A stretch of 64,000 nucleotides of DNA, from positions 1 through 64,000 of the forward strand of contig JAIOZK010000004.1 in the NCBI GenBank assembly GCA_021740625.1, in the 5' to 3' direction. The translations under genes and the position numbers were made by a program. The notes under the pieces are model-generated. The model was not told the origin of the DNA. It worked only from the letters and a program-made list of their open reading frames with translations, and ran no database searches. Of this stretch, positions 1-64,000 are shown piece by piece (within the stretch, counting starts at the first letter, position 1; every line of letters begins with the position of its first letter). The DNA comes from Bacteroidales bacterium (GTDB taxonomy: Bacteria > Bacteroidota > Bacteroidia > Bacteroidales > JAIOZK01).

Positions 1-458
1 TTGAAGCAGCCAGGATTGCAAGAGGAGAAATCAAAGCATTGAGTGATTACAAAGCAGAAGATTTTGATGCCCTGATCATCCCGGGTGGATTCGGAGCAGC
101 AAAGAATTTATCAACAGTAGCCTTCGACGGACCGAAAGCAAAAGTCAATGAAGATGTTGAAAAGGCAGTACTGAATACGCTCAAAGCAAAAAAACCAATC
201 GGTGCTTTGTGCATATCCCCTGCCTTTATCGCAAAAATTATCAAAGGTGTGAATGTCACCGTGGGACAGGACGAAGGCAGCATACAGGCCATTGAAGCCA
301 TGGGAGGAAAACATGTGAAAACCACCCATGGCGATGTTGTCGTGGATGAAGAAAATTTGGTATTTACAACACCATGTTATATGCTGGATGCCGAAATTAC
401 GGACATTGATGATGGGGCAAGCAACATCGTTGGCGAAATGCTGAAGTATATGAAGTAG
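1..458 (+). CDS. elbB: ElbB-like glyoxalase III / DJ-1-PfpI family protein (5' end cut off)
   Basis: The reading frame is open from base 3 (EAARIARGEIKAL...), so the gene begins outside the window and the apparent TTG start at 39 is internal. The visible part matches the C-terminal two thirds of ElbB: the strand-loop LIIPGGFGAAKNLS, the nucleophile-elbow segment ALCISPAF with the conserved Cys, and VVDEENLVFTTPCYML. ElbB is a DJ-1/PfpI-fold enzyme with glyoxalase III activity, historically linked to isoprenoid biosynthesis. It is cytosolic, about 215-220 residues in full length. It ends about 100 bp before a nitronate monooxygenase on the same strand, so the two may be co-transcribed. Family assignment is strong; the physiological substrate is not known from sequence. 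Confidence 0.9.
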   Translation, partial: EAARIARGEIKALSDYKAEDFDALIIPGGFGAAKNLSTVAFDGPKAKVNEDVEKAVLNTLKAKKPIGALCISPAFIAKIIKGVNVTVGQDEGSIQAIEAMGGKHVKTTHGDVVVDEENLVFTTPCYMLDAEITDIDDGASNIVGEMLKYMK

Positions 459-558
459 TGATACTTGAAGCTGGAAACTGGATCCCTGACCATGGAGATT
501 TGCAACCTACCTGGCTTGACATCCATCCAGCCTCCAGCATCAAATTTAAATCATTCAT

Positions 559-1515
559 ATGAATAAAATCAACGAACTTTTTGAAATAAAATATCCGGTC
601 GTCCAGGCCGGTATGATCTGGTGCTCCGGTTGGAAGCTTGCTTCGGCAGTGGCCAATGCTGGCGGATTGGGACTGATCGGATCCGGATCCATGTATCCCG
701 ATGTTTTACGGGAGCACATCCAAAAATGTAAGCAGGCCACCGATAAGCCCTTTGGTGTGAATTTGCCTTTGATTTATCCCCAGGTAGACGACCACATCAA
801 TATCATCCTGGAAGAGAATGTAAAAATTGTATTTACCTCAGCAGGCAATCCCAAAAAGTTCACTTCCTTTTTTAAGGAGAAGGGAATAAAAGTAGTGCAT
901 GTGGTGGCCAGTGTGAAATTTGCAAAAAAATGTGAGGACGTTGGCGTGGATGCCGTTGTTGCTGAAGGATTTGAAGCAGGTGGTCACAATGGCTTTGAAG
1001 AAAGCACTACCATGACACTGATCCCGATGGTGAGAAGGGCCATATCAATACCGCTCATCGCCGCAGGCGGCATTGGAACTGGCCGGGGGATGCTGGCTGC
1101 TATGGCCCTGGGTGCTGATGGTGTGCAGATCGGCAGCCGTTTTGCAGCTTCCGAAGAATCATCCGGACATCCGGCATTCAAGGATGCCATCGTGAAAGCG
1201 AAAGATGGAGATACCAAACTGACACTCAAACAGCTCATCCCGGTTCGGCTGATAAAAAATGAGTTCCTCAAAAAGGTCGAAGAACTGGAGTTCAGCGGAG
1301 CCTGTCCCGAAACATTAAAAGACCTGCTGGGCAGAGGAAGGGCCAAAAAAGGAATGTTCGATGGCGACCTCAATGAAGGGGAACTGGAGATTGGGCAGAT
1401 ATCCGGATTGATCGATGATATCAAACCAGCCGCCGTGATTCTTGAGGAAATCATAAACGAATTCGAAAACGCAAGGAAAGAGATATGCGAACTGCCTTCG
1501 ATTAAGATCCCGTAG
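559..1515 (+). CDS. Nitronate monooxygenase (FMN-dependent, NPD/FabK-like)
   Basis: A 318-residue TIM-barrel flavoprotein of the nitronate monooxygenase / 2-nitropropane dioxygenase family. Visible hallmarks are the N-terminal PVVQAGMIWCSGWKLASAVANAGGLGLIG segment shared with FabK, the FMN-phosphate region IPLIAAGGIGTGRGMLAAMALGADGVQIGSRF, and EGFEAGGHNGFEE carrying the conserved His. Such enzymes oxidise alkyl nitronates such as propionate 3-nitronate; some relatives (FabK) are enoyl-ACP reductases, and the sequence alone does not separate every subtype. The length is typical. ATG at 559 follows an AT-rich stretch without a clear Shine-Dalgarno, usual for this phylum. Confidence 0.88.
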   Translation: MNKINELFEIKYPVVQAGMIWCSGWKLASAVANAGGLGLIGSGSMYPDVLREHIQKCKQATDKPFGVNLPLIYPQVDDHINIILEENVKIVFTSAGNPKKFTSFFKEKGIKVVHVVASVKFAKKCEDVGVDAVVAEGFEAGGHNGFEESTTMTLIPMVRRAISIPLIAAGGIGTGRGMLAAMALGADGVQIGSRFAASEESSGHPAFKDAIVKAKDGDTKLTLKQLIPVRLIKNEFLKKVEELEFSGACPETLKDLLGRGRAKKGMFDGDLNEGELEIGQISGLIDDIKPAAVILEEIINEFENARKEICELPSIKIP

Positions 1516-1798
1516 ACTCGGATTGACTGAGAGACGATGGGAAGAATGTACGAAGGGACGAAGTGTCTTGTCCTGAAGTAGATTTGAAGCGGAAGTAACA
1601 ATCTTTTAGATAATGAAAAGAGAAGACAACCAATGACCTGAACGCGTCCGAAGGACCTTTCAGCGTTATCAGGGCGTTATTCTCCGCCCCTTGGGGCCAA
1701 TCAAGCGAATATTTTAGCTCGATACCCCACAGGCTTGCCTCGTGCTACGTCATTCTCATCCCTCCGACAAGTATTCTCTACCAACACAACAGCCAGAA
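1516..1798. other. Intergenic region with short palindromes, no gene seen
   Basis: No convincing reading frame. It holds a GTCC-GAA-GGAC hairpin at 1646-1656 and GCCCC-TT-GGGGC at 1686-1697 in sequence that looks like degraded repeat or mobile-element DNA. The rest has no structure that I can name. Confidence 0.5.
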
Positions 1799-1855
1799 CA
1801 ATCGAGCAATCGAGCAATTGAAAAATCGAACAATCGAACATTGTAGCAATCGAAC
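1799..1855. repeat. Degenerate short tandem repeat, unit about 8-9 bp (AATCGARC)
   Basis: Seven imperfect units in a row: AATCGAGC twice, AATTGAAA, AATCGAAC twice, ATTGTAGC, AATCGAAC. It lies about 25-80 bp upstream of the acyl-CoA dehydrogenase promoter. Whether it has a function is unknown. Confidence 0.75.
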
Positions 1856-1880
1856 TAACACAACACTAAATTCTTTTCAC

Positions 1881-1888
1881 TATTTTTG
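1881..1888 (+). promoter_or_regulatory. Bacteroidota -7 box TATTTTTG upstream of the acyl-CoA dehydrogenase
   Basis: TATTTTTG fits the Bacteroidota consensus TAnnTTTG and sits about 43 bp before the start codon at 1931. No good -33 TTTG is obvious. Confidence 0.55.
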
Positions 1889-1930
1889 TTTTTCTTGAGG
1901 ATTCGAAAATATCAATCAAACGAAAGATAA

Positions 1931-3073
1931 ATGAATTTTAATTTTACAGAAGAACAGGAAATGATCCGCCAGGCAGCAAGGGATTTTGCCCAGCGTGAAT
2001 TGATCAAAGATGTGATCGAAAGAGATGAAAAGGCAATTTTTCCAACACAACATGTCAAAATGCTGAAAGAATTGGGTTTTCTCGGAATGATGGTTGACCC
2101 GGCCTATGGTGGTGGCGGCATGGATACACTCTCTTACGTGCTGGCCATGGAAGAAATCTCCAAAGTTGATTCTTCCGTTGCCGTGATCATGTCGGTGCAT
2201 AACTCACTTGTTTGTTACGGTATAGAAAAATGGGGAACGGAGGAACAGAAGGAGAAATACCTGAAAATCATGGCTTCCGGGGAAAAGATAGGCGCTTTCC
2301 TGTTGTCTGAGCCGGAAGCCGGATCCGATGCAACTTCTCAGAGGACCATGGCGGAAGACAAAGGCGATCATTATCTTGTGAATGGAACCAAAAACTGGAT
2401 CACCAATGCAAATTGCGGGGAGATTTATATCCTGATCGCCCAGACTCATCCCGAAAAGAAACATCATGGTATCAATGCATTTATCGTAGACAAAGAAACA
2501 ACGGGAATAAGTCTGGCGCCTCATGAAGACAAAATGGGCATGCGTTCTTCGGATACCCACTCGGTGATGTTCAGCGATGTTAAAATTCCCAAAGAAAATA
2601 GAATCGGAGAAGATGGTTTCGGATTTAAGTTTGCCATGAAAATACTGGAAGGCGGAAGAATAGGCATTGCTGCCCAGGCACTGGGCATTGCAGGAGGGGC
2701 ACTGGAAAGATCAATACAATATTCCAAGGAAAGAAAAGCATTCGGTAAACTGATCAGCCAGCACCAGGCCATTGCATTCAAACTTTCGGATATGGCCGTG
2801 AAAATTGAAGCCGGGAAGAATTTTACCTATAAGGCAGCCTGGCTGAAAGATGAAGGCCAGCAATATGGTGTTGCCGGTGCTATGGCCAAGCAATACTGCG
2901 CTGATATGGCCATGGAAGTGACTACTGATGCAGTGCAGATACATGGTGGCTACGGGTATGTGAAGGAATACCACGTGGAACGCCTCATGCGCGAAGCCAA
3001 ACTGACCCAGATCTATGAAGGTACTTCGGAGATACAAAAGATCGTGATCTCACGGGCTTTGCTGAAGGATTGA
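1931..3073 (+). CDS. Acyl-CoA dehydrogenase, short-chain / butyryl-CoA type
   Basis: A 380-residue FAD enzyme of the acyl-CoA dehydrogenase family. It oxidises a short or branched acyl-CoA to the trans-2-enoyl-CoA and passes electrons to ETF. Seen in order: N-terminal helical domain (FTEEQEMIRQAARDFAQREL), the ACD signature GAFLLSEPEAGSDA, the FAD-binding YSKERKAFGKLISQHQ, and the C-terminal AKLTQIYEGTSEIQKIVISRALL with the catalytic Glu expected in YEGTSE. Length and motifs are standard for the butyryl-CoA/isovaleryl-CoA group; chain length cannot be told from sequence. ETF subunits, its electron acceptor, follow directly. A palindromic repeat starts right at the stop codon. Confidence 0.93.
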   Translation: MNFNFTEEQEMIRQAARDFAQRELIKDVIERDEKAIFPTQHVKMLKELGFLGMMVDPAYGGGGMDTLSYVLAMEEISKVDSSVAVIMSVHNSLVCYGIEKWGTEEQKEKYLKIMASGEKIGAFLLSEPEAGSDATSQRTMAEDKGDHYLVNGTKNWITNANCGEIYILIAQTHPEKKHHGINAFIVDKETTGISLAPHEDKMGMRSSDTHSVMFSDVKIPKENRIGEDGFGFKFAMKILEGGRIGIAAQALGIAGGALERSIQYSKERKAFGKLISQHQAIAFKLSDMAVKIEAGKNFTYKAAWLKDEGQQYGVAGAMAKQYCADMAMEVTTDAVQIHGGYGYVKEYHVERLMREAKLTQIYEGTSEIQKIVISRALLKD

Positions 3074-3074
3074 G

Positions 3075-3206
3075 CCCTCGACTCCGCTCGGGCTGACCCA
3101 AATAAGTTTTAACTTTTGTAAAAAATGATCAATAGATTTTTGTATTTCATTTTTACCGAACCCCCTTTATAATAAATGAACCGTCAACACAAGCGGAGCC
3201 GAGGGG
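3075..3206. repeat. Long-range palindrome of the GGCTGAGCG-GAGTCGA repeat family after the stop codon
   Basis: CCCTCGACTCCGCT at about 3076-3089 pairs with AGCGGAGCCGAGGG at about 3192-3205 (one mismatch). The left arm is the same family as the repeats at 29561, 45474 and 62325. It starts two bases after the dehydrogenase stop codon and may separate this gene from etfB transcription; the function is inferred. Confidence 0.6.
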
Positions 3207-3261
3207 TGCACAAAGATAATACGGCTTTACTTTTCATAAAAATCCAAAAAATAACTTTCCT

Positions 3262-3269
3262 TATCTTTG
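3262..3269 (+). promoter_or_regulatory. -7 box TATCTTTG upstream of etfB
   Basis: A perfect TAnnTTTG box 34 bp before the etfB ATG, which suggests that etfBA has its own promoter in addition to any read-through from the dehydrogenase. Confidence 0.6.
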
Positions 3270-3303
3270 CATTAAAATATTTTAAACGAAACATTTAATC
3301 AAT

Positions 3304-4047
3304 ATGAAAATTCTTGTTTGTATCAGTAATGTGCCGGATACAACGACCAAGATCAAGTTTAAAGAAGACAACAAGGTATTCGACACAACAGGAGTGCAAT
3401 GGATCATCAATCCATGGGACGAACTGGCATTGACCAGGGCGCTTGAATTAAAGGAAGGATCGGGTGGTAAAATAGAAAAGGTTTCCGTAGCCCTTGTAGG
3501 AGACAAGTCCAGCGAGCCCACCATTCGCAAAGCATTGGCCATAGGGGCTGATGATGCTTTCAGAGTGGATACAGATCCAGGTGATTCATTCTATGTTGCA
3601 ACACAACTGAAAGAGATAGCCAAAGATTATGATATTGTTTTATGCGGTATCGAATCCTCCGATTATACCTCTTCTGCAGTGGGTGGTATGTTGTCTGAAA
3701 TGCTGGAATGGCCTTCCGTATCTTCGGTCTCCAGACTGAATATAGAAGGGGATGATGTTAGTATTCGACGCGAAATCGATGGAGGTCAGGAGATCGTTTC
3801 TTCACAGATGCCATTTGTTGGTATTGTCCAGAAAGGAATTGCTCTTGAGCCCAGGATTCCAGCAATGCGCGGGATCATGATGGCGAGAAAGAAACCCCTG
3901 AATGTACTTGAGCCAATTGAAGCCGAAACCCTCACCGAATACGAAAACTTCGAAATGCCACCTCCAAAGGCTGCGGTCAAACTGGTCGACGAAGAGAATG
4001 TGAAAGAACTGGTCGAACTGCTTAAAAATGAAGCCAAAGCTATTTAA
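3304..4047 (+). CDS. etfB: Electron transfer flavoprotein beta subunit
   Basis: A 247-residue ETF beta subunit. It forms the FAD/AMP-containing heterodimer with EtfA that takes electrons from acyl-CoA dehydrogenases. The sequence begins MKILVCISNVPDTTTKIKF, followed by INPWDELALTRALELKE, the nucleotide-fold segment KALAIGADDAFRV, DIVLCGIESSDYTSSAVGGMLSEML and the late GIVQKGIALEPRIPAMRGIMMARKKPL that corresponds to the family signature. The typical length is about 250. It lies 38 bp before etfA and just downstream of an acyl-CoA dehydrogenase, so the trio is a likely functional unit. Confidence 0.95.
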   Translation: MKILVCISNVPDTTTKIKFKEDNKVFDTTGVQWIINPWDELALTRALELKEGSGGKIEKVSVALVGDKSSEPTIRKALAIGADDAFRVDTDPGDSFYVATQLKEIAKDYDIVLCGIESSDYTSSAVGGMLSEMLEWPSVSSVSRLNIEGDDVSIRREIDGGQEIVSSQMPFVGIVQKGIALEPRIPAMRGIMMARKKPLNVLEPIEAETLTEYENFEMPPPKAAVKLVDEENVKELVELLKNEAKAI

Positions 4048-4085
4048 TTATAAATTCTTAATTATTCATTATTAATTAGAAAGAT

Positions 4086-5060
4086 ATGTCAGTATTAGTA
4101 TATACAGAAAACTGGGATGGTAAATTTAAAAAGCTGAGCTTTGAGCTCGTATCTTATGCCAAAGCCATCGCTGATCAGTTAAACACAGAAGCCGTTGCGG
4201 TTTCCATCGGAAATGTAGAAGAAGATGAATTGAAGAAACTGGGAAATTATGGTGCGAAAAAGATTTTCAATGTTCAGGATGAAAAATTGAAAAACCTGGC
4301 CAACCAGCCATATGCAAAGATCATTGCCCAGGTAGCAGAAAAGGAAGATGCAAATGTGCTTGTATTTGCCAATAATTTTACAGGCAAAGCCGTTGCACCA
4401 AGGGTTAGCGTAAAACTTAAAGCCGGACTGGCAGGCGGTGTGATCGAACTGCCTTCAAGCCTGGACCCTTTTATGGTGAAAAGGAAAGTATTTACCAATA
4501 AAGCATTTGCCAATATAAAGATCAAATCTGAGAAGAAGGTATTGACCCTCTTTCAGAATTCCTTCGAGATCAAGGAAACCGAAAATGCTGCTTCCATTGA
4601 GAATTTCACACCCGAATTCAGTGATGCTGATTTCAGGACTGAAGTAAAAGAAGTGAACAAAGTAACAGGAAAGATACTGCTGACAGATGCTGAAATCGTG
4701 GTTTCGGGCGGACGTGGCATGAAAAGCCCTGAAAAATGGGAGCCCCTGGAAGAGCTGGCAGAAGTGCTCGGAGGGGCAACCGCATGTTCCCGTCCGGTAT
4801 CCGATGAAGGCTGGCGTCCGCATGAAGAACATGTGGGACAAACCGGGAAAATCATAGCCCCCAATCTTTATATTGCTCTGGGCATTTCAGGAGCCATCCA
4901 ACACCTGGGGGGTGTGAGCTCATCCAAAATCATCGTGGCCGTCAATACCGACAAGGATGCACCCATTTTCGAAGCAGCCGACTATGGTATCGTTGGGGAT
5001 GTGCATAAAATATTACCGCAATTCATCGAAGCAGTGAAAGAAGTGAAAGCGGAAGGATAG
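4086..5060 (+). CDS. etfA: Electron transfer flavoprotein alpha subunit
   Basis: A 324-residue ETF alpha subunit. The N-terminal half is the Rossmann-like domain. The C-terminal half is the FAD-binding domain, with [36 protein letters not shown], the [28 protein letters not shown] region that contacts FAD, and [20 protein letters not shown]. Length and motifs are canonical. Electrons probably continue to the quinone pool, which fits the menaquinone operon found later in this window; the ETF-quinone oxidoreductase is not in the window. Confidence 0.95.
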
Positions 5061-5299
5061 AAGTAAGCGGCCTGCCTACAATTTTTTGCTAATTGATCCA
5101 CTGATAATCCCTCTGCAGGGCTATCATGTAATAAAGTTATTTGGCTATAAGGGTGTACCGGTATGCCCGGCCATTGTTATCGTGGTTTTATCCCCAGCTT
5201 GATATTGCTGTTTTCAGCAAAGAAACCAATAAGTAAATTGATAGCGAATTTTTTAATATCTTAGTCCCATACTAGGATTGACGTGTGGTGATTTAAGCA

Positions 5300-7420
5300 A
5301 TGAATAAGGAACCCATAATACCAACGAATTATTTTTCCCGAAAACGTATTTTTGATTTCGCCTCAAACCCGGTATTCATATCTCTGATTATCACAAGTCT
5401 GATTGTTCTCTTCATGCCCCGATTCAAAAAATACAAACTGGAAGTAGCGGAAAAATTCAAAGTGGAAAAGACAGGTGGAATGTCTTATTTCGATGATCTC
5501 GATTCGGATGGCGAAAGCGAATACATCATAACTTTTGAAAATATTGTAAATGAACTTTCACTAAAAGTAATGTCGAAGGACAATTATACCGTGAATCAAT
5601 GGAATGTAGGCAGACCCGGGCCGCTTAGAAAACATATCTCGCCGATATTTACCGGTGATTACAACAAGGATGGTTATAAAGAAATTTTTGCCATGTCTTG
5701 CGAAAAGGACAGTATTTTTCTGGATATTATTTCTCCGCTCAAAAAAGCAGGCCTGGAAAGAAGGAATATTTTCATTGATACAATTGCTCCGTTTTACGAC
5801 CATACCGATGCCTCAGTTTCTATTGAAAGATTGTTCGATATCAATCGGGATGGCTTTAAAGATTTGATAATCAAGATTTATGCAGGATTCTCACTGCAAC
5901 CTCGTTGTGAATACGTTTATGATATTGAAAATGATACTTTATTGAGGACACCCGACAAAGGGGTAGTATTGGGCTTTCTAAAGATCGTGGACATCAATCA
6001 CGATGGTCATTACGAGCTTACTGGCAATACTTCAGGTCCGGGAAACATTAGGCCCGAATTCAATATTCCTTATCCCGATAGCAGTTCCTGGCTCATGGTT
6101 CTAAAGGATGATCTTGATTATCTCTTCGAACCTGTAGAGTTCTATGCCTATCCCTCCGATGTTGATGTTATACCCGGTTATTTCCGTGGCGACAGCACGC
6201 TGCTTGTATATTTTGAAAACGAAGGCATTATGCCCTTGGAGGATTGTTTGTGTATATTCGACACACGGGGCAACAGGATATATGAGAAGAGTTTGGAAGA
6301 AAAATTAATACTCATACAAATTGAAGACAAAGATTTTTATGATGAGATTTATGCCCGGGATGAGGAAAACAATATTATCAGGATTGATGGCGAAGACCTC
6401 GGGTTTCACATTGTAAATAAAATAGAAGGCATAGAAAATGGAAAGGAATTCGACATTGATGAAGATGGCAAACCTGAGTATGTGGGTCTGACAGTACAAA
6501 GAAAAGAATTGCTTGTTACAAGGACTGCATTCAAGGACCCTGCGAGAATTGCGTTACCCGAGATAGAAGACCATTTTACCTTTTTTGGTATGCGGGAGCG
6601 AAAAAATGAACCTGATCAAATCTTTGTTCAGATAGGGAGCAGTTGCTTTCTGTTTAATTACTTTAAGAACCCCTGGTTTCAGTATTTGATCTTGATTTAT
6701 TTTGGTATCTGGTTCATGGTCTGGGCATTCATTGCTTTGATGAGAAGGTTATATCGTCAGCAGCTAATTCGGCAGCAAACCATCAAAGGGGAGATCGCAA
6801 AACTGCAATATAATTCCATCAACAACCAGATCAATCCGCATTTTATCTTCAATGCCATGAATTCCATTACTTCGGCGATTTACAAAGAAAATAAGGAAGA
6901 AGCTTACCGCTTCGGTACAAAGTTCTCCAACCTTATGCGGGAATCGCTTATGAGTTCCGACAGCATTTCACGAAGCCTGGAAAAGGAGTTGGATTTTGTA
7001 AAAGATTATCTGGATCTTGAAAAGTTCCGCTTTAAAGATGCTTTCGATTACCAGTTTGAAATAGGCCCTGAGGTCAATCTACAGACAGAAGTTCCAAAAA
7101 TGATTGTACAAACTTTTGTGGAAAATGCTGTCAAACACGGGATGAAAACCATCACAGGAAAAGGGCTGATTCAGATCCGGATCAACAAACAGGATAAATC
7201 ACTCCTTATTGAAGTTGAAGATAATGGTATTGGAATGGAAAAAGCTTATGAAAGAAACCCTGATTCAACAAGCAGGGGACTTGGAATTGTCAGTCAGATT
7301 TTCGATCTTTACAAACGATTGAAGGGAGTTGAAATAAACTATTCGATCATTGATTTGAAAGACAACCACAGCAATGCTAAAGGAACACTGGTAAAATTAG
7401 AGCTTCCTTTAATTTGTTAA
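5300..7420 (+). CDS. LytS-type sensor histidine kinase with FG-GAP-like periplasmic sensor
   Basis: A 706-residue membrane kinase. A first TM helix lies at about residues 24-40. It is followed by a roughly 420-residue extracytoplasmic region carrying repeated Asp-rich FG-GAP/VCBS-like calcium loops (DLDSDGESEYI at 66-76, GDYNKDGYKEI at 119-129, DINRDGFKDL at 180-189, DINHDGHYEL at 231-240, DIDEDGKPEY at 385-394), which suggests a beta-propeller sensor. TM2 is at about 460-481. Then come the His_kinase box INPHFIFNAMNSI with His514, and the HATPase motifs VENAVKHG (607-614) and DNGIGM (641-646). The H-box is the LytS/YpdA type that pairs with LytTR regulators; one follows 15 bp downstream. The ligand is unknown. 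The combination of an Asp-box propeller with a LytS kinase is less usual. Confidence 0.9.
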   Translation: MNKEPIIPTNYFSRKRIFDFASNPVFISLIITSLIVLFMPRFKKYKLEVAEKFKVEKTGGMSYFDDLDSDGESEYIITFENIVNELSLKVMSKDNYTVNQWNVGRPGPLRKHISPIFTGDYNKDGYKEIFAMSCEKDSIFLDIISPLKKAGLERRNIFIDTIAPFYDHTDASVSIERLFDINRDGFKDLIIKIYAGFSLQPRCEYVYDIENDTLLRTPDKGVVLGFLKIVDINHDGHYELTGNTSGPGNIRPEFNIPYPDSSSWLMVLKDDLDYLFEPVEFYAYPSDVDVIPGYFRGDSTLLVYFENEGIMPLEDCLCIFDTRGNRIYEKSLEEKLILIQIEDKDFYDEIYARDEENNIIRIDGEDLGFHIVNKIEGIENGKEFDIDEDGKPEYVGLTVQRKELLVTRTAFKDPARIALPEIEDHFTFFGMRERKNEPDQIFVQIGSSCFLFNYFKNPWFQYLILIYFGIWFMVWAFIALMRRLYRQQLIRQQTIKGEIAKLQYNSINNQINPHFIFNAMNSITSAIYKENKEEAYRFGTKFSNLMRESLMSSDSISRSLEKELDFVKDYLDLEKFRFKDAFDYQFEIGPEVNLQTEVPKMIVQTFVENAVKHGMKTITGKGLIQIRINKQDKSLLIEVEDNGIGMEKAYERNPDSTSRGLGIVSQIFDLYKRLKGVEINYSIIDLKDNHSNAKGTLVKLELPLIC

Positions 7421-7435
7421 AATCTGGAGGAGGTC

Positions 7436-8170
7436 GTGAACACTGAAGAATTGTCAGCTATCATAGTGGATAATGAATCTGATGCCAGAGAAATGATCGG
7501 GCGATTGCTTGATGATTACCCTGAAATTTCGGTCGTTGGCCAGGCGGCCAATGTTGCTGAAGGTAAAGCCGCTATTTTGTCTCATCAGCCCGATATCGTA
7601 TTCCTTGATATCGAAATGCCCGGCAGGGATGGATTCGAAATTGCACAAGAAATTCGAAAAAACAAACTGGAAACCCATATCATTTTCATCACCGCCTTTA
7701 ACCAGTATGCCATTGAAGCCTTTAAAGTTGCAGCATTCGATTATTTACTCAAACCCGTCGATCCGGATGAATTGAAAAAGACCATACTGCGACTGCATGA
7801 AAACAACACAAAAACAAAACTCAAAGAAAAGCTGGATATACTCACCCGTTTCCTGAACCCGCAGAAGCTCCGTTTCAATACGCGGAACGGGTTTATTATG
7901 GTGAATCCCAGAAGTATAATTTACTGTGAGGCCGATGGAAACTATTCCTATTTATATCTGGATACTGGAAAGAAGGAACATATCAGCCAGCAGTTAGGTA
8001 AAATTGAAGAAATCCTCAACAACGACAATTTTGTAAGGATAAACCGTTCAATCATCCTGAATAAGGAGTTTATTTCTTCATTCGACAGGAAAAGCAAGAT
8101 AATAAAACTAACTAATGTATTGGAGGAAATGGAGTTTAAGGTCAATAATGAAGTATTAAAATTATTATAG
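7436..8170 (+). CDS. LytTR-family response regulator
   Basis: A 244-residue cytosolic regulator with a receiver (about 7-120) and a LytTR DNA-binding domain (about 145-244). The phosphoacceptor is Asp58 in IVFLDIEMPG; Thr86 (FITAFNQ) and Lys106 (LLKPVDP) complete the active site. LytTR hallmarks are ADGNYSYLYL and NFVRINRSIILNKEFI. The start is GTG, supported by a strong Shine-Dalgarno (GGAGGAGGT) ending just before it, rare in this window. It is coupled with the LytS-type kinase 15 bp upstream, so the two form a two-component system. The target is unknown; the lipoprotein 190 bp downstream is a candidate. Confidence 0.93.
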   Translation: MNTEELSAIIVDNESDAREMIGRLLDDYPEISVVGQAANVAEGKAAILSHQPDIVFLDIEMPGRDGFEIAQEIRKNKLETHIIFITAFNQYAIEAFKVAAFDYLLKPVDPDELKKTILRLHENNTKTKLKEKLDILTRFLNPQKLRFNTRNGFIMVNPRSIIYCEADGNYSYLYLDTGKKEHISQQLGKIEEILNNDNFVRINRSIILNKEFISSFDRKSKIIKLTNVLEEMEFKVNNEVLKLL

Positions 8171-8360
8171 CTATTCTTTTCAAATAATAATTTTTTCCAA
8201 GCAATCAGAAAAATAATTTGCATTTCTCATATTAATTGTGGATTTTTACCGTGCATAACTGAATTGAGCTGTTTTGTGATGTGGCCTTTAACATATAATG
8301 AAAGCAAAAGCAAGCTGAAATTCTCAAAACAAACAGATTACTAACTAAATTCAATAACCG

Positions 8361-10685
8361 ATGAAATCAAACAATCTAATTAAGATTATTGCATTAACCC
8401 TCCTGATTCCCGCTTTCGTGATGATGTGCTTAAGTGGTTGTGAAAAAGACAAAGATGATCCTCCAAAAGACGATCCTCCCGCTGATCCTCCCTTCCCAAC
8501 AGAAGAGATTACCGGCAGCCTTGGTTTAACGCCGGGTGCAACCATCAACGCATCCGATCTGACCGCGGTGAGTTTTGCTGGCTCGGATCAGCTTTCCGAA
8601 ACCGGTGGGTTTGTAATTAGCATTCCGGAATCAGATATGTTCCAGGCGATCTTTTTTAACAACAATGATGATGACCCTGTTTATATCGGGATTTACAATC
8701 CGGCGGGTGGCATCATAACTGCCAATGAAACTTCTACGGCCCAGGCCCTGACTATGTTCAACCCATATCTGATTTTTTCAGATCAGTCAGAAAGAGAAGC
8801 TTTTCTGAATAGCGTGCAGAACAACAGTAAGTTTTCACAACTGGTGAGTGCGCTTACAGAAGCTTATCAGACAGATGCTTTCAATGCACTGAATTATGAA
8901 CAAAATCCCAATGTTTACCAGCTTGCAGCTCAAATTGTAAAAGAAACACTCGAATCTTACGGTTATGATAAATCGACTGAAGTGCTGGGTGATCCTCCTT
9001 ATATCGAAGATGCCAGCGGGCCGAATGTAACTTTCGTTAACAACAGGTTTGTTTGGTATGCAGCCGGTGTTTATCCCGACTATAATACCCTGGACGAAGT
9101 TGTTCCAATGAACCGCAGGGAAAATGTAGTTTCTTTTAACTGGGGCTGGCCACCGGTAGTGCAAACCGAACCTGCTGAAACCAATTATGATCTGGGGGAT
9201 GGCAATTTTAAAATATACATGGCCAAGGGATTTGATTTTACAGAATTCGGCAACTGGGATGATCCCATGGGCATGGCTACAACCATGAATACAGCCCAGT
9301 CGATGTTGTATGTGATGGATGTGATCCTTGGTTTCATGCCCATGCCTGATATGATGACTTTTCCAAACCATGTCAGCATTTCTGTGGATGAAGCACTGGA
9401 TTTGTATAACAAGGCGGCTGCAGGTGATGTGCAGGGATTCCTGGTCAGTTTCTTCATGATGATGAACGACAATGGGGATGATATTGCAAAATGGCTTTAC
9501 GAAGGAGGCAAGAATGAAGCAGCCGAGCATTTCATACAGACAGCATCGGGACTCTTATCCAACGTGGCTCTTGTTTTCAAAATTCTGGGACTGGCCAATG
9601 AGCAGGCACCTTTCTTTTACGATCTTGCTTTTGCACCCATGGACGTAACTTATTTCATTACCCAGCAGGGTGGGACCATTATTTCGAATACACAGAACAA
9701 TGCTCCGCAGGCCGAATACACCGTTGATCCGCCTGCCGGGGTTGTGGGTACGGTTTTCAATTTCGATGCCTCACAAACAACAGATGACGAAACACCGCTT
9801 TCACAGATGCAATTCCGCTGGGATTTTGAAGGTGATGGAAGCTGGACTTCCTGGAGCGCTGATCCGGTGGCATCTTATACCTACGGATCAACAGGGTCTT
9901 ACAACGTACTCATGCAGGCCAAAGATGCTGATGATCTGATCGGTGTGGTGGTCCATACCGTAAATGTGGGTGGAGGCGCAGGAAGTGCCAATCACATTAA
10001 ACTGTTCATGGATGAGCTTCCATGGGACAGCGATGCCATGCAGGTGATGCTGCAGGATCTTGGATTCACTGAAGGTACCGGTGAGAATACTTATGAGATC
10101 ATAACTTCAAGCGAAATGTCTTCGGTAAGTCTGATCCCCGGGGAAGACCTGGTAATTATCTCCAATGACCAGCCGCAGACTTTCTATGCAAACTATGCAG
10201 CCAACCAGGCCAAATTCACCAACTTTGTGTATACGGGTGGCTCCCTTTTCTGGGAAGCTTGTGATGAAGGCTGGAACTATGGTTCTATGGCAGATGCCGG
10301 GGTGATATTGCCCGGAAATATTGCCATCAATCTTAATTTCGATTATTACAATTATGTGGTGAACCCCACCTTGCCGCTGGTAGCAGGATTGCCAACCGAG
10401 ATGGACCATAATTATGCAAGCCACGAATATTTCAGCAATATCCCTGATGGAACGATCGTATATTGCGAGGATTCGGGCGGTGGACCTACACTGATTGAGG
10501 TTAGCCTGGGTGGCGGATGGACCATCCTTTCAGGACAGCCACTCGAACACCAGTATGAGAATGTGTATGGCAATGACGACATGGCCGAACTCTTGCCTCG
10601 TATCGTTAGCTATTTCACCGGCAAGACGATTACCCTGAGAGATCATAGCCCGAAACCATCCGACAGGGCTTCACACTTAGATTAA
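8361..10685 (+). CDS. Large PKD-domain lipoprotein
   Basis: A 774-residue exported lipoprotein. The signal peptide ends in lipobox LSGC (Cys27), followed by an Asp/Pro-rich linker (KDDPPKDDPPADPP). Residues of about 40-440 are not recognised. A PKD domain lies at about 448-540 (AEYTVDPPAGVVGTVFNFDAS, RWDFEGDGSW, YTYGSTGSYNV). The last about 200 residues (LFMDELPWDSDAMQVMLQDLGF, DLVIISNDQPQTFY, YTGGSLFWEACDEGW, GGWTILSGQPLEHQY, LLPRIVSYFTG) read like a class I glutamine-amidotransferase-like fold of the type found in secreted Bacteroidota proteins, but no catalytic triad is evident. It probably acts at the outer membrane or surface. It follows the LytS/LytTR pair and ends at a hairpin terminator. 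Confidence 0.8.
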   Translation: MKSNNLIKIIALTLLIPAFVMMCLSGCEKDKDDPPKDDPPADPPFPTEEITGSLGLTPGATINASDLTAVSFAGSDQLSETGGFVISIPESDMFQAIFFNNNDDDPVYIGIYNPAGGIITANETSTAQALTMFNPYLIFSDQSEREAFLNSVQNNSKFSQLVSALTEAYQTDAFNALNYEQNPNVYQLAAQIVKETLESYGYDKSTEVLGDPPYIEDASGPNVTFVNNRFVWYAAGVYPDYNTLDEVVPMNRRENVVSFNWGWPPVVQTEPAETNYDLGDGNFKIYMAKGFDFTEFGNWDDPMGMATTMNTAQSMLYVMDVILGFMPMPDMMTFPNHVSISVDEALDLYNKAAAGDVQGFLVSFFMMMNDNGDDIAKWLYEGGKNEAAEHFIQTASGLLSNVALVFKILGLANEQAPFFYDLAFAPMDVTYFITQQGGTIISNTQNNAPQAEYTVDPPAGVVGTVFNFDASQTTDDETPLSQMQFRWDFEGDGSWTSWSADPVASYTYGSTGSYNVLMQAKDADDLIGVVVHTVNVGGGAGSANHIKLFMDELPWDSDAMQVMLQDLGFTEGTGENTYEIITSSEMSSVSLIPGEDLVIISNDQPQTFYANYAANQAKFTNFVYTGGSLFWEACDEGWNYGSMADAGVILPGNIAINLNFDYYNYVVNPTLPLVAGLPTEMDHNYASHEYFSNIPDGTIVYCEDSGGGPTLIEVSLGGGWTILSGQPLEHQYENVYGNDDMAELLPRIVSYFTGKTITLRDHSPKPSDRASHLD

Positions 10686-10711
10686 GTTTGGAAGTAAATT
10701 GATTATCTATG

Positions 10712-10745
10712 ATAAAGCCTGTGCGTTGTTTCGTGCAGGCTTTAT
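10712..10745. terminator. Bidirectional hairpin terminator between convergent genes
   Basis: ATAAAGCCTG (10712-10721) pairs with CAGGCTTTAT (10736-10745): a 10-bp stem with T-rich flanks on both strands. It sits between the PKD lipoprotein (+) and the permease (-), whose stop codon begins at the right edge of the stem. Confidence 0.75.
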
Positions 10746-13093
10746 TATTCATATTTCAAAGCATCGGCAGGATTGGCTTTTGCCGATTGAATGGATTTCC
10801 AGCTTACTGTTAGTATGGCGATCAGCAATGATACTGCACCTGCCACGATAAACACCCAGTAAAAATCAAGCATTTCCTTGCGGTAGGCAAAATTATGCAG
10901 CCATTTGTCCATCCACAAATAGGCCAGGGGCCAGGCAATGATATTGGCCAACAACACCCATTTGGTGAAATCTTTTATCAGCATGGCAAGCAGGCCGGGT
11001 GTTTCGGCTCCCAGCACTTTGCGAATACCAATCTCTTTTGTTCGCTGCATCGAAAAGAAAGAAGCCAGGCCAAACAGTCCGAGACAGGCAACAAAAATTG
11101 CAAGAGCAGAAAAATAAATGAAGATCTTTCCAAATCTTTGCTCTGATCTGTAAAGCTTATCAAAGGATTCATCCAGGAATTTGTATTCAAACGGAAATTC
11201 CTTTGTCATGGATTTCCATTCTTTCTCAATCTGGCTCAAAACCTCCGGCAATGCACCCTCATTGATTCTGATCAAAACGGTTCTGTGCCATTTTGGGATC
11301 CACCTGAGCACCAGGGGTTCTATTTTGTTGTGTAATGATTTAAAATGAAAATCCTTCGCCACACCAATCACTTTGCCACGATCCCAATAGCTATTATCAA
11401 AAGCATGTCCCACGGGATTCTCCCAACCAAAAGCTTTGGCAGCAGTCTCGTTTATAATATATTTCTCTTCCAGATCAGATTCCATATCCTCATTAAAATT
11501 TCTCCCTTCCGCCATTTCAATGCCAAGTATTGGAATATAATCCGGGTCAACCGGGGCAAACCTGAAACTCACCTGCTCACCACTTTCGGTTTCCAGGTTC
11601 TCGGTCCATGTAATATAGCCCGGAATCTGTGAAGTATATGCCACCTTTTCAACTCCAGCCAGATTTTCCAGCCGATCATTGAATGATTTCAGGTTTTTCT
11701 TGATATCGCGATTGAGATTCAGGTGCAGAATATGTTCTTTTTCGAATCCAAGTTTTTTTTGTTTTACATAATTTAATTGTGAATAAACCACCAGGGTACC
11801 GATCAGCATAATGATGCTTATGCTAAACTGAAGGATGATAAGAACTTTTCTGAAAGTAGCTCCTTTTCTTCCTTTGTTTTGTTCACCGCTTATCACAGAA
11901 ACAGCTTTAACGGATGTTAAATAAAAAGCGGGATAAATTCCGGCAAGTATTCCAATCAGCAAAACGCCACCAATCATTAAAAGGATTAGCAAAGGATTAA
12001 AGCTGAGTTGAATTTGAGTGTTCAGCATATCCCTGAAAAATGGCATCATGATCTCTACAAAAACCAGGGCAAATAAAAGTGCAACAAAACTTATGATCAA
12101 TGTTTCGGTCAGGAATTGAAAAATTAGTTTTTTACGATCGGAGCCAACCACTTTTCTTACACCTATTTCTTTTGCCCTCAATGCGGATTTAGCCGTGGAA
12201 AGGTTGATAAAATTAATGCAGGCGATCAGTAAAATAAAAATGGCAACCGCCAGGAAAATGCGTACGAATTGCAGGTTCCCCTGTTTGGTGTTTTCCGCGT
12301 CAATCTCAGTTTCGAAATATACTTCCTTCAGTGGCCGGAGGCGAAATTCGGGCGTTTCATTTTCATGTTCCCAACGAAGTTGTGTGGCAAAATACTTTCT
12401 GATTTTTTGTGTCAGTGCATCCACATTCGTATTTTCAGAAAGCAACAAATAAGCAGGATAATTCCAGTTTCCCTGTCTTTTAAAGAATTCCGGATCATCA
12501 TAAATGCTCTTCAAAGCAATAAAGTTGGCGAGCAAACCAATTTCTATATGCGATTTTTCCAGGTCGTGAATGATGCCGCTAACTTTAAAATCCCATTTAT
12601 TTTCATATTCAATGATCTTTCCAATGGGGTTTTGATCCCCAAAAATCTGTTTTGCAGCGCTTTCGGTTAAAACAACTGAGAAAGGGTCTTTGAGGGCATT
12701 GGCCGGATCCCCTTCAATAAAATCCAAAGTAAAAATATTTACAATGGATGTATCGGCAAAAACAAAATTATTCACTCTTAGTTGTTTCTCCCCATAATTT
12801 ACCAGGGCTGTTTTGTTAAAAGTATTGAAGCGAACAAAATCAACCACCTCGGGAAACTCACGCCAGACCATTTCGGGGTAAATGGTACCCAGCAAAGCCC
12901 AGTCCTCATATTCCATCCTGTAAATCCTGTCGATCTTTTTATTGAATTTATCATAACTGTACTGATCTTTCACAAATAACATGATCAGGATGAAAACGGC
13001 AAAGCCGATGGCCAGTCCCAGGATATTGATGGCAGTATGGCCTTTTTGTCTAAACAATACTCTAATTGAGGTTTTCAAGTTGTTAATCAGCAT
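10745..13093 (-). CDS. MacB/FtsX-type ABC transporter permease (tandem-duplicated)
   Basis: A 782-residue inner-membrane permease. TM1 lies near residues 20-42, a MacB_PCD-type periplasmic domain follows, then four TMs near 280-450, a second periplasmic domain, and three C-terminal TMs. The FtsX coupling motif appears twice: RAKEIGVRKVVGSDR in the middle and RTKEIGIRKVLGAE near the end, so one chain probably equals two MacB protomers. It ends with KANPADALKYE. It carries no ATPase domain, and none lies nearby: the nearest ABC ATPase genes are at 23761 and 32815. It may form a pair with the next permease upstream, 77 bp away across a GC-rich hairpin. The substrate is unknown; relatives export peptides, lipoproteins or drugs. 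Confidence 0.88.
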   Translation of the reverse strand: MLINNLKTSIRVLFRQKGHTAINILGLAIGFAVFILIMLFVKDQYSYDKFNKKIDRIYRMEYEDWALLGTIYPEMVWREFPEVVDFVRFNTFNKTALVNYGEKQLRVNNFVFADTSIVNIFTLDFIEGDPANALKDPFSVVLTESAAKQIFGDQNPIGKIIEYENKWDFKVSGIIHDLEKSHIEIGLLANFIALKSIYDDPEFFKRQGNWNYPAYLLLSENTNVDALTQKIRKYFATQLRWEHENETPEFRLRPLKEVYFETEIDAENTKQGNLQFVRIFLAVAIFILLIACINFINLSTAKSALRAKEIGVRKVVGSDRKKLIFQFLTETLIISFVALLFALVFVEIMMPFFRDMLNTQIQLSFNPLLILLMIGGVLLIGILAGIYPAFYLTSVKAVSVISGEQNKGRKGATFRKVLIILQFSISIIMLIGTLVVYSQLNYVKQKKLGFEKEHILHLNLNRDIKKNLKSFNDRLENLAGVEKVAYTSQIPGYITWTENLETESGEQVSFRFAPVDPDYIPILGIEMAEGRNFNEDMESDLEEKYIINETAAKAFGWENPVGHAFDNSYWDRGKVIGVAKDFHFKSLHNKIEPLVLRWIPKWHRTVLIRINEGALPEVLSQIEKEWKSMTKEFPFEYKFLDESFDKLYRSEQRFGKIFIYFSALAIFVACLGLFGLASFFSMQRTKEIGIRKVLGAETPGLLAMLIKDFTKWVLLANIIAWPLAYLWMDKWLHNFAYRKEMLDFYWVFIVAGAVSLLIAILTVSWKSIQSAKANPADALKYE

Positions 13094-13122
13094 GGTTTCG
13101 TATTTTATATTTTTTCAGGAGA

Positions 13123-13154
13123 ACGGACCCGCCGCCAGGCTGGGCAGGCGGGTC
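13123..13154. terminator. GC-rich hairpin between two permease genes
   Basis: GGACCCGCC and GGCGGGTCC form a 9-bp stem around a C/G-rich loop, in the 77-bp gap between the two permeases. There is no T-tract right behind it on the minus strand, so it may be an attenuator, an mRNA stabiliser or a dispersed repeat and not a terminator. Confidence 0.5.
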
Positions 13155-13170
13155 CGGCTCCTGCGATATT

Positions 13171-15597
13171 TTATTCATATTTCAGGGCATCCACCGGATT
13201 TGCATTGGCTGCTTTCAAAGCCTGGTAAAGCACAGTTAATACAGCAATCAACAGCGAGAGCAATGCTGCTGTGACGAACAACCACCATTTATCAAAGATA
13301 TCAATGCTGTATGCAAAATTGCTCAGCCAGGTCCAAAGCAGGTAAAAACTCAGCGGCCATGCAATGATATTGGCCACCAGTACCCATTTTGTGAATTCCC
13401 GGGTAAGCATCATTGAAATGGCAAAGGAGGAGGATCCCAGCGTTTTCCGGATACCGATCTCCTTGGTCCTTTGTTCGGCGGTATAAGAAGCCAGTCCGAA
13501 CAATCCCAGGCATGCGATGAGGATGGCAATGATGCTGAAATAAATAAATGTCTCGCCCATTTTCTGTTCCCTTTTGTAAATATCATCCAGGGATTGGTCG
13601 AAAAAATAGAAATCAAAGGGAAAAGATGCTTCCATTTCATTCCATTTTTCTTCGATCCGCTCAATGCTTTTTTTAACATTTCCTTTGTTCAGCTTAAGCA
13701 CGATATTGGAAAACCGTCCCGGGTTATGATAGAAAATAAAGGGATCGATGGGATCATGTAGTGATTTGTTATGGAAATCCTGCACCACCCCGATTACGTG
13801 AAAAACATAGCCTGAATCGGGATCCCCGATCCTGAATTTTTTGTTCAATACATCTTCACCCCAGCCCAGTTTTTTCCAAAGGGTTTCATTGATAACGACA
13901 CCCGCCGTATCGGTTGCGTAATTTTCATCGAATGAGCGACCCTTTATCAATTCCATGCCCATGGTTTCAAGGAATTCATAATCTACAGACATATTGAAAA
14001 TCAGCCAGGGATCGGTGCGGCTTTTTCCTTCCGGAAAATAGGCTGTACCATCGGTACCCTGACCCGGCAGGCCGAAAGAACTGCTTACACTTTTTATTTC
14101 CGGCAAGGTTTTAAGTTTGTTCTGGATCAAAGCGTGGTTTTCCTGCAGGCGGTTTCCCCTGAGCGGGATGACCAGGATATTTTCTTTGTCGAATCCCAGG
14201 TTTTTGTTTTGAATGTAGCTTAGCTGGGCGTAAATAATACCCGTTCCGATCAGCAATGAAATGGAGATGGTAAATTGCAGAACAACCAGGGTATTCCTGA
14301 GTAATGACCTCTTAGGTCCTTTCTGCACATCTCCTTTCAACACCCTTACGGGCTGAAAGGAGGAAAGGTAAAAAGCAGGATAGCTACCTGCAAGCAATCC
14401 CACAATTATCCCGACAAGCAACAAACCCATGATCAGGTCCCATCTTTCAAAAAATGAGATGCTTAAATCTTCACCGATCAGATCATTAAAAACAGGCATT
14501 GCAAGCTCTACAATTAAAAATGAAAATAGCAATCCCGTGAGGCTAAGCAGCGTGGATTCAATCAGAAATTGCCTGATCAGCATCATCCGGTGTGCCCCAT
14601 GAACTTTTCTGATACCTACTTCCTTTGCCCTTTTGGAAGAACGGGCTGTTGTGAGGTTCATGAAATTGATGCAGGCAATGATCAGAATGAATACGGCCAC
14701 AAGCGAAAATGTGATCACATAAGAAATATCTCCGTTGGTTCCCAGCTCCGCCATTTTGTTGGAATGCAGGTGAATGCTGGTAAGGGGCTGCAGGTAGGGA
14801 ATAAACTCCATTTGCAGGCCTTCGAAATCCTCCGGACTACCACCAGAGCTTTCGATCATCTTGCTCAAGATGTAATCATGGATCTTTTCATCGAATTTTT
14901 CGGTATCCACCTGGGGCATAAGTTTAACATAGGTGTGATAAGCCATGGAACCCCATTGTTCAAGCATTTGATTGGCACCCATTTCTTCCTGGCTGCTCCA
15001 GGAGGCCAGCATGGGAAAGGTGAAATGAGAATTGGTGGGAACATCCCTGATCACCCCCGTTACCGTAAAACTGTGCTGGTCGTTGTACTTCAGTATTTTT
15101 CCAAGGGGATTTTCTTCACCAAAGTATTTCCTGGCTGTTTTTTCCGTTAGCACGATTGAAAAGGGCTCTTTCAACATTCGCTCAGGATCACCCTGGAGTG
15201 TCCTGAAACTAAATACCTTAAAAAATCCGGTATCGGCAAACAACAACCCGCGTTCATAATATTTTTTTTCATCATGAATGAAAAAGGTGGTCTGGAAAGT
15301 CCTGCGGATGCGTGTAGCTTCCTCAACATCCGGGAATTCTGTTTTCAATGCAGGGGCCAGCGGAGCCGGTGAAACCGCCACATCAAAAAAATCACCCGAC
15401 ATCCGGCCTTTTACAGCAATACGATAGATCCTTTCATGGTCCTTGTGAAACTTATCATAACTGAATTCATTGAGGATGAACAGCATGATGAGAATGAATG
15501 ATGCAAAACCAATGGCCAGGCCTGCAATGTTGATGAATGAATATCCTTTCTGCCTGTAAAAATTCCTGAATGCAGTTTTGAAATAATTGATGATCAT
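13171..15597 (-). CDS. MacB/FtsX-type ABC transporter permease (tandem-duplicated)
   Basis: An 808-residue permease of the same architecture as its neighbours: TM1 at about 20-42 in a conserved NIAGLAIGFASFILIMLF segment, periplasmic domain, middle TMs with RAKEVGIRKVHGAHR, second periplasmic domain, C-terminal TMs with RTKEIGIRKTLGSS, and the ending ANANPVDALKYE. It is first in a two-permease transcription unit with the 782-residue permease downstream. No ATPase or adaptor lies next to the pair, so they may share ATPases encoded elsewhere, such as those at 23761 or 32815. Confidence 0.88.
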   Translation of the reverse strand: MIINYFKTAFRNFYRQKGYSFINIAGLAIGFASFILIMLFILNEFSYDKFHKDHERIYRIAVKGRMSGDFFDVAVSPAPLAPALKTEFPDVEEATRIRRTFQTTFFIHDEKKYYERGLLFADTGFFKVFSFRTLQGDPERMLKEPFSIVLTEKTARKYFGEENPLGKILKYNDQHSFTVTGVIRDVPTNSHFTFPMLASWSSQEEMGANQMLEQWGSMAYHTYVKLMPQVDTEKFDEKIHDYILSKMIESSGGSPEDFEGLQMEFIPYLQPLTSIHLHSNKMAELGTNGDISYVITFSLVAVFILIIACINFMNLTTARSSKRAKEVGIRKVHGAHRMMLIRQFLIESTLLSLTGLLFSFLIVELAMPVFNDLIGEDLSISFFERWDLIMGLLLVGIIVGLLAGSYPAFYLSSFQPVRVLKGDVQKGPKRSLLRNTLVVLQFTISISLLIGTGIIYAQLSYIQNKNLGFDKENILVIPLRGNRLQENHALIQNKLKTLPEIKSVSSSFGLPGQGTDGTAYFPEGKSRTDPWLIFNMSVDYEFLETMGMELIKGRSFDENYATDTAGVVINETLWKKLGWGEDVLNKKFRIGDPDSGYVFHVIGVVQDFHNKSLHDPIDPFIFYHNPGRFSNIVLKLNKGNVKKSIERIEEKWNEMEASFPFDFYFFDQSLDDIYKREQKMGETFIYFSIIAILIACLGLFGLASYTAEQRTKEIGIRKTLGSSSFAISMMLTREFTKWVLVANIIAWPLSFYLLWTWLSNFAYSIDIFDKWWLFVTAALLSLLIAVLTVLYQALKAANANPVDALKYE

Positions 15598-15827
15598 TTC
15601 TCGCTTTTTTTTCTAAAGTGTCCAGTTTTGTGCCAAAACAGTAAACATCTGAAAATAAGGCTCATAAACTGCAAAAGCTAAGTTTATATAGCTGTTAAAA
15701 TGTACGCTTCTGGAAAATGGGTGTTCGGGTATGGACAAAGAGAAACAAAGATGTTTATTTTATTTTTTTTCTCTGCTTAAGCTTCCCATGCTTACTGTAA
15801 ATCAATTTTTCATTCAAATTAGAATTT

Positions 15828-16073
15828 TTATGGGTAATACATTCTCCAAATCCCCTCTGGTATGCCATTATCATCATAATGACCTTCTCTGTATACAGTC
15901 CCTTGATTGCTTTTATCAATCCATTTACCAACTTTTTTACCGTCAACAATCTTTCCTTCACTATTGTATATCTGGTAAAAATGCTCTTCATAAATTGGAT
16001 ATTGATTCTCTTGAGAACGAGAAAATAATCCGATAAATAAAAATATTAGCAGCAGTAATGGGTTTTTTTTCAT
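15828..16073 (-). CDS. Small secreted MORN-like protein, possibly C-terminally truncated
   Basis: An 81-residue ORF with signal peptide MKKNPLLLLIFLFIGLFSRSQ followed by one or two MORN/YwqK-like repeats (DGKKVGKWIDKS, YREGHYDDNGIPEGIWRMYYP). The ATG at 16073 is chosen over the longer upstream frame because it starts the signal peptide. MORN-type repeats normally continue as YYPNGKL...; here the frame stops right after YYP, while a neighbouring frame just downstream reads KLIYSKHGKLKQ, so a frameshift may have cut the protein short. No function can be given. It is followed by a gap to the permease at 15597. Confidence 0.55.
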   Translation of the reverse strand: MKKNPLLLLIFLFIGLFSRSQENQYPIYEEHFYQIYNSEGKIVDGKKVGKWIDKSNQGTVYREGHYDDNGIPEGIWRMYYP

Positions 16074-16251
16074 TTTGATATACGTATAATTGAATATCTT
16101 AAATTCACTTATTGCGAATTTAAAAAATATTAAAAACTCTTCTATACATATTAAGTGTTTTTTGAACGGCTTCATTATAAGAATCACATATCCAAAAATA
16201 TTTGATAACTGAGTAATCCTGTATTACCTTTACTTCTTCAAAATCCAAATT

Positions 16252-16629
16252 GTGATTGCAAGCAAATTATCTCTCAGGAAACGCAATACCCTTTTAATTG
16301 TAAGCAGGGTATTTGCCACAGTTTTGGCTTTGTTTTATTTTGTTTCCTTTGTTCCAAAGCTGATCGATCAATATTTTTGTTCAGAAGAAAATCATATTGT
16401 CTCTGATGGAAGCTGGGAAGGATGGGTCATGGAACTGACTTTCTGGATATTTTTTGTTGGCTACACTACCTCCTGGTTTAAAAAGTTTGCGGGGGGAATT
16501 ATACTGATTATTGCATCCCTGGTGCAAATGCTACCCTTTTTAATTATTGACGGAAATCTTGGATCGCTTATCTTCGGGCTCCCGACTTTAATTGCCGGGA
16601 TTTTGTTTCTTGCATGTAAAAGATTATAA
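16252..16629 (+). CDS. Small integral membrane protein of unknown function
   Basis: A 125-residue protein with about four TM helices (RVFATVLALFYFVSFVP; LTFWIFFVGYTTSWF; GIILIIASLVQMLPFLII; SLIFGLPTLIAGILFLA). The start is GTG at 16252; there is no ATG upstream in frame. It resembles small four-TM DUF proteins common in Bacteroidota, but I do not recognise a function. It stands alone, divergent from the MORN-like gene. Hydrophobicity pattern and basic termini make it a real coding sequence. Confidence 0.65.
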   Translation: MIASKLSLRKRNTLLIVSRVFATVLALFYFVSFVPKLIDQYFCSEENHIVSDGSWEGWVMELTFWIFFVGYTTSWFKKFAGGIILIIASLVQMLPFLIIDGNLGSLIFGLPTLIAGILFLACKRL

Positions 16630-16667
16630 AAAACATCAAATTATAGGTACAGGGCAAAATGATAAGC

Positions 16668-16770
16668 TTAACCGCAAGTAACACAAAGCAGGGGCAATAC
16701 TTACAAAGCCTTATAAATCAATAACTTTTCTTTGCGAACTTTGCAATAACATCGCGAACTTTGCGGTTAA
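16668..16770. repeat. Inverted repeat TTAACCGCAA ... TTGCGGTTAA
   Basis: Exact 10-bp arms at 16668-16677 and 16761-16770, with further GCAAAG/CTTTGC motifs inside. Related AACCGCAA and GCAAAGTTCGC strings occur inside the element at 18545-18703. It lies downstream of the helicase gene; it could contribute to termination or be a dispersed element. Confidence 0.55.
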
Positions 16771-16808
16771 TAAGGCTCTTTATACAATCCACTTAAATAA
16801 AAAGGAAC

Positions 16809-18524
16809 CTACCTTTTCTTCTTCCCCTTAGCTTTCTTCTTTTTGCCCTTGCTTTCGTTTTCCAAAGCCAGTTCCACTTTTACTTTGCGACCTTTGAATT
16901 TGCCATGTCTCATTGCGTCGTGTACCACCGGTGCAAATTTTTCTTCTACCTCAAAAAACGAAAAGCTGTCTTTGATATCAATATCCCCAATGTTGATATC
17001 CCGGTCCTGCGCATTGTCGTTGATCATGCCGATCACATTTTTGGGGATCAAACCGTCTTTGTTGCCCAGGTTGAGGAAAAAGCGCACATAATTACCCCTG
17101 GGTTTTCTCCTGGAGCGGATTTGCTGAAAATCCTCCTTGCCTGATCCCTTTCGTTTTCTGTCTTTTCTTCCCGCATCAACTTTCACAGGACTGTTGGCTT
17201 TTTTATTCAGATCAGGGGCATCCCTGTAGTATTTCAGGAAACGGTTGAACTCGAGGGATACAAAGCGTTTGATGATCTGTTCTTTGGTAAGCCAGGATAA
17301 TTTTTTGTTTACAGCTTCCATGAAAGGTTCAATCTGGGCCTCGTCCACTTCCACATTCTCCATGCGGTCGATCATATTGAAAAGTTGCTTTTTACAGATT
17401 TCTTCTCCCGATGGCAGGGGAAGTTTCTGCAGTCTTTTCCCGATCATCTTTTCAATCTGAGTTACTTTGCTTACTTCACGATAATTCAAAATAGAAATCG
17501 CGATCCCTGATTTATCCGCCCGTCCTGTTCGTCCACTCCGGTGGGTATAAATTTCCAGTTCATCGGGCAGGTTGTAATTGATCACATGGCTGATTTCCTG
17601 CACATCAATTCCCCTGGCTGCCACATCGGTGGCCACCAGCATTTGCAGGGATCTTTCCCTGAAACGTTTCATAACGTGGTCGCGCTGGGCCTGTGAAAGA
17701 TCGCCATGCAGGGCATCGGCATTGTAAGCGTCTTTGATCAATTTGTCGGCCACATCCTTGGTCTCCTGGCGGGTACGGCAAAATACGATGCCATATATGT
17801 TCGGGTTGATGTCGGCGATACGTTTCAAAGCCAGGTAGCGGTCCTGGGCATGCACCTGATAATACATATGCTGGATGTTTTCTGCACCTGAATTTTGTTT
17901 GCCAATGGTAATCCTGACAGGATCCTTCAGATACTTTTGAGCGATCCTTGAAACCTCTTTCGACATGGTGGCTGAAAACAACAATGTTCTTTTGGACCCT
18001 GGAGACTTTTCCATAATTGCATCCAGTTCATCTTTGAAACCCATATTGAGCATTTCGTCGGCTTCATCTAAAACCAGGGTTTGAATCTGGTCGATCTTTG
18101 CCACTTTCCGTTTCATCAGATCCAGCATTCTACCGGGCGTAGCGGCAATGATATGTGCTCCCTTTTTCAGGGCACGGATCTGGGTGTCGATGTTGGCTCC
18201 TCCGTAAACCGGTACAACCCTTAATCCATCATTGTATTTGGAATAATTTTGAAAATCTTTTGAGATTTGCATACAAAGTTCCCTTGTGGGAGCCAGGATC
18301 AATACCTGTGTTTGCTTATCATGAATATCTATTTGCTCAATTAAAGGCAAGCCAAATGCGGCTGTTTTACCGGTTCCGGTCTGAGCAAGTCCTGTGATGT
18401 CGCTGTCGGTATCAAAAATCAGGGGTATTATTTCTTCCTGTATAGGGGTAGGTTTTAAAAATCCCAGTTCTTCAATGGCTTTCAGCAAATTGGGGGAAAA
18501 CCCCATTGCTTTAAATGTCAACAT
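16809..18524 (-). CDS. DEAD-box RNA helicase with DbpA-like RNA-binding domain
   Basis: A 571-residue ATP-dependent RNA helicase. Motif I is AQTGTGKT (47-54), Ia PTREL, Ib TPGR, II DEAD (153-156), III SAT (184-186), then VATDVAARGID and HRSGRTGR (motif VI) in the second RecA domain. The C-terminal region contains a DbpA/RRM-type RNA-binding domain (about 475-550: YVRFFLNLGNKDGLIPKNVIGMIND) and a Lys-rich tail. The overall plan resembles DeaD/CsdA, which unwinds structured RNA during ribosome assembly and in the cold. The neighbours are cold-shock-domain, RRM and sigma-factor genes on the same strand, which supports a role in RNA remodelling. Confidence 0.93.
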   Translation of the reverse strand: MLTFKAMGFSPNLLKAIEELGFLKPTPIQEEIIPLIFDTDSDITGLAQTGTGKTAAFGLPLIEQIDIHDKQTQVLILAPTRELCMQISKDFQNYSKYNDGLRVVPVYGGANIDTQIRALKKGAHIIAATPGRMLDLMKRKVAKIDQIQTLVLDEADEMLNMGFKDELDAIMEKSPGSKRTLLFSATMSKEVSRIAQKYLKDPVRITIGKQNSGAENIQHMYYQVHAQDRYLALKRIADINPNIYGIVFCRTRQETKDVADKLIKDAYNADALHGDLSQAQRDHVMKRFRERSLQMLVATDVAARGIDVQEISHVINYNLPDELEIYTHRSGRTGRADKSGIAISILNYREVSKVTQIEKMIGKRLQKLPLPSGEEICKKQLFNMIDRMENVEVDEAQIEPFMEAVNKKLSWLTKEQIIKRFVSLEFNRFLKYYRDAPDLNKKANSPVKVDAGRKDRKRKGSGKEDFQQIRSRRKPRGNYVRFFLNLGNKDGLIPKNVIGMINDNAQDRDINIGDIDIKDSFSFFEVEEKFAPVVHDAMRHGKFKGRKVKVELALENESKGKKKKAKGKKKR

Positions 18525-18544
18525 GTTAATTGTTTTGAATCACT

Positions 18545-18703
18545 GAAGAGGTTGTCTTAAAAGTCATTTTAACCGCAATGGACACGAGGTTTAAGCAAAG
18601 TTCGCCAAGCGCAAAATAAACAAAATGAGCAACATAGCGTCCTTAGCGTAAGTCTTTGCGGTCATAGCGGTTAAGTTTTTGTTGCTTTTGAGACAGCCTC
18701 TTC
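18545..18703. repeat. MITE-like element A, 159 bp, with GAAGAGGYTGTCTYAAAAG ends
   Basis: Left end GAAGAGGTTGTCTTAAAAG and right end CTTTTGAGACAGCCTCTTC are an imperfect 19-bp inverted repeat. The interior is non-coding, with AACCGCAA and GCAAAGTTCGC strings. Element B at 45445-45602 has nearly the same ends and length. No target-site duplication was seen. It lies directly upstream of the helicase gene and may carry or displace its promoter. Confidence 0.6.
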
Positions 18704-18731
18704 AATTAAATTATTTCAGCTTAAATACAAA

Positions 18732-19181
18732 TTACTTAATCGCTTTCACCCGCACGGCGGCCGGGCCCTTGGGTCCGTTTTCCACCTCGAAGCTCATCAG
18801 CATTCCTTCCTTGATGTCGCCGTCTACATTGTTGATGTGCACGAATACATCCTGCTTTGATTCGGCTTCCCTGATAAATCCAAATCCTTTGGCATCATTG
18901 AAAAAGGTAACGGTACCTTTTTTGACCGGATCGAGATCCTCGGCGGTATTTCGGTTGGCTGCCCCGATGGTTATATCCTCGGCTTTGACCTCATCTTTTT
19001 CTTCCGGATCGGGGGGTGTATCGGTGATATTGCCGTATTCATCTACGTAGGCGATCATATCGTCCATACCCTTCTTATCTTCCTCTTTTCGTGCCTGGCG
19101 TTTTTTTTCTTTCTCTTTTCTCTTTTTCTCTTTTTGCTTTCTTACTTCCTTCTTGTTAAAGGTTTCTTGTGATCTTCCCAT
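18732..19181 (-). CDS. Cold-shock-domain protein with charged N-terminal extension
   Basis: 149 residues. The first about 80 residues are highly charged (KKEVRKQKEKKRKEKEKKRQ, then an acidic linker), and the last about 65 form a cold-shock domain with RNP1 KGFGFI and RNP2 VFVHI. It binds single-stranded nucleic acid; the extension is likely disordered and may bind RNA or ribosomes. It is flanked by a sigma-factor gene upstream and a DEAD helicase downstream on the same strand. Its own promoter is at 19219-19226. Confidence 0.88.
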   Translation of the reverse strand: MGRSQETFNKKEVRKQKEKKRKEKEKKRQARKEEDKKGMDDMIAYVDEYGNITDTPPDPEEKDEVKAEDITIGAANRNTAEDLDPVKKGTVTFFNDAKGFGFIREAESKQDVFVHINNVDGDIKEGMLMSFEVENGPKGPAAVRVKAIK

Positions 19182-19218
19182 ATATGTTTAATAAAAAAAT
19201 TTGTTATAAAATTCTTTA

Positions 19219-19226
19219 CAAAGATA
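19219..19226 (-). promoter_or_regulatory. -7 box TATCTTTG for the 149-residue cold-shock protein
   Basis: CAAAGATA on the + strand, which is TATCTTTG on the minus strand, 38 bp before the start at 19181 and overlapping the gap after the sigma-factor stop codon at 19231. Confidence 0.6.
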
Positions 19227-19230
19227 CGAA

Positions 19231-20103
19231 CTAACTATTAAGTTCCAAAAATGTATATTTCCCCTCCAGCAGTTTCTTGAGCTTTTGAAGTCCGTTGAAT
19301 TTTATTTGTCGTATTCTTTCGGTTGACATATCGAATTTGGAAGCAATGTCATGCAGTGTATAAACGGGTCTTCCTCTGAGGCCAAAAGTCATGATCAGTA
19401 CTTCGGCTTCCTTGTTGTTTAACTTGGTGAGTGCCCTGTCGATATTCGTTGCAACCGACTCATGCATGCTGATGTTATCAGGTGCTGGAATGCTTCCGGT
19501 TTGAACGAGATCGTATAAGCTGAACTCATTTCCGCTTTCTCCTGAAAGAGGCCTGTCGAAGGAAATCTGGGGCATACTAATGTCATTGGCCTTTTCCACT
19601 TCTTCTTTTGAAAGATCAAGGTATGCAGCTATTTCGGCCTGGGTCGGTTCCCTGTCCAGTTCCTGTTCCAGTTGCGGGACTGCCCTTTTAATCTTATTGA
19701 TGGTGGAAAGGCGGTTCAGTGGTAACCTGACGATCCTGGTTTGATCGGATATGGCCTGGGTGATGGCTTGCCGGATCCACCAAACAGCATAGGATATAAA
19801 TTTGAAGCCCCTGGTTTCGTCGAATCGCTTTGCAGCTTTAACCAGTCCCATATTGCCCTCGTTAATCAGATCGGGAAAACTCAGGCCTTTGTTTTGATAT
19901 TGCTTGGCAACAGAAATTACAAAACGCAAATTGGCAACTACCAGTTTTTCCAGGGCCTGCTCATCGCCTTCCCTGATCCGGATGGACAAGGCCACCTCCT
20001 CTTCCGGTGTGATCATGGGATATTTGTTGATATCCTGAAAGTACCGGTTGATAGAGGCTTCATCGCGATGCGTGATCTGCTTTGTTATTTTTAACTGCCT
20101 CAT
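19231..20103 (-). CDS. Divergent RpoD-like (sigma-70 group 1/2) sigma factor
   Basis: 290 residues with region 1.2 (DEASINRYFQDINKYPMITPEEEVAL), region 2 (LVVANLRFVISVAKQYQNKGLSFPDLINEGNMGLVKAAKRFDETRGFKFISYAVWWIRQAI), region 3 and region 4 (LHDIASKFDMSTERIRQIK). Bacteroidota primary sigma factors have about this length and begin MRQLKIT as here, but their region 4 normally reads close to LEEIGDKFGLTRERVRQIKEKA with a SKILK...LG end. Here it is STERIRQIKFNGLQKLKK and ends TFLELNS. I therefore think it is a paralogue (group 2-like) and not the housekeeping factor, though this is inference. It sits inside a cold-shock gene block. Confidence 0.85.
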   Translation of the reverse strand: MRQLKITKQITHRDEASINRYFQDINKYPMITPEEEVALSIRIREGDEQALEKLVVANLRFVISVAKQYQNKGLSFPDLINEGNMGLVKAAKRFDETRGFKFISYAVWWIRQAITQAISDQTRIVRLPLNRLSTINKIKRAVPQLEQELDREPTQAEIAAYLDLSKEEVEKANDISMPQISFDRPLSGESGNEFSLYDLVQTGSIPAPDNISMHESVATNIDRALTKLNNKEAEVLIMTFGLRGRPVYTLHDIASKFDMSTERIRQIKFNGLQKLKKLLEGKYTFLELNS

Positions 20104-20122
20104 GCAATCATACCTGATTAAA

Positions 20123-20159
20123 CAAAAATATCCACTCCAATGTCTTCATTGGAATGGAT
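20123..20159 (-). terminator. Terminator hairpin of the csp operon overlapping the sigma-factor promoter
   Basis: Read on the minus strand, a 13-bp stem (20159-20147 with 20142-20130, one G-T pair, 4-nt loop AAGA) is followed by ATTTTTG-TTT, a typical intrinsic terminator downstream of the 65-residue cold-shock gene. The same T-rich stretch forms TATTTTTG (20130-20123), a perfect -7 box 19 bp before the sigma-factor start at 20103. Terminator tail and promoter therefore share bases. Confidence 0.7.
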
Positions 20160-20178
20160 ATCATATATTTTACGGAAT

Positions 20179-20376
20179 TTAGCTGTTCGTTTTTACGTTA
20201 ACAGCAAATATTCCCTTGTCACCTTGTTTTGTTTCAAAAACAACTTCTTCTTCTTCTTGCGGTCTGTTATAGGAATCGACCAGGCCTGTGCGGTGAACAA
20301 AAATATCTTCCCCGTTTTCTGCCTCAATGAAACCAAAACCTTTGATTTCATTATACCATTTTATTTTACCTTTCAT
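20179..20376 (-). CDS. Cold-shock protein, CspA family
   Basis: A 65-residue single cold-shock domain: MKGKIKWYNEIKGFGFIEAENGEDIFVHRTGL, with RNP1 (KGFGFI) and RNP2 (IFVHR). It is an RNA chaperone of standard length. It starts 4 bp after the stop of the RRM gene, so both are made from one mRNA. A strong hairpin terminator follows. Confidence 0.93.
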   Translation of the reverse strand: MKGKIKWYNEIKGFGFIEAENGEDIFVHRTGLVDSYNRPQEEEEVVFETKQGDKGIFAVNVKTNS

Positions 20377-20380
20377 CGTT

Positions 20381-20641
20381 TTATCTGTTATAGGTTTCTT
20401 TTTTGGGTTTAGCTTCGTTTACGACAATTTCTCTGTCTTCCAGCATTTTGCCGTTGAGGTCTTTGATTGCCTGGCTGGCTTCTTCCTGATCTTCCATGAT
20501 CACAAAACCAAAGCCTTTGCTTCTCCCACTGTACTTATCGGTGATGATTTTTGCGGATTCAACTGTTCCGTACTCTTCGAAAATACCTTCCAGGTCATTT
20601 TCGTTAACCTTGTAATCAAGGTTTCCTACATAAATGTTCAT
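20381..20641 (-). CDS. RRM-domain RNA-binding protein
   Basis: An 86-residue single RNA-recognition motif: RNP2 IYVGNL (3-8) and RNP1 KGFGFVIM (about 42-49), the type found in cyanobacteria and Bacteroidota as small cold-inducible RNA-binding proteins. First gene of a two-gene operon with cspA. The promoter lies about 110 bp upstream, leaving an untranslated leader of about 100 nt, which would suit post-transcriptional control as known for cold-shock mRNAs (inference). Confidence 0.93.
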   Translation of the reverse strand: MNIYVGNLDYKVNENDLEGIFEEYGTVESAKIITDKYSGRSKGFGFVIMEDQEEASQAIKDLNGKMLEDREIVVNEAKPKKETYNR

Positions 20642-20750
20642 TTCTCTAATGTTTAAGTTGATGTTGATTTAAAAAAAAGTGCAGTGAAAAACTAATTGCT
20701 TGAAAGGAAATTAGCAAATAAAAGCGCAGATTCTCAAATCAGAATTTTGG

Positions 20751-20784
20751 CAAAGATACACTAATTTTTGCAGTGAATTACAAA
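20751..20784 (-). promoter_or_regulatory. Promoter of the RRM-csp operon
   Basis: Minus-strand -7 box TATCTTTG (20758-20751) with a TTTG -33 element (20784-20781), spacing 22 bp. This is the best-formed promoter in the block and predicts a leader of about 100 nt. Confidence 0.6.
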
Positions 20785-21006
20785 GACTTAGAAATAAGTT
20801 TATTTTAGAGAAGGTATTTCTGTTGATAGAATTTATAAAAGAAGGAAGACAGAAGACCGGAGTAAGGGGCTATACTATTATCGGCCTTGTTTGGAATTTC
20901 GAATATCGAACGCCCAATGTCCAATGTCGAAGTTGGGGGTTGCATCCGGTTCTACATTCATTTAAATAAACAATATCCAACGCTCAATATCCAATAACCA
21001 ACGTGC

Positions 21007-21078
21007 GCCCCATCTAATAGATAACTTGCCTGACAGAAGTCAGGTTGATTATTGTGTGTTGATTATTGGATATTGAGG
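21007..21078 (-). repeat. Dispersed repeat with CCTGAC-N4-GTCAGG hairpin, copy 1
   Basis: Read on the minus strand it gives CAATAATCAACCTGACTT, then CTGTCAGGCAAGTTATC and GATGGGGCGC, flanked by CAATATCCAATAATCAAC. Copy 2 at 48676-48745 is nearly the same in the opposite orientation; a degenerate copy is at 55141-55240. Confidence 0.65.
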
Positions 21079-21305
21079 CATTCTATTCAACAATCAAATC
21101 GGGTTTGAACCAAAAAAGGGGAAAATGCCTGATAATATTCAGAATAACATCTGCCTGCCAACCAACCCAACTACCACTTCCTCCTGCCAGGTGAATACTG
21201 CCTCCTGTCACTGCCACTACTAATGCATGATCCTCACTGCAAGTGAGAGCCCTCTCTAAAACTAAAACTTCGGTCCAGCGAGAGCCTCGCGGGGGTTTCA
21301 AAGCA

Positions 21306-23735
21306 CTATTCGTATTTGATCGCATCCACCGGGTTGCTGAGCGCCGCCCTTACCGAGTGGAAGCTGATGGTGATCACACCGATGAGCAGGGAGAAAAATC
21401 CCGCCAGGACAATGGATTGCCAGGAAACGCTGGTATGATAGATGAAAGATTTGTCCATCCATTCTGTCAACTGCCACCAGGCGATGGGAACGGCAATGAC
21501 AAAGGCAATGCCGATCAGGACCAGGAATTCCCGGTACAGAAGCATCAGGATGTCGGGCACGCTGGCGCCCACCACCTTGCGAATGCCGATCTCTTTTGTT
21601 TTCCTTTCCGCCACAAAGGAAGACAGTCCGAGCAATCCCAGCAAAGCGATGAAAATGGTCAGCAGGGTGGCAATGGTAAAAATGGTCATCAGCTTTTTCT
21701 CGGATTCGTACATCTCGTCCCAGGTGTTTTCGAGTATGCGATAATCGAAAGGCTGGGAGGAACCGAATTCACGCCATTTATCACCCATGAAAGCAAGACT
21801 TTCCTGCATCTTGTTCCCGTTCACCCGCACGCTGAGATATCTTTTCGGAAAATTATCATGCAGTATCATCATCAGGGGTTCCACTTCGTTGTGCAGCGAC
21901 CGGTAATGATAATCCTTCATCACCCCGATCACTTTCATCATTCTTCCGGTATTGCCTTCCAGGTCGAAGCCCCAGTTGATCTTTTTCCCCAGGGCCTCAT
22001 CCCCCCATCCAAAAGTCCGGGCAGCGGCCTGGTTTACGACCACTGCTTCTTCCACGTCGGTGCCCATGTCTTTTCGGAAGAAACGTCCCGTATCCATTTC
22101 GATCCCGTAGGTCTCAACGAAATCATAATCGGGTAAGCAGATGTGCATGGTTTTTTCGACCATGGCTGTATCCACCTCGGCCCGGATCACCTGCACCCAG
22201 TTGGTTTCCCCGGGAACACCTATGGAAAGACTGGCATTGATGATGTTGGGATTTTGAAGCAGTTCCTCTTTATACATTTCTGATTTTTTGAAAAAGGAAG
22301 TATCCTGTAGATTCATCACAATGACGTTCTCCCTTTCAAATCCTACATCCTTGTTCATGAGGAAGCGGATCTGATCGGCTACCACCAGGGTGGCGATGAT
22401 CATAGAAATGGCGATCCAGAACTGGAATACCACCAGGAATTTTCGCAAGCTGCCTTCTTTCTTCTTGCCTCCTGTGAGGCTTCCTTTGATAACGGTAACA
22501 GGCTTGAAGGAAGAGAGGTAAAAAGCAGGGTAGCTACCCGACACAAGTCCCACGAGCAGGGTAATGCCCAGGATCACCGGGAGCAACACAGGATCGCCGA
22601 ACAGGTCGAAGCTCAGCGATTTCCCCGAAAGGGTAATGAAATCGGGTAATAACATATAGACCAGCAAAATGGCTACCAGCAGTGCCAGGATGCTGATAAA
22701 CACCGATTCTCCGATGAACTGCCAGATCAGTTGCTTGCGGTATGCACCGGCGACTTTGCGGATCCCGACCTCTCTGGCACGTTTCGCAGAGCGAGCAGTG
22801 GCCATGTTCATGTAATTGATCGCTGCCAGGATCAGCACCAGCAGGGCCACGGTGGAGAAAATATATACATAGGTCATGTTTCCCTTTGGCCGGTCATAAT
22901 CCAGGCCTTTCACGAAATGGGTTTCCTTCAGTGGCGTCGACAAAAGATTGAAACTGGCATTGATCTGATCCCCGATGGGCTTCATGTATTTTTCATAAAA
23001 GCCGTCGAATTTATCATGAATGGATTGTATGTTGCTGTTTTCATGCAGCAGTATATAGGAATAAACACCTATGTTCCAGAAACGGCCAGGTTCCATGCTG
23101 TTGAAACGGTCTTCCCCGACAATGTTTGCGATGGTGCTTGCCGAGAGCAATCCATCGTAGTGCAGGTGAGAATTTAACGGAAGATCCTCGTAAACCCCGG
23201 TAACTTTGTATTGTCGGCCATCTTCCGATTCCACAATCTGTCCGAGTGGGTTTTCTTCTCCGAAATATTTTTCGGAAACGGATTCAGACAGAACCATAGA
23301 ATTCGGTTCGGTCAGGCATTTATCAGGATCTCCCAGGATCACATTGTGTGAGAATATCTGGAAGACGGTTGAATCGGTATAATAAAAATCATCTTCAAAA
23401 TACTCCTTTTCACCGATCCTGAAAGTGGTGCGCCCCAGATCGTTGAATCTCACAAAACTTTCCACTTCGGGATATTCGATCTTCAGGGCCGGGGCCATGG
23501 GGATGGGAACGATGGCAAAACGATCGGGATTGCCGGAGATGTAAAAATCGGCCTCGATGCGGTAGATTCTGTCGGCCTTTTCATGGTAAGCATCATAGCT
23601 GATCTCATCTTTCACAAACAGGAAAAGAAAAATGAAAACGGCCAGGCCGACGGAAAGACCCAGCAAATTCAGCAAGGAGTAGAACTTGCTTCGGGTAAAG
23701 TTCCTGAAGGCACTTTTGAGGAAATTTTTAAACAT
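21306..23735 (-). CDS. MacB/FtsX-type ABC transporter permease (tandem-duplicated)
   Basis: 809 residues. TM1 lies at about 20-41, followed by a periplasmic domain, TMs near 290, 340, 385 and 430, a second periplasmic domain, and TMs near 680, 730 and 775. The coupling motifs are RAREVGIRKVAGAYR (middle) and RTKEIGIRKVVGAS (C-terminal); the end is ALSNPVDAIKYE. It lies 25 bp downstream of an ABC ATPase gene and two further permeases, so it is the last gene of a permease-permease-ATPase-permease operon. Substrate unknown. Confidence 0.9.
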   Translation of the reverse strand: MFKNFLKSAFRNFTRSKFYSLLNLLGLSVGLAVFIFLFLFVKDEISYDAYHEKADRIYRIEADFYISGNPDRFAIVPIPMAPALKIEYPEVESFVRFNDLGRTTFRIGEKEYFEDDFYYTDSTVFQIFSHNVILGDPDKCLTEPNSMVLSESVSEKYFGEENPLGQIVESEDGRQYKVTGVYEDLPLNSHLHYDGLLSASTIANIVGEDRFNSMEPGRFWNIGVYSYILLHENSNIQSIHDKFDGFYEKYMKPIGDQINASFNLLSTPLKETHFVKGLDYDRPKGNMTYVYIFSTVALLVLILAAINYMNMATARSAKRAREVGIRKVAGAYRKQLIWQFIGESVFISILALLVAILLVYMLLPDFITLSGKSLSFDLFGDPVLLPVILGITLLVGLVSGSYPAFYLSSFKPVTVIKGSLTGGKKKEGSLRKFLVVFQFWIAISMIIATLVVADQIRFLMNKDVGFERENVIVMNLQDTSFFKKSEMYKEELLQNPNIINASLSIGVPGETNWVQVIRAEVDTAMVEKTMHICLPDYDFVETYGIEMDTGRFFRKDMGTDVEEAVVVNQAAARTFGWGDEALGKKINWGFDLEGNTGRMMKVIGVMKDYHYRSLHNEVEPLMMILHDNFPKRYLSVRVNGNKMQESLAFMGDKWREFGSSQPFDYRILENTWDEMYESEKKLMTIFTIATLLTIFIALLGLLGLSSFVAERKTKEIGIRKVVGASVPDILMLLYREFLVLIGIAFVIAVPIAWWQLTEWMDKSFIYHTSVSWQSIVLAGFFSLLIGVITISFHSVRAALSNPVDAIKYE

Positions 23736-23760
23736 GTTTTTGTGGTTTTGAGATCAAGTA

Positions 23761-24447
23761 CTAGAGAATGTTCTCGCGAATATTTTCGGTAACGATCTCC
23801 CCGTCGAACAAGCGTACAACTCTTTTGGCATATTCGGCATCGCGCTGCGAGTGGGTTACCATGATAATGGTTGTTCCGTTCTCGTTGAGTTCGGAAAGCA
23901 GGTTCATCACCTCTTCGCCATGTGCTGAGTCTAGGTTACCGGTGGGTTCATCGGCAAGGATCAGGTGTGGTTTGGCGATCACGGCCCTTGCAACGGCAAC
24001 CCTTTGCTGCTGCCCTCCGGACAACTGCAGTGGAAAATGTTTTTTCCGGTGTGCGATCTTCATGGTTTCCAGCACCTCTTCCACGCGTTTTTTCCTGTCG
24101 GAAGAAGACCAGCCGAGGTAAATCAACGGAAGCTCAACATTTTCAAATACATTCAGTTCATCAATGAGGTTGAAGTTCTGGAAAACAAAGCCAATATTGT
24201 GCTTGCGCAACTTCGCCCTTTGTTTCTCCGAATAATCAGAAACTTCTTTTTCCAGGAAATAATAATCTCCTTTGCTTGGGTTGTCAAGCAACCCCAGGAT
24301 ATTTAACAGCGTTGATTTGCCACATCCCGAAGGACCCATCACAGCTACATATTCGCCTTTTTTTACTTCCAGTGAAACTTCATTCAGAGCCGTAGTTTCG
24401 ACCTCATCGGTACGGAATACTTTGGTTAAATTTTCTGTTTTGATCAC
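23761..24447 (-). CDS. ABC transporter ATP-binding protein (MacB/LolD type)
   Basis: A 228-residue ATPase subunit: Walker [11 protein letters not shown]-loop [11 protein letters not shown], signature [14 protein letters not shown], Walker [14 protein letters not shown]-loop VTHSQRD. It energises FtsX/MacB-type permeases by mechanotransmission. Its sequence is closely similar along its whole length to the ATPase at 32815-33504, so the two are recent paralogues. It is surrounded by three permeases in one operon. Confidence 0.95.
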   Translation of the reverse strand: MIKTENLTKVFRTDEVETTALNEVSLEVKKGEYVAVMGPSGCGKSTLLNILGLLDNPSKGDYYFLEKEVSDYSEKQRAKLRKHNIGFVFQNFNLIDELNVFENVELPLIYLGWSSSDRKKRVEEVLETMKIAHRKKHFPLQLSGGQQQRVAVARAVIAKPHLILADEPTGNLDSAHGEEVMNLLSELNENGTTIIMVTHSQRDAEYAKRVVRLFDGEIVTENIRENIL

Positions 24448-24505
24448 GACATTTTTGATTTTAGGTTAATATTTATGACGAAATTATGTTTTATTAGTTA
24501 CAAAC

Positions 24506-26953
24506 TTATTCATACTTTAATGCATTGGCGGGATTCATTACCGCCGCTTTTATTGCCTGCATACCAACGGTGACAAAGGCAATGAAGAAGGATACGATCG
24601 CAGTAAGGATAAATATGCCCAGTCCGATCGAAATCCTGAAAGCATAACCATCCAGCCAGTTGTTCAGAAAATAATAAGCCGGTACCCACGCCAGTATATT
24701 TGCAATGATAATCAATAACATGAACTCCCGCGACAGGGAATATACGATTGAACCAAATGAGGCTCCCAATACCTTCCTGATGCCGATCTCCTTCGTCCTC
24801 AGTTCGGTAATGTATGCGGCAAGCCCGAAAAGACCCAAACAAGCGATCACAATGGCCAGGATGGTAAAATAAGTGATCACTGATTTCAGGTTCAATTCCG
24901 ATTTGTATAAATTATCATAATAATTGTCGAGGAAGAAATATTCGAAAGGCAGGTTGGGAAAAGCCGCCATCCATGCATCTTCTGTTTTTGAGAGAATATC
25001 TGCAGTACTGCCTGCATTTGTCCTGATCGCAAGATACCTGTAGTAAACAGGCATGATATGGATCATCAGGGGTTCGACTGCCGTATGCAGGGAAGCATAA
25101 TGAAAATCTTCTACAACCCCTATGATTTTCCCTTTTTTCGGATCCTCTAATCCGTACAGGTATTCAAAACTTGAGCCTACAGGATTTTCAAGCTCAAATT
25201 CTTTTACTGCTGCCTGGTTGAGAATGAAGGCTTCGTTTGCATCCGTGCCAAATTCCTTTGAAAAACCACGGCCTTCCGAAATTTCAAAACCAAAAGTATT
25301 CAGAACATCTTCATCTGCCGACATCACGCGCATACCGAAAATATCTTCACCTTCGTTGCTGCCTTCACTTTCCTGGTCTGCCAATCCAGGGATACGCACC
25401 GTCAGAAATGGTGCTCTTTCACCCGGAATCATCGAAGCGGATGAAATGCTTTCAATTTGTGGGGAATTCAAAAGCTGTTTCTTTAAAACTTCCAGTTTTT
25501 GTTTATCCCATACACCTGCTGTTTTTACCAGTAAAACATTTTCTTTCTGAAAGCCCAGCTTTTTATTTTGAATGAAAACCAATTGCCGGTAAACTGTGAT
25601 GGAACCAATGATCAGGATGACTGAAATGGCAAACTGAAGGATTACGAGCCCCCGCCTGAAATACAAAGCGGACTTGTTGCTCTTGTCATTGGTAGTATTG
25701 GACTTCAGAACCTTCAGGGGTTCGAAACGTGACAGGAAAACAGCAGGATATGAACCTGAAAGGAAACCCACGATGACATACACAATTAGCAGTACCAACA
25801 AAAGGATTAAATTTGAAAATACATTCAGTTGAAGGTCTTTAACAGTGATATTGTTGAAGAATGGCAGGATCAGTTCCACAACTATCAGGGCAATCAGAAT
25901 GGCCAGGAAGCTGATCAGGTAGGACTCCGACATGAATTGCCGGAAGATGTTTCTTTTGTGTGCTCCAAGCACTTTTCTCACACCAACTTCTTTGGCCCTT
26001 CTGAAGGACTTTGCCGTGGTGAGGTTCATGTAATTGATGCAGGCAATGATTAGCACGAAAAGAGCGACAATTGTAAAAATGTAAATGTACTGTGCATCGC
26101 TGTTGGCTTCAATCTCTTTTTCGGCATGGCCGTTCAAGTGTATGTTTGTGATGGGATGGGTGATCATCTGCAATTCATAGCCTTCGGGTACTTCTGAACT
26201 GTCGCCTGCAACAACATATCCGAATACTTCCCAGGTGTTGCCGCGTACCTTATCATCAAAATGATCCCGGCTAGCTTTGTCTTTGAATTTGACATAAGAA
26301 TAATATGCAGCAGGCCCACCTTGGTCACAGGGAATTCCCCGGGCCCGGAATTCGTCCATTGATATGATGATGTCGTAGTGAAAATGCGAATTCAGGGGCA
26401 TGTCCTGTATTACGGCAGCTACCTTAAAATTGTCCTGGTTCAGGCGGATGATCTTCCCGACCGGATCTTCATCCCCAAAGTACCGCCTGGCTGTGGAGGC
26501 ACTTACTATGGCCTTCTTTGATCCGTGCAGGGCATTCTCACGATCACCATGGAGGATATCCAGTCCGAAAAATTCAATGAAATTGGTGTCGGCCACCAGG
26601 ACATTGCTTTCGTTGAAAGAAAGCGCTTCATAATTCCCAACCACATCATTGTAAAAGAAATGAAGTTTGGTGGCATCCTTGATCTCAGGGTATTTTTCTT
26701 TAATGGTCGGGATCAGGTTCCCCTGGGTTGCTGCCCAGCGGGAATCTTCCCCCTGCCCGATATACCTGGGCTCGAGGCGGTAAATATCCGCGGCATCCTC
26801 AAAGTGTTTGTCATAGCTCAGCTCATCCTGCACGAAAAGAAAAATCAGGATACTGGTGGCCAGTCCGATGGCCAGCCCCAGCAAATTGATGAGCGAAAAG
26901 AAACCATTCTTAAAAAAATACCGGGCTGTTGTTTTCAATATATTTCCAAACAT
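24506..26953 (-). CDS. MacB/FtsX-type ABC transporter permease (tandem-duplicated)
   Basis: 815 residues, the longest of the set. TM1 is at about 20-42 (LINLLGLAIGLATSILIFLF). Two copies of the coupling motif are RAKEVGVRKVLGAHK and RTKEIGIRKVLGAS. It ends AVMNPANALKYE, with Asn in place of the Asp found in the other permeases. Upstream, 13 bp separates it from another permease; downstream, 58 bp from the ATPase. Likely translationally coupled in one operon. Confidence 0.9.
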   Translation of the reverse strand: MFGNILKTTARYFFKNGFFSLINLLGLAIGLATSILIFLFVQDELSYDKHFEDAADIYRLEPRYIGQGEDSRWAATQGNLIPTIKEKYPEIKDATKLHFFYNDVVGNYEALSFNESNVLVADTNFIEFFGLDILHGDRENALHGSKKAIVSASTARRYFGDEDPVGKIIRLNQDNFKVAAVIQDMPLNSHFHYDIIISMDEFRARGIPCDQGGPAAYYSYVKFKDKASRDHFDDKVRGNTWEVFGYVVAGDSSEVPEGYELQMITHPITNIHLNGHAEKEIEANSDAQYIYIFTIVALFVLIIACINYMNLTTAKSFRRAKEVGVRKVLGAHKRNIFRQFMSESYLISFLAILIALIVVELILPFFNNITVKDLQLNVFSNLILLLVLLIVYVIVGFLSGSYPAVFLSRFEPLKVLKSNTTNDKSNKSALYFRRGLVILQFAISVILIIGSITVYRQLVFIQNKKLGFQKENVLLVKTAGVWDKQKLEVLKKQLLNSPQIESISSASMIPGERAPFLTVRIPGLADQESEGSNEGEDIFGMRVMSADEDVLNTFGFEISEGRGFSKEFGTDANEAFILNQAAVKEFELENPVGSSFEYLYGLEDPKKGKIIGVVEDFHYASLHTAVEPLMIHIMPVYYRYLAIRTNAGSTADILSKTEDAWMAAFPNLPFEYFFLDNYYDNLYKSELNLKSVITYFTILAIVIACLGLFGLAAYITELRTKEIGIRKVLGASFGSIVYSLSREFMLLIIIANILAWVPAYYFLNNWLDGYAFRISIGLGIFILTAIVSFFIAFVTVGMQAIKAAVMNPANALKYE

Positions 26954-26966
26954 GATATGTGTTTTA

Positions 26967-29378
26967 TTATTCGTATTTCAATGTATCAACCGGATTGGTT
27001 TGTGATGCAAAATAAGCCCGGGCACTTGTAATCATCATTGCGATTGCCAGGGCGATGAGGGCAGCATATATAAAAAACAGGTAATTGATGGATGTTCTGT
27101 AGGCGAAATCCTGCAACCAGGTGTCCATCAGCAGATAAGAAATGGGCCAGGCAATGATGGTTGCCACTATGACCAGCTTGATGAATTCTGCAGAGATTAT
27201 CCTGATGATGCTTCCTACACCGGCCCCGAGCACTTTTCGTATGCCGATCTCTTTGGTTCTTTGTTCGGCCATGAAAGATGCCAGGCCAAACAATCCCAGG
27301 GCTGCAATAAATATGATGAGGAAGGTGAAAATGACCGAAAGCCGACCCAGGTTTTCTTCATCTTTGTAAAGCTTGCTCAACTCATCCCCCAGGAAAGAAT
27401 ATTCAAAAGGCCTTTCTTTTTCATACTCATTCCACCTGGATGCAAGAAAAGAGATGACTTCTTTTTCATTTCCTGGAATATAGCGTACACAAAGATACTT
27501 GGTAAAGAACATGATGGCGCCAGGTGTTTCTTTCATATTGAGCACGAAAGGCCCCGCAGCTTCATGCAGGGATGTGGCATTGAAATTATTGGTCACACCG
27601 ATCACTCTTTCATCGCCTTGCAGGGATTTGAACTTTTTACCCAGGGAAGCTTCCGGGTTTTCCCATCCCATATGCCTCACCATGGCTTCATTGATCAGGA
27701 TTCCCTTGACCGGATCGGTTTTGTTGGCTTCGTTATAGTCACGGCCCGCAATGATCTTAATACCGAAAGTCTTGACAAAATCATAAGCCACTACGAGAGC
27801 AGGGTAGAAATTCCATTTATCTTCAGGAAAACCTTCAGGCCTGAATTCGTGTGTGTTGTGGGCGGAACCAAAAATGTCATCCACGGTAGTGGCACTGATG
27901 ATATTCGCATTGTTTTCAATTTCTCTTTTAAAGGCAGGGTATTGTCCTGCAACGGCGGTCCGGTTGATGGGTACAATGATCACATGCTCTTTGTTGAACC
28001 CGAGGTCGGCACTGCGCATATAGCGTATCTGGTCGAAGGCAACGAAAGTAGCGATGATCAGAGCAATGGAAATGGCAAACTGCAGCACTACAAGCACTTT
28101 CCTGCCCAGGCCGCTCTTGGCACCTTTGCTGATCTTTCCTTTCAAAACACTGACAGGCCTGAAGGAGGACAAATAAACAGCGGGGTAGAATCCGGAAAAG
28201 ATACCGCTTATCAATACCAGCAAGATCAAAGCCGCAATATAGGCTGGCTGAAGCAGGACCGAAAGGGATATTTCTTTACCTGTGAATGTATTGAATGCGG
28301 GCAATATCAGTTCCACAATAAGCAGGGCGAGGACCATGGCAAAGAAAGTAAGCAGGATGGACTCGCCAAAGAATTGTCGTATGATCTGCCCGCGGTAGGC
28401 ACCCACCACTTTTTTGATCCCGATCTCACGGCTTCTGCCGCTCGAGGTTGCGGTGGCCAGGTTCATAAAGTTGATGCCCGCGATCAATAGCATAAATATC
28501 CCGATGGCAGCAAGGATATAAATATTGGAGATGCTGTTGTTGGGTTCTATTTCATAGTCGAGTTTGGATTTCAGGTGAATGTCGGTTAGAGGCTGGAGAT
28601 AGAGGGAAATATTCTCCTTCTCGGCATCATAAAAAAATTTGTTCACAAAATCAGGGAAAGCGGCCTCCAGTTTCTCCGGATCGGCCTTTTTTTTCAATAC
28701 CAGGTAAGTCCAGCAGGGATTCCAGACCCATGTCCGGGGAAGGCTTCCACCATACATATTGCGGACTGAAGCCATGGAGGCAATAAAATCAAAATTAAAA
28801 TGGGACTGAACAGGCACATCTTTGATCACGCCCGTAACTTTCAGGTTGAGGGCTGATTCAAAACGCAGGATCTTTCCCAGGGGCTCCTCCTCACCAAAAT
28901 ACTTTCGGGCGGCTTTTTCGGTGATGACCACTGAATTGATCTCGTTCAGGGCGGTTTCAGGGTCTCCTTCTACAAATTCGTGATCAAAGACTTCGAAAAA
29001 TGTTGAATCCGCAAAAAAGAAATTCCTTTCGTTGAATTTATGCTCTTTGTATACCACCAGGCTGCGGGGTGCCTGGAAATTGAATACTCTGACCACATTC
29101 TCGATCATGCCAGGGTATTCTTCTTTCATGGTAAAAGCAACAGGGAAGGGAGCACTGGCCGAATTTTCACCCACACCGTTAAAATCATAAACGTTCACCA
29201 CCCTGTAAATCCGGCCGGCCTTTTCATGGTATTTATCATAGCTCAACTCGTCGGTAATATACAATCCGATCAGGATAAAGCAGGCAATGCCTATGGATAA
29301 CCCTGTGATATTAATGAATGTATAGAACTTTTGCTTGATTATGTTCCTGAAGGCGGATTTTATATAGATTTTCCACAT
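26967..29378 (-). CDS. MacB/FtsX-type ABC transporter permease (tandem-duplicated)
   Basis: 803 residues. The N-terminus MWKIYIKSAFRNIIKQKFYTFINITGLSIGIACFILIGLY contains TM1. Middle coupling motif RSREIGIKKVVGAYR; C-terminal motif RTKEIGIRKVLGAG; end SQTNPVDTLKYE. It is the first gene of the downstream operon, with about 200 bp of non-coding sequence before it and no clear -7 box found. Confidence 0.9.
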   Translation of the reverse strand: MWKIYIKSAFRNIIKQKFYTFINITGLSIGIACFILIGLYITDELSYDKYHEKAGRIYRVVNVYDFNGVGENSASAPFPVAFTMKEEYPGMIENVVRVFNFQAPRSLVVYKEHKFNERNFFFADSTFFEVFDHEFVEGDPETALNEINSVVITEKAARKYFGEEEPLGKILRFESALNLKVTGVIKDVPVQSHFNFDFIASMASVRNMYGGSLPRTWVWNPCWTYLVLKKKADPEKLEAAFPDFVNKFFYDAEKENISLYLQPLTDIHLKSKLDYEIEPNNSISNIYILAAIGIFMLLIAGINFMNLATATSSGRSREIGIKKVVGAYRGQIIRQFFGESILLTFFAMVLALLIVELILPAFNTFTGKEISLSVLLQPAYIAALILLVLISGIFSGFYPAVYLSSFRPVSVLKGKISKGAKSGLGRKVLVVLQFAISIALIIATFVAFDQIRYMRSADLGFNKEHVIIVPINRTAVAGQYPAFKREIENNANIISATTVDDIFGSAHNTHEFRPEGFPEDKWNFYPALVVAYDFVKTFGIKIIAGRDYNEANKTDPVKGILINEAMVRHMGWENPEASLGKKFKSLQGDERVIGVTNNFNATSLHEAAGPFVLNMKETPGAIMFFTKYLCVRYIPGNEKEVISFLASRWNEYEKERPFEYSFLGDELSKLYKDEENLGRLSVIFTFLIIFIAALGLFGLASFMAEQRTKEIGIRKVLGAGVGSIIRIISAEFIKLVIVATIIAWPISYLLMDTWLQDFAYRTSINYLFFIYAALIALAIAMMITSARAYFASQTNPVDTLKYE

Positions 29379-29560
29379 GACCTTTCCCTGTTATTATTTA
29401 AATCCCAAATTTCAAATTCCAAATAACAAAACTAGTCCGACCTTCGGCGGATAAATCTCAATCTCCAATGAACCAATGACCAAAACCTTTTGGATGCATC
29501 ATTGTTTTGAATATTGATAATTGTAATTTATTTGTCATATGTTTTTTTATACTTCTGTAA

Positions 29561-29580
29561 GGCTGAGCGAAGTCGAAGCC
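29561..29580. repeat. Palindromic repeat GGCTGAGCGAAGTCGAAGCC abutting a stop codon
   Basis: The same core as the repeats at 45474 and 62325. Its last base is part of the stop codon of the NTF2-like gene (minus strand). Confidence 0.65.
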
Positions 29581-30050
29581 TATTTTTCTTCTTTTGGTAT
29601 TTGATAATATATCTTCCCTACAATTTTCCAACCGTCATCAGTAAAATTGTAAAGAGAAAGGTAGTCGGTAAAGATGTGTTCTCCCCCTTTGAACAATTTA
29701 ATCTTTGTAACGGCTGCTGTGCCTGTAATATCGATGTCTATGAATTCAACGGTCGTTTTTTCAACAGGTGGATCTGTTTCCGCCATCTTGGCCTTTCTCA
29801 TCTTCACATATTCGATCCAGTTGTAAATGGGCAGCTTGTCCATCATGTTCCCTTTGTAAATGAGGAGATTGAATCCCGGGTGAAACCCTTCTTCAATGTC
29901 TTCTATCTCACCACTGTTCTGGATACCATCTATGTAGGCGGATTGAATTACGTTTTTTATTTCTTTTTCATCGTTCTCTTTGTCCTGTGCTATTGCAGCA
30001 GACCCGAGAATGAAACATGCAATGATCCATGTGATACTTTTCTTCATCAT
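29580..30050 (-). CDS. Secreted NTF2-like (lumazine-binding-like) protein
   Basis: 156 residues. Signal peptide MMKKSITWIIACFILGSAAIA, then an NTF2/SnoaL-like fold: KEIKNVIQSAYIDGIQNSGEIEDIEEGFHPGFNLL, the conserved W in YNWIEYV, and the final VEFIDIDITGTAAVTKIKL, DYLSLYNFTDDGWKIVGKIYYQ. Such periplasmic proteins have no firm function. It starts 3 bp after a 98-residue gene, so it is the end of the adaptor-ATPase-permease operon. Confidence 0.82.
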   Translation of the reverse strand: MMKKSITWIIACFILGSAAIAQDKENDEKEIKNVIQSAYIDGIQNSGEIEDIEEGFHPGFNLLIYKGNMMDKLPIYNWIEYVKMRKAKMAETDPPVEKTTVEFIDIDITGTAAVTKIKLFKGGEHIFTDYLSLYNFTDDGWKIVGKIYYQIPKEEK

Positions 30051-30053
30051 AAT

Positions 30054-30350
30054 TTATTGTTTTTTGGATTTATGAATTAATTCACTGTCGCTTTTTCTTC
30101 TAAACATCAGCGGAATGTTTTCTTCCTTATCCGGTGCGCCGATTTCCACCAGTTCCCAGTTCTTATCGTATTCTGCAAGTTTATGGCGCAAAACGGTTAC
30201 TTTGTCTTTTGTTGGGGTTTCATCGGAACCCTCGAAATCGAGAAGCTCAACCCGGTATTGCAGGGTCTTTTTGCGACCGTTGATGCGGACTTCGATCTCC
30301 ACATTTTGTTCGGGTTCCACGTCGGGTATTAATACTACGATTTCTCTCAT
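30054..30350 (-). CDS. Conserved hypothetical small protein
   Basis: 98 residues, no signal peptide and no TM. The N-terminal half is beta-rich and begins MREIVVLIPDVEPEQNVEIEVRINGRKKTLQYRVELLDFE; the C-terminal half is charged (KVTVLRHKLAEYDKNWELVEIG). I do not recognise it. It lies 18 bp after the permease stop and 3 bp before the NTF2-like gene, so it is co-transcribed with the transporter. Its codon use and tight packing support a real gene. Confidence 0.7.
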   Translation of the reverse strand: MREIVVLIPDVEPEQNVEIEVRINGRKKTLQYRVELLDFEGSDETPTKDKVTVLRHKLAEYDKNWELVEIGAPDKEENIPLMFRRKSDSELIHKSKKQ

Positions 30351-30368
30351 TTTTATACAGTTTGATGA

Positions 30369-32768
30369 TTATTCGTATTTGATCGCATCCACCGGATTGG
30401 CATTTGCGGCCCTCACTGCATGGTAGATGATTGTTAAGCTGGCTACAAGGACAGAAATCAGGAGTGCAAAGATAAAGATGTACCATGCTACACCGCTGCG
30501 GTATGCAAAGTTGTTCAGCAGGTCATCCATAAAATACCAGGCCAGGGGCAGGGCAATGACCGCTGCGATCAGAACAAGTTTGAGGAAGTTCTTCGTGATC
30601 AGGTAAACCACCTGCACTGCAGAACTGCCCAGTACTTTGCGAATGCCGATTTCTTTTCTTTTTTGTTGAATGATAAAGGAAGTCAGCCCATATAATCCCA
30701 GGCTTGAAATGATGAAAGAGAGGATCGCGAAATAGCCGAATAACTCCATCATCCTTCTCTCACCCCGGTATGAACTTTTTAAAATATTTTCAACCGAATG
30801 CATTTCGAAAGGCCTGCCGGGGAATACTTCATTCCAGATTTGTTCGATGTATTTCTTTTGTTTTCCATCCTCTCTCACACGAACAACTATTCTGCGGAAT
30901 TCTTCGGGATAAATGATATAAACTGCAGGTTCGATTTTTGACCTGAGCGAATAATAATGGTAATCCTTTATCACACCAATGACTTTCCTTGTATGAATGG
31001 TGTCGTAAAAGGGCATGAAAGTTTTCCCGATGGGTTGTTCCCATCCAAGTGTACTGGCAGCGGCTTCATTAATGATAACTGCTTCTTCATCGTCGAGGGA
31101 GTATGACTTGTCAAAATTCCTTCCCATGCTCAGTTGCATTCCCATGACATCAAAGAAATCATAATCAACATAACCGAAACGCATCATAATGGCTGTTTCC
31201 GTCGAATCGTCAACATGTATTGTGGATTGATTTCCGGCAACTCCGTTGTAATTTGAAGCTGCTGCAACTCCGGTGATGCCTGGATTCTGCAGGAGCTTCT
31301 CTTTGAACAGCCTGATGTCGTCAGGATCGTTATTGTTATGCAATTCAATATTGTATGTTTTTTCGGGATTATATCCCAGGTCTTTATTCAGTACATAGTG
31401 AATTTGCCTGTATAATACCATGATGGAAAATATCAGGGCAATGGATACAACAAACTGGAAAACCACCAGTCCTTTGCTCATGATACCGGATTTTTGTTCC
31501 GTTTCCCCAAGCTTCCCCTTCAGTACGGTAACGGGTTTGAATCGGGACAGGTAAAATGCCGGATAAGACCCTGATATCAGGCTGATCACAAAAAGCAGGA
31601 CCAGCAAACCTACGTTCAGCAACCAGTTTCCTGCAAAATCCGCCTGCAAATCAATGCTGAGAATGTCATTGAAATAGGGCAGAAATATCTCGACCAGCAA
31701 GAGTGATAAAATTACGGCAATGAAAGTCAGGATGAATGACTCACCCAGGAACCTTGATACGAGGCTGCCCCGGGTTGCTCCCAGTACTTTCCGCATGCCC
31801 ACTTCCCGGGCCTGTTTCATCGAACGGGCAATGGAAATATTGATATAATTGATGCAGGCTATGATCACGATCAGGATGGCGATGATGGCAAAAACAACTA
31901 CCGTATAATAATTGCCCTGATTGTAATTCATCACCTGGAACTTGATGTGCCCGGATTTCAGGTGGATATCATCCAGGGGTTGCAAATAGAGATCGAAGAA
32001 ACTTTCCTGCTCTTCTTCAGGTACCTCCCTGTATTCCAGCAAAAAGGGTTTGAATTTTTTGCTCAATTCCTTATGATCCACATTTTCGGCCAGTTGCACA
32101 TAAGTGTCAAGGGTATTGGATCCCCAGCCGCCAAACCAGGGAAAAGCCTGGTAAGCGGTGCTCATAGAGATCAATACCTCATAGCGGAAATGTGCATTCT
32201 CCGGACAGTTTTCCATGATACCGGTTACTTTGAATCCTTCATATCCATAAACAGTCAGGATCTGGTTCATGGCTGAATCTATGGAACCAAAAAGCTTTCT
32301 GGCTGTTTTTTCAGACATGATCAGGTTTTTCGGCTCGCTGAGCGCAGTTTCCGGGTCACCCCGCAAAAGTCCCACACCAAAAAGTTCGAATATGGTGCTG
32401 TCGGTAAAACTGACAAATCCCTGGTTGATCACTTCACCACTTCTTGTGGTAATGGGAAGTTCCCACACCGACCAGAGCCTTACGGCATTGGTGATCTCCG
32501 GAAAATTCTCCACCAGGGTTTCTGCCAGAGGTGCCATGGTAACAGCAACATGCTGGTCATCGATGCCATCAGGGTGTTGCAGCTCCACACAGCGGTACAG
32601 GCGGTCTTTGTTTGGGATATGCTCATTGAAACTCAGTTCGTACTGTACATAGAGCATAATCATAATAAAAGCGGCAATGCCAATTGTTAATCCCAGGATA
32701 TTGATGATGGAGTATCCTTTTTGCCTGACCAGGTTTCTGAATGCGACTTTTAGGTAATTGATGATCAT
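30369..32768 (-). CDS. MacB/FtsX-type ABC transporter permease (tandem-duplicated)
   Basis: 799 residues from ATG 32768. A longer frame reaches 32846, but its 26 extra residues overlap the spacer and all sibling permeases begin at the equivalent of MIINYLKVAFRN. TM1 is at about 20-42; coupling motifs are QAREVGMRKVLGATR and KRKEIGIRKVLGSS; it ends ANANPVDAIKYE. It lies 46 bp downstream of its ATPase and the HlyD-type adaptor, the only permease here with all partners in one operon. Confidence 0.9.
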   Translation of the reverse strand: MIINYLKVAFRNLVRQKGYSIINILGLTIGIAAFIMIMLYVQYELSFNEHIPNKDRLYRCVELQHPDGIDDQHVAVTMAPLAETLVENFPEITNAVRLWSVWELPITTRSGEVINQGFVSFTDSTIFELFGVGLLRGDPETALSEPKNLIMSEKTARKLFGSIDSAMNQILTVYGYEGFKVTGIMENCPENAHFRYEVLISMSTAYQAFPWFGGWGSNTLDTYVQLAENVDHKELSKKFKPFLLEYREVPEEEQESFFDLYLQPLDDIHLKSGHIKFQVMNYNQGNYYTVVVFAIIAILIVIIACINYINISIARSMKQAREVGMRKVLGATRGSLVSRFLGESFILTFIAVILSLLLVEIFLPYFNDILSIDLQADFAGNWLLNVGLLVLLFVISLISGSYPAFYLSRFKPVTVLKGKLGETEQKSGIMSKGLVVFQFVVSIALIFSIMVLYRQIHYVLNKDLGYNPEKTYNIELHNNNDPDDIRLFKEKLLQNPGITGVAAASNYNGVAGNQSTIHVDDSTETAIMMRFGYVDYDFFDVMGMQLSMGRNFDKSYSLDDEEAVIINEAAASTLGWEQPIGKTFMPFYDTIHTRKVIGVIKDYHYYSLRSKIEPAVYIIYPEEFRRIVVRVREDGKQKKYIEQIWNEVFPGRPFEMHSVENILKSSYRGERRMMELFGYFAILSFIISSLGLYGLTSFIIQQKRKEIGIRKVLGSSAVQVVYLITKNFLKLVLIAAVIALPLAWYFMDDLLNNFAYRSGVAWYIFIFALLISVLVASLTIIYHAVRAANANPVDAIKYE

Positions 32769-32814
32769 GTTAATTGGATTTTGGTATGAATGACATGCTT
32801 TGTTTCCGGTAATA

Positions 32815-33504
32815 TTACACCGCAACCGCTTCTTTGATATTTTCATTGATCACTTCACCGTCGAACAACCTGACGATGCGCTGGGCATATTCGGCATCGC
32901 GCACTGAGTGCGTAACCATTACAATGGTGGTTCCGTTTTGATTCAGGTTGTCGAGCAATCCCATGATCTCTTCTCCGTGTGAAGAGTCGAGGTTACCGGT
33001 AGGCTCATCGGCCAGGATCAGATGCGGTTTTGCAACCAGTGCCCTGGCTACGGCAACACGCTGCTGTTGTCCCCCGGAAAGCTGCAAAGGAAAATGTTTT
33101 GCACGATGTGCGATCTTTACCTGCTCCAGCACTTCCTGCACTCTTTCCTTGCGGTCGGAGGCGTTAAAGCCCAGATAGATCAGGGGCAATTCCACATTTT
33201 CAAACACATTCAACTCATCGATCAGGTTAAAATTCTGAAAAACAAATCCGATGTTTTGTTTCCTCAGCTTTGCTCTTTGTTTCTCGGAATGACCGGAAAC
33301 TTCGTTGTTGAGGAAATAATAATTACCTGATGTTGGATTGTCAAGCAATCCCAGGATATTCAGCAGGGTGGATTTTCCACAACCCGAAGGCCCCATAATG
33401 GCCACGAATTCTCCTTTCTGTACTTCAAAACTCACTTTATTCAGTGCGGTGGTTTCTACTTCATCCGTTCTGAAAACTTTCGATAATTCTTCTGTTCGTA
33501 ACAT
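32815..33504 (-). CDS. ABC transporter ATP-binding protein (MacB/LolD type)
   Basis: A 229-residue ATPase with Walker [53 protein letters not shown] and VTHSVRD. It is nearly colinear in sequence with the ATPase at 23761-24447. It sits between the HlyD-type adaptor (18 bp upstream) and the permease, forming a MacA-MacB-like set in which ATPase and permease are separate proteins. Confidence 0.95.
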
Positions 33505-33522
33505 TGTTTTAATATTTTATTG

Positions 33523-34776
33523 TTAATTTTTGAAAATAAGCTTGTCTTTATCACCGAAGGTGTCGTAGGAGGAAACGATCACTTCTTCTCCCGGCTGCAG
33601 GCCTTCCATCACCTCATAGTAATTGGTATTCTGCCGGTTGATACGGATGCTGCGTTTGCTGGCAAATTCCCCGCTGGGATCCACAACATAGATCCAGTTG
33701 CCGCCTGTTTCCTGGAAGAAACCTCCCCGTTTGATGATGATGGCGTCCTGCTCACCACTGAAGATTAGTTTGATCTGCAAGGTTTGACCGCGTTTGATAT
33801 GATCGGGCGCTTCATCCTCGAATAAAAGATCTACCTGGAATGAACCATTGGTCACATCTGTGTAGATCTTATTGATGAACAGCTTAAATGTTTTACTTCC
33901 AAAATCAAACTCTGCTGGCTGCCCCACATATACCCTTGAAATATACCTTTCATCTATATTGGCTTCCAGCTTGAAACCGTCTTCTTTATCAATTTGCCCG
34001 AGATGTTGACCGGTGGATTTGGTTTCACCGATCTCAACGTCAAAGGAAGAAAGTACTCCGTCGGTTGGCGCTTTTACATAGGCATTTTCCATGTTCTTGC
34101 GCAAGAGGTGCAGGTTGTCGTTCATCCTGTCGAGAGAGGTTCTTATATCCTTGATCTGCTCAACCGTGGCAAGGGAATCAAGCTTTTGAAGCTTCAGCGA
34201 AATATCAAGTTGTTTCAGGGTAAACTGATAATCCCGTGTTGCATCTTCAAACTCTTTTTCCGGGATTACTTTATCATTGTATAACTTTTTCTTACGTTCA
34301 AAATCCCTTTTTACGCGGTCGATCTCATAGTTAAGCTGGACAATTTCTTTTTGCCGCTGGAATTTATTTTGCTCCAGGTTCAGGCGATTGGTCTGCAAAC
34401 GGTTCATTTCTCCCAGCATGCGGGTTTCCTGTTCCATATAATTCAGCTCCATCTGTGTATTGAGGAGTTTCAGTATGGTATCCCCTTGCTGCAGGAAATC
34501 ACCATCTTCAACATAAACATTTTCAACAACGCCTCCCTGAACTGCATCAATATACACCGTGGTTTTGGGATATACAACTGCATCCACCGGAATGAACTCC
34601 TTGAATTTGTCTTTTTTTACATCAACAATCGTAAGCTGATTCCTGTTTACATAAAGCCGGGAAGACTTATCCCTGAAAAATAATAAATAAAGGATAAAAA
34701 TCCCGAAAATACTGATTGCTGCAATTGTTAGAATCTTTTTTGTGGTCCACTTCTTCTTTTCAATTATTCTGTCCAT
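33523..34776 (-). CDS. HlyD/MacA-type membrane-fusion (adaptor) protein
   Basis: 417 residues. A basic N-terminus and one TM helix (about 14-33), a split biotinyl-lipoyl domain (VYPKTTVYIDAVQGGVVENVYVEDGDFLQQGDTIL and YVKAPTDGVLSSFDVEIGE), and between them a long coiled-coil hairpin (about residues 105-215). Then come beta-barrel and membrane-proximal domains. It links an inner-membrane ABC permease to an outer-membrane channel; no TolC-like gene lies nearby. First gene of the operon, divergent from a two-component system. Confidence 0.9.
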   Translation of the reverse strand: MDRIIEKKKWTTKKILTIAAISIFGIFILYLLFFRDKSSRLYVNRNQLTIVDVKKDKFKEFIPVDAVVYPKTTVYIDAVQGGVVENVYVEDGDFLQQGDTILKLLNTQMELNYMEQETRMLGEMNRLQTNRLNLEQNKFQRQKEIVQLNYEIDRVKRDFERKKKLYNDKVIPEKEFEDATRDYQFTLKQLDISLKLQKLDSLATVEQIKDIRTSLDRMNDNLHLLRKNMENAYVKAPTDGVLSSFDVEIGETKSTGQHLGQIDKEDGFKLEANIDERYISRVYVGQPAEFDFGSKTFKLFINKIYTDVTNGSFQVDLLFEDEAPDHIKRGQTLQIKLIFSGEQDAIIIKRGGFFQETGGNWIYVVDPSGEFASKRSIRINRQNTNYYEVMEGLQPGEEVIVSSYDTFGDKDKLIFKN

Positions 34777-34894
34777 GATTCAAATTTTCAATTAATTTGG
34801 TTTTAACACTTTTTAACTAAAGCTGTGCCAATGATCGTAATACGCTTGTATACAGAAGCATAGGATGTGATTTTGGATAAAAAGTGCACGAAAA

Positions 34895-34922
34895 TGTACG
34901 TTAGCGTTCAAGCGCATGTACA
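34895..34922. promoter_or_regulatory. Imperfect palindrome in the divergent adaptor/regulator intergenic region
   Basis: TGTACG and CGCATGTACA arms (TGTAC at 34895-34899, GTACA at 34918-34922) around a GCG-TTCAAG-CGC core. It is placed about 120-150 bp upstream of the adaptor gene and 55-80 bp upstream of the NtrC-type regulator gene, where an enhancer site of such a regulator would be expected. The role is inferred. Confidence 0.4.
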
Positions 34923-34976
34923 CATACGAACATTATGTTTAACTTTACGGATTGATTGAAATTTTCAAATACCCAA

Positions 34977-36359
34977 ATGATGGAAAAGCTGAATGCAAAG
35001 ATCCTGATTGTGGATGATGATGAAGATGTATTGCTTGCTGCGAAGCTGTTTTTGAAGCAGCACATCGAATTCGTTCACACCGAAAAGAATCCGGAGAACA
35101 TCCCGAACCTGATCCAGAATGAGAATTACGACCTAATCCTGCTCGACATGAATTTTGCACCGGATGCCACCAGCGGCAAGGAAGGATTTTACTGGATGAA
35201 CAAAATACTGGAACTGGATCCCACTTCCGTGGTCATCCTGATTACAGGTTATGGAGATATAGAACTGGCAGTGCAGGGGATCAAGGAAGGTGCTACCAAT
35301 TTCCTCCTGAAACCCTGGGAAAACAAAAAGCTCCTGGCTACGATCAAAACGACCCTGCAGCTAAAAAAGTCAAAAACCGAATTGGAGGACCTCAAGACTA
35401 AGCAGAAGGTAATCCTCAAAGACCAGGACCAGGCCTATGCCAACATCATTGCAAATTCCGAACCCATGCAAAAAGTGCTGACCGATGTGCAGAAAGTGGC
35501 CGGCACCGATGCCAATGTTTTGATCCTGGGTGAAAACGGGACCGGGAAGGAGCTTATTGCAAGGGCCATCCACAGGCAGTCACAGCGAAAAGATGAGGTG
35601 TTTATCAGTGTGGATCTTGGGGCCATCAGTGAAAGTTTGTTCGAAAGTGAACTTTTCGGTTTTAAGAAAGGCGCTTTTACAGATGCAAAGGAAGATCGTG
35701 CCGGACGTTTTGAAGCGGCCAACAAGGGTTCCATTTTCCTGGACGAGATCGGGAACCTTTCCCAGGCTTTGCAGAGCAAGCTGTTGAGTGTACTGCAAAA
35801 CAGGAAGGTGGTGCGCCTGGGAACCAACAAAGAGATTCCGATCGACCTAAGACTGATATGTGCTACCAACATGCCCCTTTATCAAATGGTGAATGAGGGC
35901 AAGTTCAGGCAGGATCTTTTGTACAGGATCAACACGGTGGAAATACACCTGCCGCCATTGCGGGAGCGTACGGAAGACATAGAACCACTGGTCAACCATT
36001 TCCTGGATATTTATTGCAAAAAATATAAAATGCAGCAAAAGCGGGTCAGCCCAAGTACTTTGAAAAGACTAGAAAAACACAACTGGCCGGGAAATATCAG
36101 GGAGTTACAACATGCTGTGGAGAGGGCTGTGATCATGAGTGAGTCGAACATGCTCGAACCCCAGGATTTCTTTTTGTCTCGACAGGAAGAGAAAAAAGAT
36201 GAAGTGCTTTCTGCTTCAAATATGAACCTGGAAGAAACCGAAAAAATGCTTATCCGCAAGGTCATCGACAAACATGGTGGAAATATCTCCAAGGCTGCTA
36301 AAGAACTGGGATTAACCAGGGCATCGCTCTACCGCAGAATTGAAAAATATGGGCTTTAA
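34977..36359 (+). CDS. NtrC-family sigma-54-dependent response regulator
   Basis: 460 residues from ATG 34977; the longer TTG start at 34956 is less likely. Receiver with phospho-Asp in LILLDMNF, Thr in LITGYGD and Lys in LLKPWE. AAA+ domain: Walker A GENGTGKE, sigma-54 loop KKGAFTDAKEDRAGRFE (the consensus GAFTGA reads GAFTDA), Walker B IFLDEIGNLS and RFRQDLLYRINTVEIHLPPLRER. C-terminal Fis-type HTH GGNISKAAKELGLTRASLYRRIEKYGL. It activates sigma-54 promoters. It overlaps its cognate kinase by 11 bp and is divergent from the HlyD-ABC operon, its likely target. Confidence 0.94.
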   Translation: MMEKLNAKILIVDDDEDVLLAAKLFLKQHIEFVHTEKNPENIPNLIQNENYDLILLDMNFAPDATSGKEGFYWMNKILELDPTSVVILITGYGDIELAVQGIKEGATNFLLKPWENKKLLATIKTTLQLKKSKTELEDLKTKQKVILKDQDQAYANIIANSEPMQKVLTDVQKVAGTDANVLILGENGTGKELIARAIHRQSQRKDEVFISVDLGAISESLFESELFGFKKGAFTDAKEDRAGRFEAANKGSIFLDEIGNLSQALQSKLLSVLQNRKVVRLGTNKEIPIDLRLICATNMPLYQMVNEGKFRQDLLYRINTVEIHLPPLRERTEDIEPLVNHFLDIYCKKYKMQQKRVSPSTLKRLEKHNWPGNIRELQHAVERAVIMSESNMLEPQDFFLSRQEEKKDEVLSASNMNLEETEKMLIRKVIDKHGGNISKAAKELGLTRASLYRRIEKYGL

Positions 36360-37704
36360 TCGTTTTCGGATCAGTGTCAGCATCCGGGTGATCATCCTGC
36401 TGGTTTCGGTATTGCTGTTCTTTTACCTGATTAACCAGCTAAGATACAATGTCAGTACGATCATTCTGGGTGTTTTCATCATTTTGCAGGTAATTTTGCT
36501 GATCCGCTATGTGGAAAGAACCAATCTGAAGTTGTCAAAATTCCTCTCCAGCATCCGGCATGCCGACTTTTCCAGTTCATTTTCCGATCAGGGCCTCGGG
36601 AAAACCTTTGAAGGATTAAGCGAAGAATTTAACAAGGTTATTGAAGAATTCAGGAAATACAGAACTGAAAAAGAAGAACACTTCAATTACCTGCAAACGG
36701 TTGTTCAGCATGTTAACATTGGGATCATTGCGTACAGGAGCGATGGCAAGGTGGATATGTTCAACAATGCGGTCAAAAGACTGCTCAATATCAAAAACCT
36801 GCGGAATATCCAGGAACTGAAAAGGATCAAGGAAGATTTGCCCGAGCTATTGTTTAAAATGAAAGCCGGGGATAAAAATCTGGTGAAGCTTTTTCTGAAT
36901 GATCAGATCCTGCAGATATCCATATATGCTACAGAGTTCAGGTTGAGAGGGGATGAGTACACCCTGATTTCGCTGCAGGATATCCATGCCGAACTGGAAG
37001 AAAAGGAGATCGATTCCTGGCAAAAACTGATCCGGGTGCTCACCCATGAGATCATGAACTCCATGACGCCGATCACATCCCTGGCAACTACCGTGCAGGA
37101 TGTTCTTTTCGAAGAGGAAGACGGAAAACCCAGGACGGATCAACTGGATGATGATGATATGGAAACCGTTTCCAGTGCAATGAAAACAATCAAAAGCCGT
37201 AGCCAGGGCTTGTTGAATTTTGTGGAGATATACAGGAATCTTACCCGCATCCCCAAACCAAATTTCAGGTATTTTGAAGTAAAGGAACTTTTTGAGCGAT
37301 CCAGTGAATTGCTGAAACCAAAATTGGATAAGTACAATATTATATGCAAAAGCAGGGTGTTTCCGGAAGATTTGAAAGTTACAGCCGATCCCGATCTGAT
37401 CGATCAGGTTGTCATCAACCTCTTGTTAAATGCAATTGATGCATTGAAGGAACAGAAAGACGGAAATATCAGCATCCTGGCTACCCGAAACAACAACAAC
37501 CGGGTAGTAATTGATATTAAAGATAACGGGCACGGGATCAAGCCGGATATCCTGGACAAGATTTTCATGCCTTTCTTCACATCAAAGAAATCAGGATCGG
37601 GCATCGGACTGAGTCTTTCGCGGCAGATCATGCATTTGCACAAAGGAACAATCACGGTGAAAAGTAAAATGGATGAAGGTTCGGTTTTTACGCTGACATT
37701 CTGA
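36349..37704 (+). CDS. NtrB/AtoS-like membrane histidine kinase
   Basis: 451 residues from ATG 36349, overlapping the regulator by 11 bp; the TTG at 36340 is an alternative. Two N-terminal TM helices (about 7-26 and 33-50) with almost no periplasmic loop, a HAMP/PAS-like region (about 65-215), HisKA box LIRVLTHEIMNSMTPITSL with the phospho-His, then HATPase N box NLLLNAIDAL, G1 DNGHGI, F/G2 FFTSKKSGSGIGLSLSRQIM. The short loop suggests that it senses the membrane or the transporter, as in kinases coupled to ABC systems (inference). Confidence 0.92.
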   Translation: MGFNRFRISVSIRVIILLVSVLLFFYLINQLRYNVSTIILGVFIILQVILLIRYVERTNLKLSKFLSSIRHADFSSSFSDQGLGKTFEGLSEEFNKVIEEFRKYRTEKEEHFNYLQTVVQHVNIGIIAYRSDGKVDMFNNAVKRLLNIKNLRNIQELKRIKEDLPELLFKMKAGDKNLVKLFLNDQILQISIYATEFRLRGDEYTLISLQDIHAELEEKEIDSWQKLIRVLTHEIMNSMTPITSLATTVQDVLFEEEDGKPRTDQLDDDDMETVSSAMKTIKSRSQGLLNFVEIYRNLTRIPKPNFRYFEVKELFERSSELLKPKLDKYNIICKSRVFPEDLKVTADPDLIDQVVINLLLNAIDALKEQKDGNISILATRNNNNRVVIDIKDNGHGIKPDILDKIFMPFFTSKKSGSGIGLSLSRQIMHLHKGTITVKSKMDEGSVFTLTF

Positions 37705-37758
37705 TAATATAACAGTACTACATTAGTTTATGTAATATCAAACCAAAAAATACAATGT

Positions 37759-38331
37759 ATGAGCAAGGAAGCAAAAACGGATTATGAGATACATGCATTG
37801 CTTAAGAAGCGATGGAGCCCGAGGGCTTTTGCAGACCGTAAAATTGAAAAGGAAAAGTTGCAGCGTATGTTTGAGGCTGCCCGCTGGTCGCCTTCCGCAT
37901 CTAACGAGCAGCCCTGGTATTTCATCATAGGGGAGAAGGGGGACGAAACCTACGATAAAATTTATGATTGCCTGGTAGAATTTAATCAGAAATGGGCCAA
38001 ATTCGCTCCCATACTCTTTATCAGTGTTGGAAAAGAAAACAACACCTATCAGTATGATGTTGGCCAATCACTGGCCCACCTTACTTTCCAGGCTACTGCG
38101 GATGGCTTGTATGTTCACCAGATGGCGGGATTCAGTAAGGGAAAAGCAAAAGAATTATTTGATCTGCCTGATTATCATCAGGCCCTGACTGCCATTGCTG
38201 TCGGGTACATCGGCAAACCGGAAATTTTGCATCCGCGTATGCAAAAGTCAGAACTTGCCGAAAGAGAAAGAAAAAAAATGGACGTCTTTGTATTTTCCGG
38301 TAAGTTCGGAAACAAGTCAAAACTGATTTAA
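37759..38331 (+). CDS. Nitroreductase family protein
   Basis: A 190-residue FMN-dependent oxidoreductase. The FMN-binding start RWSPRAFADRKIEKEKLQRMFEAARWSPSASNEQPWYFIIG is typical, as is the C-terminal segment LTAIAVGYIGKPEIL. It uses NAD(P)H to reduce nitroaromatics or quinones; the natural substrate cannot be told. ATG 37759 (MSKEAKTDYEIHALL) is chosen. It lies 10 bp before an M28 peptidase gene; the functional link is unclear. Confidence 0.9.
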   Translation: MSKEAKTDYEIHALLKKRWSPRAFADRKIEKEKLQRMFEAARWSPSASNEQPWYFIIGEKGDETYDKIYDCLVEFNQKWAKFAPILFISVGKENNTYQYDVGQSLAHLTFQATADGLYVHQMAGFSKGKAKELFDLPDYHQALTAIAVGYIGKPEILHPRMQKSELAERERKKMDVFVFSGKFGNKSKLI

Positions 38332-38341
38332 ACATTGAATT

Positions 38342-39346
38342 ATGAAAGCGATCATCAACAAACTGCTTTTTGGGTTGCTGGCTTTGGCTTTGCTGAGTGC
38401 CTGCGGTACCAGATCAAAGGAAAATAATAAATCCGGTGAGAAGCAGCAAAAAATACGCAAAGAGGTTTTTGTTCCCGATTTTAATGCTGATTCGGCCTAT
38501 CGTTATATGGAAGAACAGGTGGCATTCGGTCCACGGGTACCCAATACTCCTGAGCATGCCGCTTGCGCCAGGTATCTGGTGAGTACAATGAAAAGGTTCA
38601 CACCTCATGTGCAGGTGCAAACTTTCAAAGCCCGTGCATTCGACAACACAGCGCTGAACGGTAAAAACATCATTTCCTCTTTCAATCCTGAGGAGAAGCA
38701 GAGAATATTGCTTGCTGCCCATTGGGACTCCAGGCCTTTCGCGGATCACGATCCAGATCCGGAAAAGCGGAATGATCCCATTTTGGGAGCCAATGACGGG
38801 GCAAGCGGGGTAGGTGTACTGATGGAAATTGCCCGTCAGTTCAGCATGCATGCTCCTGATATAGGTGTGGATATAATCTTTTTCGACCTGGAAGATTACG
38901 GAAAACCTGAAACCATGCAGGCCAATGTGGAACATGACTGGGCCCTGGGTTCACAATACTGGAGCAAAAACCCCCATAAGATCAATTACCGGGCGAAATA
39001 CGGAATACTACTCGATATGGTCGGGGCGGAAGGAGCGGTTTTTCACAAAGAAGGCTTTTCCATGTATTATGCCCATTTCATCGTAGACAAAGTTTGGGAT
39101 ATTGCACATGAAATCGGTTATGGAAATTATTTTCCCATGCAGACTTCCGGCAGCATCATGGACGATCATTATTATGTGAATACTATCGCCCGCATCCCCA
39201 TGATCGACATCATCCATTATTACAGCGGCTCCAAATCAGGCTTCTTCCGCGAATGGCATACCACCTACGATACCATGGATAATATCGACAAAGACGTGCT
39301 CAAAGCAGCGGGGCAGGTGGTGCTTGCGGTGGTTTACCGGGAGTAG
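38342..39346 (+). CDS. M28-family zinc peptidase lipoprotein (glutaminyl cyclase-like)
   Basis: 334 residues with lipobox LSAC (Cys21). M28 metal-site motifs: AAHWDSRPFAD (His, Asp), GANDGASGVGVLMEIAR (bridging Asp), IIFFDLEDYG (Glu/Asp), LLDMVGAEGA and a late IDIIHYY (His). The PNTPEHAACARYLVSTM and HWDSRP style is close to secreted glutaminyl-peptide cyclotransferases, which convert N-terminal Gln to pyroglutamate in Bacteroidota envelopes; an aminopeptidase remains possible. A REP palindrome starts at its stop codon. Confidence 0.88.
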   Translation: MKAIINKLLFGLLALALLSACGTRSKENNKSGEKQQKIRKEVFVPDFNADSAYRYMEEQVAFGPRVPNTPEHAACARYLVSTMKRFTPHVQVQTFKARAFDNTALNGKNIISSFNPEEKQRILLAAHWDSRPFADHDPDPEKRNDPILGANDGASGVGVLMEIARQFSMHAPDIGVDIIFFDLEDYGKPETMQANVEHDWALGSQYWSKNPHKINYRAKYGILLDMVGAEGAVFHKEGFSMYYAHFIVDKVWDIAHEIGYGNYFPMQTSGSIMDDHYYVNTIARIPMIDIIHYYSGSKSGFFREWHTTYDTMDNIDKDVLKAAGQVVLAVVYRE

Positions 39347-39390
39347 GGCCTAAGACCCTCAAGCTTATAAGGTTGGCGGGTCTTAGACCC
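39345..39390. repeat. REP doublet 5' of the RAYT gene
   Basis: GGGCCTAAGACCC (one change from GGGTCTAAGACCC) at about 39346-39358 and its inverse GGGTCTTAGACCC at 39378-39390, with a 20-bp spacer. The left unit is preceded by GTAG, the tetranucleotide often seen beside REP sequences. Confidence 0.75.
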
Positions 39391-39456
39391 TATCACCTTA
39401 ACTTTTCCCTTCTTTGATGTGACTTTTCACCTTCAAAAAGTATTAACAAAGAAAAA

Positions 39457-40032
39457 ATGCCATCAAAGAAAAACAGAATTCCGGTTTTGCCCGGCAAGGC
39501 ATACCATATTTACAACCGAGGTAATAACTATGAAAAGGTTTTCTTTAATCAGGAAGATTATAAAACATTCCTGAATAAGATAAAGGAGTATTTATTGAAT
39601 TATGTGGATGTATATGCCTATGCCCTGATCGATAATCATTTTCATTGGGCCATCCGTGTTAAGGATAAACCCTTTATCAGCTTTGCGAATGAATACTCAA
39701 AATTTATTCTTCACTATACCAACAAGGTAAACTTCGAGCAAAAAAGGTCAGGAAGTTTGTTTTTAAATCCTTTTAAAAGAATTGAAATTGAAAATGAGGA
39801 ATACCTGAAGAGACTTGTTTTTTATATCCATTATAATCCTGAGAAACACAAGCTTACAAGTAATTATAAATTATATCCATTCAGTTCTTACCAGGCTTTT
39901 TTAAGCAATAAGCCAAGTGGTATTGATCGTGATTATGTTTTGAATATTTATGGTTCCATAGATGAGTTCAGGGAATATCATCAGTATCTGAGCAATCTAA
40001 ATGGTAGTGATAAATTTAGTTTGGAAGATTAG
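39457..40032 (+). CDS. REP-associated tyrosine transposase (RAYT, IS200-like Y1)
   Basis: A 191-residue single-strand HUH transposase. Hallmarks: N-terminal GKAYHIYNRGNNYEKVFF, HUH motif in YALIDNHFHWAIRV, catalytic-Tyr region NEYSKFILHYTNKVN, then RSGSLFLNPFKRIEIENEEYLKRLVFYIHYNPEKH. Such proteins nick and move REP palindromes but are usually domesticated single-copy genes. It is flanked on both sides by GGGTCTWAGACCC doublets, a third copy of which lies 16 kb away, a good candidate for its substrate. Confidence 0.93.
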   Translation: MPSKKNRIPVLPGKAYHIYNRGNNYEKVFFNQEDYKTFLNKIKEYLLNYVDVYAYALIDNHFHWAIRVKDKPFISFANEYSKFILHYTNKVNFEQKRSGSLFLNPFKRIEIENEEYLKRLVFYIHYNPEKHKLTSNYKLYPFSSYQAFLSNKPSGIDRDYVLNIYGSIDEFREYHQYLSNLNGSDKFSLED

Positions 40033-40040
40033 CTAGGAGA

Positions 40041-40106
40041 GGGTCTAAGACCCGCCATCTCCGGGTTTTGAAAATTTCGAATGATAAGTTCTCGGGTCTT
40101 AGACCC
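40041..40106. repeat. REP doublet 3' of the RAYT gene
   Basis: GGGTCTAAGACCC (40041-40053) and GGGTCTTAGACCC (40094-40106), spacer 40 bp. The right unit overlaps the phoH stop codon (complement of 40106-40108). Confidence 0.8.
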
Positions 40107-41446
40107 TATAGCAACTCATTCGCCAAATTTGCCAGCTCCGAACGTTCTCCTTTTTCCAGGCGCACGTGGGCGTAAATCTCATGATGCTTGATCTTATCGA
40201 TGAGATAAGAGAGGCCGTTACTCTGCGAATCCAGGTAGGGGGTGTCGATCTGGTAGATATCCCCCGTAAAAATGATCTTGGTGTCTTCGCCCGCCCGGGT
40301 GATGATGGTCTTGACTTCATGCGGGGTGAGGTTCTGGGCTTCATCCACGATAAAGCAGACCTTGGAAATACTCCTGCCGCGTATGTAAGCCAATGGTGTG
40401 ATCAGCAGTTTTTCCTTGTCAATGGCCTCGGCAATCTGCTTGTATTCTTTGTCCTTTTCGTTGAACTGGTTTTGGATGAACTTCAGATTGTCCCAAAGGG
40501 GTTCCATGTATGGATTCAGTTTCGACTTGATATCCCCGGGCAGGTAACCGATGTCCTTGTTGCTGAGTGGTACGATGGGCCGGGCCAGGTAAATCTGCTT
40601 GAAATTCCTTCTCTGTTCCATGGCACCTGCTAAAGCCAGCAGTGTTTTTCCGGTTCCGGCAATTCCCTGCAGCGTGACCAGTTTTACATCGGGATTCATG
40701 ATAGCGTGAAAGGCAAAAACCTGTTCTGCATTGCGCGGGGTGATGCGCATGGTTTGTTTCTTCTCAACCCTTTCGATTAGTTTGTTTTTTGCATTGAAGT
40801 ATACCAGGGCCGAATTCTTGATGCTTTTCAAAATGAAATAATGATTGGGAATGGGCTTTCTTTGCCCGATGTCCTTTACTTTGCAGCATCCTTCATCATA
40901 TAGCTTATCGATCACATCCGGATCCACATCTTCAATGAGGGTTTTGCCAGAATAAAGCGAATCCACATCCTTGATCTTCCCTGTTTCATAATCCTCCGCC
41001 GGGATATTGAGGGATTTGGCCTTCAGGCGCAGGTTTATATCCTTGGTCACCAGGATCACCCTCCTGTTGGGATTTTGTTCGGATGTTGCCAGGGCGGCGT
41101 TCAGGATGCGGTGGTCTGCCTTGTTTTCGTCGAAAATCTTGCGGGCATCCACATTCGCGCTCCTTTCTATCATCTCCACCTTGAACATCCCCTTGCCCTT
41201 ACCGTTGATTGGGATCCAATCGCGCAAAGTATAATTGTATGACAGTTTATCCAGGATGCGTATGAATTCACGCGCCTCAAAATTCTTAATATCATTGCCT
41301 TTTTTGAAATTATCCAGCTCTTCCAGCACCGTGATCGGGATCACCACATCATTGTCATCAAAACTGCTCAAAGCACTGTGGTTGTATAGAATTACAGAAG
41401 TGTCCAGGACAAAGATCTTCTTATCGCTTTTCTTTCTTCGTGGCAT
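40106..41446 (-). CDS. phoH: PIN-PhoH family ATPase
   Basis: 446 residues from ATG 41446, which has a clear Shine-Dalgarno (GGGAGG) and starts MPRRKKSDKKIFVLDTSV. A frame extending to 41719 translates the CTGCCGACTGC repeat array and is rejected. The N-terminal PIN domain (about 1-140) has Asp residues in FVLDTSVIL, VLEELD and KADHRILNAAL. The C-terminal PhoH P-loop domain (about 210-446) has LQGIAGTGKTLLALAGAMEQ, Walker B CFIVDEAQNLTPHEVKTI and FTGDIYQIDTPYLD. The fused form is known as an RNA helicase/RNase-like protein. Its stop codon overlaps a REP unit. Confidence 0.93.
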   Translation of the reverse strand: MPRRKKSDKKIFVLDTSVILYNHSALSSFDDNDVVIPITVLEELDNFKKGNDIKNFEAREFIRILDKLSYNYTLRDWIPINGKGKGMFKVEMIERSANVDARKIFDENKADHRILNAALATSEQNPNRRVILVTKDINLRLKAKSLNIPAEDYETGKIKDVDSLYSGKTLIEDVDPDVIDKLYDEGCCKVKDIGQRKPIPNHYFILKSIKNSALVYFNAKNKLIERVEKKQTMRITPRNAEQVFAFHAIMNPDVKLVTLQGIAGTGKTLLALAGAMEQRRNFKQIYLARPIVPLSNKDIGYLPGDIKSKLNPYMEPLWDNLKFIQNQFNEKDKEYKQIAEAIDKEKLLITPLAYIRGRSISKVCFIVDEAQNLTPHEVKTIITRAGEDTKIIFTGDIYQIDTPYLDSQSNGLSYLIDKIKHHEIYAHVRLEKGERSELANLANELL

Positions 41447-41539
41447 ATTTCCCTCCCAATTTGAATATAAAATTAAAGTTTTTCTGAGGGGATTATTTTG
41501 GCATTTGATTTTTTCTGTAAAATTTTTATTAACACTGTA

Positions 41540-41704
41540 GCCGGCACTCGGCGTTTGCAGTCGGCACTCGGCAGTCGGCAGCCGGTACCTGGCTGCTATC
41601 ACTGCCGACTGCCTCCTGCCGACTGCCTCCTGCCTCCTGCCTCCTGCCTCCTGCCGACTGCTCACTGCCGACTGCTTACTGCCTCCTGCCGACTGCTCCC
41701 TGAC
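41540..41704. repeat. CTGCCGACTGC repeat array, left cluster (inverted within itself)
   Basis: About 55 bp of GCAGTCGGCA / CTCGGCAGT units in one orientation, then about 105 bp of ACTGCCGACTGCC-TCCTGCC units in the other, so the cluster can fold on itself. Units are 7-14 bp and degenerate. It lies between phoH and the four-helix-bundle relic. Confidence 0.85.
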
Positions 41705-41709
41705 GACTA

Positions 41710-42024
41710 TCAAGAACAAAACTTCTCATAATTATCAATCATCCCGGCAATCATCTTTCCGATTTCTTCATACTTTTTCGTAAAATCATTGTAAAGTTTT
41801 TCATCAAGATAATTGCAATCTCTGGCAAAATCCAGCCAGACGGTTGTTTCGCTTGTCTCAGCATCCACATCGGTGAGCTTGCTCACAAAATGTTTCGAAT
41901 ACCGCCTTTACCTGTATGCCTCAGCCAGATTTACACAAACCGATCGTGACGATCTCCTGATCTGATCTGTCAGTGAGTACGTTTCTTTCCTGGGAAACTT
42001 CTTTGAAACCTCAAATATTTCCAT
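41710..42024 (-). pseudogene. Four-helix-bundle protein (S23/23S-IVP family), dead copy
   Basis: Minus-strand translation gives MEIFEVSKKFPRKETYSLTD, QIRRSSRSVCVNLAEAYR, a TAA stop, then RRYSKHFVSKLTDVDAETSE, TTVWLDFARDCNYLDEKLYN and a C-terminal helix ending in NYEKFCS. This is the four-helix-bundle family also encoded in 23S rRNA intervening sequences and related to Avd of diversity-generating retroelements. The usual residue at the stop is Lys (AAA to TAA). The N-terminal about 15-20 residues are also missing, with a TAG three codons before the first Met. Both sides carry CTGCCGACTGC arrays. Confidence 0.85.
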
Positions 42025-42132
42025 TGCTGACTAATACGAAAGTTGAAAAACCCTCAAATCCTTAAATCCTTTTTTCATAACTTTAGTTTTAAATATTTAA
42101 TTGATTATTTATTATTGTTCATGCCCAATTTC

Positions 42133-42253
42133 CTCCTACCAAGCACTTACTGCCGACTGCAACCTGTCTCCTGCCGACTGCCAACTGCCGACTGCTCACT
42201 GCCGACTGCTCACTGCCGACTGCCTCCTGCCGACTGCCTCCTGCCGACTCCCC
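42133..42253. repeat. CTGCCGACTGC repeat array, right cluster (single orientation)
   Basis: Eight or more ACTGCCGACTGC-type units, separated by AAC, TCA or CTC-type trinucleotides, all in one orientation, matching the right part of the left cluster. It ends about 90 bp before the polA start. Confidence 0.85.
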
Positions 42254-42342
42254 CTCCCGCCTCACTTCAATCACCAAATCCAAACCCAAACCCAGTCTCA
42301 ATTCCCCAGAATACCCTTACCTTTATACCCCAAAACACGAAA

Positions 42343-45132
42343 ATGTCACAACAAAAGAAATTATACCTCCTCGATGCCATGGCCCTGATATACCGGGCGT
42401 ATTTCGCATTGAACAAGAACCCCAGAATCAGTTCGAAGGGGCAGAATACTTCGGCCATCCTGGGATTTGCCAACTCATTGTATGATATTCTGAAGAATGA
42501 GAATCCGACCCACATCGGGGTGGCTTTCGATACCATCGCGCCCACTGTGCGGCATGAGGAGTTTGCCGATTACAAAGCCACACGGGAAGACATGCCCGAC
42601 GACATCGCTTCCTCCATCCCCTGGATCAAAAAGCTCATCGAAGCCTTCAACATCCCTTTGCTTTATGTGGATGGCTATGAAGCGGATGATATCATCGGTA
42701 CACTGTCCAAAAAGGCGGAGAAAGACGGTTTCGAGGTTTTCATGGTTACTCCGGATAAAGATTTTGGTCAGCTTGTTTCAGAACATATATATATGTACAA
42801 ACCGGCCCGCATGGGCAATAAGGCCGAAGTGCTGGGGGTAAAACAGATCTGTGAAAAATACGGGATCAAAAGTCCCGAGCAGCTTATCGACATTCTTGGG
42901 CTCTGGGGCGATACCTCCGACAACATCCCGGGCGTTCCCGGCATCGGTGAAAAAACTGCTTCCAAGCTGATCCATGAATACGGAAGCATCGATAATTTGT
43001 TAAAGAGCACGGATCAACTGAAAGGCAAGCAAAAAGAAAACCTGGAAAACTTTGCTGATCAGGCTCGCATGTCGCGCGACCTGGCCACCATCATACAGGA
43101 TGTGCCCATCGACTTCGATCCTGCAAAACTGAAAATCTCGGATCCTGATCCGGAAGCCCTCAAAGCCATATTCGAGGAACTGGAATTCAGGGCCTTTGCC
43201 AAAAGGGTTTTTACCGACCTCTCGGTAGATGCCGCAGAGATCCAGGCCCAGACCGATCTTTTCAGCGATCTTCCTGCGGGTGAACAGCCCAAAAAGACAG
43301 CCGCAAGCCTGAAAAGCCTCGCGGATTTTAAAACGGATTACCGCCTGGTGGAAACCCGGGAGGAAATCGACAAACTGATCGGCATCCTGCAAAATGAAAA
43401 GCATTTTTGCTTCGACACCGAAACCACCGGCAAGGATCCCAATGCTTCTGAACTTGTGGGTGTTTCTTTTTCCGTGGAGCCGCACAAAGGCTGGTTCCTC
43501 AACCTGCCGGCCAATTATAACGAGGCCCTGGAGACCCTGAAAAAATTCAAACCCCTGTTTGAAGGCCAGGGCATAGCCAAAACCGGCCAGAACCTGAAAT
43601 TCGACATCGCCATGCTCAAATGGTACGAGATCGATGTGCAGGGCAAACTCTTCGATACCATGATCGCCCATTACCTCATCGAACCCGATCTGCGGCATGG
43701 CATGGATTACCTTGCCGAGACCTATTTGAATTACAAAACCATTTCCTATGATGAGCTGACCGAGAAATCCCGCAAAGGCCAGCTCACGATGCGGGAAGTG
43801 CAGCAAAAAAAGATCAATGAACTGGTGGACTATGCCTGCGAGGATACCGATATCACCCTGCAGCTCCGGCAGCATTTCGAACCCGAACTGGAAAAATATG
43901 AGATCCTGGACCTGTTCAACGATATGGAGATCCCCCTGATGAAAGTACTGGCCTCCATGGAAGCTTCAGGCATCAAACTGGACATCCCGACCCTGGAAAA
44001 GTATTCCGAAGAGCTGGGCGAGGAGATCCTGAAAGTTGAGAAAGAGATCCATGAGATGGGCGGCACTGAATTCAACATCGCTTCTCCCAAACAACTGGGC
44101 GTGATCCTTTTTGAAAACCTGAAGATCACCGAAAAACCCAAACTTACCAAAACAAAGCAGTATTCCACCAGCGAGGATGTGCTGCAAAAGCTGATCAACA
44201 AACATCCCATCGTGGAAAAGATCCTGGACTACCGCTCCCTGACCAAGCTCAAATCCACCTATGTGGATGCCCTGCCGGCCCTGGTCAACAAAAGGGACGG
44301 CAGGATACATACGTCTTATATGCAAACGGTGGCGGCTACCGGAAGGCTCAGCTCCCAGAATCCCAACCTGCAGAACATCCCGATACGCACCGACAAGGGC
44401 CGGGAGATCAGGAAGGCCTTTGTGCCGCGGAATGAAAACTATACTTTGCTGGCAGCCGATTATTCCCAGATCGAATTGCGCATCATCGCCGAACTGAGCG
44501 AAGACAAAGGCATGATGGAAGCCTTTCAGAATAAGCTGGATATACATGCGGCTACCGCTTCCAAAGTCTATGACGTGGAGCTGGACAAAGTTACCCCGGA
44601 TATGCGCCGCAACGCCAAGACCGTGAACTTTGGTATCGTGTATGGCATCTCTGCTTTCGGCTTGAGCGAAAGACTCAACATCCCGCGTGGAGAGGCCAAA
44701 GACATCATCGATGCTTATTTCGAACAATATCCCGGGGTAAAAAAATACATGGACGAAAGCATTGCCTTTGCGAAAAAGCATGGCTATGTGAAAACCATGA
44801 TGGGCCGCCGGCGTTACCTGCGCGACATCAATGCTTCCAACTCCGTGGTGCGGGGCTTTGCCGAAAGAAACGCCATCAACGCGCCCATACAGGGTTCTTC
44901 GGCCGACATGATCAAAATTGCCATGATCCGGATCTTTAACGAAATGCGCAAACAACAGCTCAAATCACAGATGATCCTGCAGGTGCACGATGAGCTGGTG
45001 TTCGATGTTTTCAAAGAAGAAGTTGAAAAGATCAAACCCATCATCGAAGAGAACATGAAGAAGGCCATCAAGATGAAAGTCCCGGTGGAGGTGGACATGA
45101 ATACGGGGGAGAACTGGCTGGTGGCGCATTAG
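42343..45132 (+). CDS. polA: DNA polymerase I
   Basis: 929 residues from ATG 42343 (MSQQKKLYLLDAMALIYRAYF). The frame is open to 42043, but that part translates the repeat array and is rejected. 5'-3' exonuclease (about 1-300): DAMALIYR, DGYEADDIIG, TPDKDFGQLV and GIPGV-like GVPGIGEKTA. 3'-5' exonuclease: DTETTG at about 358, so proofreading is probably intact. Polymerase: motif A DYSQIELR at about 705, motif B KTVNFGIVYG at about 758, motif C VHDELVF at about 880. It fills gaps in repair and removes Okazaki primers. The gene is followed directly by a tandem repeat. Confidence 0.96.
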   Translation: MSQQKKLYLLDAMALIYRAYFALNKNPRISSKGQNTSAILGFANSLYDILKNENPTHIGVAFDTIAPTVRHEEFADYKATREDMPDDIASSIPWIKKLIEAFNIPLLYVDGYEADDIIGTLSKKAEKDGFEVFMVTPDKDFGQLVSEHIYMYKPARMGNKAEVLGVKQICEKYGIKSPEQLIDILGLWGDTSDNIPGVPGIGEKTASKLIHEYGSIDNLLKSTDQLKGKQKENLENFADQARMSRDLATIIQDVPIDFDPAKLKISDPDPEALKAIFEELEFRAFAKRVFTDLSVDAAEIQAQTDLFSDLPAGEQPKKTAASLKSLADFKTDYRLVETREEIDKLIGILQNEKHFCFDTETTGKDPNASELVGVSFSVEPHKGWFLNLPANYNEALETLKKFKPLFEGQGIAKTGQNLKFDIAMLKWYEIDVQGKLFDTMIAHYLIEPDLRHGMDYLAETYLNYKTISYDELTEKSRKGQLTMREVQQKKINELVDYACEDTDITLQLRQHFEPELEKYEILDLFNDMEIPLMKVLASMEASGIKLDIPTLEKYSEELGEEILKVEKEIHEMGGTEFNIASPKQLGVILFENLKITEKPKLTKTKQYSTSEDVLQKLINKHPIVEKILDYRSLTKLKSTYVDALPALVNKRDGRIHTSYMQTVAATGRLSSQNPNLQNIPIRTDKGREIRKAFVPRNENYTLLAADYSQIELRIIAELSEDKGMMEAFQNKLDIHAATASKVYDVELDKVTPDMRRNAKTVNFGIVYGISAFGLSERLNIPRGEAKDIIDAYFEQYPGVKKYMDESIAFAKKHGYVKTMMGRRRYLRDINASNSVVRGFAERNAINAPIQGSSADMIKIAMIRIFNEMRKQQLKSQMILQVHDELVFDVFKEEVEKIKPIIEENMKKAIKMKVPVEVDMNTGENWLVAH

Positions 45133-45218
45133 CGACATGGGCGACAGAGGCGATGAGGGCGATAAAGGCGATTAAGGCGAAAGGGCGACAGGGCGACAGG
45201 GCGACAGGGCGACAGGGA
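45131..45218. repeat. Tandem repeat of about 8-9 bp (GGGCGACA) directly after polA
   Basis: Starts at the polA stop codon: GCGACATGG, GCGACAGAG, GCGATGAGG, GCGATAAAG, GCGATTAAG, GCGAAAGG, then four GCGACAGG units. The distal units are identical and the proximal ones are diverged. Confidence 0.85.
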
Positions 45219-45390
45219 GTATCTTAGGTCTTTTTTTCATTATAGTTGTGATAAGCCTTTGTGATTGGTAGTGTTTTTAGTGCCTTTGTGGCTATTTCTT
45301 GCCAAGAAGCCACGAAGACCACAAAGAAAACACAAAGAGCTTTTAGACCCTTTTTGCTGCTCATGTGGTTCTTAGGCCATTTACTGAAAT

Positions 45391-45657
45391 GAGGTTAGCA
45401 CCCGTATTTATCCGGGTGTTTGGATGCATGTTGCTTTTAAATAAAAGAGGCTGTCCAAAAAGTGCGATATTTCGTCAGGCTGAGTGCCTTGCCTGCCGGT
45501 TAGGCAGGAAGTCGAAGCCTAAAGATCGTTGATTATCAGTGCATCTCGACTTCGCTCGATGTGACCCAGATAACTGTTTGGTAATTTTTGGACTGCCTCT
45601 TCCATGATATATTCTTTCTTTTACCTTACACCCCGATAAATCGGGGTGCTAATCTCA
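45391..45657. repeat. Outer inverted repeat TTAGCACCC...GGGTGCTAA around element B
   Basis: Left arm 45391-45418 (GAGGTTAGCACCCG, then an ATTTAT loop and CGGGTG) and right arm 45629-45657 (CACCCCG-ATAAAT-CGGGGTGCTAATCTC) are inverted copies, each itself a hairpin. They bracket the MITE-like element B. Confidence 0.6.
45445..45602. repeat. MITE-like element B, 158 bp, AAGAGGCTGTCCAAAAA ends
   Basis: Ends AAGAGGCTGTCCAAAAA and TTTTTGGACTGCCTCTT are a 17-bp inverted repeat with one mismatch, nearly the same as element A (18545-18703). It contains a GGCTGAG...GTCGAAGCC / CATCTCGACTTCGCTCGATG palindrome (45474-45565), itself interrupted by a GCCTGCC-GGTTA-GGCAGG hairpin. Confidence 0.6.
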
Positions 45658-46024
45658 TGGATTTTGCCTGTTGATTTGGAATTTGAAATCTGAACCCCCT
45701 GCCATGCGGCTGCCTGTTGAGATTGCAACTCCTGTGTGCTGGAAATAAAGGATTTAATGCATGGGTATATGGAATTTTGTTTTATATTTGGAAAGACAAG
45801 GTACATCCGCATGATTCACTCTACTGCCATATACCATAACGAGCTTACTGTTAGAAAGGATAAAAAATGAGATGTAAAAAGTTGTATATAATTTCTCGGG
45901 TGGGGTAAATATGTTGATGAAAGTTGATTATATAAAGTTAACATGCATATTGGGGAAGGCCACAGGGATAATAACACAACTAGAAAATTATGTATCTTTA
46001 TTTCAAAAATAAGAGGATTTGAGG

Positions 46025-46207
46025 ATGATAACGAAAACTAAATTAAAGTAACAAATCGAAAACTTACCAGAAGAGTTTTCAATTGATGAACTCATTGACA
46101 GATTACTTTTGATTGAAAAAGTTGAAATTGGAATTGAACAATCCAAAAATCAAGAAATTATCTCTGATGCTGAAATGAATAATGAAATCAAAAAATGGTT
46201 CGAATAA
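46025..46207 (+). pseudogene. Antitoxin of a ParE/RelE-type module, nonsense-mutated
   Basis: Reads MITKTKLK, TAA, then QIENLPEEFSIDELIDRLLLIEKVEIGIEQ, SKNQEIISDAEMNNEIKKWFE and stop. The second part is the standard short Bacteroidota antitoxin partner of ParE toxins. The stop is at codon 9, and there is no ATG to restart before the last third. The toxin start (ATG 46195) overlaps its end, the normal gene arrangement. Confidence 0.75.
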
Positions 46208-46242
46208 ACTGGACAATTCAGGCAAGAGATGATTTGAAAAAC
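46195..46242 (+). pseudogene. ParE/RelE toxin, only the first 16 codons left
   Basis: Starting inside the antitoxin stop region, the frame reads MVRINWTIQARDDLKN, the normal N-terminus of ParE-type toxins, and then runs into the promoter of the MNT gene. The remaining about 80 codons are missing, so a deletion joined the module to the next one at about 46243. Confidence 0.7.
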
Positions 46243-46258
46243 AGCAACTTGTTTTTTG

Positions 46259-46266
46259 TATCTTTG
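46259..46266 (+). promoter_or_regulatory. -7 box TATCTTTG only 5 bp before the MNT start
   Basis: TATCTTTG ends 4 bases before ATG 46271. A TTTG 22 bp upstream (46233-46236), inside the ParE relic, could be the -33 element. The transcript would start at or near the ATG, so the mRNA may be leaderless. Confidence 0.5.
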
Positions 46267-46270
46267 AGTT

Positions 46271-46588
46271 ATGAAAGTTAAAACCAGAAATATAAGCCAG
46301 CAAATTAAGAGTTATGTAAATTCTATTGATCCGAATGCTCAAATAATCCTTTATGGATCCAGAGCCAGAGGAGATGAAAGAATTGATTCTGACTGGGATA
46401 TTTTGATATTAACAGATTACCAAGTCGATTTAGAAAGGGAAAGAAAATTTAGGAATAAAATTTATAACCTTGAACTTGAAACCGGAGAAGCATTTTCTGT
46501 TTTTGTGTATTCAAAATCAGATTGGCAACAAAAACAAAGAATTAGTCCTTTCTATCACAATGTCATTCAAGAAGGAGTTCGCATATGA
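46271..46588 (+). CDS. MNT-domain nucleotidyltransferase (antitoxin-like)
   Basis: A 105-residue minimal nucleotidyltransferase with the motif GSRARGDERIDSDWDILIL (GS-x-DxD). In MNT-HEPN modules this protein neutralises a HEPN RNase, in the best-known case by AMPylation. Its stop overlaps the start of the HEPN gene (ATGA), the usual coupling, but that HEPN partner is frameshifted. The MNT protein itself looks intact. Confidence 0.85.
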   Translation: MKVKTRNISQQIKSYVNSIDPNAQIILYGSRARGDERIDSDWDILILTDYQVDLERERKFRNKIYNLELETGEAFSVFVYSKSDWQQKQRISPFYHNVIQEGVRI

Positions 46589-46986
46589 ATACGGAAGAAA
46601 AACGCGAATATGCTAAATACAGAATCGATTCAGCTTTTCAAACTTATGAAGCGGCAAAAGTACTTTCAGAGAATGGTTTCTGGAATTCAGCTGTAAATAC
46701 ACTATACTATTCTCTTTTTATGCAGTAAATGCTCTACTTGTTTTAAACGACATACAAACGAAATCTCATTCTTCTACAAAAAGTCAATTCTCCCTACCTA
46801 CACTTTATAAAAACAGAAAAACTTGATAAGAAATATGGTCGGCTATTTTCAGAATTGTTTGATTGGAGGCATAAAGGAGATTATGAAAACATTTTCGACT
46901 ATAATCAAGAATCAGTTAAGCCACTTTTTGATCCGGTTTACGAAATGTTAGAGCGAATTCAAAAAGAAATAAAAAACGCACTGTAA
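46585..46986 (+). pseudogene. HEPN-domain protein (toxin partner of MNT), double frameshift
   Basis: Frame 1 reads MNTEEKREYAKYRIDSAFQT, YEAAKVLSENGFWNSAVNTL, YYSLF and then stops (MQ). Losing one T in a T-run explains the break: the expected continuation YAVNALLVLNDIQTKSHSST is in another frame. A second break follows a CTAC duplication (CTACCTACAC), after which the first frame resumes at HFIKTEKLDKKYGRLFSELF, DWRHKGDYENIF and on to IQKEIKNAL. Net length change is +3, so the two lesions compensate overall, but about 60 codons in between are out of frame. It is a non-functional HEPN toxin if the sequence is correct. Confidence 0.8.
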
Positions 46987-46990
46987 TACA

Positions 46991-47104
46991 CACGGTAAAT
47001 GCCATTTGGCAAGGTATGCAAGGCGACCATTGGTTTTGTATAACCAGATTTGTTGCAGATAAAAAGGATGAAATTTCTAAAAATGCCAAACGGCACTTAC
47101 CGTG
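46991..47104. repeat. 21-bp inverted repeat between the two MNT-HEPN modules
   Basis: Left arm CACGGTAAATGCCATTTGGCA (split 11+10, 46991-47011) and right arm TGCCAAACGG-CACTTACCGTG (47084-47104) pair at 19 of 21 positions. Both mismatches are A-C, which would be G-U on the minus-strand RNA. They enclose 72 bp without a gene. Possibly a small non-autonomous element or cassette boundary. Confidence 0.65.
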
Positions 47105-47155
47105 GGAACCTTGGAGGCAATTTTAAAAAACTCGAACTCCTATTTTAAAGATTCG

Positions 47156-47163
47156 TATATTTG
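47156..47163 (+). promoter_or_regulatory. -7 box TATATTTG upstream of the second MNT gene
   Basis: Lies 8 bp before ATG 47172; the transcript would have a leader of only a few bases, as in the first MNT gene. Confidence 0.5.
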
Positions 47164-47171
47164 TTAATAAC

Positions 47172-47468
47172 ATGACATCTAAAGAGTACATTTTATCGCT
47201 ACTAAAAACAAAAAAGCCAGAATTGTCAAAATTTGGCATTCGGGATATTGGACTTTTCGGATCATATTTGCGAAACGAACAATCCGATCACAGCGATATT
47301 GATATTTTAGTAGATTTTGAACCTGATAAGGAAAATTATGATAATCTCATGAATCTTTATGATTACTTGGAAAAAATTTTTAAAAATGAAAAAGTTGAGA
47401 TTGTCACAAAAAATGGATTAAGTCCTTATATTGGTCCCAAGATCTTAAGCGAAGTGTTTTATGTATAA
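47172..47468 (+). CDS. MntA-like nucleotidyltransferase antitoxin
   Basis: 98 residues with FGIRDIGLFGSYLRNEQSDHSDIDILVDF (GS-x-DxD nucleotidyltransferase motif). In the MntA-HepT type VII system this protein AMPylates the HEPN toxin. It overlaps the HEPN gene by 8 bp, so both are translated together. Intact. Confidence 0.9.
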   Translation: MTSKEYILSLLKTKKPELSKFGIRDIGLFGSYLRNEQSDHSDIDILVDFEPDKENYDNLMNLYDYLEKIFKNEKVEIVTKNGLSPYIGPKILSEVFYV

Positions 47469-47802
47469 AGATCCCATTGAATATTTAAAGCACATACGTG
47501 ACGAATGCGAATATATCCTTTCAGCTATTGATGCCAGCATGTCAAAAGAGGATTTTATCAGAGATGAGACTCTAAAAAGGGCTGTTATCAGAAGCCTGGA
47601 AATAATTGGAGAAGCGTCAAAAAAAATACCAGCCGAATTTAAATTAAAATGGGATACAATCCAATGGAAAAATATGGCTGGTATGAGAGATCGGTTGATT
47701 CATGATTACATGGGCGTTAATTATTCAATTGTCTGGGATGTTATTAAAAACAAAATACCAGAACTACACCTGCAAATAATCGAAGTATTAAACAAAGAAT
47801 AA
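47461..47802 (+). CDS. HepT-like HEPN RNase toxin
   Basis: 113 residues of the DUF86/HepT family: YKDPIEYLKHIRDECEYIL at the start and the active-site motif RDRLIHDYMG, which fits RX4HXY with the Tyr that MntA modifies in known systems. Such toxins cleave RNA, in some cases tRNA. It is intact next to an intact MntA-like gene, so this second module is probably functional. Confidence 0.9.
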   Translation: MYKDPIEYLKHIRDECEYILSAIDASMSKEDFIRDETLKRAVIRSLEIIGEASKKIPAEFKLKWDTIQWKNMAGMRDRLIHDYMGVNYSIVWDVIKNKIPELHLQIIEVLNKE

Positions 47803-48009
47803 AAAACTACCGCCAAACAAAATAAATTTCCAATTTTTCCCATCCCCCCTGCGACATTCTCCCCCCAAAAGGTATTAACAAAAAAACCAAACAAAATCTC
47901 TTCACCCGCAAGGGACGCTCAAGCATGATTATAAACCGTATATTTGTTTAACGAAAAAGAGAAAACAAGAAGAAGAAAGATTTAAAGACATAGCGTAGGT
48001 TTTTATTCT
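47803..48009. other. Non-coding leader region with -7 box TATATTTG
   Basis: No gene. TATATTTG at 47939-47946 followed by a purine-rich stretch points to a transcript starting near 47953 that would run into the hairpin at 48010 and the receiver gene at 48216. Confidence 0.5.
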
Positions 48010-48122
48010 GGTATCGGAAAACCGCCAATAATTTTCACACCAGGAATGATAAGCCAATACGCTCACGTATAGCGTGGGCTTGCTTATTTGGTGTGAGGGC
48101 GCTTGGCGGTGCCTCCGATACC
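48010..48122 (+). ncRNA. 113-nt five-helix hairpin in the leader of the receiver gene
   Basis: Nested pairs: GGTATCGGA/TCCGATACC (9 bp), ACCGCCAA/TTGGCGGT (8), CACACCA/TGGTGTG (7), ATAAGC/GCTTAT (6) and ACGCT/AGCGT (5) with loop CACGTAT. Two of the internal loops are equal or nearly so. Either a structured RNA element or a palindromic mobile element; DNA-level symmetry cannot tell these apart. Confidence 0.6.
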
Positions 48123-48215
48123 GGTAAGTTAAGTTCACGCTTCTTTTTTGCACACAATCCTCCCCTGGCATTCAGCAACACAGGAAGCCATTGTTTCACC
48201 GGAAAAATCGAATCC

Positions 48216-48629
48216 ATGAAATCTTACAAGAACGGGCGCCCCGCCCGTATGCCCGAGGAATATACCGTGTTGCTGCTGGATGCAGACAAGCACAGCAGGA
48301 TGCTGCATGCCTGGTATTTCAAAAAACTGCCGGTCCGGCTCATTGCCGTCAGAAGTCCTTTCGGCCTGCTGCGGCATCTGCTCAGCCGGCCAACCGACCT
48401 GGTCATCCTGGAGATCCACATGAAAGGAAAGAACTATTATTCCCTCATTTCGGCCATCAAGCGCCTGCCCGCAAAAATACCTGTTATTGTGCAAAGCACA
48501 CAGGGTTTGGAAGAGAACAAACAGCAATGCTTCGCCCGCGGCTGCGATGTGTATTTTGTAAAACCCTTGCCCTGGGAAGCATACCGCGCCAAAGTAATGG
48601 AGTTGCTGGGCGAGAGCGAAAGTGTTTAA
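48216..48629 (+). CDS. Stand-alone receiver-like protein with Glu at the phosphoacceptor site
   Basis: 137 residues from ATG 48216 (MKSYKNGRPARMPEEYTVLLLDADKHSR); the longer frame from 48093 runs through the hairpin and is rejected. The fold follows a CheY-like receiver: acidic pair LLDAD at 20-24, beta-3 strand DLVILEIHM, Ser/Thr in VQSTQ and Lys116 in YFVKPLPW. The residue that should be the phospho-Asp is Glu66, which often mimics the phosphorylated state. No output domain. GC content and codon use look higher than in the neighbours. Function unknown. Confidence 0.72.
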   Translation: MKSYKNGRPARMPEEYTVLLLDADKHSRMLHAWYFKKLPVRLIAVRSPFGLLRHLLSRPTDLVILEIHMKGKNYYSLISAIKRLPAKIPVIVQSTQGLEENKQQCFARGCDVYFVKPLPWEAYRAKVMELLGESESV

Positions 48630-48675
48630 GCGGCTCTTCATTGGATATTGGACATTCATCATTGATTAATTAAAT

Positions 48676-48745
48676 ATCCCATAATCAACATACAATAATC
48701 AACCTGACTTCCGTCTGGCAAGTTATCCAATTGATGGGCGCTCCA
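48676..48745 (+). repeat. Dispersed repeat with CCTGAC hairpin, copy 2
   Basis: Contains ATAATCAACCTGACTTCC, GTCTGGCAAGTTATCC and TTGATGGGCGC; inverted relative to copy 1 at 21007-21078. The hairpin is CCTGAC-TTCC-GTCTGG, with one mismatch. Confidence 0.65.
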
Positions 48746-48882
48746 CTGGATGCTATATGGATCTCAGACTCTGGATAAGCCTGCCCACTTTGACTTTTTG
48801 GTGATTTTGGGTCAAACCAAAAGCACATTAATAATTGACCCGTGAAAGTTTCACTTTGAGTGAAGCCTTCACTTGATGTAAC

Positions 48883-50514
48883 TCAGACCCCAGCCATCTT
48901 AGGCATAAACAACTTCATATCCTCATCTACACTGCCGATGCCTGAGATCCCGAATGTATCCACCAGGATCTTAGCAACATTGGGTGAGAGAAATGCAGGC
49001 AGACTGGGTCCCAGGTGGATGTTCTTCACACCCAGGTGCAGCAGGGCCAGCAACACGGTTACGGCTTTCTGCTCGTACCAGGCAATGTTGTAGGCGATCG
49101 GAAGCTCGTTGATGTCGTTCATTTCGAAGACTTCCTTCAGCTTGAGTGCAATCACTGCCAGTGAGTAAGAGTCGTTGCACTGCCCGGCATCAAGTACGCG
49201 GGGAATGCCATTGATGTCGCCAAGCGGGAGTTTGTTGTAGCGGTACTTGGCACAACCGGCGGTGAGGATCACGGTATCCTGCGGAAGCTTTTCGGCAAAT
49301 TCGGTATAATAATCACGGCTTTTCATGCGGCCGTCGCAACCGGCCATCACAAAGAATTTCCTGATGACACCGCTTTTTACGGCATCTACTATCTTATCCG
49401 CCAGTTGCATCACCTGATTGTGGGCAAAACCACCGATGATCTTACCCTTCTCAATTTCCATTGGAGCCGGACATTTTTTTGCCTGTTCGATGATCTCCGA
49501 AAACTCTTTCTTTCTGTTTTCATCCGCATGGATGTGTTTAACATCTTTAAAACCTACCACGCCGGTGGTGTAAATCCTGTCTTTGTAAGCAGGTTTGGGA
49601 GGCGTAAGGCAATTGGTGGTCATGAGTATGGGACCGTTGAAAGAGGCAAACTCCTTATACTGTTTCCACCAGGCATTGCCGTAATTGCCCACGAAATGTT
49701 CGTATTTCTTGAAAGCCGGGTAATAATTGGCCGGCAACATTTCGCTGTGGGTATACACATCCACGCCTGTGCCTTCGGTTTGTTTCAGCAGTGCTTCCAT
49801 GTCTTTTAGGTCATGCCCGCTGATGAGGATGCCCGGATTGTTCCTGACGCCAATATTCACTTCGGTCATTTCGGGATTGCCATAGGATTGGGTATTTGCC
49901 TTATCGAGCAGGGCCATCACATCCACGGCGTATTTTCCGCATTCCAGGACAAGCCCTGTGAGTTCTTCGGCACCCAGGGAATCATCAAGCGTTGCTGCCA
50001 GAGCTTTACGCATAAAGGCAAAAACTTTTTCATCTTCATATCCCAGTTGAATGGCATGATGTGCATAGGCGGCCATGCCTTTCACGCCATAGGTCAGCAA
50101 TTCACGCAAAGAGCGAATGTCTTCATTTTCGGTCGACAAAACGCCAACCACCATGGATTTGGTTTCCAGTTCGATCATAGAATGTCCCATCCAGGTAGCT
50201 GCATCGGGCAAATCCTTCAAATTGTTTTTCAATTTGATGGCTTCCCGCAGTTCCAGCCCTTCCCGGATCCTGGCGGCAATATCTTCCTTATCGAAATTGG
50301 CATTGGTAATGGTGGTGAACAGGGCTTCGGTGATAAAGTGATTTACTTTTTCATCATTGATCTCAGCCTTTTCAGCACATACTGCCATTCCTTTTGTGAG
50401 GTAGATCAGCAGGTCCTGGATTCCGGCTACATCTTCTTTCTTCCCGCAAACGCCCGCCAGTGTACATCCCGTACCTTTCGCGGCTTCCTGGCATTGATAG
50501 CAAAACATACTCAT
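48883..50514 (-). CDS. hcp: Hydroxylamine reductase (hybrid cluster protein)
   Basis: 543 residues. N-terminal [4Fe-4S] ligands C5-X2-C8-X8-C17-X5-C23, then the helical domains, and in the C-terminal half the hybrid-cluster ligands (for example [25 protein letters not shown], and [10 protein letters not shown]). It reduces hydroxylamine to ammonia in vitro and acts as an NO reductase or S-nitrosylase in nitrosative stress. The length is standard. It is divergently placed from a Crp/Fnr regulator, the known arrangement of hcp and HcpR in Bacteroidota. Confidence 0.95.
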
Positions 50515-50573
50515 ATCTTTTTTGTTTTATTGGTTTATAAATTTGCTACAAATTTCAGCATTGCAGGGCAGGA

Positions 50574-50597
50574 ATTTCGTAACATATCTTACAAAAT
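50574..50597. promoter_or_regulatory. 24-bp palindromic operator between hcp and the Crp/Fnr regulator
   Basis: Half-sites ATTTCGTAACAT and ATCTTACAAAAT; 10 of 12 positions are symmetric, with core GTAA-N6-TTAC. FNR-like geometry. Its position, 60 bp from hcp and 130 bp from the regulator gene, suits control of both. Confidence 0.65.
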
Positions 50598-50611
50598 GGT
50601 ACTTATTTACT

Positions 50612-50619
50612 TATTTTTG
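50612..50619 (+). promoter_or_regulatory. -7 box TATTTTTG of the Crp/Fnr regulator
   Basis: Lies just downstream of the palindrome, about 110 bp before the start codon. The palindrome would then lie at the -30 region, consistent with activation or autoregulation. Confidence 0.45.
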
Positions 50620-50727
50620 CAATCAAAGACTGAATCAAGAGTATTTTTATGCCACGAAGACACAATTCCAGCATCTGTCGGGATACAAAGAAAACACAAA
50701 GATTGAATATCAGATTTCTTTATCAGT

Positions 50728-51402
50728 ATGAAGGAAGCACTATACGAATCGGGACTATTCCATGGCATCAAAGCGGACAAGGTGGATGAAATATTGCAAA
50801 CGATCCATCATCAATACAAATCTTTTCAAAAAGATGAGTATTTGTATTACAGCGGCGAAAGCTGTGAGGATATGAATTTGCTGGTTGAAGGCAGTGTGCG
50901 TGGCGAGATTGTCGATTTCCGCGGCAAGGTGGTAAAGGTGGAAGATATTTTTACACCGGATGTTTTTGCGCCTGCCTTTTTGTTTGCCACAGAAAACAAC
51001 CTACAGGTGGATATCATCGCCAATACAAAGGTCAGGGTTTTGCGCATTTCGAAAAGGGAAATGATCGAATTGCTGAACCGGCATCCCCGCATCATGGAAA
51101 ATTATTTGCGCATCATTTCCGATCGTTTTGTGATCATCACCCAAAAGATGAAGTTCCTCTCCCTGAAAACCATGAGGGGAAAAATCGCCCATTATCTCTT
51201 GATGCGAGAAAAGCGCAAACAACAAAACAAGCAGATCAGAAAGCACAAAACCCAGGAACAACTGGCCGAGTATTTTGGTGTAACCCGTCCCTCTCTGACA
51301 AGGGAGTTGAAAATTATGGAAAAGGAAGGGCTTATATATTTGCAGGACAAAGAGATTAAGATTCTGGATAAAGCCAGGCTATTGGATTTGATGCGCCGGT
51401 GA
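50728..51402 (+). CDS. Crp/Fnr family regulator, HcpR-like
   Basis: 224 residues. The cyclic-nucleotide-binding-like beta-roll (about 10-135) lacks the Cys ligands of FNR. C-terminal HTH_Crp: KTQEQLAEYFGVTRPSLTRELKIMEKEGLIYLQDKEIKIL. HcpR proteins in Porphyromonas and relatives bind haem, sense NO and activate hcp. Function inferred from the divergent hcp gene and the shared palindrome. Confidence 0.88.
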   Translation: MKEALYESGLFHGIKADKVDEILQTIHHQYKSFQKDEYLYYSGESCEDMNLLVEGSVRGEIVDFRGKVVKVEDIFTPDVFAPAFLFATENNLQVDIIANTKVRVLRISKREMIELLNRHPRIMENYLRIISDRFVIITQKMKFLSLKTMRGKIAHYLLMREKRKQQNKQIRKHKTQEQLAEYFGVTRPSLTRELKIMEKEGLIYLQDKEIKILDKARLLDLMRR

Positions 51403-51623
51403 TGGGGTGCTAAGATACTCTTTGGTGGAATTTGGAAATTGATCATAAATCCCTGGGCATTTATTTTCACGCAAAGACGCAAAGAAAAGAATTATAAAGA
51501 GTACACCTTTGCGTATGCTGTGTCTAAACCTGAAAAAAATATTTGGGTGAAAGGTTTTGAATAGTGAAGGGTTTTCAATTACATACGCCTTTCAACTCAG
51601 TCCGCACCCAACATCCAACAAGT

Positions 51624-52787
51624 CTAATTGAAATTTACTCCCGCTGTTCCGAACAGATAGCCAAACTCCAGATAATCCGTGCAGGTCAAACCATCCATTA
51701 CCCTTTTCAAATGCCATCTATCCTGGATCTGCTGGCCTGTTAATACATCAAAGAAGTATGGATTATAGTCGGTAATGTTTTTGGTAATGATATGGTTTTT
51801 AACATCATCAGCAGAACCTTTTGTATGGATGACATAAAGGGAAGCATGGTTGGTATAACTGTCGGAAGCAATAATAAAAGCAAATTCGCCAAATTGCGCC
51901 CAGAAATCATTCAGATTGTTCCTGAAATCAGCAGGGCTTAAGAGCGGGTCGCCACACAGGGTATTGATTTCAGTGTTTCCCTGGGCGGCTGAGATTACAT
52001 TGTTAGCAACTGTTTCCGATTCAAAATAAGTCGTTTTGTATGAAACCGTAAAATCATACGCCCTTACTTTGCAAAGCTCCCATTCATAAGGAATATACAT
52101 GGTGGCACACATGACATTTGAAAGGCCCGGGCCATCAGTTCCATACAGATAATATCCCCCTCCATCTTTTACCTTATTGCAATTGTTTATTTCGGAATAG
52201 GGTGAAGAAACCTTAAAATAGTGGCACCAGTATGAACCGACTTTTTCCGGGACACTTATATCGTTAAGTTTCCTGGCATGAACAAAATAAGAGTCCTTTG
52301 TTATGTTGGGATATTCGGGATATTCATAATAGGTGCCATTTCCATTCAGGTAACCAAACTCATTTATTGTAAGCTGCATATGGGAAAACAATGCCATATC
52401 ATCAAGTGGAAGACCAGCATCATAGGGGCCATCGGGATGAATGTAAAGATCGAGCATTACATTTTTCCCGTTTCTTTTTCCTGAAATTTTGTAACCGAAC
52501 AACTCCCCCTGAATATCTCCCGACTCACTTTCATAAAGGTAAACATCGCTGAACATGCCATTGTAAATTTCAAAATCAGCTTCTGTTTTTCCTTTAATTT
52601 CTGTAGTATCGATGTAAACCTCATCCTGACTCAGGGTAAATTCCCATTGACCTGAAATTTTGGAATCGTCTGCAAGAATGATGGTGCTATCATCATTATC
52701 ATTGTCGCAGGATTGGAAGGCAAGAATAGCCAGGCATAAAACAAAGAAACCCTGCAGGAATTTCCCGCTAAAACTAATCTTATTCAT
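51624..52787 (-). CDS. Conserved hypothetical lipoprotein
   Basis: 387 residues from ATG 52787 (MNKISFSGKFLQGFF...); the frame extends 8 codons to 52811, an equally possible start. Lipobox FQSC, followed by an Asp/Asn-rich stretch (DNDNDD). The body has regions that look like a beta-sandwich (KISGQWEFTLSQDEVYID) and no recognised domain. It is likely surface or periplasmic. Alone, no operon partner. Confidence 0.7.
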   Translation of the reverse strand: MNKISFSGKFLQGFFVLCLAILAFQSCDNDNDDSTIILADDSKISGQWEFTLSQDEVYIDTTEIKGKTEADFEIYNGMFSDVYLYESESGDIQGELFGYKISGKRNGKNVMLDLYIHPDGPYDAGLPLDDMALFSHMQLTINEFGYLNGNGTYYEYPEYPNITKDSYFVHARKLNDISVPEKVGSYWCHYFKVSSPYSEINNCNKVKDGGGYYLYGTDGPGLSNVMCATMYIPYEWELCKVRAYDFTVSYKTTYFESETVANNVISAAQGNTEINTLCGDPLLSPADFRNNLNDFWAQFGEFAFIIASDSYTNHASLYVIHTKGSADDVKNHIITKNITDYNPYFFDVLTGQQIQDRWHLKRVMDGLTCTDYLEFGYLFGTAGVNFN

Positions 52788-52884
52788 TTTATTAATTGTT
52801 TGGTTGATCATGGCAAGTTAATTAAAAAATGTGAATTATAGTGAAAATCAATGCAAACAATGCAGCGGTTTCTGGCCCATACCA

Positions 52885-54978
52885 TCAAATAACCACGATC
52901 TTTCTTATCCTCGTTGCCTGGTTTTGGATAAGACGGCAAAAATAAACACCCGTTTTGTTAAAGACACTGTGTTTCTTAAGATTCCAGATGACAACGTGCC
53001 TGCCCGCCTCCTGTTGCTCTTCGCTCAGGATAATAACCTCCTGCCCCAGGTGGTTCAGGATGGACAGCCCGACCTTGCATCTTTTCTCATTTTCCCATGT
53101 AATATGCAGTGTTGAACCCATCCGGCAGGGAACAGGGTAGCAGGATAGGACTTCTACTTCGGAATGATCGGGACGGCTATCGATTCCCTGTATGTACCCC
53201 AGGTTTTTATAAAACATCAATCCCCCGTCATTCGTGCCGAAATACAGGTCTGTTTTGCCATCATGATCTGCATCACAGGCAGTAACGGCAGCAAACATAT
53301 CGATTTCCAGGGGCAGGTAGTTTGAGTTGGTCATCACGAAGTCGGGTTCCTGGGGTGTTCCCTGGTTTTCGTAAAGGATCAGGCTGTCGGCAGGTTTGAA
53401 CAGGTCAATTCTCCCGCTGAACAACACATCCAGGTCGTTATCGCCGTCCTCATCCAGGAAAGTCATTTTACCCCACTGGGCATATTGCTGGTATTCTAAT
53501 TGCCAGTCGGGGGCCTGAGGCGTTCCCTGGTTCCTGAAAAACCAGAGCTGCGGGTTATAACCCCCGATGGTTTCCTGGGCGGAAACATACATGTCGAGGT
53601 CTCCGTCGGAATCAATATCCACCAGGACAGGATTGAACATGGCGCAATAAGAGGCATTGAAAGACACTGCAACTTCTCCTATGGTATCGAAATCAGGTGA
53701 GGAGGAGGTTCCGTGGTTTTCATGGTACATGATACAACTGTCGAAACCCAGTCCGATGAAAAGGTCGAGGTCCTCATCCATATCTGCATCGGCAAAGAAA
53801 ACTGCATTGATCCAGTCGCCCTGCTTATAGCGGATGCCAAAGAAACTGTCCGTAGCGTGTTCCCACATTGGTTCGTTTTCTGTCCCTGTATTGATATACT
53901 GAATGATCCCGCTCTGGTTACCAATAACATCAAGGCCGGTTTCAAGCATAAAAAGGGATGGCTTGTTGTTGCCGTAAATATCGGCCATGGCGGCATTGCT
54001 GTTAAAACCGATATCGAGTGTCAGGGGGTTGTCGTTTTGAAATTCCCAAACAGGAGAAGCATTCCGGGATTGATCCAGGTAAAAGCGGATTTTGCCGCTG
54101 GTCAGGCCAACGAACATATCCTTATCGCTGTCATCATCGATATCATAAAAAGCCGGTGCGATGTTTTCACAACATTCGATGGGTACATATTCTTCGCTGA
54201 CCAGGTTCCACTGGGCGTTCTCAGGCGTTCCGGTATTTTCAAAGAACAGGAAATGAGAATTGGTGGTCCCGATGAAACAATCGAAATCCCCGTCCTGGTC
54301 TATGTCTGTCAGTGCGGGATTATGATAGTTCCAGTATCCCAGCGGACCGAAATTAAAATAATCCAGATCGGCCAGTACAAAATTGGCGCTCTGGGCATTT
54401 CCGGTGTTCTCATAATAAATGTCTTTATTGTAGTTTCCGAAAAGCAGATCCTGGTCGCCGTCGTTGTCGAGGTCGGCAAAAGTTGATTTACAATAATTGT
54501 AAACCGCTGTCGGATTGGTGTTGATATTCATATATTGATCGCTGACCAGCACCCAGTCGGGCTGGAAAGCATTCCCGTCGTTGCGGTAAAAATGTATGCC
54601 GCTGTTGTTGCTGCTTCTCCCCCCTCCGTAGAACATATCCAGGTCGCCGTCATCATCGATATCGGTAAAAGTAACATTTCCATACTTCATATATGAAAAT
54701 GCAATATCATTGTATTGTGCTGTGATGAATTGCCAGTGCGGTGATGTGACTGATCCGGTATTTTCAAAATAGCTTATAGTACCGTCTTGCTTCCCGACAA
54801 AACAATCTGCATCCCCGTCCTTGTCGATATCGGCAAAGCAGGGATTGGCAAAGCTGAATCCCCCGGTAAAGAAGGGGCTTCCATTTGCATCCTGTATTCT
54901 TTGTTCCCAGTCGATGGATTGGCAGAACAGAAAGATGGGCAGGAAACTAAGCAGCGCTGAAATGGTTATACTTCTCAT
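52885..54978 (-). CDS. FG-GAP/VCBS repeat protein secreted by the type IX system
   Basis: 697 residues. Signal peptide MRSITISALLSFLPIFLFCQ. About ten Ca-binding Asp repeats of the form DIDxDGDxDxFxG...FYxNxGT...W (for example DIDKDGDADCFVG, DIDDDGDLDMFYG, DLDNDGDQDLLFG, DADHDGKTDLYFG), spaced about 50-60 residues. The last about 85 residues are a T9SS C-terminal sorting domain (CYPVPCRMGSTLHITW, NHLGQEVI, GVYFCRLI, KIVVI). It is therefore exported and likely surface-attached; ligand unknown. Confidence 0.9.
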   Translation of the reverse strand: MRSITISALLSFLPIFLFCQSIDWEQRIQDANGSPFFTGGFSFANPCFADIDKDGDADCFVGKQDGTISYFENTGSVTSPHWQFITAQYNDIAFSYMKYGNVTFTDIDDDGDLDMFYGGGRSSNNSGIHFYRNDGNAFQPDWVLVSDQYMNINTNPTAVYNYCKSTFADLDNDGDQDLLFGNYNKDIYYENTGNAQSANFVLADLDYFNFGPLGYWNYHNPALTDIDQDGDFDCFIGTTNSHFLFFENTGTPENAQWNLVSEEYVPIECCENIAPAFYDIDDDSDKDMFVGLTSGKIRFYLDQSRNASPVWEFQNDNPLTLDIGFNSNAAMADIYGNNKPSLFMLETGLDVIGNQSGIIQYINTGTENEPMWEHATDSFFGIRYKQGDWINAVFFADADMDEDLDLFIGLGFDSCIMYHENHGTSSSPDFDTIGEVAVSFNASYCAMFNPVLVDIDSDGDLDMYVSAQETIGGYNPQLWFFRNQGTPQAPDWQLEYQQYAQWGKMTFLDEDGDNDLDVLFSGRIDLFKPADSLILYENQGTPQEPDFVMTNSNYLPLEIDMFAAVTACDADHDGKTDLYFGTNDGGLMFYKNLGYIQGIDSRPDHSEVEVLSCYPVPCRMGSTLHITWENEKRCKVGLSILNHLGQEVIILSEEQQEAGRHVVIWNLKKHSVFNKTGVYFCRLIQNQATRIRKIVVI

Positions 54979-55610
54979 CTTTGATTGGTTTGGGTTTGTA
55001 ATGTATTTAAGATTACCTTATTAAGACAGTAAACGGGAATGCAAAGTTGCTTATTGGCAAGGAATTTCTCGCAAAGTAAAGGAATGACTTTAATAATGGC
55101 GCATTTGGGTTACTGCCTGAATGACCCGGGGCTAAACACCTCGTCATTGGATATTGGACATTGATCATTGATCATTTGATCATTGGATATTTAATGTACA
55201 ATACCCAACACTCAATAATCAATATCCAACTGATGGGCGCCTCGAAGTATGCCGAATGGATCCTGGACTCTGGTTAAAGCTTCCAGCCCCTGACTCCCTC
55301 ACCTTTCAGGGGAGGGTTGGGGAGGGGTTTAAAGGCCACCTTCCTGCCGCTGCTGGTATTACTGCAACTGCCATTTTCCCAACTCCTATATACTTTTCTT
55401 ATAAAGGACTACAGTAAAAAGATCATCCAGGTCTGTCTGCTCTTTCACGGAATTCTCCAGCGGGATCAGTCTGCCTGTGGGCTTAGCGTGCCGGAACAAT
55501 TTTTTCAAAGGAAATCATGAAAAAGGACCATTCTGTATTTATCTTTATAATCCCAAGCCAGGTGGGATGGTCACATAATCAGTTCACTGAATAACCAAAA
55601 GTAGGTAATT
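54979..55610. other. Intergenic region with dispersed repeat, no gene supported
   Basis: Holds a degenerate copy of the TTGGATATTGGACATTG repeat (about 55141-55240) and an AGGGGAGGGTTGGGGAGGGG run. A 67-codon frame at 55317-55520 has no recognisable features and is not called. Confidence 0.55.
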
Positions 55611-56156
55611 ATGAGAAATGTTTTCATTATAATAATTATAGCTGCATTCCTGTTGAGCGGCTGTGTAAGCTTAACCGGAAAAAAGGCCAGTCCCATGGAA
55701 ATAGGATACGGTCTGCAGCTCGATCCAGGCATGCAGATCGGCAGTACCAATAACTCTGCTCACCTCCTGCTGAGTTATGCACGCTTGTCCTTTGACGGAG
55801 GCCATGATAATATGTATCAGATCGGAGGACAGTTCCGGCATTATCATGATTCTTTTGACAAAGGAGGTTTGTGGTATGGGGGAGAAATGGCCTATGTCCG
55901 TTTTACCAGCATTTATGATGAATCCCTTTTTGTCGACAGCAATCCGAGGGCGGGAGGCTTTGCCCTGGGCGGACTGGCAGGTTATAAATTCCCCTGTAAA
56001 AAAATACCCTTCAGCGGATATGTAAGCCTTGGCCTTGTTAACTTCGGCGATTTCAAGGCAGGTGATGTAACCTTTGATGCCGGCGGAACTGGATTTACCT
56101 TCCGTGTAGGTATCAGCCTGCACCTGACTTCCCTTTTTTTTGAAAACGGACGATAG
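55611..56156 (+). CDS. Small lipoprotein, possible beta-barrel-like
   Basis: 181 residues. Signal peptide MRNVFIIIIIAAFLLSGC with lipobox LSGC (Cys18). The rest is rich in Gly and aromatic residues with alternating hydrophobic strands (GGQFRHYHDSF, LWYGGEMAYVRF, GYVSLGLVNFGDF, GFTFRVGISLHL), as in small outer-membrane barrels. Not recognised. A REP doublet follows 7 bp after the stop. Confidence 0.7.
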   Translation: MRNVFIIIIIAAFLLSGCVSLTGKKASPMEIGYGLQLDPGMQIGSTNNSAHLLLSYARLSFDGGHDNMYQIGGQFRHYHDSFDKGGLWYGGEMAYVRFTSIYDESLFVDSNPRAGGFALGGLAGYKFPCKKIPFSGYVSLGLVNFGDFKAGDVTFDAGGTGFTFRVGISLHLTSLFFENGR

Positions 56157-56163
56157 CCGGAAA

Positions 56164-56205
56164 GGGTCTAAGACCCTCCTTTTTTAATTGAAGGGTCTTA
56201 GACCC
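56164..56205. repeat. REP doublet, remote copy 16 kb from the RAYT gene
   Basis: GGGTCTAAGACCC (56164-56176) and GGGTCTTAGACCC (56193-56205), spacer 16 bp. The inner spacer is T-rich, so it can also act as a terminator for the lipoprotein gene. Confidence 0.8.
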
Positions 56206-56223
56206 TGTTAAGCCCATTTTTCT

Positions 56224-56231
56224 TACTTTTG
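56224..56231 (+). promoter_or_regulatory. -7 box TACTTTTG of the men operon
   Basis: Matches TAnnTTTG, 35 bp before menI ATG and about 20 bp after the REP doublet. Confidence 0.5.
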
Positions 56232-56265
56232 CATTTCAAATAATTGAAATTCAGTTCAGAGAAAG

Positions 56266-56682
56266 ATGATCAGTTTGAAATCCAGCCTGGAAGAGATCAA
56301 CCAAATGAACCGGGGCACCCTGATGGAAACCCTCGGTATCGAGTATACCGAAGTGGGAGCGGGATTTGTGAGCGCAAAAATGCCGGTGGATCATCGGACA
56401 TTGCAACCGAGTAAGATCATCCATGGCGGCGCCAACATCGCCCTGGCCGAAACCATCGGCGGACTGGGCTCTGTGTTGCTGGTGGATTATACCAGCTTTG
56501 ATGTCAGGGGCAGCAGCATCAGCGCCAATCATGTGGGTACTGCCAAAAGCGGCTGGGTGCGCGCCCGGGCCGAGATCATCCATCGCGGCGAAAGAACCCA
56601 TGTCTGGAACATTGACATCAAAAATGAGGAGGGAAAGCTGATCTCCACCATCCGGCTGACCAATTTTATCATTCCAAAATGA
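56266..56682 (+). CDS. menI: 1,4-dihydroxy-2-naphthoyl-CoA thioesterase (hotdog fold)
   Basis: 138 residues of the PaaI/YdiI hotdog family. Catalytic segment HGGANIALAETIGGLGS has the expected Glu, and a later motif is GTAKSGWVRARAEIIHRGERTHVW. It hydrolyses DHNA-CoA after MenB. Assigned to MenI because it is the first gene of a menaquinone operon and overlaps menF by 4 bp (ATGA); the fold alone would allow other acyl-CoA substrates. Confidence 0.85.
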   Translation: MISLKSSLEEINQMNRGTLMETLGIEYTEVGAGFVSAKMPVDHRTLQPSKIIHGGANIALAETIGGLGSVLLVDYTSFDVRGSSISANHVGTAKSGWVRARAEIIHRGERTHVWNIDIKNEEGKLISTIRLTNFIIPK

Positions 56683-57800
56683 ATCCGGTCGAAACACTGA
56701 AACGGTTTGTTTCCAGAGCTTTTTCAGAAAGCTATGGATTTGTCTCATGGTTCGCACCCGGAAATGATGAAATAAAATCCATCCTGCAGAACAAGACCAA
56801 TGTGACAGGCATCAATACCATGGAAATTGAAAAGCAAAGTGGTTTTATCTTTGCACCCTTTGTTCCCGGAATAAAAAACAAAACCTTGCTAATTCGTCCT
56901 GATATGGTATTCGGGGGATATCAGGAGATGGCAAATTATTCCGGAGGATACAGGAAAGAGGATATTAAACTCTCCGACAAAAAAGATGATGGCTATAATC
57001 CGGCTTCAAAAGAAGAATTTCTACGGGCGGTTTCATCAATCATTAATAAGATCGGGCAGGGGGAAGCTGAAAAAGTTGTTTATTCACGCACCCTGGTCCG
57101 GGAAATGGATTTTGAAACATCACATCCGGCAATCCTTCTGATGGAGATGCACAAACGATATCCCCATGCATTTTGTTATCTGTTCTTTACTCCGGAGACG
57201 GGGTTCTGGTTGGGTGCAAGTCCTGAATTGTTGCTGGAAAAGAAGGCAAAGAAGTTTAGAACGATGGCCCTGGCCGGAACGCGGGAAAAATCCGGCGAAC
57301 CGAAGATGAATAAAAACTGGCCGCGCAAAGATGTGGATGAACAGGCATTTGTCAGCAAATACATCGAAGACACCCTCATCGATTTACAGGTTTCCAATTA
57401 CAAAAGATCTGATCCATACACCTTTGCAGCCGGGAATGTGGAGCATCTCAGGAGCGATTTCGAGTTTCCTGTTGAATCCTTGAGTGGGAGAATGGCTGAG
57501 TTTATCAGGGTGCTGCATCCAACGCCTGCTATCTGTGGGAAACCTAAAGCAAAAGCTTTGCAGTTAATCAGGGAGTACGAAAAATACGATAGGACGTATT
57601 ATTGTGGATTTCTGGGCCCACTGAATATCCAGGATGAAACCCATTTCTTTGTAAATTTACGCTGCATGAAACTGCAGAAGCATGCGGCAATTTTGTTTGT
57701 TGGGGGAGGCATCACAAAGGACTCTGAACCGGAAGCAGAATGGAATGAAACCAAATTGAAGGCCGAAACGCTCTTGTCGGTCATCAGGGAAAAATACTAA
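56679..57800 (+). CDS. menF: Isochorismate synthase MenF
   Basis: 373 residues of the chorismate-binding family. Conserved elements: EAEKVVYSRTLV, WLGASPELLLEKK, MALAGTRE, HLRSDFEFPVESL, HPTPAICGKPKAKALQLI, YDRTYYCGFLGPL, and LFVGGGITKDSEPEAEWNETKLKAETLL. It converts chorismate to isochorismate, the first step of menaquinone synthesis. Shorter than E. coli MenF (about 430) because the N-terminal lobe is reduced, normal in Bacteroidota. menD follows 3 bp later. Confidence 0.93.
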   Translation: MNPVETLKRFVSRAFSESYGFVSWFAPGNDEIKSILQNKTNVTGINTMEIEKQSGFIFAPFVPGIKNKTLLIRPDMVFGGYQEMANYSGGYRKEDIKLSDKKDDGYNPASKEEFLRAVSSIINKIGQGEAEKVVYSRTLVREMDFETSHPAILLMEMHKRYPHAFCYLFFTPETGFWLGASPELLLEKKAKKFRTMALAGTREKSGEPKMNKNWPRKDVDEQAFVSKYIEDTLIDLQVSNYKRSDPYTFAAGNVEHLRSDFEFPVESLSGRMAEFIRVLHPTPAICGKPKAKALQLIREYEKYDRTYYCGFLGPLNIQDETHFFVNLRCMKLQKHAAILFVGGGITKDSEPEAEWNETKLKAETLLSVIREKY

Positions 57801-57803
57801 AGC

Positions 57804-59504
57804 ATGATATCGGATAAGAAGGGAATACAATACCTGGCGGCAATCATGAAAGCCAAAGGCATAAAAGACCTGGTCATTTCTCCAGGATCACGCAATGCTC
57901 CTGTCATCAATACTTTTGCTTCGCAAGACTGGATCAACACCTATTCTATTGTAGATGAAAGAAGTGCCGCTTTCTTTGCCCTCGGACTGGCACTGAAAAC
58001 AGACCGTATCGTGGCGCTTTCCTGCACCTCGGGAACTGCAGCTTTGAATTATGCACCGGCAGTAACAGAAGCTTTTTACCAGAAAATCCCCTTGCTGATC
58101 CTGACGGCCGACCGCCCTGTGGAAATGATCGACCAGGCAGATGGTCAAACCATCCGGCAGAAAGACCTTTACGGGAAACATATACGCAAAAGCATTGAGT
58201 TATCACAATCTCTTCACAATGAAGAAGACATCTGGTATAACAACCGACTCATCAATGAAGCTTTGAATGCCTCTCTGTATCCTGTAAAGGGACCTGTTCA
58301 TATTAATTTACCTTTCCGGGAACCCCTGTATGATCTTGTGGATGCCAAGCTGCCCGATGCAAAGATCATTGATCAAATCATCCCTGATGATCAATTGACA
58401 GGAAGCCAACAGGAACAAATTAGTTCAATGATCAATCAATCTGAAAAAGTGATGATCCTGGGCGGGCAGTCCATGAAAGATCATCATCTGGATCAATCCC
58501 TTGGCAAAATTTCCAGGTTGAAGCAGGTCATTGTTTTAAGTGAAACCAATACAAACCTGGAGAACAGCCATGGCGTATGCTGTATTGACCGCACCCTGGC
58601 TGCCATACCCGAAGAAAATCATGCCTCCTTCGCTCCTGATATACTCATTACTTTCGGTGATGCCATCGTTTCCAAAAAGATTAAGGCTTTCCTGAGGAAT
58701 AATCCACCCGCTGAACACTTGCATATCAGCCCCGATCTTTATCATCCGGATACTTACCAGTGTCTGAGCAGAAGCATTTTTATAAAGCCCGCGAATTTTT
58801 TTGAACAGATACTGCCGGAAGTGAAAAATGGTAAAAGTGATTACCACCGGGCATGGACAGAAAAAAGAGATGAAGCCCATCGGAAACATCTTGCATTTCT
58901 TGATTCATGCAATTTCTCTGATCTAAAGGCTTTTGAAGCGATCTTTAATACAATGCCCACCGATGCAGACCTGCATCTCGGAAACAGCTCCCCGGTGCGA
59001 TACGGGCAATTGTTCAGGCATCACCCGGAAACACTGCATCTCTCAAACAGGGGCACCAGCGGTATCGACGGAAGTCTTTCAACTGCCGTGGGCTATGCAT
59101 TTGCATCAGAGCGATTGTCGACCGTCGTCCTGGGGGAACTAGCTTTCATGTACGATTCAAATGCGCTCTGGAACAATTATGTCCCCGAAAACCTCAGGAT
59201 CATCGTCATCAACAATGGTGGTGGAAATATTTTTCGCATCATTGCCGGACCGGCCTGCACAGATCATCTGGAAAAGTTTTATGAAACCAAACATGAGAAA
59301 AGCGTCGAAGGAATTGTAAAAGCCTTTGGGCTGCATTATGATTCAGTCAAAAGCGATGATGAACTTGAGCAAGCCCTGGGAAGCTTTTTCAGCAGGGATT
59401 TTAGTGGTGCCGCTGTTCTTGAGATCTTCACCGACCGGAAAAAATCACCTGCCGAATTGAAAAAGTATTTTGCTTTCCTCTCGGGGAAAACAATGAAGTT
59501 TTGA
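57804..59504 (+). CDS. menD: SEPHCHC synthase MenD
   Basis: 566 residues, a ThDP enzyme that joins isochorismate and 2-oxoglutarate. PYR domain VISPGSRNAPV, catalytic-Glu segment YSIVDERSAAFFALGLA, TSGTAALNYAPAVTEAF; PP domain HLSNRGTSGIDGSLSTAVGYA and the ThDP-Mg motif ending IVINNGGGNIFRII. Length and motifs typical. Tight packing with menF and menB (23 bp). Confidence 0.95.
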   Translation: MISDKKGIQYLAAIMKAKGIKDLVISPGSRNAPVINTFASQDWINTYSIVDERSAAFFALGLALKTDRIVALSCTSGTAALNYAPAVTEAFYQKIPLLILTADRPVEMIDQADGQTIRQKDLYGKHIRKSIELSQSLHNEEDIWYNNRLINEALNASLYPVKGPVHINLPFREPLYDLVDAKLPDAKIIDQIIPDDQLTGSQQEQISSMINQSEKVMILGGQSMKDHHLDQSLGKISRLKQVIVLSETNTNLENSHGVCCIDRTLAAIPEENHASFAPDILITFGDAIVSKKIKAFLRNNPPAEHLHISPDLYHPDTYQCLSRSIFIKPANFFEQILPEVKNGKSDYHRAWTEKRDEAHRKHLAFLDSCNFSDLKAFEAIFNTMPTDADLHLGNSSPVRYGQLFRHHPETLHLSNRGTSGIDGSLSTAVGYAFASERLSTVVLGELAFMYDSNALWNNYVPENLRIIVINNGGGNIFRIIAGPACTDHLEKFYETKHEKSVEGIVKAFGLHYDSVKSDDELEQALGSFFSRDFSGAAVLEIFTDRKKSPAELKKYFAFLSGKTMKF

Positions 59505-59527
59505 ATTTGTTATACAAATAAAAAATT

Positions 59528-60349
59528 ATGAGCGAAAGAAACTGGAAAACCATAAAGGAATACGAGGAAATCCTCTTTGATTTCTGGGAAGGAATTGCCC
59601 GGATCACCATCAACAGGCCGAGGTATCGAAATGCTTTCACTCCCACAACCACGACCGAGATGAGCGATGCCATGCGCATTTGCCGCGAAGATCAGAATAT
59701 CAACGTGGTTGTGTTCACCGGTGCCGGCAACAAAGCTTTTTGTTCGGGTGGCGACCAGAACGTGAAAGGCATGGGCGGTTATGTCGGCAAGGATGGCGTG
59801 CCGCGCTTGAATGTTTTGGATGTGCAAAAGCAAATACGCTCGTTACCCAAACCGGTGATCGCCATGGTGAATGGCTATGCCATCGGCGGAGGGCATGTGC
59901 TGCATGTGGTTTGCGATCTGAGCATCGCTTCCGAAAATGCGATCTTCGGTCAGACCGGCCCCAAAGTCGGAAGCTTTGACGCAGGCTTCGGTTCATCCTA
60001 CCTGGCAAGTATTGTCGGGCAAAAGAAAGCCCGCGAGATCTGGTTCTTGTGCCGGCAGTATTCGGCTAAGGAAGCCGAGGAAATGGGTCTGGTGAATAAA
60101 GTGGTTCCTTTAGACAGGCTCGAAGACGAGGTAGTCGACTGGGCAAAGACCATGATGAAACGCAGCCCGATGGCCCTGCGCATGATCAAGCTGGGTATGA
60201 ACGCCGACCTGGACGGTCAGGCCGGACTGCAGGAACTGGCCGGAAATGCTACTTTGCTCTATTACCTGACGGAAGAAGCCCAGGAAGGCAAAAATGCATT
60301 CCTTGAAAAACGCGATCCCGATTTTCATAAATACCCCAAATTCCCGTAA
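59528..60349 (+). CDS. menB: 1,4-dihydroxy-2-naphthoyl-CoA synthase MenB
   Basis: 273 residues of the crotonase family: [53 protein letters not shown], and [21 protein letters not shown], the segment characteristic of MenB. It cyclises o-succinylbenzoyl-CoA. The last base of its TAA overlaps the menA ATG (TAATG). Confidence 0.96.
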
Positions 60350-61251
60350 TGGCAGGTCCGGTATCCTGGATAAAAGCCATGCGTCTGAGGACGCTGCCCC
60401 TGGCGATGTCAAGTACGCTGGGCGGTACCTTCATGGCGGTCGGCGACAAGCGCTACAATGCCTGGGTGATTGCACTTGCCATCCTTACGACCTTATTATT
60501 GCAGATACTGTCGAACCTGGCAAACGACCTTGGAGATTCCCTGAAAGGAACCGATAATCTGAAACGTCTGGGACCAAAAAGAACAGTGCAGGGCGGGGAG
60601 ATCACAGTCAGGGAAATGAAATCCGCCCTGATCATAGTCTCCGGACTTACCCTGGCCAGCGGCATCATCCTCATCCTGAGCAGTCTCGGCCTTGATTCAT
60701 GGCTCGTGATCGTATTTCTTATCCTGGGTATGATCAGCATTGCGGCAGCCCTGAAATATACCCTGGGTGAAAAAGCATATGGCTATAAAGGCTTCGGCGA
60801 TCTGTTTGTCTTTTTGTTTTTCGGTCTGACCGGCGTGCTGGGAACCTATTACCTGAATGCCCATCAACTGCCACCGGATACATTCCTGATGGCGGCTTCT
60901 GTAGGTCTGCTCAGTGCAGGTGTGCTGAATCTGAACAATATGCGGGATATTGAAAATGATAAGCTGTCAGGGAAAAATACCATCGCCGTGATCATGGGAC
61001 GGAAGAAAGCAAAAATTTATCACCTGATCATGGTCATGGGCGGACTTCTGTGTGGAGTCGTCTATACGCTCCTGAATTATGAGTCAGCGATACAGTTTCT
61101 GTATGTGCTGGTTTTTCCCCTGTTCCTCTTTGACCTGATCCGGATCATGAAAAACCGTGAACCGCGAAAATTGGATCCTTTCCTGAAGAAACTGGCAATT
61201 GCTACCTTTGTATATATCCTGCTCTTCGGACTGGGTATTATTTTAATCTGA
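60349..61251 (+). CDS. menA: 1,4-dihydroxy-2-naphthoate polyprenyltransferase MenA
   Basis: A 300-residue UbiA-family membrane enzyme with about eight to nine TMs. First Asp motif NLANDLGDSLKGTDN; second NNMRDIENDKLSGKNTIAV. It attaches the polyprenyl chain to DHNA and releases CO2. Overlaps menC by one base (TGATG). Confidence 0.95.
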   Translation: MAGPVSWIKAMRLRTLPLAMSSTLGGTFMAVGDKRYNAWVIALAILTTLLLQILSNLANDLGDSLKGTDNLKRLGPKRTVQGGEITVREMKSALIIVSGLTLASGIILILSSLGLDSWLVIVFLILGMISIAAALKYTLGEKAYGYKGFGDLFVFLFFGLTGVLGTYYLNAHQLPPDTFLMAASVGLLSAGVLNLNNMRDIENDKLSGKNTIAVIMGRKKAKIYHLIMVMGGLLCGVVYTLLNYESAIQFLYVLVFPLFLFDLIRIMKNREPRKLDPFLKKLAIATFVYILLFGLGIILI

Positions 61252-62297
61252 TGCAGGCTTCATTTAAAAAATACAATCTGAAGTTCATCCGTCCGGCAGG
61301 CACTTCCAGGGGCGTGATGCATGACAGGGATGTTTGGTTCCTGATGCTAAAAGACCGGGATGGACGGCATACGGGGATCGGAGAGATCGCACCCCTGAAA
61401 AACCTGAGCTGTGATGACCGTCCCGGTTTAGAAGAAAAAATCAGGGAAGTTTGTGAGAACATTCAGGATTTTCAGTATTGGATAGAAGAAGGATTGAAAG
61501 ATTTTCCCTCCATCCTTTTTGGGCTGGAAACTGCCTTGCTGGATGTTCGGGCAGAAAAAAGTAAGATCCTGTTTCCATCAGAATTTACGGGAGGAAATGT
61601 TGGGATTCCCATCAATGGCCTGATCTGGATGGGGAAAGTGGACTTTATGAAGCAGCAGATCAGGAAAAAGATTGATCAGGGATTCAGGTGTATCAAGCTG
61701 AAGATCGGTGCCATTGATTTTGACACCGAAGTGGATCTGATCAAGATGATCAGGAAAGAGTTTGCTGCTGATGAGCTGGAGGTCCGCGTGGATGCCAATG
61801 GGGCCTTTTCACCGGAAGAAGCTTCCGGAAAGCTTGAACGCCTGGCAGCACTGCAAGTGCATTCTATCGAGCAGCCAATCCGGCAGGGACAATTGGATGC
61901 GATGGAAAAGCTTTGCCGGAATACGCCTGTACCCATTGCTTTGGATGAAGAGTTGATCGGGATCAACAGGGTGGAAGAGAAGAAGGAATTGTTGGAGAAT
62001 ACAAAGCCGCAGTATATTATCCTGAAACCCTCCTTGCACGGGGGCATCCGGGGTTGTAAAGAATGGATCGATCTGGCGGAGAAGCTGGAAATTGGCTGGT
62101 GGAACACATCAGCCCTGGAATCCAACATCGGTCTGAATGCCATCGCGCAGTGGACTTACAGCCTGGGTGTTGACATGCCACAGGGACTGGGAACAGGGCA
62201 GTTGTTCAGCAACAACATACCTTCCCCGCTGGAGATCAGGAATGCGGAATTATTTTATAATATGCAGAAGAAATGGGATTTGATGAATATCAGATAA
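61251..62297 (+). CDS. menC: o-succinylbenzoate synthase MenC
   Basis: 348 residues, enolase superfamily (muconate-lactonising subgroup). KxK catalytic motif in CIKLKIGAIDFD, metal ligands VDANGAFSP, EQPI and DEEL, and the C-terminal ALESNIGLNAIAQW. It dehydrates SHCHC to o-succinylbenzoate. The order MenA-MenC-MenE is usual in Bacteroidota. There is a 147-bp gap before menE that contains a repeat. Confidence 0.94.
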   Translation: MQASFKKYNLKFIRPAGTSRGVMHDRDVWFLMLKDRDGRHTGIGEIAPLKNLSCDDRPGLEEKIREVCENIQDFQYWIEEGLKDFPSILFGLETALLDVRAEKSKILFPSEFTGGNVGIPINGLIWMGKVDFMKQQIRKKIDQGFRCIKLKIGAIDFDTEVDLIKMIRKEFAADELEVRVDANGAFSPEEASGKLERLAALQVHSIEQPIRQGQLDAMEKLCRNTPVPIALDEELIGINRVEEKKELLENTKPQYIILKPSLHGGIRGCKEWIDLAEKLEIGWWNTSALESNIGLNAIAQWTYSLGVDMPQGLGTGQLFSNNIPSPLEIRNAELFYNMQKKWDLMNIR

Positions 62298-62324
62298 ATA
62301 GCAAAGTTATTAACTTACCCAGTC

Positions 62325-62394
62325 GTCAGGCTGAGCGGAGTCGAAGCCTTGAGGTATTTGATATCATGTACATCTCGACTGCGCTCGATGTGAC
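62325..62394. repeat. GGCTGAGCGGAGTCGAAGCC / CATCTCGACTGCGCTCGATG palindrome between menC and menE
   Basis: Two arms (62325-62348 and 62371-62394) of an imperfect inverted repeat, each with its own internal symmetry. Same family as 3075, 29561 and 45474. Intra-operon position suggests mRNA processing or partial termination (inferred). Confidence 0.7.
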
Positions 62395-62444
62395 GAGACC
62401 AGGAATAATCTTTTATGTACAATTCTGTGTAAAAAAATTGCCGT

Positions 62445-63530
62445 ATGAGATACTATGAAATAGATAGTATTCATTTGAAAGGTAAAATCTTAGCGGGAGA
62501 AGACTTAACCGAGTATTGCCGTATGCAGCTGGATACGCCCTACCTGGATTCCTGGAAAGAATCCATTTTCACTTTCCTGCTCGAATGGTTGGATGAAATA
62601 CCTTTTATTACTACGTGGACCAGTGGCAGCACAGGAGAACCAAAATCCATCAGCATACATAAACAACACATGGTCAATTCTGCAATGATGACAGGAAAGT
62701 ACCTTGGCCTGGAAGAAGGTGATGCGGCTTTGCTCTGTTTGCCTGCTGAGTACATCGCCGGAAAGATGATGCTGGTGCGCAGCATGGTGCTGGGGCTAAA
62801 CCTGCAGATAAGCGAACCCAAAAATGATCCGCTGGAAGAATTGGAAGGAACATTTGATTTTGCTGCCATGGTGCCTTTGCAGGTGCATGACATCCTGCAA
62901 CAGGCAAATGGATATGAAAAACTGAACAGGGTCAGGAAGCTCATCATTGGCGGAGGTCCCGTGCCGCTGCGCCTGAGGGAAAAAATAGCCGTTCTTGAAA
63001 ATGAGGCTTACTCCACCTATGGCATGACAGAAACCGTTTCCCACATTGCCATGGAAAGGCTGAACGGACCACAGGCGGACGGTTATTATCATTTACTGCC
63101 GGGGATTGAGATCGAAAACGATGAAAAGGACCGGCTGATCATTCATGCCCCGGATATTGCGGATGAGGTAGTTAAAACAAATGATATTATTGCTTTAAAA
63201 AACGAGCGGACATTCAAAGTCCTGGGGCGTTACGACAACATCATTAATTCCGGTGGGATCAAGATCATTCCCGAACTCATCGAAAAGAAACTTGAAAAGT
63301 ATATATCTAAAAGGTTTATCATCTCTTCTGTTCCTGATGAAAAGCTGGGGGAGAAGGTGATTCTGGTGATCGAGGATAAGGAATGGGATGAAAATGACAT
63401 TGCAGTGCTTCAAAATGCCATCTCGAGTGAACTTGGAAAATATGAACAACCCAAATGGATAGAATTCATCAGTCAGTTTAAAGAAACCGAAAGCGGGAAG
63501 GTGGACAGGAGGAGGATGAAGGGGAAGTGA
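62445..63530 (+). CDS. menE: o-succinylbenzoate-CoA ligase MenE
   Basis: 361 residues, ANL superfamily, shorter than classical MenE (about 450-490) as in many Bacteroidota. P-loop TWTSGSTGEPKSISI, A5 motif YSTYGMTETVSHI, A7/A8 GRYDNIINSGGIKIIPELIEKKL, A10 Lys in ETESGKVDRRRMK. It activates OSB to OSB-CoA for MenB. ATG 62445 is the first plausible start. Confidence 0.93.
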   Translation: MRYYEIDSIHLKGKILAGEDLTEYCRMQLDTPYLDSWKESIFTFLLEWLDEIPFITTWTSGSTGEPKSISIHKQHMVNSAMMTGKYLGLEEGDAALLCLPAEYIAGKMMLVRSMVLGLNLQISEPKNDPLEELEGTFDFAAMVPLQVHDILQQANGYEKLNRVRKLIIGGGPVPLRLREKIAVLENEAYSTYGMTETVSHIAMERLNGPQADGYYHLLPGIEIENDEKDRLIIHAPDIADEVVKTNDIIALKNERTFKVLGRYDNIINSGGIKIIPELIEKKLEKYISKRFIISSVPDEKLGEKVILVIEDKEWDENDIAVLQNAISSELGKYEQPKWIEFISQFKETESGKVDRRRMKGK

Positions 63531-64000
63531 TATGATGGTAACTTGAGATTTCGGATTGAGTAAAAATTTAAATCCTATACAAATTTAAAGTTCAACTTTA
63601 AAAATGTATAAAATGAGTTTGATCTATTTCTTGGATAACACAATTCGCTGGTCCTGTTAGCAACAAAAGCCACCATGAACTTTAACTACAAGCTTATCAA
63701 GGAATCATGTATTTTCAAAAAACAAGCCATAAGGCAACAAAAGGCTTTTTGGTTTATGCAGGAGAGATGGAATTTGAAAAAGAGGAATATCGGGTAGTGA
63801 ATTATAGGGAGACGGGTGAGGTGCTTGGATAAATAATCGTCTTAAGCCGGTCGTCATTTTACTGTATTTATAAATTTTGAAGATTTGTAAAGTTAACTTT
63901 ATAAATTAGGTATAAACGTGAAAAGCCCTACTAATCGGACGGGAAGTTAATTTAAATGAGCTCTCCCGACTACTGGGTGTTTAGCGAATTGATCGAAGTA
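63531..64000. other. Right-end non-coding region with palindromes and possible gene relics
   Basis: Contains palindromes TTTAAAGTT-C-AACTTTAAA (63584-63602) and TAAAGTTAACTTTA (63888-63901). A short frame at 63707-63832 reads GFLVYAGEMEFEKEEYRVVNY; a 19-codon piece at 63922-63981 reads GREVNLNELSRLLGV before a stop. Both look like fragments of the AAA/DUF4143-type ATPases common in this phylum, but they are too short to be sure. Confidence 0.4.
63707..63832 (+). pseudogene. Possible C-terminal fragment of an AAA/DUF4143-type ATPase
   Basis: A 41-codon frame (MYFQKTSHKATKGFLVYAG...VVNYRETGEVLG) with no start context, preceded by a stop 7 codons upstream. The pattern of KGFLVYAGE followed by beta strands resembles the C-terminal nuclease-like end of such ATPases. 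Low confidence. Confidence 0.3.

Follow-up and report, generated by a model that had tools for sequence, protein, structure and literature searches.

A dead ParE/RelE-type toxin-antitoxin module joined to an MNT-HEPN module on the 3' side of polA in a Bacteroidales genome

How does the beginning of one toxin gene come to stand directly in front of an unrelated antitoxin gene, and does the remnant serve that gene as a promoter? The locus that raises this question lies in a window of 64,000 nucleotides (positions 1-64,000, forward strand, of contig JAIOZK010000004.1) from a Bacteroidales bacterium (GTDB JAIOZK01; GCA_021740625.1), whose genome is a draft assembly of 4.0 Mb in 52 contigs. The answer that we favor, with considerable confidence, is that a dead ParE/RelE toxin-antitoxin module was cut at an illegitimate junction against an MNT-HEPN module that has its own TAnnTTTG promoter, and that the HEPN gene of the latter was broken later. 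The features concerned are the following.

45993..46000, + strand: TATCTTTA, a likely -7 box (consensus TAnnTTTG) for the dead module, from the sequence and the upstream regions of relatives
46025..46207, + strand: antitoxin pseudogene of 60 codons with TAA at codon 9 (frame 46025-46204, stop 46205-46207), by homology to intact antitoxins
46195..46242, + strand: ParE/RelE-superfamily toxin relic, first 16 codons, by homology and geometry, with PF05016 and TIGR02385 matched by the intact toxin of G084
46233..46236, + strand: proposed -33 element, a TTTG within the toxin relic 22 nt 5' of the MNT -7 box, without support from genome statistics
46241..46252, no strand: chimeric junction, with toxin-antitoxin module homology to its left and MNT homology to its right, defined by the ends of two alignments at 46240 and 46253
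46259..46266, + strand: MNT -7 box, TATCTTTG, separated from the MNT ATG by 4 nt, its position kept in homologues
46271..46588, + strand: intact MNT nucleotidyltransferase antitoxin of 105 aa that carries GSRARG and SDWD motifs and exceeds the Pfam cutoffs for NTP_transf_2 and Polbeta
46585..46986, + strand: HEPN (PF05168) toxin pseudogene overlapping the MNT end, with two indels and stops between them

The antitoxin and toxin remnants

The open reading frame of the relic antitoxin is interrupted at codon 9, and its translation aligns end to end with the antitoxin of the intact reference module, G084 (73% identity, E 3.7e-24). Further end-to-end matches to intact antitoxins are found in G090 (63%), G077 (62%), and G074 (60%), all four genomes being from the same order, and homologues are also present in Gelidibacter, Polaribacter, Psychroflexus, and other Bacteroidota; a search of the genome for a second antitoxin copy found none. 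The dN/dS between the relic and G084 is about 0.13, within the range of intact module pairs, suggesting that the relic was under selection until recently and that its decay is recent. Intact relatives carry boxes of the -7 type upstream of the antitoxin at about the same distance as the box at 45993.

The toxin ATG overlaps the end of the antitoxin gene, at exactly +170 nt from the antitoxin ATG, a position that is kept in 24 of the 25 related loci forming the antitoxin-family comparison set. From this ATG, the frame in the window reads MVRINWTIQARDDLKN and then continues for 12 residues that are not related to the toxin, SNLFFVSLSYES, until it meets a stop at 46279-46281; the N-terminus of the intact G084 toxin is MVRINWTHQAREDLKS. 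The latter toxin scores 55.0 bits against Pfam ParE_toxin (PF05016, cutoff 23) and 31.6 bits against RelE/StbE TIGR02385 (cutoff 27.9). By itself, the toxin piece is a weak match (E 0.09 in the genome search, 1.4e-4 in the window search), and the 28-aa frame has no match in Pfam; it forms part of one unbroken 216-bp DNA alignment with G084, spanning 46025-46240 at 79.6% identity. The toxin domain is incomplete, with 16 of about 98 codons present. The missing 82 or so codons are absent from the window, where searches in several frames returned chance-level matches only, and neither the toxin remainder nor a second toxin copy was found in the 4.0-Mb draft genome. Among solved structures, no sequence match to the toxin was found.

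The relic thus shares with the ParE/RelE type II modules of Bacteroidota that have a 60-aa antitoxin (PF05016, TIGR02385) the order of the genes, with the antitoxin first, the position of the toxin ATG, and the N-terminal sequence, but it differs from them in the stop at antitoxin codon 9 and in toxin homology that ends after 16 codons. The antitoxin combined with the fixed geometry goes far beyond chance, and at the level of homology the antitoxin match alone settles the identity of the relic. Judged by its sequence, it is a ParE/RelE-superfamily type II toxin-antitoxin module, and a dead one. This agrees with an earlier note on this DNA, which had described an antitoxin with a nonsense codon at position 9 that overlaps the first 16 codons of a ParE-type toxin; the same overlapping layout is seen in G084, where the intact module that the note suggested looking for in relatives is indeed present, and no unrelated function for the segment came to light. 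The statement that the toxin stops at the promoter of the MNT gene needs correction, as the frame instead passes through this promoter and ends within the start of the MNT gene.

In this antitoxin family, modules usually end by losing the toxin to decay while the antitoxin stays. Shortened or frameshifted toxins are found in 9 of the 25 related loci (L015, L021, L068, L069, L071, L073, L077, L078, and L080). In one of these, from Gelidibacter sediminis (L080 5001-5500), the start of the toxin appears to be partly duplicated in tandem after the frame break.

The junction between the two modules

The homology on the left, to the G084 module, ends at 46240, or at 46242 if codon 16 (AAC) is included, for which the L075 toxin, reading DLKN, provides a counterpart. 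The homology on the right, for which the G077 MNT gene serves as reference, also takes in the upstream edge of that gene and begins at 46253, with 72.5% DNA identity. The junction that the earlier note had placed at about 46243 is therefore located where two homologies meet. The same antitoxin-MNT junction was found in none of 23 MNT relatives. Two other shortened toxins, L073 and L078, have no MNT gene downstream within the listed open reading frames, indicating that a toxin relic followed by an MNT gene is not a repeated arrangement. The polA flank of a genome of the same genus, G001, contains no relic and has a different MNT-HepT pair.

We infer the following order of events. A mobile ParE/RelE-superfamily module would have died, its antitoxin gaining the nonsense codon, with presumable loss of function. 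An illegitimate junction would have cut the toxin after codon 16 and brought an MNT-HEPN (type VII-like) module, by its left edge, right up against the cut end. The MNT gene would be read from a TAnnTTTG promoter of its own that arrived with the MNT module, its mRNA probably beginning at the start codon, and the HEPN partner would have been broken later.

It is conceivable, though on balance doubtful, that the junction reflects an insertion and not a deletion, with the MNT-HEPN module entering the toxin gene, whose distal part was lost later. The right side of the junction starts at the MNT promoter, which is a natural edge of the module, and G077 has both types of module at separate sites, pointing to independent movement. 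Against an insertion speaks the absence of the distal toxin part from both window and genome, and no target-site duplication was noticed. In a draft assembly, the boundary at 46243 may also be an assembly join. That the lesions as a whole are errors of sequencing or assembly is very improbable: whereas the division of the genome into 52 contigs and the position of one HEPN indel within a T run are in keeping with such errors, there are four separate lesions of different kinds (a nonsense codon, a truncation with a junction, a 1-nt loss, and a 4-nt duplication), they affect two adjacent modules, and the MNT gene and the next MNT-HepT pair are intact, unlike the lesioned genes.

The promoter of the MNT gene

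The MNT protein scores 39.4 bits against NTP_transf_2 (cutoff 21) and 33.2 bits against the NCBIfam MntA equivalog, below the cutoff of 60, indicating that it is a relative of MntA and not MntA itself. The primary sigma factor promoter of Bacteroidota consists of a -7 element, TAnnTTTG, and a -33 element, TTTG (PMC7366714, PMC9723704). The MNT gene has a perfect -7 box at 4 nt from its ATG and a TTTG at 22, a spacing not enriched in this genome. Of the 23 other MNT relatives that were compared, 18 have such a box at 4-6 nt from the start (L030, L032, L034-L036, L147, L149-L159, and L161). The flanks of these 23 relatives, which are short at some loci at contig ends, contain no antitoxin or toxin match. 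As its position is kept in MNT genes that have no relic, the box most likely belongs to the MNT gene itself and did not arise through the junction. A box at exactly 4 nt before the start occurs in 8 of 804 genes within 1.26 Mb of the genome, compared to 0.4 expected per position. In Flavobacterium psychrophilum, the -7 box occupies positions -12 to -5, and leaderless transcripts make up 5.5% of the mRNAs (PMC9723704). By this rule, the transcription start of the MNT gene is predicted at the A of its ATG, and the MNT mRNA would probably be leaderless, starting at the start codon.

The position of the box bears directly on the proposal of the earlier note that the relic has been reused as the MNT promoter. 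This proposal finds no support, since the -7 box is situated on the right-hand, MNT-homologous side of the junction and keeps its position in MNT genes without a relic. The more specific suggestion, that the relic supplies the -33 element with its TTTG, fares no better in the spacing statistics, which cover the same 1.26 Mb and 804 genes with 178 TAnnTTTG boxes near genes. TTTG at a spacing of 22 accompanies 0.6% of these boxes, compared to 0.8% of upstream positions taken at random, and for TTG at spacings of 17-23 the figures are 16.9% and 16.8%; at spacings of 18-21 only, TTTG shows a slight excess (7.3% versus 4.6%). Most related MNT genes, judged by eye, have no TTTG at a fixed -33 position, and in Flavobacterium johnsoniae, a -33 motif was reportedly not detectable globally (PMC7366714). 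In favor of a role in the promoter, the -7 box that follows the TTTG at 22 nt is a good one, and a similar 12-mer in the MNT promoter of G077 contains a TTTG at a spacing of 19. This 12-mer, AGATRATTTGAA, matches between the toxin relic and the G077 promoter at 11 of 12 nt (P 0.005 for the G077 promoter alone, P 0.06 allowing for the 12 promoters compared), a weak similarity that leaves room for the relic TTTG being used, as it may be. That the TTTG has been exapted as the -33 element and that the relic is retained for this role is nevertheless unlikely. Quite improbable, too, is a crossover within the 12-mer itself, as a similarity shared by toxin codons 11-15 and the -33 region of an MNT promoter, through which the toxin fragment would now supply one half of the promoter to an antitoxin gene unrelated to it.

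The HEPN relic, its surroundings, and the fate of mobile modules

In the HEPN gene, a 1-nt loss within a stretch of T near 46715-46719 breaks the frame and a 4-nt tandem duplication (CTAC) near 46794-46801 restores it, with stops in between. Both adjoining modules, the ParE/RelE-type and the MNT-HEPN module, have therefore decayed. The next MNT-HepT pair, at 47172-47802, is intact by sequence. As in the HEPN/MNT modules of type VII (PMC7641770), the MNT protein has the GSRARG and SDWD motifs and the HEPN gene overlaps the end of the MNT gene; the locus differs from these modules in that the HEPN gene is a pseudogene and the MNT protein scores below the MntA cutoff.

Several other elements are found nearby. 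A long-hairpin element of about 125 bp lies right behind the HEPN relic, at 46988-47113. Its sole other copy in the genome (L146 9085-9204) is directly 3' of a RelE/ParE-like toxin gene, and the same-genus genome G001 has one copy (L164). Just 3' of polA, an 8-bp sequence, GGCGACAG, is repeated in tandem (45123-45217), and a MITE-like repeat of about 160 bp with inverted ends (GGCTGTCCAAAAA ... TTTTTGGACTGCC) at 45440-45601 has some 40 full or partial copies in the genome. An Rfam scan of 44000-50000 gave no matches. Both genomes of the genus have MNT-HepT modules 3' of polA, but not the same ones (45133-47802; L064 1820-2447), and this side of polA may be a favored site for them.

The relic is an ordinary one, of the sort that mobile genes leave as they decay in bacterial chromosomes. 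The locus clearly shows two kinds of mobile toxin-antitoxin module decaying next to each other at the same place in the chromosome, and the junction between them can be mapped. Beyond this site, members of the MNT subfamily in many families of the order have their -7 box at 4-6 nt from the start codon, so that leaderless antitoxin mRNAs are predicted to be a conserved feature of the subfamily.
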